Position numbers and translations under genes: made by a program
NCBI GenBank assembly: GCA_030622115.1
Contig: JAUXGN010000029.1
Location: forward strand, 1 to 32,156
Direction of reading: 5' to 3'
Source: Candidatus Eiseniibacteriota bacterium
GTDB taxonomy: Bacteria > Joyebacterota > Joyebacteria > Joyebacterales > Joyebacteraceae
DNA length: 32,156 nt
Shown here: positions 1 through 32,156 of the stretch, one piece after another
How positions within the stretch are numbered: the stretch's first letter is position 1
Layout: each line of letters opens with the position of its first letter
Notes under the pieces: generated by a model
Told to the model about the DNA's origin: nothing
The model's database searches: none
Seen by the model: only the letters and a program-made list of their open reading frames with translations

Positions 1-546
1 ACCCAGAACCCCTTTGTGCTCCTTGGAAAAGAAGAAGTAGATGAGCGTAGCGAAGATCCCCACAATGGCGATCGCGTTCAGCGTGATCTCGAGAGGGCCG
101 CCTGAGTTCTGGAACATGTTCATCGTCGCATGGATCTGGGCCACGAAATCGCCCTGCGCGAAACCCGTGATGTTCACCGCGGAGTACATCCCGACGATGA
201 ACCCGAGCGACCACCGTGACAACCAGGAGAGCTTCGGGAAGAAACGGAGTAGCATGAAGATGGCGAGGATTCCCGGGAAGATGCGAATCCACTGAACCGG
301 ATCCCCACTCTCCCCCGGAAACAGTGGAATGATCAGCTTCGGCACAAGAGTCTCGTGATAGAGGAGCGCGAGCCAGTACGCGGCCCCGACTCCCACGAAC
401 AAGCTCTCGGCGAACTTGTAGAGCGGGTTGTCCTTGTAGAGAAAGCTGTAGATGCAGATGGTCAGTATGGCAGCGACCCAGTAACCCCAGACCACGGAGG
501 GTGGCGTTCCGGGCGGACCGTTGAACAGCATGTGCAGCCAGCTCAT
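1..546 (-). CDS. Polytopic membrane protein D, cassette copy 1 (3' end cut off by window)
   Basis: Begins with ATG at 546 after a GAGGAAACC ribosome site and stays open to base 1, giving the first 182 residues; the homologous protein at 3298-3933 has 211, so about 40 residues are missing. Four to five hydrophobic helices are visible. It shares YSFLYKDNP, then YKFAE, PGIL, RFFPK, RWSLG and finally YFFFS followed by HKGVLG with the other copy, so the two are clear paralogues. The N-terminus is about 14 residues longer than in the copy. It starts 10 bases after the C1 gene and is the last gene of the tandem duplicated cassette seen here. No function is recognised; by context it is an integral subunit of an envelope complex with A, B and C. 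Confidence 0.85.
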   Translation of the reverse strand, partial: MSWLHMLFNGPPGTPPSVVWGYWVAAILTICIYSFLYKDNPLYKFAESLFVGVGAAYWLALLYHETLVPKLIIPLFPGESGDPVQWIRIFPGILAIFMLLRFFPKLSWLSRWSLGFIVGMYSAVNITGFAQGDFVAQIHATMNMFQNSGGPLEITLNAIAIVGIFATLIYFFFSKEHKGVLG

Positions 547-556
547 GGTTTCCTCA

Positions 557-1399
557 CTAGACGTCCTGTGCCAACCTCTTCTCCGAGCGTCGCGAGACGA
601 AGTAGACAATGTTCCCGAATATGATGAAGCACACGATCAGCGCATGAACGACCGACTGCGCATCCATACCGGATGTCGCATCACCCGGAGCACCGACGAG
701 GATCTCGTACTCGGCCGCGCCCTTGAGGCCACCGAGAAGACCGGTCAGCTGCCCGCTCTGAACGTAGGGATAGAAGTTCGGCGCCCCAACGGCCGTTGTC
801 CCGGAAGCGAGATTTACACGGAATCTGCTCTGAACCTGCTGAACCCACTCGCGGGTGCCTGGGGTACCTGCGGACACCTCCATGACGAATGCGATGTCAT
901 CAAAGTTCTCAACCTCCAGCATCAGAGGGATCTCATCCACCGACGTCCCACCGTAGTCGGTCGGGAAAGTCTCCGGGATGCTGGCTCCCATGCCCAGGAG
1001 CGTCACGATGCCGCCCGCCATGTAGCCAAGGTTCACGTAGTCTGTCCCATACTCCTTGCCGAACTCCTCGGACAACGGTCCGAGCGCCTGTTCTACCAAC
1101 GGCGGCGACGCCGGCCACAGACACGCAACGACGATCCTCAGATCCCTGCGAAACGCATGCCTGATGAATGTCTCTGCCATCGGCTGAAGCTCGGGCATTG
1201 TGTCCGGACTGTAGTCGGCCGCGAGCATGACGATCGATCCCGCAGGCACCGCCTCGACCGCGTCGTAGACGCTCTGTACAGGAGGAGAGATATCCATCGG
1301 CAGCCTGAGCGGATGAAGCAGCGGCCACACGACTGCAGCCAGAACCAACACGAAGATGAACCGTCGATCTATGTTCCTGATGTCGGATCCCTTGGCCAT
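557..1399 (-). CDS. Membrane-anchored alpha/beta protein C, cassette copy 1
   Basis: 280 residues. ATG at 1399 has GGAGATAAG upstream and sits 3 bases after the B1 stop. One N-terminal helix (about 13-33) follows a basic stretch, then comes a soluble alpha/beta domain (about 40-240), a second helix (about 249-268) and a basic tail. By the positive-inside rule the domain faces outside. Conserved with the copy at 4007-4852: YDA near residue 45, PEL near 69, RHAFR at 80-84, NFYP/DFYP near 208, then GQLTGLLGGLKGAAEYE (216-232) and GMDAQS before the last helix. No enzymatic motif is recognised. The GGLKG motif also occurs in protein A of the same cassette, which suggests a shared domain. Function unknown. 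Confidence 0.88.
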   Translation of the reverse strand: MAKGSDIRNIDRRFIFVLVLAAVVWPLLHPLRLPMDISPPVQSVYDAVEAVPAGSIVMLAADYSPDTMPELQPMAETFIRHAFRRDLRIVVACLWPASPPLVEQALGPLSEEFGKEYGTDYVNLGYMAGGIVTLLGMGASIPETFPTDYGGTSVDEIPLMLEVENFDDIAFVMEVSAGTPGTREWVQQVQSRFRVNLASGTTAVGAPNFYPYVQSGQLTGLLGGLKGAAEYEILVGAPGDATSGMDAQSVVHALIVCFIIFGNIVYFVSRRSEKRLAQDV

Positions 1400-1402
1400 C
1401 GG

Positions 1403-2047
1403 TTACTTATCTCCACCGAGATAGGAACGCTCGATCCCCAGGATAACGCGAAGTCCCATGGCCATCACCCCGAGAGCAGCACCCATCAGGATCCCGCGAA
1501 AGGCCGCCATGTTCGGGTAGGCCATGATCGTCTCCGTCAGCCACGGCAGCGTCGCCTGCTCGGGGAGTCCCCTCGTCAGGAACTGCCCCAACGGCACGCG
1601 GCCGAGCATAACAATGATGGCAGAGACCAGCAGCATGCCGGCCTCCAGCGAACGCAGCCTGAAAGCCCTGTAGGCGGCGGAAGCGATGAAAAACGCCAGG
1701 AGCGAGAACATCGTGCTCTGCAGCGGCACCTGTACATTGAGGAATATCCAGTTGAAGACAGATCCCTCCTGGATCGTGCCCCAGGGACCACCGAAGAAAA
1801 GCATGACTACCATCACCGACAAGGTCACGATGCTGTAGCCCCAACCTTCCTGCTTGCGGCTTATCTTCTTGTAGTGGACGCGGATGAGATTTCCGACACC
1901 GAGAAGGATCGACGCGGCTATCACGATCGTGCCCCACTGCTTCATCTCCGCAGCCGCCGAACTGACGACATGGTGCGGCACGAAAAAGTCAACGAGCATG
2001 AACATGCCGATCAAGAACGTTATCGCAAGTGGTATCACACGTCTCAT
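1403..2047 (-). CDS. Six-helix membrane protein B, cassette copy 1
   Basis: 214 residues, mostly hydrophobic, with about six predicted helices (near 5-24, 38-58, 75-95, 110-135, 145-163 and 180-200). ATG at 2047 follows a GGAG site and lies 15 bases after the A1 stop. The paralogue at 4899-5528 shares RVHY in the second loop, NVQVP, TMFSLLAF, ASAA, a basic AFR loop, IVMLGRVP and a C-terminal ILGIER. The conserved strings sit in loops and at helix ends, so they may be contact surfaces rather than simply hydrophobic filler. No known transporter or channel signature is recognised. It is probably an integral subunit working with proteins A, C and D. Confidence 0.88.
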   Translation of the reverse strand: MRRVIPLAITFLIGMFMLVDFFVPHHVVSSAAAEMKQWGTIVIAASILLGVGNLIRVHYKKISRKQEGWGYSIVTLSVMVVMLFFGGPWGTIQEGSVFNWIFLNVQVPLQSTMFSLLAFFIASAAYRAFRLRSLEAGMLLVSAIIVMLGRVPLGQFLTRGLPEQATLPWLTETIMAYPNMAAFRGILMGAALGVMAMGLRVILGIERSYLGGDK

Positions 2048-2062
2048 GAATCTCGACTCCGA

Positions 2063-3274
2063 CTACTGAGTTTGGAACCAGGCAACGAACGACTCAAGCC
2101 CGACGGCGCGCGCGATGATGCCCGCCGCAATAAGAGCGATGCTCACGACCTTCATCCAATCGGAACCCTTGAGTCCCCCAAGCAGCTTCGGTTCCCTGGA
2201 AAGATAGGCGCTCGCAGCATAGAGCTCCTCGCCCATCAGCGTGAAATCGCACGCCGTGACGAAGAAGGGAAGCTGCGAGACCATTGCAGTGCCGGCCACC
2301 TGGATGGCGCCGGCCTCAAAGCCGGTCTCCGCCAGAAGCAGCGACTCCGCCCAGAAGGCGCCCATGTAGAGGTTGGCCGCGGGCTTCTCCCGCAGCATAA
2401 TGCCGTTGACTGCCCCCGCGAAGGCGAACTGCGCGTCCGACAGGTATCGTATGTTGTCGGGATTGTAGGCATCGGGATTGCCGACCTCGGTGTAGGCCTG
2501 CTTCACGACTTCCTCCGCTGCGGACATGACGACTGCCCGGGCGGTCGGAACGATGAGGGGTGTGTCGTATCGTGCCGTAATCTTGGCAACGTGTGAGAGG
2601 ATGTTGAGGCTGGCAATGGTCATGATGTTGTCGATCTCGCCGATGCCTGGAACATACAGGACGGGGCGTCCCATCTCGGTGGCGCGCCCAACAGCCTCTT
2701 CGATGGCATTGAGACCGGGGATGCGCCGCACAAAGAGCTTCGCCCCCTTCCCGGCCACCGCTGTGAACCTCGCAACCATCGCGAAGAAAACGACCATCAG
2801 CACGAGAACTGAGAAACGGGACCACTGAAACAGGTTCGCGCGCCCGGCCGTGGGACCCGCCCACACGCGTCCGGATGGACTCGTGCCGTCGTGGGACACA
2901 AGGTTGTAGTAGTACTCGACGCCGGGCTCGACCGACTCGTCGATGTAGCGAGTGACGCCGCTCGATATCTCATCGAGCACCTCCCCCACTTCGCCTTCTG
3001 CGAGCGCGCGCGACAGTATGTAGCCCGTGACATCGCAGGCTCCGGAACCGTCATCCGGAGAGAGTCCCCACTCGATCTCGATCTTGTCGCCGAAGTCCGA
3101 GTTCTCAAGATAGTCGCGCACTGTGAGCGAGCACGGTGGACCGGGTGGAACCACGTCCAGAAGGACGGGCTCGGTCTCTTCTATTATCGGTGTGGCCTCC
3201 AGAGCCTCAAGGGATCCGGCCGCCGGCGCGATGAGCGCCAAAAGGACAAGCAGTATGTGGAAGACACGCCTCAT
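2063..3274 (-). CDS. Secreted-FnIII / DUF6754-like membrane protein A, cassette copy 1
   Basis: 403 residues. I chose ATG at 3274 because it follows GGCGGAG and opens a good signal peptide (residues 1-20); the reading frame stays open upstream, but that part lies over gene D2. Order: signal peptide, fibronectin type III-like domain (about 45-140, ending in a TYR/EYYYNL-type strand), transmembrane helix (153-172), basic GKGAKLFVRR, alpha/beta domain (about 185-360), then a GGLKG motif (366-370) before a last helix (375-395). The domain beginning at GRATEMG resembles what I recall as DUF6754; this is from memory. Topology suggests FnIII outside and the DUF domain in the cytoplasm. The paralogue at 5584-6828 matches strongly in the DUF part and weakly in FnIII. 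Function unknown. Confidence 0.85.
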   Translation of the reverse strand: MRRVFHILLVLLALIAPAAGSLEALEATPIIEETEPVLLDVVPPGPPCSLTVRDYLENSDFGDKIEIEWGLSPDDGSGACDVTGYILSRALAEGEVGEVLDEISSGVTRYIDESVEPGVEYYYNLVSHDGTSPSGRVWAGPTAGRANLFQWSRFSVLVLMVVFFAMVARFTAVAGKGAKLFVRRIPGLNAIEEAVGRATEMGRPVLYVPGIGEIDNIMTIASLNILSHVAKITARYDTPLIVPTARAVVMSAAEEVVKQAYTEVGNPDAYNPDNIRYLSDAQFAFAGAVNGIMLREKPAANLYMGAFWAESLLLAETGFEAGAIQVAGTAMVSQLPFFVTACDFTLMGEELYAASAYLSREPKLLGGLKGSDWMKVVSIALIAAGIIARAVGLESFVAWFQTQ

Positions 3275-3297
3275 CCGTACTCCGCCTGGTGCGGCTG

Positions 3298-3933
3298 CTA
3301 GATCAAGTGCAACCAGTCGTGCAACAGGAAGCTCACTCGCCCGATCAGAAGAGACACTCGCGACATCACCGTGTATCCAAATGATGCGCCGAAACCTACC
3401 ATCAGAAACACAATGCCCACTCTCGCCAACACACCGAGGACGCCCTTGTGCTTCATCGAGAAGAAGAAGTACGTGAGTGTTCCAAGAAGACCCACGATCA
3501 GAAACACGTTCGTGATCGATGTCAGCGGCAGTGCGTTCGCACCGATCTGATTCAGCACCCGCGCCTGCATAATGGGCGAAAGACCAAGCCCGGCGTAGCC
3601 GCCAACGTAGATGCCGAGCGACCAACGCCCCACCCATCCGAACTTCGGGAAGAACCGCGTGTAGAGCAAGAGGCCGAGAATACCCGGTATCAGAGCCAAC
3701 CACCACATGCTGCTCCCAAGCCCTATCGCCTCATTGCCGATCCGAAGCAGAAACACGGGCGCCACAACATTAGGCTGGATGAAGTTGAAGTAGTAGATAA
3801 CAAGGTAGTAGCCGGCGGAGATGCCGACAACCAGATGCTCGGCGAACTTGTAGAACGGGTTATCCTTGTACAGGAAGCTGTACACGGAGAGCGTGAGTAT
3901 TGCTCCGATCGTTGTCCAGATTATTGTCGCCAT
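3298..3933 (-). CDS. Six-helix membrane protein D, cassette copy 2
   Basis: 211 residues from ATG at 3933, which has a strong GGAGGAATTG site. An upstream in-frame extension to 4077 would overlap gene C2 and has no comparable ribosome site, so I rejected it. About six helices are predicted. Motifs shared with the paralogue at 1-546 include YSFLYKDNP, YKFAE, PGIL, RFFPK, RWSLG and YFFFS followed by HKGVLG. The segment after HKGVLG (residues about 168-211) is a long hydrophobic hairpin. It closes the first complete A-B-C-D unit and is followed 23 bases later by A1. No family with known function is recognised. Confidence 0.87.
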   Translation of the reverse strand: MATIIWTTIGAILTLSVYSFLYKDNPFYKFAEHLVVGISAGYYLVIYYFNFIQPNVVAPVFLLRIGNEAIGLGSSMWWLALIPGILGLLLYTRFFPKFGWVGRWSLGIYVGGYAGLGLSPIMQARVLNQIGANALPLTSITNVFLIVGLLGTLTYFFFSMKHKGVLGVLARVGIVFLMVGFGASFGYTVMSRVSLLIGRVSFLLHDWLHLI

Positions 3934-4006
3934 CAATTCCTCCAGCTGCTGCTTGCGGGTCACATTCCACGACCGCTCGTCGGCCGCGGCGCGGAAGAGC
4001 GAGGGA

Positions 4007-4852
4007 CTATGCCGCCTCCCTCTCCATCTGGCGTCTCTTCCGTCTGGCCCCGAAGTAGGCGATGTTGCCGAGAACAATCAGAGCAATGATCAGGATGTGG
4101 ACCGACGACTGCGAGTCCATGCCTCGAACTCCTTCATCGGGATGATCGATCAGCTCCTCGTACTCCGCCGCTCCACGCATCCCTCCCAGGAGCCCAATGA
4201 GCTGCCCGGTATCCAAGAACGGGTAGAAGTCCGTGGCCATGACCGCGGTGACACCGGCGCCGACGCGCTGCCCGTACGGTTGGTGCGCGTAGAGGACCCA
4301 CGCCTCAGCCGCCCCCCAACCCGCCAGACTGATGAGAAGAGGAATGTCGTCGTAGTTCCTGATGCCATCCATCATCGGGATATCATTGAGCGGGGTTCCG
4401 TAGGCATCTTCCGGAAAGACGTTCACGATGTTGACCCCCATGCCGAGAATGACGGCCGAGATACCTGGCCTGAATCCCAGGAAACAGTAGTCCTCACCGT
4501 AGACCTGCCCCATCTCCTCCGCCACCTTGTTCAACGCCCGTTCGGCCAGCCCGTAGCCGGCCGGATGCAGCGTCAGTACGGCTACATTGACGTCGTTCCT
4601 GAACGCGTGACGCAGAAGCGCCAGGGACATAGGCTCGAGTTCCGGCAGCGTTGCCGGCGCGTAGTCGATCGCCAGAAGAAGCGGCTGCCCGTTCGGTGGG
4701 ATCGCATCGAGTGCATCATACAGGTTCTGCACTGGCTCCGTCACGGAGATCGGTAGTCCCAAAGGAAAGAAGAACGGGATGACAACGGCGATTCCGATAG
4801 CAAGGAATATCCACCGGCGGTCTATGTTCATGAATCTCTCAAAAATGTTCAT
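4007..4852 (-). CDS. Membrane-anchored alpha/beta protein C, cassette copy 2
   Basis: 281 residues from ATG at 4852 with CCGGAGGTAGCG in front, almost the same length as the 280-residue paralogue at 557-1399. A longer frame to 4936 would run into gene B2. Layout: basic N-terminus, helix (about 13-33), soluble alpha/beta domain, helix (about 250-268), very basic tail (RRKRRQ). Conserved points are YDALDAIP (45-52), PELEPM (70-75), RHAFR (81-85), DFYPF (208-212) and GQLIGLLGGMRGAAEYE (216-232). The soluble domain is predicted to lie outside the membrane. There is no catalytic signature that I recognise. Confidence 0.87.
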   Translation of the reverse strand: MNIFERFMNIDRRWIFLAIGIAVVIPFFFPLGLPISVTEPVQNLYDALDAIPPNGQPLLLAIDYAPATLPELEPMSLALLRHAFRNDVNVAVLTLHPAGYGLAERALNKVAEEMGQVYGEDYCFLGFRPGISAVILGMGVNIVNVFPEDAYGTPLNDIPMMDGIRNYDDIPLLISLAGWGAAEAWVLYAHQPYGQRVGAGVTAVMATDFYPFLDTGQLIGLLGGMRGAAEYEELIDHPDEGVRGMDSQSSVHILIIALIVLGNIAYFGARRKRRQMEREAA

Positions 4853-4898
4853 CGCTACCTCCGGATGCCTAGACAGCGGCCCGCGAAATCGGGAACCG

Positions 4899-5528
4899 CT
4901 AGTCTCCGCCTCCCATCCATGCCCGTTCGATTCCAAGAATGATCTTGAGCGATGTCGCCATCATCCCGAGACCGACGCCTATCATGATTCCCCGCTTGGC
5001 GGCCAGATTGGGAACCTCGAGGATCCAGCGTGTGGCAACGGGAATCGAGCTGTGAATCATATCACCGATAGGAACACGGCCGAGCATGACGATGCAGGCC
5101 GCAACAAGAAGCAGGGTGGACTCGAGTGTCCTTGCCCTGAACGCCCTGAAGGCCGCTGACGCAACGTAGAATGCCAGGAGCGAGAACATCGTTGCCTCAA
5201 TGGGGACTTGGACGTTCTGGAACATCCTGTCGAACGGGGAACCCTGAGCGTGGTGCGCGGAGTGGAAGAACCCGAGCCCGATCATCAGACAGAGCGCAAG
5301 TAGCGTCACCAAACTGTAGCCCCGATCATCCGCCCTGTGTCTGATCTTGTGGTAATGGACCCGGACCAGGCTGACCGTCCCGAGGAGGAACGCAAAGGCC
5401 AGGAGGGTCTGCAACCATATGAGCAGCCGCTCGTACATATCCTGCACAGTAGGATGCGGGATGAAGTACTGAACTGCCATGAAGAGCCCCGCGATGAAAC
5501 AGAGGGCTAGTGGAAACTGACGACGCAT
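4899..5528 (-). CDS. Six-helix membrane protein B, cassette copy 2
   Basis: 209 residues, about six predicted helices, starting at ATG 5528 behind a GAGAGGA site. Paralogue of 1403-2047: both open with MRR and a hydrophobic helix and share the RVHY loop, NVQVP, TMFSLLAF, ASAA with AFR, IVMLGRVP and ILGIER. This copy carries a His-rich loop (FFHSAHHAQG) between helices 3 and 4 that is absent from copy 1, where the loop reads FFGGPWG. It is spaced 55 bases from A2 and 46 bases from C2, looser than in copy 1. Function unknown; probably a membrane subunit of the cassette complex. Confidence 0.87.
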   Translation of the reverse strand: MRRQFPLALCFIAGLFMAVQYFIPHPTVQDMYERLLIWLQTLLAFAFLLGTVSLVRVHYHKIRHRADDRGYSLVTLLALCLMIGLGFFHSAHHAQGSPFDRMFQNVQVPIEATMFSLLAFYVASAAFRAFRARTLESTLLLVAACIVMLGRVPIGDMIHSSIPVATRWILEVPNLAAKRGIMIGVGLGMMATSLKIILGIERAWMGGGD

Positions 5529-5583
5529 CGTACCATCCTCTCAGAATCGTCCCCGCGGTCTACCAACCGCCCGAGAACGCCAC

Positions 5584-6828
5584 CTAGCCTGTTGCAAACA
5601 CAGCGAGCATGAAGTTGCTCTCGATCACGCCTGTAGCCGTCAGCGTCGCGGCTATCACACCAACAACAAGGAACACCACGGTAATCAGCTTGAACATGTC
5701 CTGTCCCTTGAGACCACCCAGGAGGATAGGCTCTCTGGACAGGTACGCGCTCGCCGCGTAGAGTTCTTCTCCGATGAGCGTGTAGTCGCACGAGGTGATG
5801 AAGAAAGGCAGCTGGGTCACGGCGTCCGTTCCGGCGATCTGGATGGCGCCGATCGATGACCCCGTCTCCGCGAGAACGAGTGACTCCGCGTAGAACATAC
5901 CCATGTAGAGAATGGTCGCGGGGCGCTGACGAACCATGATCCCGTTGACGCCGGCAACGTACGCGAACTGGCTTCGAGTCAGATAGAAGACATCGTCCTC
6001 GTTGTAGGCATCAGGCCGACCGGCCTTGGCGTACGCCTCCTTGACGACCTCCTGCTCGACCGCCATCACGATCGGATCCGCGCAGGGAACGATGAGCTTC
6101 GTGTTGTACTCCGCCGTCTTCTTCGCGACCTCTCCCAGAATATTGATCGCCGCGATCGTCGCCACGTCGGACACTGAGGAGAGACCCGAGATGAAAAGGA
6201 TCGGCTTGCCCATCTCCGTCGCGCGGCCGACGGCGTTGTCCATCTCGTCGAGCCCTGCCAGGCGTCGGATGAACAGCTTCTTCCCGGACTTGGCAGCATT
6301 GACAAAGTAGAGAATCGATACAACGAAAATGATGACGGCCACGAGCGCATTCAAGCGAGACCGATTGAACCACTGGATGGAGGCTTCCACGGGGCCGAAC
6401 GTACCAGAGAAAAACGGTGACTCGTCCGCACCAAGGGCCGCCACCCGGTAGTATGTCGGTGCGCGGTTGTCCACGCTGCTGTCGCGGTACTCGGTCACCC
6501 CGAAGGGGACCCGCCCCACGAACGCAAAGCCCGTCTCCGGATGAGCGGATCGAAAAACCTCATACCCGGCGACGATGCCGTCCCCGTTATCGTCTGATGA
6601 CAGCTCCCATGTGACGTTGATGGAACTGCCACGGTCATTCGGCGTGTCGATGGCCGAGAGACCTGTGGGCGCCGCGACCAGCAAGAGCGTGTCCTGCTCG
6701 ACCGCTTCCACCTCTTCCTGCGCAGAGACCGCTACAGGGCATAAGAAAAGGGCCGCCACTGCTACGGAGAGCGCAACGAACCCAGTCCAAGGGCGTATGC
6801 CGCCAGACTGCCCTCTGTCACCGAGCAT
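5584..6828 (-). CDS. Secreted-FnIII / DUF6754-like membrane protein A, cassette copy 2
   Basis: 414 residues from ATG at 6828, chosen for its perfect AAAGGAG (6835-6841); the longer frame to 6906 reads through the predicted transcription start. Order: N-terminal signal sequence with a cleavage-like AVSAQ near 36, acidic linker, FnIII domain (about 52-148), helix (about 158-178), basic SGKKLFIRR, DUF6754-like alpha/beta domain (about 190-365) and last helix (about 379-400). Conserved with copy 1: GRATEMG, KLIVP/PLIVP, EVVK, NGIM, YMG, ESL.LAETG, AIQ.AGT, QLPFF, EELYAASAYLSREP and LLGGLKG. It is the first gene of the cassette operon, 75 bases from the promoter -10 box. Function is not recognised; an envelope scaffold or sensor role is possible but unproven. 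Confidence 0.86.
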   Translation of the reverse strand: MLGDRGQSGGIRPWTGFVALSVAVAALFLCPVAVSAQEEVEAVEQDTLLLVAAPTGLSAIDTPNDRGSSINVTWELSSDDNGDGIVAGYEVFRSAHPETGFAFVGRVPFGVTEYRDSSVDNRAPTYYRVAALGADESPFFSGTFGPVEASIQWFNRSRLNALVAVIIFVVSILYFVNAAKSGKKLFIRRLAGLDEMDNAVGRATEMGKPILFISGLSSVSDVATIAAINILGEVAKKTAEYNTKLIVPCADPIVMAVEQEVVKEAYAKAGRPDAYNEDDVFYLTRSQFAYVAGVNGIMVRQRPATILYMGMFYAESLVLAETGSSIGAIQIAGTDAVTQLPFFITSCDYTLIGEELYAASAYLSREPILLGGLKGQDMFKLITVVFLVVGVIAATLTATGVIESNFMLAVFATG

Positions 6829-6834
6829 CAACCG

Positions 6835-6841
6835 CTCCTTT
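6835..6841 (-). promoter_or_regulatory. Ribosome binding site deciding the A2 start
   Basis: AAAGGAG on the minus strand ends 6 bases before ATG 6828. No similar site precedes the upstream in-frame ATGs, so this sets the start. Confidence 0.75.
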
Positions 6842-6908
6842 CGTGCTTCCCGGAACATCGAGGACTCCCCGTGGAACCCTCGACGAACTCTCGATTCAAT
6901 TGCCAAGA

Positions 6909-6937
6909 AGGCTATCAGACGATTCAGCGTGTGTCAA
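6909..6937 (-). promoter_or_regulatory. Sigma-70-type promoter of the duplicated membrane cassette
   Basis: On the minus strand a perfect TTGACA (6937-6932) is followed by 17 bases and TAGCCT (6914-6909), putting transcription start near 6902 and giving a leader of about 75 bases before the A2 ATG. It lies in the 139-base gap after the KOW-like gene, so the cassette can be transcribed separately from the glycine-cleavage operon upstream. I see no operator repeats around it. Confidence 0.7.
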
Positions 6938-6967
6938 GCTCCACGAGCACCGGTGTCCGGAAGCCCA

Positions 6968-8092
6968 CTACCCTTCGATCATCTCTACGTTCGCACGCGG
7001 CAGCACGGTCTCGGACCCGTCGGCGAGCTTCACCTTGAGAACACGGACCATCGACTCGGACTCCATCTTCTGGAGATCGTTCGGGAGTCCCGTGACAGTG
7101 CCGAGGCTTCCGAAGTGAGGCTCCCGGATGACACGGATGCTGCTTCCGATCTCGAGCCCCCCGGAACTCGACATGCCGTCGCCTGCGGGCAGCTCGGCAT
7201 CCGGCATCGGGATGACGATTTCAGGCCGCATAACACCGGCTCTTATCTGAGTCGCGCCGTTGATAGACGCCTTCTTCCCCTCCCTCGACTTCAGCAGACT
7301 GAACGTGCCTCCCGCCATGCCCATCGCGCCGAATCCTTCGGTCAGGATCAGTGTTGTCGCAATGTTCTCAGAACCGGTGATGGCGACACCCAGGTCCTTT
7401 CCAAGGAGCTTCTTGAGATCGGGGTCATCGAAGCCACCGACGACGATGCCGTTCACACCTATCTTCATCGCCTTCTCAAACCCGTCCCAATCGATGTGCG
7501 AACCGCCGATCACGACCTTGCCTTGCATCGACTCATCAAGGAGGGCGGCTTCGAGCTTCTGATCGGGGCCGTCGACGGCGACGCATATCTCCCCCGCCCT
7601 CTCCCCACCGACGCCGAAGATGCCCTGGATGAACGATCCCTTGACCTCGATCGCCACACCCTCGTTCTCGAAAACCTCAACCACTTCCCCGTCCACATAC
7701 GCGTCAACCTCGATCGGCATAGGAGGCTCGCGGAGGATAACCTGCCCCGTAATGGTAGAAATGCTCTCGAGAGTGCCGTCACAGGGCGAGTTGACGGTTC
7801 CTTTGAAGAAACCGAAGAACCCCTTCGTCACGGCGATCGGTTTTTCCTTCTCTATCGGATCCCCCGCCTTCTTGGTCATGACGGAGGGCAGATCCTCCGG
7901 CGGAAGGCCGAACTTGCTCGCGACATTGACTAGTCGCACGTTGCCGGGAAGATGCGTCCGTGCCACGACTGTGTCCGATGAGACGCGGTCGCCCTTCGAG
8001 ACGATCACATCTCCCTTGATGGGCAGACGGCGCTCCTTCCTGAGCACGGTCATCTCTGAAACTCGCAACCCTGGCGTATATGCGTGGGCCAT
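6968..8092 (-). CDS. GlmL-associated protein with barrel-sandwich-like N-terminus and KOW-like C-terminus
   Basis: 374 residues from ATG at 8092, behind GAGGAGAACAG. The N-terminal half (about 20-150) has the Gly/Val-rich pattern of a barrel-sandwich or RnfC-like fold: KGDVIVSKGD, SPCDGTLESIS and YVDGEVVEV. The middle (about 185-285) looks alpha/beta, with GKVVIGGSHIDWDGFEKA, GVNGIVVGGFDD and LILTEGFGAMGMAGGTF. The last 55 residues resemble a KOW/SH3-type barrel (GSSIRVIREPHFGSLGTVTG, then VLPRANVE). I recall proteins of this type next to GlmL-like ATPases but know no assigned function. It follows the GlmL gene by 39 bases, which argues for a joint role. No transmembrane segment and no catalytic motif are seen. 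It is the last gene before the cassette promoter. Confidence 0.8.
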   Translation of the reverse strand: MAHAYTPGLRVSEMTVLRKERRLPIKGDVIVSKGDRVSSDTVVARTHLPGNVRLVNVASKFGLPPEDLPSVMTKKAGDPIEKEKPIAVTKGFFGFFKGTVNSPCDGTLESISTITGQVILREPPMPIEVDAYVDGEVVEVFENEGVAIEVKGSFIQGIFGVGGERAGEICVAVDGPDQKLEAALLDESMQGKVVIGGSHIDWDGFEKAMKIGVNGIVVGGFDDPDLKKLLGKDLGVAITGSENIATTLILTEGFGAMGMAGGTFSLLKSREGKKASINGATQIRAGVMRPEIVIPMPDAELPAGDGMSSSGGLEIGSSIRVIREPHFGSLGTVTGLPNDLQKMESESMVRVLKVKLADGSETVLPRANVEMIEG

Positions 8093-8131
8093 AATCTGTT
8101 CTCCTCGTTTCTCTCGGCGTTCAAGCCGGTT

Positions 8132-9931
8132 CTACGCAGGGTAGGCGTCGAAGGCCTTCGCCCACTTCTCCAGCTTCTCAACGCGCTTGTGCTCGTCGGT
8201 CGGAAGCTCGAAAGGACGTCCTCTGGTATCCACCATGAGTCCAACCACACCGCCCGTGAGTGTGCACTCGAGCGGCTTGCCGGCCCCCTCGCCCAGATTG
8301 AACCCCTTCGCCGGGGTGAGCTTGGCTTTCACGGACTCGTCGACTCCGAGCGGGTAGACGACCATCTCACCGAACGGGATGTCGTCGTTCACGACCGTGC
8401 CGTTCGGCAGCGTCGTCTCTATCTTGAGGCAGGGCTTGCCCTCCTGAGAGGTCCCCACAGGAGCCACAAGCGTCCCAAGGTAGATAAGACAGTCCTTCTC
8501 AAACACCTCGGTAGCAGCCTTCTCGTGGACGGCCGCCAGAACTCCGAGCTGCGGCATCATGAAGATGGAGTCGACCGCCAGCTGTGTTATCCCCTCAGGC
8601 AGGAACGCATCTATCATCATGAGAGCGGCCTGCTGTCTCCGCGGAGCATGAGAGAGAACGCCGCCCGAGCCGACCAGAATGTCGAGGTCCATCATGTTGA
8701 CAAGCGTCTCACCCGAGGACGACTGACTGAAGGCCTCGGAGATGGTCCGCTCCTGCTGGACACCCTTCAAGCCAACGGCGAACGACTTGTGCTGAATGAA
8801 CGCCAGCCTGAGCGCCTCTCGCGCTATGGCCTGTTCGATCTTGAGGTCCTCAAGCGACTGCGGAACCGTTGTCGGCCGGATCATCTTGTTCTTGATCCGG
8901 TTCCGCACGGCCAGCTCCGGAAGCTTGAAAGGAACCCACCGCATGACGTTCTCGATCCCGGCCTCCGCCAGAACGTTCGAGACCGAGTAGCTCATGCCGA
9001 GGTTGGCGGAGACGGTCCGGTTGAAGGTGTGCTGAAAGACTGAGAAGATATCCGTCGTCGCTCCCCCGATATCGACGCCGACAACTTCGATCCCCCGCCT
9101 CTCCGCGATGGTCTCCATGATCGAACCGACGGCTCCGGGAGTCGGCATGATGGGCGAATCCGTCCAACCCATCAGCTTGTTGTACCCGGGCGCCTGCGCC
9201 ATGACGTGCTCCATGAAGAGTTCGTGGATCTCCTCCCTCGCCGGCCCGAGGTTCTCCCTCTCGAGAACCGGACGAAGATTGTCGACCATCGAAAGGGCCG
9301 TCTTCTCCTTCAGCAGGTCATCTACCTCGCCGCGCGCATTCACGTTGCCAGCGTAGATGACCGGGAGGTTGTACCCCATGCCAAGACGCGGCTTGGGATC
9401 GGCCGCGGCGACGACCTGGCCCAGCTCGACGACGTGCGTAACGGTCCCGCCGTCGATCCCGCCCGAGAGCAGTATCATGTCGGGCCTGAGATGTCTGATA
9501 CGCTCGATCTGCTCGTGAGGAAGCCTGCCGTCATTCGAAGCCAGGACATCCATCACGATGGCTCCTGCGCCCAACGCCGCTCTCTCCGCGCTCTCGGCCG
9601 TCATGCTCTTTACGACACCGGCCACCATCATCTGAAGGCCACCGCCGGCGCTCGAGGTGGACAGATAGAGATCGACACCCCGGTCTCCCTCGCTCGGATG
9701 GATGAACGTCTCCCCGTCGAGGATCGTGTGCCCGGAGAGTTCCTCCACCTCCCTGACTGCGTTCAACACACCTCTGGTCACATCCTCGAACGGAGCCTCG
9801 ACCGTTGTGGGCGCCTCTCCCCTGACGACGAGTCTGTACTCCCCGTCGATCAGCTTAATGAGGATCGCCTTGGTGGTCGTGCTCCCGCAGTCAGTGGCGA
9901 CTATGGTCCTGATCTTCCCGTTTTCACTCAT
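8132..9931 (-). CDS. GlmL/MutL-type ASKHA ATPase (no mutase nearby)
   Basis: 599 residues. ATG at 9931 is preferred over ATG 9952 because AGGAAGG lies just before it; the start overlaps the end of the previous gene (ATGAGTGA). The phosphate-binding loop DCGSTTTKAILI (14-25) and a second VDIGGATTDIF mark the actin/Hsp70/hexokinase-type fold. Length and motifs fit the MutL/GlmL family, named for the protein encoded with glutamate mutase GlmS/GlmE and thought to help maintain that B12 enzyme. No mutase subunit lies in this window, so the partner here is unknown. MLLSGGIDGGT and NLPVIYAGN mark further conserved strands. It sits downstream of gcvPB, apparently in one transcript with the glycine-cleavage genes. 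The gene symbol is left empty because the role may differ from GlmL proper. Confidence 0.85.
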   Translation of the reverse strand: MSENGKIRTIVATDCGSTTTKAILIKLIDGEYRLVVRGEAPTTVEAPFEDVTRGVLNAVREVEELSGHTILDGETFIHPSEGDRGVDLYLSTSSAGGGLQMMVAGVVKSMTAESAERAALGAGAIVMDVLASNDGRLPHEQIERIRHLRPDMILLSGGIDGGTVTHVVELGQVVAAADPKPRLGMGYNLPVIYAGNVNARGEVDDLLKEKTALSMVDNLRPVLERENLGPAREEIHELFMEHVMAQAPGYNKLMGWTDSPIMPTPGAVGSIMETIAERRGIEVVGVDIGGATTDIFSVFQHTFNRTVSANLGMSYSVSNVLAEAGIENVMRWVPFKLPELAVRNRIKNKMIRPTTVPQSLEDLKIEQAIAREALRLAFIQHKSFAVGLKGVQQERTISEAFSQSSSGETLVNMMDLDILVGSGGVLSHAPRRQQAALMMIDAFLPEGITQLAVDSIFMMPQLGVLAAVHEKAATEVFEKDCLIYLGTLVAPVGTSQEGKPCLKIETTLPNGTVVNDDIPFGEMVVYPLGVDESVKAKLTPAKGFNLGEGAGKPLECTLTGGVVGLMVDTRGRPFELPTDEHKRVEKLEKWAKAFDAYPA

Positions 9932-10298
9932 CGGCACCTTCCTCTGGTTCATCGGCCGCGCGCTTCATCTTCTTGCGCAGCCTCTTCTCTTTCCTGATTC
10001 TCTGCTGCTCCTCCGCCTCAAGCTCTTCAATGCGTCGGAGGAGACACTCCACGTTCTCCCGATCCTCCAGGAGCGTCATGACATCGTCGTAGCTCTTGAA
10101 GGTGAAGATGCTCTGAACGATGGGCTGAAAGAAGACCATCGTCTGATTTCCAAGAAACGACAGGGGCTTGGCAGACTCGATGAACAGGATCGCCGGGGCC
10201 GAGAGACGTCGCTCGACGATTTGCCGTGCGAATCGGTCCAGTATCTCAGACCGTTCCTTGTCCTTCGTCTCCTCCTTCGCCGCCTTCATCGACCACAT
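9924..10298 (-). CDS. Small highly charged protein with coiled-coil tail
   Basis: 124 residues. The first of two close ATGs (10298) has AAGGAGG nine bases upstream, so I use it, although the gene then overlaps the preceding one by 53 bases. A hydrophobic centre (RLSAPAILFIESAKPLSFLG, 30-49, then QTMVFFQPI) is flanked by charged sequence. Residues about 76-112 form a likely coiled coil that becomes very basic (RKEKRLRKKMKR), ending in an acidic tail. The central motif looks like a membrane-surface or partner-binding element. It lies between the PH-like gene and the GlmL-like ATPase and overlaps both, so translation is probably coupled. No known family is recognised. Confidence 0.75.
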   Translation of the reverse strand: MWSMKAAKEETKDKERSEILDRFARQIVERRLSAPAILFIESAKPLSFLGNQTMVFFQPIVQSIFTFKSYDDVMTLLEDRENVECLLRRIEELEAEEQQRIRKEKRLRKKMKRAADEPEEGADE

Positions 10299-10716
10299 CC
10301 TGGTCGTCCTCCTTGTAGTCCGGGATCATCCGTTCGACGATGGCCATCACCTCACCACTGTTACCGTGAAACTGAAGCGACACACCGCGAAAGCGTTCGA
10401 GTCTCGAGCGACCAATGAAGGGAGAAAGAAGCACGCCTTCTCTGTCCCGGTGGAAGCTCCTGAACTCGCTCCAGTCCTTTTCCTTTCTGCTCACAATCCC
10501 TCTGACGAAAACGCCTTTCTCCGTGAGGGTGTAGCGCGTTGGAAGGTAGAAACCGGCTACCTGCCCCCACATCAAGAGCACCGCCAGAATGGTGAAATAC
10601 CCGGTCCTGAGCCAGCTCTGAAGGGTCCACGCCATGAGAGCGATGACAAAGAGTCCGATCGTCGCTCTGACTGGACTTCTGAGCATCGGCCATGCTGTCC
10701 AGGAGAGATCCGCCAC
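10246..10716 (-). CDS. Small membrane protein with PH-like domain
   Basis: 156 residues from GTG at 10716, two bases after the gcvPB stop, with GGAGG eleven bases upstream. Two closely spaced helices (about 17-53) are followed by a short beta-rich domain (YLPTRYTLTEKGVFVRG, then KEKDWSEFRSFHRDREGVLL), the pattern of bacterial PH-like/YcxB-like membrane-associated domains. The C-terminus turns acidic and Gly-rich (DEGGEGGDEG). A later ATG at 10686 is possible but has no better ribosome site. Its coding end overlaps the next gene by 53 bases. Function unknown; its place between gcvPB and glmL-like suggests a link with the latter pair rather than glycine cleavage. Confidence 0.75.
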   Translation of the reverse strand: MADLSWTAWPMLRSPVRATIGLFVIALMAWTLQSWLRTGYFTILAVLLMWGQVAGFYLPTRYTLTEKGVFVRGIVSRKEKDWSEFRSFHRDREGVLLSPFIGRSRLERFRGVSLQFHGNSGEVMAIVERMIPDYKEDDQDVVDEGGEGGDEGQGTV

Positions 10717-10718
10717 AG

Positions 10719-12212
10719 TCAGTCCTGCCTCCAGCTCACATCCAGATCCTTGGAAGCCCGGACTTCATCGAGTCTGCCGACAGGAGTTCGGCTCGGCGCG
10801 CCCCTCACGACATCAGGATCAGACTCGCTCTCACGAGCGATCTCAATCATGACGCTGACAAAGTGGTCGAGTGATCGTTTGCTTTCGGTCTCCGTCGGCT
10901 CGATCATGAGCGCCTCACCGACAATCAGCGGGAAGTAGATGGTCGGCGAGTGCACGCCAAAGTCCAGAAGCCGCTTTGCCACGTCGAGCGCCCTGACGCC
11001 GTGCTCCTTCTGTCTGGAAGCCGAGAGTACGAATTCGTGTTGACAGTAACCCTTGTATGGAAGCTCGTAGTACGCCTCAAGCTTGCGCTGAAGGTAGTTC
11101 GCGTTCAGGAGAGCGTTCTCAGCCACCCTCCTCAGTCCGACCGGACCCAGGGTAAGAATGTATGAATACGCCTTGACCATCACGAGGAAGTTGCCGTAGA
11201 CCCCGTGGACCTTGCCGATCGACCGCGGGCGTTCGTAGTCGAAGTAGTACTCGATGCCCCTGGACTTCGCTTCATCCCTCGAGATCACTGGATAGGGCAG
11301 ATAGTCGGCCAGTTCGCTCGTCACACCTATCGGTCCGGACCCGGGACCGCCGCCGCCGTGCGGAGATGAGAATGTCTTGTGCAGATTGAAGTGCATGAGA
11401 TCGAACCCGATATCCCCCGGCCGGACGATCCCCATGAGAGCGTTCAGATTCGCGCCGTCCATGTAGACCAGACCGCCGACACCGTGCACGATCTCGACGA
11501 TCTCCGAGATCCTGCTTTCGAACACACCGAGCGTATTCGGATTCGTTATCATAATGGCCGCGGTCTCGCTGTCGACGAGCCGCCTGAGTTCGTCCACGTC
11601 CACGCGCCCGGAGCTATCCGACTTGATCTCTTGAGCCTCGTATCCGGCGAGCGTGAGGCTCGCGGGGTTCGTTCCGTGGGCGGAATCGGGCACGATCACC
11701 TTGGACCGAGGGTTCCCCCTGTCCGTATGGTACGCCCTGACGATGAGCATGCCGGCCAGCTCACCGGAGGCTCCCGCGGGTGGCTGCAGCGATACTTCGT
11801 CCATGCCTGAGATGGCCGCGAGATGCCTCGCCAGACCGTGCATGAGCGCGAGCGCACCCTGCGAGTGAACCTCGTCCACCTCGGGATGGAGACGGGTGAA
11901 ACCCGGCAGCCCAGCCACGTCCTCGTTCACCTTGGGGTTGTACTTCATCGTACATGACCCGAGTGGATAGAAACCGCGGTCCACGTGATGATTCATCTCG
12001 GCCAATCGCGTGAAATGCCTCACGACCTCTGGTTCTGTGAGTTCGGGGAATGCGGGCTCAACGCTCCGCACCTGACTCTCGCCGAACACCTCCACCGGAT
12101 CGATCTCAGGCACGTCCAGTGGCGGAAAGCGGTAGCCCCTTCGACCGGGTGAACTGAGCTCGAAGATGGTTGGCTCGACGACGGCCTCCTGCTTTCTGGT
12201 GGTTTCGCTCAT
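10719..12212 (-). CDS. gcvPB: Glycine decarboxylase (P protein) subunit 2
   Basis: 497 residues. With GcvPA it forms the PLP-dependent P protein, which decarboxylates glycine and loads the aminomethyl group onto lipoyl-GcvH. The PLP lysine is K279 in HFNLHKTFSSPHGGGGPG; other family strings are GFYPLGSCTMKYNPK (80-94), QPPAGASGELAG (143-154), SAHGTNPAS (177-185) and MDGANLNA (251-258). Length is normal for the split type. Its ATG shares a base with the gcvPA stop (TGATG), showing translational coupling. The C-terminal 40 residues are charged and variable. It is the fourth gene of the gcvT-gcvH-gcvPA-gcvPB operon. Confidence 0.97.
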   Translation of the reverse strand: MSETTRKQEAVVEPTIFELSSPGRRGYRFPPLDVPEIDPVEVFGESQVRSVEPAFPELTEPEVVRHFTRLAEMNHHVDRGFYPLGSCTMKYNPKVNEDVAGLPGFTRLHPEVDEVHSQGALALMHGLARHLAAISGMDEVSLQPPAGASGELAGMLIVRAYHTDRGNPRSKVIVPDSAHGTNPASLTLAGYEAQEIKSDSSGRVDVDELRRLVDSETAAIMITNPNTLGVFESRISEIVEIVHGVGGLVYMDGANLNALMGIVRPGDIGFDLMHFNLHKTFSSPHGGGGPGSGPIGVTSELADYLPYPVISRDEAKSRGIEYYFDYERPRSIGKVHGVYGNFLVMVKAYSYILTLGPVGLRRVAENALLNANYLQRKLEAYYELPYKGYCQHEFVLSASRQKEHGVRALDVAKRLLDFGVHSPTIYFPLIVGEALMIEPTETESKRSLDHFVSVMIEIARESESDPDVVRGAPSRTPVGRLDEVRASKDLDVSWRQD

Positions 12213-13564
12213 CAGGCATCCCTCGACACGATGATAGCTTCGAGTCCGGACACCAGAGAATCGATGTCCTCACGCGAGTGTCTCTCTGTAACTGAAACGA
12301 GAAGGCAATTCGGCATGTCGCTGTAGTAGCATCCGCACTTGATCCCAGGCCAGATGCCGGCCTCGGACAGCGCCGCCTTCGCCGTACCAGCCTCGAACGG
12401 GAGTTCGATGACGAACTCCCTGAAGAACGAGCCTTCGAACTTGAGGCTGATGCCGCGCACCTTCGAAAGCTGCTCCGCCGCGTATCGGGACTTCGCCGCC
12501 ACCTGGAGCGCCAGCTCGTTCAGTCCCCTCCGTCCCAGGAGCGACATCTGTACCGTCGCCGCAAGTGCGACTAGACCCTGGTTCGTGCAGATGTTCGATG
12601 TCGCTTTCTCGCGGCGAATATGCTGCTCCCGGGTCTGGAGAGTCATCACGTATCCGCGGCGCCCCTCGGCGTCGGTGGTCGCTCCGATGATCCGACCCGG
12701 CATGCGACGAGCGTGCTTCCGGGCTGCGGCGATGAAGCCCAGGAGCGGTCCACCAAAGGCCACTGCCACACCGAGCGACTGAGCCTCTCCGATCGCGATG
12801 GTCGCCCCGTATTCGGATGGCGGCTTGAGAAGAGCGAGTGAGATGGGATCGACTGATGCAATGAGAGGCGCGCCGGACTCACCGACGATCCTGCCTATCC
12901 GGTCGACCGGTTCAAGAAGTCCAAAGAAGTTCGGGTGCTGGACCAGAACGGCGCCGGCATTCTCGAGTTCCGTCTCAAGTGCCGCCACATCCGTGACACC
13001 TGAGGCAGAAGGGATTTCAACGAGTTCCAGGTCGGTCGCCCTCAGGTATGTCTTGAGCACGCTTCTGAGGGCGGGATTCACGGTGCTCGAAACGAGAACT
13101 CTCTTGCGGCGGCTGATGGCAGTTGCCATCAGTACGGCCTCGGCCCCGGCGGTCGCACCATCGTACAGCGAAGCGTTCGCGACATCGAAACCGGTAAGCC
13201 TCGTTATGAGCGATTGAAACTCGTAGATGGCCTGGAGAGTGCCCTGACTCACCTCCGCCTGATATGGCGTGTACGCAGTGTAGAAGTGCGGTAGTCCCGT
13301 GATGCTGCCGACAGCGGCGGCTGTAGCATGATCGTAGATGCCGCCTCCAAGAAACGACAGAACGTCATCCGGCACCCGGTTCATGGCAGCGAGGTGTTGC
13401 ATGTGGCGCGTAAGCTCGAGTTCCGACAGCGGACCGGGAATATCAAGACTGCCTTCCAGGCGCAGTTCGCGTGGGATATCGGCGATCAGATCGTCGAATG
13501 ACGTGGCCCCGATCTCGCGCAGCATCTCCCGCCGGTCTTCATCGGTGTTGGGTATGTACGGCAC
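12212..13564 (-). CDS. gcvPA: Glycine decarboxylase (P protein) subunit 1
   Basis: 450 residues from GTG at 13564 (start VPYIPNTDEDR), preceded by AAAGGATAGAA; the frame stays open further upstream over gcvH but with no reason to use it. This length matches the N-terminal half subunit of two-subunit glycine decarboxylases. Recognisable strings: FLGGGIYDH, FYTAYTPYQAEVSQGTLQ, YDGATAGAEA, VLVQHPNFFGL, and the C-terminal REKATSNICTNQGL. It lacks the PLP lysine, as expected, since that lies in GcvPB. It starts two bases after the gcvH stop and overlaps gcvPB by one base, so the two subunits are likely made in equal amounts. Confidence 0.96.
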   Translation of the reverse strand: MPYIPNTDEDRREMLREIGATSFDDLIADIPRELRLEGSLDIPGPLSELELTRHMQHLAAMNRVPDDVLSFLGGGIYDHATAAAVGSITGLPHFYTAYTPYQAEVSQGTLQAIYEFQSLITRLTGFDVANASLYDGATAGAEAVLMATAISRRKRVLVSSTVNPALRSVLKTYLRATDLELVEIPSASGVTDVAALETELENAGAVLVQHPNFFGLLEPVDRIGRIVGESGAPLIASVDPISLALLKPPSEYGATIAIGEAQSLGVAVAFGGPLLGFIAAARKHARRMPGRIIGATTDAEGRRGYVMTLQTREQHIRREKATSNICTNQGLVALAATVQMSLLGRRGLNELALQVAAKSRYAAEQLSKVRGISLKFEGSFFREFVIELPFEAGTAKAALSEAGIWPGIKCGCYYSDMPNCLLVSVTERHSREDIDSLVSGLEAIIVSRDA

Positions 13565-13566
13565 TT

Positions 13567-13944
13567 CTATCCTTTCGTACGCTCTTCGTAGTCGTCGGCC
13601 GTCATGAGCTGATCCACCGAGGACACATCTTCGAGCTTGACCCTGACCATCCATCCCTCTCCGTACGGATCAGAGTTGATGAGATCAGGACTGTCCTCCA
13701 AGGCGGCGTTCGCCTCGACCACGTCGCCCGCGACCGGCGCGTAGACCTCGCTGACACTCTTCACCGACTCGACAGTCGTAAGCACGTCACCCGCGGATAC
13801 GTGAGTTCCTGCAGACGGGAGTTCAACGAAGACGATGTCCCCAAGCTCTCCCTGCGCGTAGTCGGTCAGACCGATGAGCGCTTCTGTGCCCTCCACCTTC
13901 AGCCATTCGTGCGATTCCGTGAATCTGAGATCCCGCTTGCTCAT
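13567..13944 (-). CDS. gcvH: Glycine cleavage system H protein (lipoyl carrier)
   Basis: 125 residues, typical length. It carries the lipoyl arm that moves the aminomethyl group between P, T and L proteins. The lipoylated lysine is K62 in TVESVKSVSEVYAP; the N-terminal FTESHEWL and GLTDYAQGELGDIVFVELP are family signatures. ATG at 13944 has GACGAGGTGACGG upstream. It lies between gcvT (99-base gap) and gcvPA (2-base gap). The lipoyl dehydrogenase and lipoylation genes are not in this window. Confidence 0.97.
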   Translation of the reverse strand: MSKRDLRFTESHEWLKVEGTEALIGLTDYAQGELGDIVFVELPSAGTHVSAGDVLTTVESVKSVSEVYAPVAGDVVEANAALEDSPDLINSDPYGEGWMVRVKLEDVSSVDQLMTADDYEERTKG

Positions 13945-14004
13945 CCGTCACCTCGTCAGATCGGATGTCCCCGGATTCCCTCACGGAGACGCCTTGGGTC
14001 TGGA

Positions 14005-14021
14005 CCCGGAACCGTTCCGGG
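14005..14021. repeat. 17-base perfect palindrome between gcvT and gcvH
   Basis: CCCGGAAC-C-GTTCCGGG can fold to a seven-pair stem with a three-base loop in the gcvT-gcvH intercistronic RNA. No T-run follows on either strand, so it is not a standard terminator; a processing or mRNA-stability hairpin, or a protein site, is possible. Confidence 0.5.
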
Positions 14022-14043
14022 ACACACAGAAGGAGGGTCCCAT

Positions 14044-15129
14044 CTACCCGCTGCGCACGGTCCCATTCTTGTAGAAAGGGAGCGAGACGCGACGCACAGG
14101 GACTGTCCTGTTCCGTATCTCTATATCGAGAGGGCCGTCCGTACCTGTGGCAACGTAGCCCATGCCGATCCCATTCTCGAGGCTCGGCGAGAACGTGCCG
14201 CTCGTCACAACACCAACCTCGCGTCCACCGGAGAGGATCCTGTGTCCGCACCGCGGCACCCCTCTCCCCTCGAGCTCAAACCCAATGAGGCGTTCCCGCG
14301 GTCCGTCGCTCTTCACCTTAAGAATCGCATCTCTTCCGATGAAGTCGCCCTTCTTGAGTTTCGTTATCCACATGAGCCCGCTCTCAACCGGTGTACGTCT
14401 TTCATCGATATCATTGCCATAGAGCGCGTAGCCCATCTCAAGCCTCAGAGTGTCCCGGCAGCCCAATCCGACAGGCTCAATCTCAAACTCGGCGCCGGCC
14501 TCCATGAGCGAGCCCCAGATGGAACCCGCCGCGCCTGCGTCCAGGTAAATCTCAAAACCGTCCTCGCCCGTGTACCCCGTCCGGGAGACGAGGGCTTCCT
14601 GCCCGGCAACCCGACAGGTCACCGACCAGTAGTACCCGAGGGACGCGACGCTTTCGTCGGCGACCTTCCCCATGACCTTCTCAGCAAGCGGACCCTGCAC
14701 TGCGATGAGCGCGGTCTCGTCCGATGCATCTCTGAGCTCTGTGCTCGGGCCGATGTGTGATCGGATCCAGTCGAGGTCCTTCTGCTTGTTCGCCGCATTG
14801 ACGACGACCATATACGAGTCGCCGAGGCGGTAGACCAGCAGATCGTCGACGAAACCACCATTCTCGTAGCACATCGCCGAGTACTGTACGCGCCCATCAA
14901 CGAGCGCCGTCACCCGGTTCGTTGTGATTCTCTCGAGGTCGGCCAGTGCCCCCTCTCCGGAGAGGTGGAACTCGCCCATGTGGGAGACGTCGAACATGCC
15001 GACGGTGTTTCTCACACGCTTGTGCTCACTGATGATACCCGTGTATTCCATGGGCATCGCCCAACCGACGAAATCGATGAGTTTCCCACCGGCGGCCACG
15101 TGTTCATCAAAGAAGGCGGTTCTCTTCAA
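14044..15129 (-). CDS. gcvT: Aminomethyltransferase (glycine cleavage T protein)
   Basis: 361 residues, the normal length for GcvT. It transfers the methylene group from aminomethyl-GcvH to tetrahydrofolate, releasing ammonia. Family strings: FDEHVAAGGKLIDFVGWAMP (8-27), MFDVSHMGEF, RLGDSYMVVVNAANKQKD, RTGYTGEDGFEIYL (the conserved folate-domain motif), GCRDTLRLEMGYALYG and KGDFIGRDAI. The start codon is TTG at 15129, behind AAAGGGG; there is no competing ATG or GTG in the right place. First gene of the glycine-cleavage operon, with its own predicted promoter about 160 bases upstream. Confidence 0.96.
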   Translation of the reverse strand: MKRTAFFDEHVAAGGKLIDFVGWAMPMEYTGIISEHKRVRNTVGMFDVSHMGEFHLSGEGALADLERITTNRVTALVDGRVQYSAMCYENGGFVDDLLVYRLGDSYMVVVNAANKQKDLDWIRSHIGPSTELRDASDETALIAVQGPLAEKVMGKVADESVASLGYYWSVTCRVAGQEALVSRTGYTGEDGFEIYLDAGAAGSIWGSLMEAGAEFEIEPVGLGCRDTLRLEMGYALYGNDIDERRTPVESGLMWITKLKKGDFIGRDAILKVKSDGPRERLIGFELEGRGVPRCGHRILSGGREVGVVTSGTFSPSLENGIGMGYVATGTDGPLDIEIRNRTVPVRRVSLPFYKNGTVRSG

Positions 15130-15135
15130 GCCGGA

Positions 15136-15142
15136 CCCCTTT
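15136..15142 (-). promoter_or_regulatory. Ribosome binding site of the TTG-started gcvT
   Basis: AAAGGGG on the minus strand, six bases before TTG 15129. Its position fixes the unusual TTG start. Confidence 0.65.
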
Positions 15143-15190
15143 CACCCCACATCACATGAACCCTCTGGACTGCGCATGTGACACCACGTT

Positions 15191-15232
15191 GCTCGGGACG
15201 CTGTCCCAAGCGCTCTCGAGTGTACACGTACA
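15191..15232 (-). promoter_or_regulatory. gcvT leader: strong hairpin and TGTAC dyad
   Basis: The predicted gcvT leader holds, in order of transcription, a TGTAC-GT-GTACA dyad (15232-15221) and a nine-pair hairpin GCTTGGGAC-AGC-GTCCCGAGC (15211-15191, one G-U pair). No T-run follows the hairpin. I looked for glycine-riboswitch core sequences here and did not find them. A protein operator or an mRNA structure controlling gcvT is possible. Confidence 0.4.
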
Positions 15233-15291
15233 TGTGCAACCGGACGCCCGCTGGCTTCCGAGACGCCCACCTGATTCACGGACATCAAAGA

Positions 15292-15321
15292 ATGCTATGC
15301 TGCGAGTGGCCCCGTGGTCAA
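15292..15321 (-). promoter_or_regulatory. Predicted promoter of the glycine-cleavage operon
   Basis: On the minus strand TTGACC (15321-15316), an 18-base spacer and TAGCAT (15297-15292) lie in the 237-base gap between uvrA and gcvT. Transcription would start near 15285 and give a leader of about 155 bases. The -10 box has the same TAGnnT form as the two other promoters in the window. Nothing else in the gap is coding. Confidence 0.55.
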
Positions 15322-15366
15322 GGCGTTTTTGGCGTGCCACAAGCATCAGGTGATCTGATCGAGAGC

Positions 15367-18249
15367 CTACTTGTACTTCGAAAGAACCTCTCTGAGAACC
15401 CTGCCGGTGTACGACCCCTTGCAGCGCGCGACTTCCTCAGGAGTACCCGTGACAACGACGCGACCTCCCTCGTCGCCGCCCTTCGGCCCCAGATCTATGA
15501 TGTGATCGGCGGTCTTCACTACGTCCAGATTGTGCTCGATAACAAGGACCGTGTTCCCCCTGTCTACGAGCCTCCCGAGAACCCGCAGGAGCATCTTCAC
15601 GTCGTGAAAATGGAGACCCGTAGTGGGCTCGTCGAGAATGTAGAGGGTTCGCCCCGTGCTCCGCCGCGAGAGTTCCGACGCGAGCTTGATACGCTGAGCC
15701 TCTCCCCCGGACAGCGTCGTTGCCGGCTGTCCGAGGTGAACATAGCCCAATCCCACCTCATGGAGGGTCTCGAGTTTCCTCCGGATCATCGGGATGCTCG
15801 AGAAGAACTCGAGGGCCTCCTCGACAGTCATCTCCAGAACGTCGGCGATCGTCTTCCCCTTGTAGAGGATCTCCAGCGTCTCCCGGTTGAATCTCCTGCC
15901 GGCGCACGCCTCACAGGTGACGAAGACATCCGGAAGGAAGTGCATCTCGATCTTGACCTGGCCTCCCCCCTGACACGCCTCGCACCGCCCGCCCTTGACG
16001 TTGAAGCTGAACCGCCCCGGCTTGTATCCCCTGGCTCGTGCCTCAGGCACGCGCGCAAAGAGCTGCCGGATGTGGACGAATGTGCCGGTGTAGGTTGCAG
16101 GGTTTGATCTCGGTGTCCGCCCGATGGGCGCCTGGCTGATGTTGACCACTTTGTCAATGTGCTCAACACCTTCAATGCGATCGAACTTCCCGGGGATCCT
16201 CCGAGCGCGGTTGAACCACTCGGCGAGAGCCCGATGGAGGATATCGGAAACGAGCGTGCTCTTCCCTGATCCTGATACACCGGTCACGCACGTGAGCGTC
16301 TTGAGCGGGATCTCAACAGTAATGTCCGCGAGGTTGTTCTCTCGCGCGCCCACGATGACCAGCCTCTCCCCTTCCGGAGATCGTCGTTTCTCCGGAAGCT
16401 CGATTCGCATCTTCCCCGACAGATACTGTCCGGTGAGTGATTTCGGATGATCCACAAGTTCGTCCGGCTTGCAGCTCGCCACGACGTACCCGCCATTGCG
16501 CCCTGCGCCCGGCCCCAGATCCACAACCCAATCCGCTCTTCGGATGGTCTCCTCATCATGCTCGACGACTATGACCGTGTTTCCGATGTCCCGGAGCGCA
16601 ACGAGGGCCTTGAGGAGTTTGGCGTTGTCATGCTGGTGCAATCCGATGGATGGCTCGTCAAGAATGTAGAGCACGCCAACGAGCCGCGTTCCTATCTGGG
16701 TAGCAAGCCGGATGCGTTGCGCCTCGCCTCCCGACAGCGTGCCCGACGATCGGTCGATCGTCAGGTAGACGAGCCCTACGTTCGAGAGAAACGACAGACG
16801 TTCCCCTATCTCCTTCAGGATCTCCTCGGCGATCTTCCGCTGCCTGGCGGTGAGCGAAAGCTCGGTGAAGAAGACGAGTGCCTGCTTGATTGACATGGCA
16901 GTGATCTTGTCGATCGACAGACCGCCGACTGTAACCGCCAGCGATTCGGGACGCAGTCGGGCGCCGTGGCAATCAGGACAATCATCTATCGCCATGAAAC
17001 CCTCGATCCACCGCCGGATGTTCTCCGACTTGGTCTCGAGGTAGCGCCGCTCCAGATTCTGGAGCGCTCCCTCAAAGCCGCCAACATACTCCCATCGCCC
17101 CTTCTCGAACTCAATCTTGTACTCGATCTTCTCGTCACCTGCGCCGTTCAGGAGCACATCCTGGATACGCGGCTCGAGTTCCTCGAACGGCGTCATGAGG
17201 TCGAATCCATAGAACTCCGATAGCGCGTCGAGCTTGTGACGCGTCCATCCGGTTGCCAGATCCGGCCACGTGACGATCGCACCATCTCTCAGGGACTTGG
17301 ACTTGTCGGGCACGACGAGGTCGGGATCGACACGCATCTTCGTTCCCAAACCACCGCAGTTCGAGCAGGCGCCGTAGGGGCTGTTGAACGAAAACATCCT
17401 GGGAGCAATCTCGCCAAGTCCGACGCCGCAGTGCGGGCACGATGCGCTCTCGCTCAGAAGCAGCTTCTTCTTCCCTGCCTTGATCTCCACGAGTCCATCG
17501 GTGAGTTCGAGAGCGGTCTCGAGCGAGTCAACAAGACGCTGGCGGACGCCGTCCTTGAGCACCAGGCGATCAACCACAACATCGATCGAGTGCTTCCGCT
17601 TCCTGTTGAGCCTGCCGACTTCGCCGATCTCCGTGAGTTCACCATCGACTCTCACACGAAGGAATCCCCCTCGTTCGATCCGGCGCAGGACGTCTCGGTG
17701 CTCGCCCTTCTTGCCTCGCACTACCGGTGAAACGATCTCGACTCGGGTGCCGTGCGGGTTGGACAACACGGTGTCGGCCATCTGGTCCACTGTGAGTTGA
17801 GAGATCTCACGTCCGCAGAGGTGACAGTGCGGGATGCCGACCCGCGCGAAGAGAAGCCTCATGTAGTCGTATATCTCGGTCGCGGTTCCCACTGTGGAGC
17901 GCGGATTCCGGGAAGCCGTCCGTTGCTCTATGGAAATCGCCGGCGAAAGCCCCTCTATCGAATCGACACGGGGCTTCTGCATCCGGGAGAGAAACTGCCT
18001 TGCGTAAGCGGAAAGCGATTCCACATACCGTCTCTGTCCCTCTGCGTAGATGGTATCGAAGGCCAGAGACGACTTGCCTGAACCGGAGAGCCCGGTGATT
18101 ACGACCAGCGACCCACGCGGGATATCGAGGTCGAATCCCTTGAGATTGTGCTCCCGCGCTCCACGGATAACGAGCAACTCGGGCTCGCGGCGCACGGGGC
18201 CACTCAGTCCGGATGCGGATCTCTTTCTGGTTGGACTGGATTTAGGCAT
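15367..18249 (-). CDS. uvrA: Excinuclease ABC subunit A
   Basis: 960 residues from ATG at 18249; a TTG at 18285 (12 residues longer) cannot be excluded. UvrA dimers find DNA damage and load UvrB in nucleotide excision repair. Visible: Walker [10 protein letters not shown] (53-61), a second GVSGSGKST, two ABC signatures ([12 protein letters not shown] and [12 protein letters not shown]) each followed by LDEP, and zinc-finger cysteines (CPHC with [14 protein letters not shown] with CEACAG). [11 protein letters not shown] marks the usual N-terminus. Length is normal for the family, with a short basic N-terminal extension. It is monocistronic by position: a divergent gene upstream and the gcv promoter downstream. 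I saw no SOS box of the Escherichia or Bacillus type. Confidence 0.97.
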
Positions 18250-18256
18250 ACCAATC

Positions 18257-18285
18257 AGTTTATCATTGCGGGTATCATCCAACAA
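18257..18285 (-). promoter_or_regulatory. Possible uvrA promoter giving a near-leaderless mRNA
   Basis: TTGTTG (18285-18280), 17 bases, TAAACT (18262-18257) on the minus strand. The -10 box ends seven bases before ATG 18249, so transcription would begin at or next to the start codon. In keeping with this no Shine-Dalgarno is seen before that ATG. The -35 match is weak. Confidence 0.35.
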
Positions 18286-18311
18286 GACCTGAACCTGGAG
18301 CAGACACCAAT

Positions 18312-19652
18312 ATGAACAACAAAGTGGTCCTTCTCACAGTTGCCCTTGTCGTCGCTCTCAGCCTCTTGGTCGTCGCTATCAGATGGACGCCTCACGAGAA
18401 TGCCGGCACTAGACGAGACGCCGGCATCAAGGTCGTGGTGATCGGAATAGACGGACTGGACTGGTATCTCCTGAATCAGTTCTTGCAGGAAGGACGCACG
18501 CCGACGCTGGAACGGATGATCCCAAGGAGCCTTCTGGGTGAAATCGCAGCACCCAGGCCGGTCCTCCCCGAGGTCGGTTGGACCATTCTGGCAAGAGGCA
18601 CCGCTCTCACTGCCGACGAGATGGACCTTGCCAATGCGGTCGCTCGCCCAGTGCGGTTCGACGGTCCCGATATCGCACGACTCGTATCCTCCGCGGGTGG
18701 CACGGCCGTGACGATCGGCTGGCCGGCGACGTGGCCGGTTCCAAGTGCTGCTGCCGATGACGGGACCGGAGATCCAGAAACAGATCGATGGGGAAACCAC
18801 GGCATTGTCATCGCACCGTACGCCCCGGAGGCAACATCACACGCGGCCTCGCTCTCCCCGACGTTGTTCGCCGAGGGAGAGTTCCAGGTTGCGCAGGGGC
18901 GCTTCGACTCGATCGTGGAAGCAATCGTGAAGATGCAGGAGTCGGCAGCAACAGCGGCGTTCAACAACATCATTCTGTCGGACCTGGCTCCAGATCCACC
19001 CCGGTGGAAGGACAATGTAGCTGCAGCACGCTGGGCCTTCACTAGTGACCTCATCACGCTGGAACTCGCAACGCGGATCCTGGCCGAGTTCGAACCGGAC
19101 CTTGCGCTCATCAATTTCTCTGGACTGGACGCTGTGTCACACCGATTCGTCGCCCCCGCAATGCCGGCCTTTTTCGATGAGCTCTCGGAGGAGGAGAAGA
19201 CCAGGTACGGGGGAGTTCTGCGGAACTACTATGCGTTCATCGATGGCGCCGTACGCCGCCTGCGGAGAATCGGCGACGACAGGACCGTCTACATAATCTG
19301 CTCGACCCACGGCATGCATCCGTCGGCATCAGGAGACCTGCTGTTGTCGGGATCGCACGACCGGGGATCACCCGGGGTGTTCATCATACAGGGCGACAGA
19401 ATCGCTCCTCTTCCAGCGCCGCTCAAAGTGAACCTCGAGGATATCGTGCCGACCGTGCTGGCGCTTCTCGGTCACTCCCTGCCCAGCAACCTCGATGGAA
19501 GAATCATGTCCGAGGCAACGCCCACGGGGTTCCTGGAAGCGTACCCTCCACAGTATGCCTCACCCGACGATCACAAGCCCACACAGGCAAGCGTCGTCGT
19601 GTCTGAGACCATGGAGGCCCTCGCCCGCCGGCGACTCGAGAAACTGAAATAG
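18312..19652 (+). CDS. Membrane-anchored phosphodiesterase/alkaline-phosphatase-like protein, active site incomplete
   Basis: 446 residues, the only plus-strand gene. ATG at 18312 has GGAG eleven bases upstream. An N-terminal signal anchor (4-23) is followed by a type I phosphodiesterase/nucleotide-pyrophosphatase-like domain of the alkaline phosphatase superfamily: [11 protein letters not shown] (41-51), [13 protein letters not shown] (267-279), STHGM (331-335), [13 protein letters not shown] (347-359) and the closing [11 protein letters not shown]. Metal ligands D47, D273, H277, H333 and H349 can be assigned by eye. The nucleophile Thr/Ser normally found before PxxW seems replaced (RPVLPEVGW, 82-90), and the usual SDHG aspartate is T332. 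The domain probably lies outside the membrane. It could be an inactive or altered relative; substrate unknown. It ends nine bases from the end of convergent etfA. Confidence 0.8.
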
Positions 19653-19661
19653 GAGGGGGTT

Positions 19662-20852
19662 CTACAGCTCAGCCTTCAGGCTCTTCGTGAGTGCGGGAAG
19701 CACCTCGAAGAGGTCCCCGACAATGCCATAGGTAGCAACCTGGAATATCGCCGCGTCGGGATCCTTGTTGATCGCGACGATCACCTTCGATGACTGCATT
19801 CCGGCCAGATGCTGAACGGCTCCCGATATTCCGCACGCTACGTAGAGCTTCGGCTGCACCGTCTTGCCCGTCTGCCCCACCTGGTGCGAGTACGGTATCC
19901 ATTCTGAATCAACGGCGGCGCGAGATGCGCCGACCGCTCCACCCATCACCTCGGCAAGCTCTTCGATGAGATGGAAGTTCTCGGGGCCGCCGAGACCACG
20001 GCCACCGGACACGATGATGTCAGCGTCTGCGATGTTGATCGTCTGTGTCAGATCCTCCACGAACTTCACATACTCGACATCCGAACGCATGAGCGCCGCG
20101 TCCATCTTCTCTCGCACGATTTCGCCTTTTCTCGACGGATCAGCATCGAGAGCCGACATGACCTTGTGACGAACAGTCGCCATCTGAGGTCTGAAATCGG
20201 GGCAGATGATGGTGGCCATGATGTTCCCACCGAACGCCGGTCTGGTTTGAAGAAGAAGCCTCTCCTTGTCATCGATCGCCAGAGCGGTGCAATCGGCAGT
20301 AAGTCCTGTCTTCACCTGAACTGCCACTCGAGGAATCAGCGAGCGCCCCATTGAAGTCGCGCCGGTCAACACGATCTCCGGATTGTATTTCTTCAGCAGT
20401 TCAGCCACTACGTTTGAGTAAGGCTCGTCGAGGAAATGCTCAAGTTCGGGCTCATCGACCACGTAGACGCGATCGGCGCCATGAGCAATCAGCTCGGGGG
20501 CGAGTTCAAGGACGCCCGATCCGAGAAGCACAGCCGAGAGTTCGACAGAGAGCTCATCTGCGAGTTCACGTCCCTTGCCGAGGAGTTCGAACGATACGCT
20601 GTGGAGAACACCCGCACGCTGTTCGGCCACTACCCACACGCCACGGTAGTCACTGAGCTCGATCGTCTCACGTTTGTCCAGCCTCAGGATGATCGCGTCG
20701 AACTTGCACGGCTCCACACATGCGCCGCAGAGCGTGCAGTTGTCCTTGATGACGGCGATACCATCGCGCATCTCGATGGCATCGTAGAGGCAGGCCTTTA
20801 TGCAGAGCTCACAGCCTACGCATCGTTCCTCGATCACTTCGATGCTACTCAC
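19662..20852 (-). CDS. etfA: Electron transfer flavoprotein alpha subunit with N-terminal 2x[4Fe-4S] ferredoxin domain
   Basis: 396 residues from GTG at 20852, behind AGGAGAGAACAGC. Residues 1-60 form a two-cluster ferredoxin: C11, C14, C17, C21 and C39, C42, C45, C49. The rest is EtfA, with ADIIVSGGRGLGGPENF and GISGAVQHLAGM for FAD binding near the C-terminus. ETF alpha/beta dimers carry electrons between acyl-CoA dehydrogenases and other partners; ferredoxin-fused EtfA is known from anaerobes with flavin-based bifurcation (for example the caffeyl-CoA reductase system). With etfB 29 bases upstream and an acyl-CoA dehydrogenase before it, a complete dehydrogenase-ETF unit is encoded. Bifurcation is likely from the domain layout but is an inference. 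Confidence 0.95.
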   Translation of the reverse strand: MSSIEVIEERCVGCELCIKACLYDAIEMRDGIAVIKDNCTLCGACVEPCKFDAIILRLDKRETIELSDYRGVWVVAEQRAGVLHSVSFELLGKGRELADELSVELSAVLLGSGVLELAPELIAHGADRVYVVDEPELEHFLDEPYSNVVAELLKKYNPEIVLTGATSMGRSLIPRVAVQVKTGLTADCTALAIDDKERLLLQTRPAFGGNIMATIICPDFRPQMATVRHKVMSALDADPSRKGEIVREKMDAALMRSDVEYVKFVEDLTQTINIADADIIVSGGRGLGGPENFHLIEELAEVMGGAVGASRAAVDSEWIPYSHQVGQTGKTVQPKLYVACGISGAVQHLAGMQSSKVIVAINKDPDAAIFQVATYGIVGDLFEVLPALTKSLKAEL

Positions 20853-20881
20853 GCTGTTCTCTCCTGAACTGGTTTCCCGCC

Positions 20882-21673
20882 CTAGATTTCCGCCTTCAAG
20901 ACCGGCACAAGTTCCTTCACGAGCAACGCCACGGTCTCATCGACCTCACCCTCGAACACGATGCCGTTCTTCCTGAGTTCGGGTGCGAAGATCGTCATGA
21001 CGCGCGTGGGCGAACCATCGAGACCGATCTCCCTGTCATCGACATCCAGATCCGAGACTCCCCAGACCGTGATCTCAGCCTTCTTGGCCTTCATCTTCCC
21101 CTTGAGAGAAGGAAGTCGCGGCTCGTTGATCTCCTTGACGACCGTGAAGAGCGCGGGAAGCGGAACATCGAGGACATCGGAACCGTCCTCCATCATGCGC
21201 TCTGCAGTACAGCGCGCGCCGTCGAGCGTGAGCTTCCTCACGTACGCCACCTGCGGGATGCCGAGTAGCTTCGCTACACCCGGACCCACCTGCGCGGTGT
21301 CGCCATCTATCGCCTGCTTGCCGCAGAGCACGATATCGAACGCGCCGCGTTTACGGATACCGGCGGCGAGCGTGTAGGACGTCGCCCAGGTATCGGATCC
21401 CGCAAAAGCGCGGTCCGACAGAAGTATGGCATCGTCCACGCCCAGAGCGAGCGCCTCCCTGAGTGCTCCTTCGACCTGGGGAGGACCCATCGACATCACA
21501 GTCACAGTGCCGCTACCGGCGCTCTCTCTCAAGCGCAGCCCCTCCTCAATCGCGTACATGTCGAAGGGATTGATGATGCTGGGAACGCCCTCACGGATAA
21601 GGGTGTTTGTCTCCCTGTCTATCCGCACGTCGGTCGTGTCCGGAACCTGCTTGATCAGAACTAGAATATTCAT
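20882..21673 (-). CDS. etfB: Electron transfer flavoprotein beta subunit
   Basis: 263 residues, normal length. Opens with MNILVLIKQVPDTTDVRID, the EtfB signature; SDRAFAGSDTWATSYTLA and the CGKQAIDGDTAQVGPGVA strand are typical for the nucleotide-binding region of anaerobic, bifurcation-type EtfB proteins. Partner of the EtfA 29 bases downstream. Follows the acyl-CoA dehydrogenase by 21 bases. The ribosome site before ATG 21673 (GGGGAAGAG) is weak. Whether NADH is bound, as in bifurcating ETFs, cannot be proved by eye. Confidence 0.95.
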   Translation of the reverse strand: MNILVLIKQVPDTTDVRIDRETNTLIREGVPSIINPFDMYAIEEGLRLRESAGSGTVTVMSMGPPQVEGALREALALGVDDAILLSDRAFAGSDTWATSYTLAAGIRKRGAFDIVLCGKQAIDGDTAQVGPGVAKLLGIPQVAYVRKLTLDGARCTAERMMEDGSDVLDVPLPALFTVVKEINEPRLPSLKGKMKAKKAEITVWGVSDLDVDDREIGLDGSPTRVMTIFAPELRKNGIVFEGEVDETVALLVKELVPVLKAEI

Positions 21674-21694
21674 GAATAAGGCTCTTCCCCTATC

Positions 21695-22864
21695 CTACTT
21701 GCCCTTCCTCTCCTTGGCGGCGCTGTCCTTGATCACGGCCGAGGCGATGATGGAGCGCTGGATCTGGTTCGTGCCCTCGTAGATCTGCGTTATCTTCGCA
21801 TCTCTCATCATCTTCTCTACCGGATACTCCTTCATGTAACCGTACCCGCCGAGGATCTGCACTGCATCGACGGTCACTTTCATCGCCACATCTGAGGCAA
21901 AGACCTTGGCCATCGCGGAGTTCTTGCCGACGTCCGAGGCGCCGGAGTCCACCATCCGTGCAGCCGCGTATACGAGCGCCCTCGCAGCCTCAATCTGTGT
22001 CGCCATGTCGGCAAGCATGAACTGTATGCCCTGGAAGGACGCGATCGGCTTCCCAAACTGCTCCCGCTGTCTCGCGTACTTGACCGCCTCATCGAAGGCG
22101 CCCTGCGCGATGCCGACAGCCTGCGCTGCGACACCGGGCCGCGACTTGTCAAATGTCCGCATGGCAACTATGAACCCCGTCCCCTCGCGCCCCAGTAGAT
22201 TCTCCTTCGGGACCCGACAGTCCTGGAAGATGAGTTCACGCGTGGTCGAAGCGCGGATACCCATCTTGTTCTCCTTCTTGCCAAACGTGAATCCGGGAGT
22301 GTCTTTCTCGACGATCAGGGCGGATATCCCACGAACGCCTGTGCTCTTCTTCGTCCTGACGATGACCGAGTAGATGTCCGCCACGCCACCGTTGGTTATC
22401 CACTGCTTGGTCCCGTTAATGACGTATTCATCGCCATCCAGCTCCGCCCGCGTTTCGATCGCCCCGACGTCGCTTCCCGCGTTGGCCTCGGTGAGAGCGA
22501 ACGCCGCCAGCTTCTCGCCGGAGGCAAGGGGCGCCAAATACTTCTTCTTCTGTTCATCGGAACCGAACAGGAGAATGGGATAGGCGCCAAGCGCGGAGGC
22601 GGCGAAAGCAAGCGATATCCCCCCACAGACTTTCGATAGCTCCTCAGTCGCGATGCACATCTCGAACGCACCGCCACCGAATCCACCGTATTCCTCAGGA
22701 ATGTAGATGCCGTAGATGTCCGACTCTGCCAGCACCTTGACGATCTCCCAAGGGAACTCACCACTCTCATCAAGCTCCTCACGCATTGGGAGGATCTTCT
22801 CCCGAGCGATCTGCTCACAGAGTTCCTTCAGCATCTCCTGTTCTTCGGTCAGGAAGTAGTCCAT
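21695..22864 (-). CDS. Acyl-CoA dehydrogenase (short-chain / butyryl-CoA type)
   Basis: 389 residues, usual length. FAD enzyme forming or reducing the alpha-beta double bond of acyl-CoA with ETF as electron partner. Signatures: FALTEANAGSDVGAIET, KQWITNGG, QCRVP-like DCRVPKENLLG, RQREQFGKPI, LGGYGYMKEYPVEKMMRDAK and the catalytic glutamate E363 in QIYEGTNQIQR. Its closest look is bacterial butyryl-CoA dehydrogenase, but chain length is not certain. Its ATG overlaps the rnc stop (TGATG), so it is translationally coupled to the fatty-acid operon. etfB and etfA follow directly. Confidence 0.94.
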   Translation of the reverse strand: MDYFLTEEQEMLKELCEQIAREKILPMREELDESGEFPWEIVKVLAESDIYGIYIPEEYGGFGGGAFEMCIATEELSKVCGGISLAFAASALGAYPILLFGSDEQKKKYLAPLASGEKLAAFALTEANAGSDVGAIETRAELDGDEYVINGTKQWITNGGVADIYSVIVRTKKSTGVRGISALIVEKDTPGFTFGKKENKMGIRASTTRELIFQDCRVPKENLLGREGTGFIVAMRTFDKSRPGVAAQAVGIAQGAFDEAVKYARQREQFGKPIASFQGIQFMLADMATQIEAARALVYAAARMVDSGASDVGKNSAMAKVFASDVAMKVTVDAVQILGGYGYMKEYPVEKMMRDAKITQIYEGTNQIQRSIIASAVIKDSAAKERKGK

Positions 22865-24063
22865 CAGGGCGTCTCCTTCTTTGGAGTCCTGCGTCGACGT
22901 CGTCTGCGTGACTCTGATCTCCGCGCGCTCAATAGGGAGTCCCGATCCCCTGATGAGGATGCGGTCCCACTCGACCGGGGCTTCCGGCTGTCGGCCTCTG
23001 CGGCTCGGGGCTTCCGACTGCCGGCCTCTGCGACTCGGGGCTTCCGACTGCCGGCCTCTGCAGCTCGGGGCTTCCGACTGCCGGCCTCTGCGGCTCGGGG
23101 CTTCCGACTGCCGGCCTCTGCGACTCGCCGATCAGCGGTCCTACTCGGTCGGGGCGTCCGGTTGCCTGACTCTGAGGAAGGCGCACGTCCGCTCGTAGCC
23201 ACCGCGGGGACCTGGGCCGACTGCCCGCCGCCTCTCGATCGCGGCCTTTTTCGTCTGAGCCGATCTCCCGACGCGCCTTGCTGACGGGGGCCGTCACTTT
23301 CAGGGATCAGCTTCAGCTTTCTGAGAGCGCTTTGGGCGGCCATCTGCTCGGCCACCTTCTTGTTCAGACCCTCGCCGCGTCCCAGCGCGCGGCCACCCAA
23401 TCTGAGTTCAACGAAGAAGGTCCGTCTGTGCTCCGGACCTGTGGAGGAGACCACGCGGTAGCGAGGCCTCACCCCCATCGACTTCTGAGCGTGCTCCTGA
23501 ATCATGCTCTTGTAGTTGCGGTACTCATCGACCTCAAGGAGCTCATCCATACCTGCGAGGATGTACTTCTCCACGAAATGTCGTGCCGAGTCCAATCCCG
23601 AGTCAAGGTAGATGGCAGCGATGACCGCCTCGAACGCGTCTGCGAGAATGGAGGACCGCTTGGCCCCGCCTGAAAGCCGCTCGTTCTCGGAGAGGAGTAT
23701 GTAGTGGCCGAACGCGAGTTCTTCTGCTCTTCGAGACAGCACGGTCTCACTCACGAGGAGGGACTTGATCTTGGTCAGGCGCCCTTCCTGCTTGCTCGCG
23801 TACGCGGCGAAGAGATACTCATTGACCACAAGCCCCAGGATCGCATCACCAAGAAACTCCATGCGTTCGTTTGATTGCGCCCTGCCCATCTCCATCTCAT
23901 ACACGTACGATCTGTGCATGAGCGCCTGGTTCAAGAGGGTCAGGTTGTTGATCCGTACGCCCAGCGAACGGCAGAGAGTCAGAAGCTGCTCGACCCTCTG
24001 CTTCTCAATACGGCCCTTGTCGATCACCCGAAGGCGCCCGAGCAGGCTCTGAATCCGTGTCAT
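22864..24063 (-). CDS. rnc: Ribonuclease III with long repetitive Arg-rich tail
   Basis: 399 residues; usual RNase III has about 220-250. It cuts double-stranded RNA such as rRNA precursors. The catalytic domain has NERMEFLGDAIL (65-76; E66, E69, D73) and ILADAFEAVIAAIYLD (139-154; D142, E145), followed by a double-stranded-RNA binding domain (about 183-252). From about 255 a low-complexity tail begins, containing five decapeptides of the form AEAGSRKPRA (314-363) and ending in a run of arginines. The tail is in frame and has no stop, so it looks translated. Placed after fabF, as in many bacteria, with its stop overlapping the acyl-CoA dehydrogenase start. Confidence 0.95.
   Translation of the reverse strand: MTRIQSLLGRLRVIDKGRIEKQRVEQLLTLCRSLGVRINNLTLLNQALMHRSYVYEMEMGRAQSNERMEFLGDAILGLVVNEYLFAAYASKQEGRLTKIKSLLVSETVLSRRAEELAFGHYILLSENERLSGGAKRSSILADAFEAVIAAIYLDSGLDSARHFVEKYILAGMDELLEVDEYRNYKSMIQEHAQKSMGVRPRYRVVSSTGPEHRRTFFVELRLGGRALGRGEGLNKKVAEQMAAQSALRKLKLIPESDGPRQQGASGDRLRRKRPRSRGGGQSAQVPAVATSGRAPSSESGNRTPRPSRTADRRVAEAGSRKPRAAEAGSRKPRAAEAGSRKPRVAEAGSRKPRAAEADSRKPRSSGTASSSGDRDSLLSARRSESRRRRRRRTPKKETP
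22977..23126. repeat. Five tandem 30-base repeats inside rnc
   Basis: Units begin at 22977, 23007, 23037, 23067 and 23097. Each starts GGGGCTTCCG on the plus strand and differs from its neighbours at only a few positions, mostly in the CGGCTC/CGACTC/CAGCTC end. The unit length is a multiple of three and encodes ten residues of the RNase III tail, so copy number can change without a frameshift. Confidence 0.95.
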
Positions 24064-24076
24064 TTGTGTATCCCGG

Positions 24077-25318
24077 CTATTCCCCGAATCGCCGGATCGC
24101 GATCGAACAGTTGTGTCCGCCGAATCCGAACGAGTTCGTAAGTGCGTTCAGAATCTTCGCCTCTCTGGGCTGATTCGGAACGTAGTCGAGATCACAGTCT
24201 GGGTCCGGGGTCTCGTAGTTGATCGTGGGAAGTATGACCGAGTTCGCAAGTGAGAGAGCCGTGAAGATGGCCTCAACGCCTCCTGCAGCTCCAAGAAGGT
24301 GCCCCGTCATCGACTTCGTCGAGGAAACGGCAAGCGCACCAGCGTGCTCGCCGAAAACGGACTTGATCGCCGCCGTCTCGAACTTGTCATTCAGAGGTGT
24401 GGAAGTGCCGTGAGCATTGACGTACTGCACATCCTCAGGGTTCATCCCTGCGTCGTCCATCGCGAGCGCCATGGCTCTTGCGCCACCCTCTCCACCCGGC
24501 GCAGGCGCCGTCATGTGATAAGCGTCGCCCGTCGCACCGTAGCCGACGATCTCCGCGTGAATCACAGCTCCGCGCCGCTTCGCGTGCTCAAGCTCCTCAA
24601 GCACAACAATGCCTGCGCCCTCACCGAGAATGAAACCGTCACGCCCGGCGTCGAACGGTCTCGACGCCAGCTCAGGCTCATCATTCCTGGGTGAGATCGC
24701 ACGCATGGACGCAAAGCCCGCAATTGCGAGCGGACAGACGGCCGCCTCAGCGCCTCCCGCCACCATTACGTCGGCATCTCCGTGCCGTATGGCACGGTAC
24801 GATGCCCCTATGGCATGAGCGCCCGACGCACACGCAGAGACAGTGGCGAAGTTCGGTCCCTTGAGGTTGAGCCTAATCGATACCATACCCGATGACATGT
24901 CTGCGATGAGCATCGGGATGAAGAACGGGCTGACCCTCCTCGGCCCTTTCTCCATGAGAATGGAATGCTGCGCCTCAAGAGTTTGTATACCACCCACACC
25001 CGAACCGATGATCACGCCGGCTCGAGTCGAATCGAAATCCCCCTCATCCAGACCGCAATCCTTCCAGGCCATGAGAGACGCGGCCACCCCATACTGGGTG
25101 CTCGGGTCCATCTTCCTGACTTCCCGCTTGTCGACGAATGACTCCGCATCGAACCCCTTGAGCTCTGCTGCGATTCTGACGGAGTAGCCGGAGGCATCAA
25201 AGCGAGTGATGGTTCCGACTCCGCTCTTGCCCGCAAGGAGAGCTTCCCAGGTCGTCACGCTGTCCAGTCCCAGGGGTGTCAGTACACCCATTCCTGTGAC
25301 CACTACTCTCCTCGACAT
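24077..25318 (-). CDS. fabF: Beta-ketoacyl-ACP synthase II
   Basis: 413 residues from ATG at 25318 (MSRRVVVTGMG), after AAGGAAAGGCGCGC. Elongating condensing enzyme of type II fatty acid synthesis. The triad C163 (VSACASGAHAI), H303 (NAHGTSTP) and H340 (SMTGHLLGAAGG) is at the same residue numbers as in Escherichia coli FabF. The frame is open upstream to 25438 but lacks homology there. It follows acpP after a 192-base gap with hairpins and precedes rnc by 13 bases. Confidence 0.97.
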   Translation of the reverse strand: MSRRVVVTGMGVLTPLGLDSVTTWEALLAGKSGVGTITRFDASGYSVRIAAELKGFDAESFVDKREVRKMDPSTQYGVAASLMAWKDCGLDEGDFDSTRAGVIIGSGVGGIQTLEAQHSILMEKGPRRVSPFFIPMLIADMSSGMVSIRLNLKGPNFATVSACASGAHAIGASYRAIRHGDADVMVAGGAEAAVCPLAIAGFASMRAISPRNDEPELASRPFDAGRDGFILGEGAGIVVLEELEHAKRRGAVIHAEIVGYGATGDAYHMTAPAPGGEGGARAMALAMDDAGMNPEDVQYVNAHGTSTPLNDKFETAAIKSVFGEHAGALAVSSTKSMTGHLLGAAGGVEAIFTALSLANSVILPTINYETPDPDCDLDYVPNQPREAKILNALTNSFGFGGHNCSIAIRRFGE

Positions 25319-25339
25319 GCGCGCCTTTCCTTCTGTGTT

Positions 25340-25381
25340 CCACTCCGCATGCGTGCCGCCACTCCGCGCGGAGTCCACTCC
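25340..25381 (-). promoter_or_regulatory. GGAGTGG repeats and palindrome in the fabF leader
   Basis: On the minus strand three GGAGTGG copies lie at 25381-25375, 25365-25359 and 25346-25340; the last two share a longer GCGGAGTGG, spaced 19 bases. They overlap a perfect 14-base palindrome ACTCCGCGCGGAGT (25361-25374). The cluster ends 22 bases before the fabF start and could be an operator or a translational control element. Confidence 0.4.
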
Positions 25382-25454
25382 AGCGCCGTCACCGTGAACG
25401 CCCCTGCTACAACCGGACAGGCGCAAGCGAACACACATCCAAACCTATGATCAC

Positions 25455-25491
25455 GAGCCGCGGCCCCACACGCAGAGCGGAATCGCGGCTC
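25455..25491 (-). repeat. Inverted repeat downstream of acpP
   Basis: Perfect eight-base arms GAGCCGCG (25491-25484 and 25462-25455 on opposite sides) enclose a 21-base loop, 20 bases after the acpP stop. No T-run follows. It may protect or process the abundant acpP mRNA, or attenuate read-through into fabF. Confidence 0.45.
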
Positions 25492-25510
25492 ACAATCGCA
25501 GCCTCACCGG

Positions 25511-25750
25511 CTAGCTTGCTTTCTTCTCCAGATAGGCAACGATATCGCCAACCGTCTTGAGCCCCTCGGCCTCGTCGGTATCATCGGCGGTGATGCCAAA
25601 CTCGTCCTCAAGCGAGAACAGGATATCGGCCTGCTCGAGTGAATCCGCACCGAGATCCTCGACTATCGCCGCCTCCACCGTAACCTGGTCGGCATCGATC
25701 TGGAGCTTCTCTGCTATGACCTGCTTGACCTTGCCCAGGACATCTGCCAT
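25511..25750 (-). CDS. acpP: Acyl carrier protein
   Basis: 79 residues, acidic. The phosphopantetheine serine is S37 in EDLGADSLEQADI. It carries the growing acyl chain for the Fab enzymes. ATG at 25750 follows AGGAGGTAGGGCGA, the strongest ribosome site of the cluster, as expected for an abundant protein. The motif after the serine (LEQADILFSLEDEF) differs slightly from the common LDTVEL form but keeps the acidic recognition helix. Between fabG (42 bases) and fabF. Confidence 0.97.
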   Translation of the reverse strand: MADVLGKVKQVIAEKLQIDADQVTVEAAIVEDLGADSLEQADILFSLEDEFGITADDTDEAEGLKTVGDIVAYLEKKAS

Positions 25751-25792
25751 TCGCCCTACCTCCTGAGTACGTTATGACCACGGGGACGAAGC

Positions 25793-26533
25793 CTACGAGG
25801 CCATGCCCCCATCCACGTTTATCGTCTGTGCAGTGATATAGTCTGCTTCATCAGAAGCAAGGAATGCAACCAGATTCGCGATATCCTCCGGCTTTCCGAA
25901 TCGCTTGATAATGAGCATGGAGTTCAGACCGTCCCTGACTTTCTCTGTCAGCTTCTCGGTCATGGGGGTCTCGATGAAACCGGGCGCTATCGCGTTGGCC
26001 GTGATCCCACGTGACGCCAGTTCGCGTGCCGTGGTCTTGGTCAGTGCGATGATGCCCGCCTTGGATGCACCGTAGCTCGCCTGTCCGATATTGCCTATCT
26101 GCCCTATGACCGACGAGATGTTGATGACCCTCCCCCAACGGCCGGCCATCATGATCCTGGCCGAGGCGCGCGTGCAGTTGAACGTACCCTTGAGGTTGAT
26201 TCTAAGAACGAGATCCCAGTCGTCGGGCGACATCCTGATGAGCAGATTGTCGCGCGTGATCCCGGCGTTGTTGACCAGGATGCCTATACCTCCAAGGTCC
26301 TCTGCCACCTGCTTCATTACCTCTACCGCCGCGTCCGCATCGGCGACATCAAGCACATATGCCTTGGCCGTGCCACCGACGGCCTCGATCTCGGCGGCGA
26401 CAGCCGATGCGCTCGCTTCGTTGATATCCAGAACGGCGACGCTCGCTCCCTCGGACGCAAGCCTCAGCGCGATGGCCCTGCCGATGCCGGAGCCACCACC
26501 TGTAACGACCGCCTGTCTTCCATCGAGTCGCAT
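25793..26533 (-). CDS. fabG: 3-oxoacyl-ACP reductase
   Basis: 246 residues; short-chain dehydrogenase/reductase. NADPH loop TGGGSGIGR (11-19), NNAG (88-91) and the catalytic set S141, Y154, K158 (NISSVIGQIG, then SYGASKAG). Reduces beta-ketoacyl-ACP in each elongation round. ATG at 26533 behind GGAGGACCC. Normal length, and placed between fabD and acpP as in most bacterial fab clusters. Confidence 0.97.
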   Translation of the reverse strand: MRLDGRQAVVTGGGSGIGRAIALRLASEGASVAVLDINEASASAVAAEIEAVGGTAKAYVLDVADADAAVEVMKQVAEDLGGIGILVNNAGITRDNLLIRMSPDDWDLVLRINLKGTFNCTRASARIMMAGRWGRVINISSVIGQIGNIGQASYGASKAGIIALTKTTARELASRGITANAIAPGFIETPMTEKLTEKVRDGLNSMLIIKRFGKPEDIANLVAFLASDEADYITAQTINVDGGMAS

Positions 26534-26569
26534 GGGTCCTCCTCGCTGCCCGAGCCGGTCGGCAACTGG

Positions 26570-27511
26570 TCAGCGACCGGTCGATGAACCGTCAGTGAGC
26601 TTCCCTATGTCCTCCAGGCGACCGGCGCCCGCAGTCGGCACTGAGACATCTATCTTCCGCATGAGTCCTCTGAGCACGTTGCCGGGACCCACCTCTATCA
26701 TCCGCTCGGCCCCTAGATCGACGATCGTCCTCATGCTGTCAACCCATCTCACGGGGTTCGTGATCTGTCTCACCAGGTTCTTTCGAATCACCTCAGGGTC
26801 GTCGAGCGCGCCACCCGTCACGTTCGCGATGAATATGGCTTGGGGCTTCTCGATGACGACACTCTCAAGAAACGCCTCCATGCCCACGCGCGCGCTTTCG
26901 AGTAGATTGCTGTGAAAGGCGCCGCTTACTTTGAGCTCGATAGCGCGACGGGCGCCCCGCTCGGTGGCAAGCTGCATGGCCCTCTGCACGGCCGTCGTTT
27001 CACCGGAGATAACGATCTGCGAAGGGGAATTGTAATTAGCGACCTGCACAACGCCTGTGGACTGAGCTTCCGTGACCGCAGCGTCGAGGTCTTCCGCGGC
27101 CAGCCCGATAACGGCCGCCATCGTACCCGGGGTCTCAAGCCCGGCCTCGAACATCAGTCTGCCGCGTTCACGGACGGCGCGAACCGCGTCCTCGAGTTTG
27201 AGACTGCGCGCCGCGACAAGCGCCGTGTATTCGCCGAGGCTGTGCCCGGCCACTGCCCACGGCTCGATACCGCGTTCGAGCACCAGCGTCAACGCCGCCA
27301 CGCCGGCCACCAGAAGCGCCGGCTGTGTGTTGATCGTCTTCTTGAGCTCATCTTCGGGCCCCTCGAAGCTCAGACGCGCCAGATCGAGGTCTATCGCCTC
27401 GGAGGCGCGCTCGTAGATCTCGCGGACCTTCGGGGAGCTCTCGAAGAGGTCCTTCCCCATACCGACGGCTTGTGATCCTTGCCCCGGAAACAGCAGTGCC
27501 GTGCGTTCCAT
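26570..27511 (-). CDS. fabD: Malonyl-CoA:ACP transacylase
   Basis: 313 residues from ATG at 27511 (MERTALLFPGQGSQAVGMG); the longer frame to 27544 covers the fabH end and has no homology. Transfers malonyl from CoA to ACP. Catalytic S91 in GHSLGEY and H199 in SGAFHS; PGQGSQ near the N-terminus is the family signature. Starts five bases after the fabH stop. The C-terminal residues after 300 are variable. Confidence 0.97.
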   Translation of the reverse strand: MERTALLFPGQGSQAVGMGKDLFESSPKVREIYERASEAIDLDLARLSFEGPEDELKKTINTQPALLVAGVAALTLVLERGIEPWAVAGHSLGEYTALVAARSLKLEDAVRAVRERGRLMFEAGLETPGTMAAVIGLAAEDLDAAVTEAQSTGVVQVANYNSPSQIVISGETTAVQRAMQLATERGARRAIELKVSGAFHSNLLESARVGMEAFLESVVIEKPQAIFIANVTGGALDDPEVIRKNLVRQITNPVRWVDSMRTIVDLGAERMIEVGPGNVLRGLMRKIDVSVPTAGAGRLEDIGKLTDGSSTGR

Positions 27512-27516
27512 TGCCC

Positions 27517-28509
27517 CTACCACCTGATCAGAGCTGAGCCCCAAGTGAAACCGGCGCCGAAAGCGACAAGGCCCACGAGCATGCCTTCCTTGAGGCTTCC
27601 GTCATCGATGGCCTCGCACATCGCGAGCGGAATCGATGCCGCCGATGTGTTCCCGTACTTCTGGATATTGATGTAGACTTTCTCTATCGGCATCTCTGCC
27701 CGCTTGGCAACGCTCGTGATGATACGAAGATTGGCCTGGTGTGGAAAGAGTATGTCCATGTCGTCGCCCGTCAGGTTCTGCTGTTCGAGAACCTGCACGA
27801 CCGAGTCGCCCATCTTCTTCACGGCGTTCACGTACACCTTGCGGCCATCCATGTAGATGGTGTGCAGACTCTTGTCGACCGTTTCGTGAGAGGCCGGCAT
27901 CCTTGATCCGCCGGCAGGCAGAGACAGGAGGCTACCAAGAGAACCGTCGGCGCCGATGACATGATCAATGATCCCCTTCGGCGCCTCGCACGGACGCAGG
28001 ATCGCGGCCCCCGCGCCGTCGCCGAACAGAACGCACGTATTCCTGTCGGTCATGTTGCACACCTTGGAAAGCGTCTCCGCACCGATCAGAAGAACAGTGT
28101 TCACGGTACCGGCCTTGATGAACTGCTCAGCAATGACGAGACCGTAGATGAAACCGGAACACCCGGCCACGATATCATACGCGAACGCAGTGACGGCTCC
28201 GATGTTCGTCTGAACAAGACAAGCCGTCGAAGGAAAGAACATGTCCGGCGTGGCCGTCGCCACGACGATCATATCGATCTCCTCGGGAGTGACACCGGCA
28301 TTCGCCATGGCTATCTTCGATGCCGCGGTCGCCAGATCGGATGTCGCCACGTCAGCCTCGACGTGACGCCGCTCCTTGATCCCGGTCATCTGGGTAATCC
28401 ACTCGTCCGACGTATCAACGATTCCAGCGAAATATTCGTTCGTCATCACCTTGGGGGGCACACACATGCCCATGCCGGCGATGTAGGCGTTGCGCACGCT
28501 ACCGGCCAT
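27517..28509 (-). CDS. fabH: Beta-ketoacyl-ACP synthase III
   Basis: 330 residues. Starts fatty acid synthesis by condensing a short acyl-CoA with malonyl-ACP. Catalytic triad C117 (IVAGCSGF), H257 (FPHQANLRI) and N287 (YGNTSAASIP). SDEWITQMTGIKERR is a family signature. ATG at 28509 overlaps the plsX end by 11 bases, so translation is coupled. Primer preference (acetyl or branched) cannot be told by eye. Confidence 0.97.
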   Translation of the reverse strand: MAGSVRNAYIAGMGMCVPPKVMTNEYFAGIVDTSDEWITQMTGIKERRHVEADVATSDLATAASKIAMANAGVTPEEIDMIVVATATPDMFFPSTACLVQTNIGAVTAFAYDIVAGCSGFIYGLVIAEQFIKAGTVNTVLLIGAETLSKVCNMTDRNTCVLFGDGAGAAILRPCEAPKGIIDHVIGADGSLGSLLSLPAGGSRMPASHETVDKSLHTIYMDGRKVYVNAVKKMGDSVVQVLEQQNLTGDDMDILFPHQANLRIITSVAKRAEMPIEKVYINIQKYGNTSAASIPLAMCEAIDDGSLKEGMLVGLVAFGAGFTWGSALIRW

Positions 28510-29539
28510 TGCTCGACACCACCTCTCTCAGTCTATCCACGATCGTGCCGTCGACATTGGTGTCGACGAATCTCGCGGCTACTTTCACAGCATTCTTTAT
28601 CGCCTTCTCCGACGACGCTCCATGAGCGATGATGACGGTGCCTTTCACGCCCAGAAGGGGGGCGCCTCCATACTCCGCGTAGTCGAACCTGCGTCTGAGT
28701 CCCTCGAACTCGCCGGCCGCAACGCCTTCTTCCCGTGACAGGAACCTCGGGAGGGCGTGCACCAATCCCTCAGTGAGCTTCAATATGACATTGCCGACGA
28801 ATCCGTCGCAGACTATGACATCCGCCTCGCCGGTCAGGATGCTGCGTCCTTCAATGTTGCCGATGAACGTGAGATCGCTCGCCGTCAGGAGCTTGTGAGC
28901 GGCTCGAGTGAGTTCGTTACCTTTCGATGGCTCCTCACCCACGTTCACGAGCGCCACCTTTGGATCGTCGCGCCCAAGGACGTGACGCACATAGGCTACA
29001 CCCATGACCGCGAACTCCACCAGGTCCGACGGCCGGCAATCAACACTTGCTCCGACGTCCAGCACGATTGCGGGGTCCCTGAGCGTAGGATAGAGGCTGG
29101 CGATTGCCGGACGGCGCACGCCTCGAAGCATGCCCAATCCAAGGAGACCCGCCGCCACCACGGCCCCGGTGTTGCCTGCGCTCACCAACCCGTCTACATT
29201 GCCCTTCTTCAGAAGCGTAGTCGCGATCACAAGAGAAGACCCCCGCTTCCGCCTTACGGCCTCTGCAGGGGTATCGTGCATCGTGATCACATCAGTGGCA
29301 TCCACCACAGAGATCGGCGTCTCCACCGCGTCACACTTGGCTATCTCGGCTTCGAGAAGATCCCGCCGCCCGACGAGAACGACCTCAACTCGCCCGTTGG
29401 CCTCTCCGGCGGCAGCTATCGCTCCCCGAACCTCGACACCCGGAGCGTTGTCGCCTCCCATCGCGTCCACCGCGATTCGGATGGGCCGCGAAACCGAAGC
29501 GCCGTCGTGCACAGGACTGCTTCCGGGAACTGTGGGCAC
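28499..29539 (-). CDS. plsX: Phosphate acyltransferase PlsX
   Basis: 346 residues from GTG at 29539, one base after the rpmF stop, with GGAGAAGGAG inside the rpmF end serving as ribosome site. The frame remains open to 29821 over rpmF but that part is not PlsX. Forms acyl-phosphate from acyl-ACP for phospholipid synthesis. Signatures: IAVDAMGGDNAP, ATDVITMHD, VSAGNTGA, NVGEEPSKGNEL, CDGFVGNVILK and YGGAPLLGVKG. The rpmF-plsX pair is a classical bacterial arrangement. Confidence 0.96.
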   Translation of the reverse strand: MPTVPGSSPVHDGASVSRPIRIAVDAMGGDNAPGVEVRGAIAAAGEANGRVEVVLVGRRDLLEAEIAKCDAVETPISVVDATDVITMHDTPAEAVRRKRGSSLVIATTLLKKGNVDGLVSAGNTGAVVAAGLLGLGMLRGVRRPAIASLYPTLRDPAIVLDVGASVDCRPSDLVEFAVMGVAYVRHVLGRDDPKVALVNVGEEPSKGNELTRAAHKLLTASDLTFIGNIEGRSILTGEADVIVCDGFVGNVILKLTEGLVHALPRFLSREEGVAAGEFEGLRRRFDYAEYGGAPLLGVKGTVIIAHGASSEKAIKNAVKVAARFVDTNVDGTIVDRLREVVSSNGR

Positions 29540-29540
29540 C

Positions 29541-29729
29541 TTACTCCTTCTCCTTCTCCTCCGGAAGAACATCACGACCCTTGTAGACGCCGCAATGTGG
29601 GCACATCCGATGCGGGAGCTTGGGCTCCCCACAGGACGGACAGACAGAGAGCAATGGGCTCGCAGCCTTCTTGTGCGTCCTGCGCTTCCTTCCGACAGAC
29701 TTAGAGGTTTTCCTCTTTGGAACAGCCAT
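29541..29729 (-). CDS. rpmF: 50S ribosomal protein L32
   Basis: 62 residues with the L32 start [11 protein letters not shown] and four zinc-binding cysteines C30, C33, C43 and C46 (CPSC, CPHC). Basic N-terminus and acidic tail. ATG at 29729 has CGGAGGCAAC upstream. First gene of the lipid-synthesis operon, with a promoter about 100 bases upstream; this links ribosome and membrane synthesis as in many bacteria. Confidence 0.97.
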
Positions 29730-29829
29730 GTTGCCTCCGAAACACTCGTCGTTCGATCAACTTCAGGGAATCTAGTAACACCAACAGGGACCCCTGCCGG
29801 AATCCCCGCCGGACACAGCAATTCAGGCT

Positions 29830-29858
29830 ATCCTAGACAGTCCAAGAGGCCAAGTCAA
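29830..29858 (-). promoter_or_regulatory. Promoter of the rpmF-plsX-fab operon
   Basis: TTGACT (29858-29853), 17 bases, TAGGAT (29835-29830) on the minus strand. The -35 box contains the stop codon of the upstream oxidoreductase gene. Transcription would start near 29823, leaving a leader of about 94 bases before rpmF. Confidence 0.65.
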
Positions 29859-32156
29859 GCCGAAACTCCCACGCGCCTGACCACGTGGGCAGCTAATCCC
29901 TTGTCCTCCACCAATCGCGAGAAGCCCGACTCAAGAGCATCGGTCCAGCGTGGATCGAAGAAGATACCATAGGTCTCTGCCTCAAAGCCACTCAACACCA
30001 CGGTCAGCCCCGCCTTGGCCGGACCCGACCACCTACGACCGGGAATCCCCGGCTCATCCGTTGCGAAATCGTTCCATTTCGACGCCCGGGCGAGTTCCCG
30101 CCTCACGACCGCTGCCACAGGCTCGCCCATCTCCATGCCCAACTGTCGACCCAGCTCACCGAGCAGTGCCAGGGTGTCGTTCCCGGCATCCACGACACGG
30201 GAGACCGACTGAATCCGTCGTTCGCTGTTGGTGCAAGTGCCGTCCGCCTCCGCAAGAGCGCCAAGCGGCAGTACGACATCGGCCAGCGCGGTAGTCGCGG
30301 TCGGGACCGAATCGGCCACAACAAGGAGATCGAGTCCCGAGAAAGCCTTCCGCACCCTCTCGGGGTCGCTCGAACCACCTACCGGATCCTCCCCGACTAT
30401 CAGCACTGCCCGGATGGCGCCGGACTCTATGCCTTCGAAAAGCGCGCTCGTATCACTATAGAGAGGAACCGGTACCGGCACTCCATACAGCGTTTCAAGA
30501 TCCGATCGCGATTCCTCGCAGACGGCCGACGACTGGCCGGGAAGCAGTAGCGGATCGAGCCCGACGTCTGCGATTCCCTGCCCGTTCGACTTCATCCTGA
30601 GGAAGAGAATGCCGGAGCCATCACCGGTCGCCTTGCCGCAGATCGCTGCAAGCGCTATGGCGCTCGCCGCATCCTGGTCAGATGTGGTCGCCGCGAACGA
30701 CGCTGAATTGGCGATCAACACACCCTTCTCCGCAGCGGCAAATACCTCGGCCGCGGTGCGGACCAGATCGGGCTCGATTCCGGCCGCGGATGCGATCCTG
30801 GCGAGACCACCGACGGGGAGCGACGCCAAGAGCTCATTCAATCCCTTGAGTCCGTACTGAAGGGCATCCACGTCCACGATGGATCCCGACAGAAGGTGAT
30901 CCAACATGCCGTTCAGAAAACCGCCAAGAGCATCCCGATCCACTTGGATCCACGTATCGGCCAGCCGCGCCATGCGCGTCTTCCGTGGCGATACGACAAA
31001 GAGCCGGGCCCCTCTTCTCACTGCGTTTCTCACTGCAATGCCCGCGATCGTCTGCTCCTCCGCAATGTCGGAGTCTATGAGCAGGATAACGTCCGCACCT
31101 CTGACATCATCATAGGAGGCAGTCGAAGCAGCATATCCAAGCGCGTGCCTCAGTGCGCCGAAGACTGCACTCTCCGACGCCGCGCCGAATGAACCCACGT
31201 TGGGGGTTCCGAGACCGGCTCTGGCCAGCTTCTGCAGTCGATAGGCTTCCTCGTTCGTCAGACGCGGCGAGCCGAAAACAGCGATGGATTCAGGTCCCGA
31301 ACTCCGGGACGCACTCGTGAATCCGCTGGCAGCGCGCTCAAGCGCGTCGGGCAGGCCCACTTCGTTGAGACCGGCGCCCCCGCGCACGAGCGGTCGGGTG
31401 ATGCGCTCCCCGCCATAGAGCGCGTGGAAGCCGAATCTTCCGCGAACACAGAGATTCCCCTCATTGACACCCGCTGCCGCAGGCGTCACCGACACGAGAT
31501 CTCCGGCGATCGTGTTGAGGGTCACGGCGCATCCGGTTCCGCAGAAACCGCAGATCGAATCCGTTGTCTCGTAGTCCCACGGCCCCGGCTTGATCGCAAG
31601 AGGCCTCTCGGAGATCGCCGCCGTGGGACAGGTCGTGACACATTGCCCACACGACTCGCACTCGGTCGAAGCCAGAGGCAGATTCAAGCTGGGCTTCATC
31701 TGGGCGCTGAATCCTCGATTCAGGAAACCGAGGGCCGATGCCCCCTCCACAACCTCGCATATGCGTATGCAGCGGCCGCACATGATGCACTTCTCGGGCT
31801 CGATGCGAATGAACGGGTGCCGCTCGTCAGGTAGATCATCGACCATGTCACCCGGAAACAGGTAGGGTCTAACATCGTACTCGGCCGAATGTGTTCTCAG
31901 ATCACAGGTGAACGCATCCGTACATCCACATTCGAGACAGCGCTTGGTCTCCTCAAGCGCCTGCTCCTCCGTTAACCCAAGGTCCACTTCTCCGAAAGTG
32001 TGAATACGCGTCTCGACGGGAAGCTCCGGCATCTCCTGACGTTCCTGGGCCGGCACGTCCTTGAGTTCATCCTCCGGGAAGTGATCCCAGCGCTCCTTCT
32101 GAGCGTTGAAGAAAGGTGGCAGACTGTCGATCTTGCCGCCGCTCAGCATCCTGTCG
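29855..32156 (-). CDS. Iron-sulfur / molybdopterin-type (NuoG/FdhA-like) oxidoreductase, 5' part outside window
   Basis: At least 764 residues; the frame is open to the window edge and ATG 32149 has no ribosome site, so the start probably lies outside. Numbering from that ATG: residues 50-90 (EEQALEETKRCLECGC, C82) look like the C-terminal end of a GltD-type FAD oxidoreductase; then two [4Fe-4S] sets C121/124/127/131 and C164/167/170/174; then the molybdopterin-family N-terminal cluster C200/203/207/234 and ERITRPLVR. The family region TNEEAYRLQKLARAGLGTPN is followed by VGSFGAAS, without the Cys or Sec that binds molybdenum in formate dehydrogenases. This resembles NuoG-like electron-transfer subunits. 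Likely a NAD(P)H-linked electron-transfer protein; the exact partner is unknown. Its stop overlaps the next promoter. Confidence 0.85.
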   Translation of the reverse strand, partial: DRMLSGGKIDSLPPFFNAQKERWDHFPEDELKDVPAQERQEMPELPVETRIHTFGEVDLGLTEEQALEETKRCLECGCTDAFTCDLRTHSAEYDVRPYLFPGDMVDDLPDERHPFIRIEPEKCIMCGRCIRICEVVEGASALGFLNRGFSAQMKPSLNLPLASTECESCGQCVTTCPTAAISERPLAIKPGPWDYETTDSICGFCGTGCAVTLNTIAGDLVSVTPAAAGVNEGNLCVRGRFGFHALYGGERITRPLVRGGAGLNEVGLPDALERAASGFTSASRSSGPESIAVFGSPRLTNEEAYRLQKLARAGLGTPNVGSFGAASESAVFGALRHALGYAASTASYDDVRGADVILLIDSDIAEEQTIAGIAVRNAVRRGARLFVVSPRKTRMARLADTWIQVDRDALGGFLNGMLDHLLSGSIVDVDALQYGLKGLNELLASLPVGGLARIASAAGIEPDLVRTAAEVFAAAEKGVLIANSASFAATTSDQDAASAIALAAICGKATGDGSGILFLRMKSNGQGIADVGLDPLLLPGQSSAVCEESRSDLETLYGVPVPVPLYSDTSALFEGIESGAIRAVLIVGEDPVGGSSDPERVRKAFSGLDLLVVADSVPTATTALADVVLPLGALAEADGTCTNSERRIQSVSRVVDAGNDTLALLGELGRQLGMEMGEPVAAVVRRELARASKWNDFATDEPGIPGRRWSGPAKAGLTVVLSGFEAETYGIFFDPRWTDALESGFSRLVEDKGLAAHVVRRVGVSA

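Follow-up and report, generated by a model that had tools for sequence, protein, structure and literature searches.

The DNA analysed here, a stretch of 32,156 nucleotides from a Candidatus Eiseniibacteriota bacterium (the window), opens with eight consecutive membrane or envelope protein genes on the minus strand (positions 1–6858), and the question is what system they encode. A preliminary description read them as a tandemly duplicated set of four genes, A to D, with one promoter in front, encoding an envelope complex that exists in two versions. Read along the minus strand, the order is A1-B1-C1-D1-A2-B2-C2-D2. The first cassette contains A1 (5584–6858; 424 residues), B1 (4899–5528; 209 residues, with six transmembrane helices predicted from hydropathy), C1 (4007–4852; 281 residues, in which a Rossmann-like domain lies between two transmembrane segments), and D1 (3298–3933; 211 residues, polytopic, with approximately five to six transmembrane helices by hydropathy). 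The second cassette contains A2 (2063–3274), B2 (1403–2047), C2 (557–1399), and D2 (1–546), which lacks its 3′ end because the window begins at the first base of the contig (C20). Gene calls bear out eight pairwise paralogous minus-strand genes, with identities between cassettes of 44% (A), 49% (B), 44% (C), and 44% (D, over the part present), and direct DNA repeats of 70 to 74% identity, spaced by about 3.4 to 3.5 kb, confirm the doubled set at the DNA level. Two versions are indeed present at this locus, but a third full A-B-C-D set, on another contig of the same genome (C61), had been missed. The single promoter could not be upheld: a promoter scan returned about as many sites as in shuffled sequence and none immediately ahead of A1, and same-strand genes run on upstream, namely E, M, and then glycine-cleavage genes. 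A search for RNA elements turned up none.

Of the four families, A can be assigned to Pfam DUF6754 (PF20539), a Rossmann-like domain that usually comes with an Fn3 ectodomain. A1 and A2 score 408.8 and 381 bits (E = 9e-123 and 3e-114) against a curated cut-off of 27, and A3, from the third set, is a member as well, with all three E values below 1e-110. B, C, and D were without a match in profile searches of Pfam, NCBIfam, and PDB families, and these searches likewise returned no characterised complex, as the preliminary description had anticipated. B and D are not paralogues of each other by profile comparison, and a B12-binding Rossmann domain in A was rejected because the DxHxxG motif was not seen in the A sequences. 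A literature search found no paper on DUF6754, and keyword searches for related work were likewise without a relevant result. Of 386 bacterial genomes sampled, 113 carry DUF6754, and the domain was not detected in any of 14 well-known model genomes; this would explain the lack of study. The Pfam entry is a domain of unknown function and does not include the five partners described here (B, C, D, E, and M); no source found presents DUF6754 as one of six co-occurring components.

Hydropathy and AF2 models predict that A1 consists of a signal or transmembrane segment, an Fn3-like ectodomain, a transmembrane segment, the cytosolic Rossmann-like DUF6754 domain, and a C-terminal transmembrane segment. 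The Rossmann-like domain of C is predicted to lie outside the cytoplasmic membrane, and B and D to be polytopic. In the A model, the Fn3 and α/β domains are confident and DUF6754 is only partly so (mean pLDDT 75); only Fn3 domains were among its best Foldseek matches. The length of the ectodomain ranges from absent, as in three loci, to about 900 residues, the long forms being found in Cloacimonadota. The C1 model is of high confidence (pLDDT 92, pTM 0.84), and a Foldseek search of the PDB returned nothing at E ≤ 1e-3; the weak best matches, all with E > 1e-3, are nucleotide-sugar and dinucleotide-binding Rossmann domains. A Rossmann-like fold by itself says nothing about function. The order of strands and helices is similar in the DUF6754 domain and the C domain, and a first profile comparison of A and C gave P = 0.004, which rose to a nonsignificant P = 0.07 with domain profiles. 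Nearly invariant polar residues occur in DUF6754 (R212, E215, E325, E331, C357-D358, and E364-E365) and in C (E71, H82, D149, E230, E232, and H252). By conservation analysis, the invariant residues of A and C are enzyme-like, and D carries an invariant glutamate (Glu32 in D1).

Co-occurrence was assessed in 61 genomes, including 41 genomes from 41 other families. Eleven of these 41 hold all four of A, B, C, and D, and the remaining 30 hold none (Fisher p = 3e-10); throughout the 61 genomes, the genomes matched by the B, C, and D profiles are those that carry A. For 94 of 118 A genes, a count in which some loci are represented twice, the next genes are B, C, and D, and nearly all other A genes lie at contig ends. 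In 40 further loci, the A-B-C-D order is intact in 38, with M-E directly upstream in 11 and directly downstream in 2. Independent occurrence of the four families is thus ruled out by shared genomes and by an order that is fixed across dozens of loci outside the family, which agrees with the idea that the four belong together. A genome may contain up to six A genes. Apart from M and E, neighbor scans in two batches revealed no recurrent neighbors across phyla; ABC genes were represented by 2 and 3 scattered matches among 240 neighbors, none recurring.

The limits of the set thus need redrawing: four families per cassette holds, but E and M, encoded upstream on the same strand, also belong and had been overlooked. 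E (6968–8092; 374 residues) is predicted to be cytosolic, with a barrel-sandwich-hybrid-like region (RnfC_N/Biotin_lipoyl) and a C-terminal KOW-like motif; the region match is weak, with RnfC_N being hit by 17 of 22 members at E ≤ 0.1 and a best E of 2e-5. M (8132–9952; 606 residues) is a putative ATPase of the ASKHA type and a full-length member of the GlmL/MutL family (PF13941; 427.8 bits, E = 6e-128), in which the nucleotide-binding motifs DCGSTTTK, DIGGATTD, and GSGG are intact and are conserved in 16 diverse members. M is 61 to 87% identical to most of its relatives across phyla. E was found in 10 of the 11 A–D families and in none of the 30 families without A–D; M, at a threshold of E ≤ 1e-60, was found in 9 and likewise in none of the 30. 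In many lineages E is the gene immediately preceding A, E and M share one open frame in a Cloacimonadota locus (L115), and the genome of the window itself also holds an M-E fusion paralogue. Judged by co-occurrence, adjacency, and fusion in these sequences, E and M are members of the module.

The phrase "tandemly duplicated" is misleading, because the two cassettes diverged long ago. In the tree, cassette 1 belongs to a type that we call Y and cassette 2 to a type X, and X and Y adjoin in four lineages (Eisenbacteria, Zixibacteria, and two other families). A recent or lineage-specific tandem duplication was rejected by AU tests for the family of the window (p = 6e-5) and for two other genomes (p = 1e-50 and 8e-5). 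Hence, two paralogous sets do stand in tandem, but phylogeny places them as two anciently diverged cassette types and not as products of recent duplication. The proposal of a two-version complex, forming either a hetero-complex or serving two substrates, is compatible with X/Y pairing across phyla in both of its forms, without a choice between them.

Taken as a whole, composition, fixed order, strict co-occurrence, and the ASKHA motifs of M define, at the level of sequence, a conserved module M-E-(A-B-C-D)n. Our leading reading, to which we assign a probability of roughly 40%, is that the eight genes encode the membrane portion of this undescribed six-component module and that it is driven by ATP through M and E. 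M would bind and hydrolyze ATP in the cytosol, and E would act as an adaptor joining M to the DUF6754 domain of A. An ATP-dependent conformational change could then travel via A into a heteromeric core formed in the membrane by B, D, and C, such that a substrate is moved or processed at the cytoplasmic membrane. The core at this locus would combine one type-Y and one type-X cassette, the third cassette giving a second complex, and the variable ectodomain of A may serve as a lineage-specific arm for docking or recognition. Several observations count against this model. M and E are located away from the cassettes in several genomes, and in one genome A adjoins E with B far off. One genome (G049) has A–D with neither E nor M detectable, and another (G026) has E with M not reaching the threshold used. 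The fold evidence also counts against it: a Foldseek search with C returned no confident relative, parts of DUF6754 are modelled with low confidence, and the suspected homology of A and C did not reach significance with domain profiles.

The many nearly invariant polar residues of DUF6754 and C could instead reflect a membrane-bound enzyme complex, in which A and C, as catalytic or cofactor-binding subunits, modify a lipid, glycan, or lipoprotein at either face of the membrane and substrate binding falls to B and D; M-E would then serve as activators or repair factors of the enzyme and would not power transport. The nature of the weak structural matches of C fits this idea, and known ASKHA relatives include reactivating ATPases. 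However, a recognized catalytic or cofactor motif is absent, all structure matches have E > 1e-3, and enzyme neighbors did not recur in either batch of scans; we consider such a complex rather unlikely. Another proposal, that M and E are accessories of a B12-dependent glutamate (methylaspartate) mutase or of an ornithine pathway, with A–D as unrelated neighbors, draws on the placement of M in the GlmL/MutL family, and the name alone would mislead readers into taking M for a glutamate mutase accessory protein. In fact, M scores 229.5 bits against a cut-off of 475 for the NCBIfam GlmL equivalog, falls under all NCBIfam GlmL cut-offs, and is far under that of the GlmL-related ornithine degradation protein Or-4. 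Methylaspartate mutase E, the catalytic subunit of glutamate mutase, had no match over cut-off in any of the 61 genomes, and M and E are tied to the membrane module, occurring only where A–D occur. These results contradict the accessory role, which we regard as extremely improbable.

Two further readings place the weight on the envelope, and we hold both to be improbable. The module could be a trans-envelope energizer or coupler for outer-membrane receptors, akin to TonB/Tol, in which the Fn3 arm of A would reach across the periplasm. In the family of the window, a lipoate ligase and an outer-membrane protein with TonB-plug/CarboxypepD_reg-like features come after the second cassette; in G049, where the genes were named by eye from sequence, a very divergent A′B′C′D′ set precedes genes for a lipoate ligase, a TonB-dependent receptor, ExbB, and two ExbD; and the long ectodomains of Cloacimonadota would suit such an arm. 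Yet receptor neighbors do not recur in other phyla, the ectodomain can be missing altogether, and LptD was detectable in 6 of the 11 genomes from other families with A–D versus 11 of the 30 without, which is not clearly more and does not support a restriction to LPS-type diderms. Moreover, neither B nor D resembled ExbB/TolQ/MotA in Pfam and PDB profile searches, and A–D as a set differ from TonB/Tol energizers in having no ExbB/TolQ/MotA-like or ExbD/TolR-like match. Alternatively, M could polymerize or dock like FtsA/PilM and arrange A–D as a structural platform in the envelope that would serve adhesion, division, or an appendage. The ASKHA type of M is in line with this, a hetero-oligomer would agree with the tandem X/Y cassettes and with the multiple A genes in a genome, and Fn3 ectodomains are a frequent feature of surface-facing proteins with adhesive or docking roles. 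Nevertheless, the sequence of M is GlmL-like and not FtsA/PilM-like, and pilin, divisome, or secretion genes do not recur nearby.

The proposed ATP-driven module also needs to be set against known membrane systems. The weakly matching RnfC_N/Biotin_lipoyl-like region of E and the polytopic subunits recall Rnf/Na+-NQR, but the module has no recognized Fe-S, flavin, or NADH-binding features, and B and D match neither RnfA/D/E, NqrB/D/E, nor any PDB membrane protein in Pfam and PDB searches. ABC transporters, TonB-ExbBD, Tol-Pal, T2SS/T4P, Lpt, and Mla share inner-membrane parts with extracytoplasmic arms and, in several cases, a cytosolic ATPase, but none of the six proteins matches any subunit of these complexes in profile searches. 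The putative ATPase is of the ASKHA type, unlike that of ABC or AAA systems, and the unit lacks the recurring ABC ATPase gene of ABC-type transporters. More tentatively, the module might represent a new class of primary-energized membrane machine. This would be either a translocase or a membrane enzyme, heteromeric in both cases, on which an ASKHA-type ATPase acts via a barrel-sandwich/KOW adaptor; it would be widespread among uncultured bacterial phyla and would consist of two cassette types paired since ancient times.

With its fixed four-gene membrane set, as many as six A copies in a genome, and a dedicated, highly conserved putative ATPase, the module is probably important for the envelope of its carriers, which include Eisenbacteria, Zixibacteria, Cloacimonadota, Planctomycetota, and others. 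When these genes are viewed as a unit, six families that were unknown or carried misleading names become a single testable system.

The ten genes lie on the minus strand in the order M, E, A1, B1, C1, D1, A2, B2, C2, D2, with intergenic gaps of approximately 3 to 110 bases, where A, B, C, and D are four families of membrane proteins and the numerals denote cassettes 1 and 2. M (8132–9952) is first in the run, E (6968–8092) lies between M and A1, and D2 is incomplete because it is cut by the end of the contig (C20), of which the window is the first 32 kb. The preliminary description had claimed a tandemly duplicated four-gene membrane cassette at 1–6828; its eight genes and their pairing were correct, and the paralogues are 44–49% identical. 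The assembled genome (G000; 2.6 Mb), which among named lineages is closest to Candidatus Eisenbacteria, holds a third full A-B-C-D set, cassette 3, on contig C61. Within the window's family, M is preceded by the glycine-cleavage genes T, H, P1, and P2 (window 10719–15129), and a lipoate ligase follows the second cassette; hence, the module is embedded among genes of lipoate-dependent metabolism in this lineage. Contig C72 of G000 opens with a D gene (locus L011, 1–653) that is 90% identical to D2 and has a different start, followed by a lipoate ligase and then a TonB-type receptor; it may represent a strain variant's version of the sequence that continues the window's contig.

The genomes surveyed numbered 61, of which 20 belong to the window's family and 41 to 41 other families. 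A is present in 31, and the B, C, and D profiles yield the same set of genomes with two exceptions: C is missing from one incomplete genome, and B gave one weak partial match that was attributed to chance. Outside the window's family, all four occur in 11 of 41 genomes and none in the other 30 (Fisher p = 3e-10). B, C, and D follow 94 of the 118 A genes, nearly all others being at contig ends; departures from the order are lone or doubled A genes (L104, L108, and L109). The order is also kept in 38 of 40 further loci, and in the remaining two A stands apart, with B elsewhere in the genome. Adjacent A-A pairs occur as variants (L108, L168, and L184). Extra tandem C genes were seen after D (L184, 6826–7776; L185, 3266–6013, up to three; L095, 5100–6044), as were extremely divergent A'B'C'D' sets (L158, 263–3380 on contig C47 of genome G049; L190, 7933–11012). 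In L199 (genome G154, 3472000–3488000), a large in-frame insertion separates the halves of the B gene (608 aa frame), which is far from the A gene; the latter adjoins E.

E and M belong to the A–D module. E was found in 28 and M (E-value ≤1e-60) in 27 of the 61 genomes, every one carrying A–D; of the three A–D genomes that lack E, two are fragmented assemblies and the third is G049. Counted by independent families, E occurs in 10 of 11 with A–D versus 0 of 30 without (p = 1e-8), and M in 9 of 11 versus 0 of 30 (p = 2e-7). The M-E pair is directly 5' of A in many lineages and 3' of the cassette in two loci, and one open frame holds both in L115 of Cloacimonadota. A further M-E paralogue, fused and 882 aa long, is encoded on contig C97 of the window's genome (L157, 3514–6159). 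This fused form was also seen in other members of the family, and the adjoining gene in L157 (1366–3510) encodes a protein with an inserted CarboxypepD_reg/TonB-plug-like segment. Besides M and E, no neighbor recurs across phyla. In the neighborhoods of L041–L119, LptA/LptC-like genes were observed near cassettes in about three genomes and periplasmic binding proteins in three.

A is a DUF6754 protein (PF20539) with an Fn3-like ectodomain in most members (absent at three loci), and the part N-terminal to the DUF6754 domain reaches approximately 600–900 residues in Cloacimonadota and some others. From hydropathy and the positive-inside rule, the Fn3 part is predicted to face outward and the DUF6754 domain to lie in the cytosol. 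AlphaFold2 models this domain as alpha/beta Rossmann-like, with only partial confidence (mean pLDDT 75). The model of C is confident (pLDDT 92, pTM 0.84): two TM helices flank a Rossmann-like domain, which the charge rule places outside. The best-scoring PDB structures for C are generic Rossmann domains, none at E-value ≤1e-3. Hydropathy predicts six TM helices in B and about five to six in D. Searches of Pfam, NCBIfam, and PDB with B, C, and D gave no match beyond scattered weak ones. Across 127–147 sequences per family, Glu32 of D and Glu215 of A are invariant, and many polar residues in A and C nearly so. Most E members show a weak RnfC_N/Biotin_lipoyl barrel-sandwich match, and two a KOW match. 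M is a GlmL/MutL (ASKHA) family protein with intact nucleotide-binding motifs, 61–87% identical to relatives across phyla, save two divergent members, at 41% and 49%. The GlmL name implies glutamate mutase as a partner, an enzyme that none of the 61 genomes encodes.

Our preferred reading, with a probability of roughly 0.4, is an ATP-driven membrane complex. M would be the ATPase and E the adaptor through which it acts on A, at the cytosolic DUF6754 domain; A would relay the resulting change to B, D, and C, which would make up the membrane core, and the complex may move a substrate or modify one. The ectodomains may dock or recognize something outside. A less likely alternative is that the module is a membrane enzyme that M-E activates. 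A trans-envelope role tied to TonB-type receptors and ExbBD is a lead, suggested by the TonB-type receptor link in the window's family and by L158 of G049, where A'B'C'D' are followed by a lipoate-protein ligase, a TonB-dependent receptor, ExbB, and two ExbD; however, it is not our first choice because LptD is not clearly enriched among A–D genomes and the ectodomain of A is dispensable.

The named lineages that carry the module are Eisenbacteria, Zixibacteria, Cloacimonadota, and Planctomycetota (Phycisphaerae), and possibly Armatimonadetes, from a partial contig. None of the known systems that could be tested shares the composition and architecture of the module, which is therefore rated as new; a literature search found no paper that mentions DUF6754.

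Both cassettes of the tandem pair are of ancient origin. When A–D were concatenated and a tree was built under a mixture model, cassettes 1, 2, and 3 of the window's family each formed a separate clade (100). A starred branch sets type Y, to which window cassette 1 belongs, apart from type X, which includes window cassettes 2 and 3; these names were assigned after the tree was seen. The tandem pairs in Zixibacteria and in genomes G028 and G053 each consist of one X and one Y. Triple arrays occur at L159 and L161, and some genomes have six A genes. Lineage-specific duplication was rejected for cassettes 1 and 2 of the window's family (AU p = 6e-5) and for the pairs of G053 (AU p = 1e-50) and G028 (AU p = 8e-5). 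The X-Y pair is thus an old, maintained unit, which favors a hetero-complex or a division of labor.
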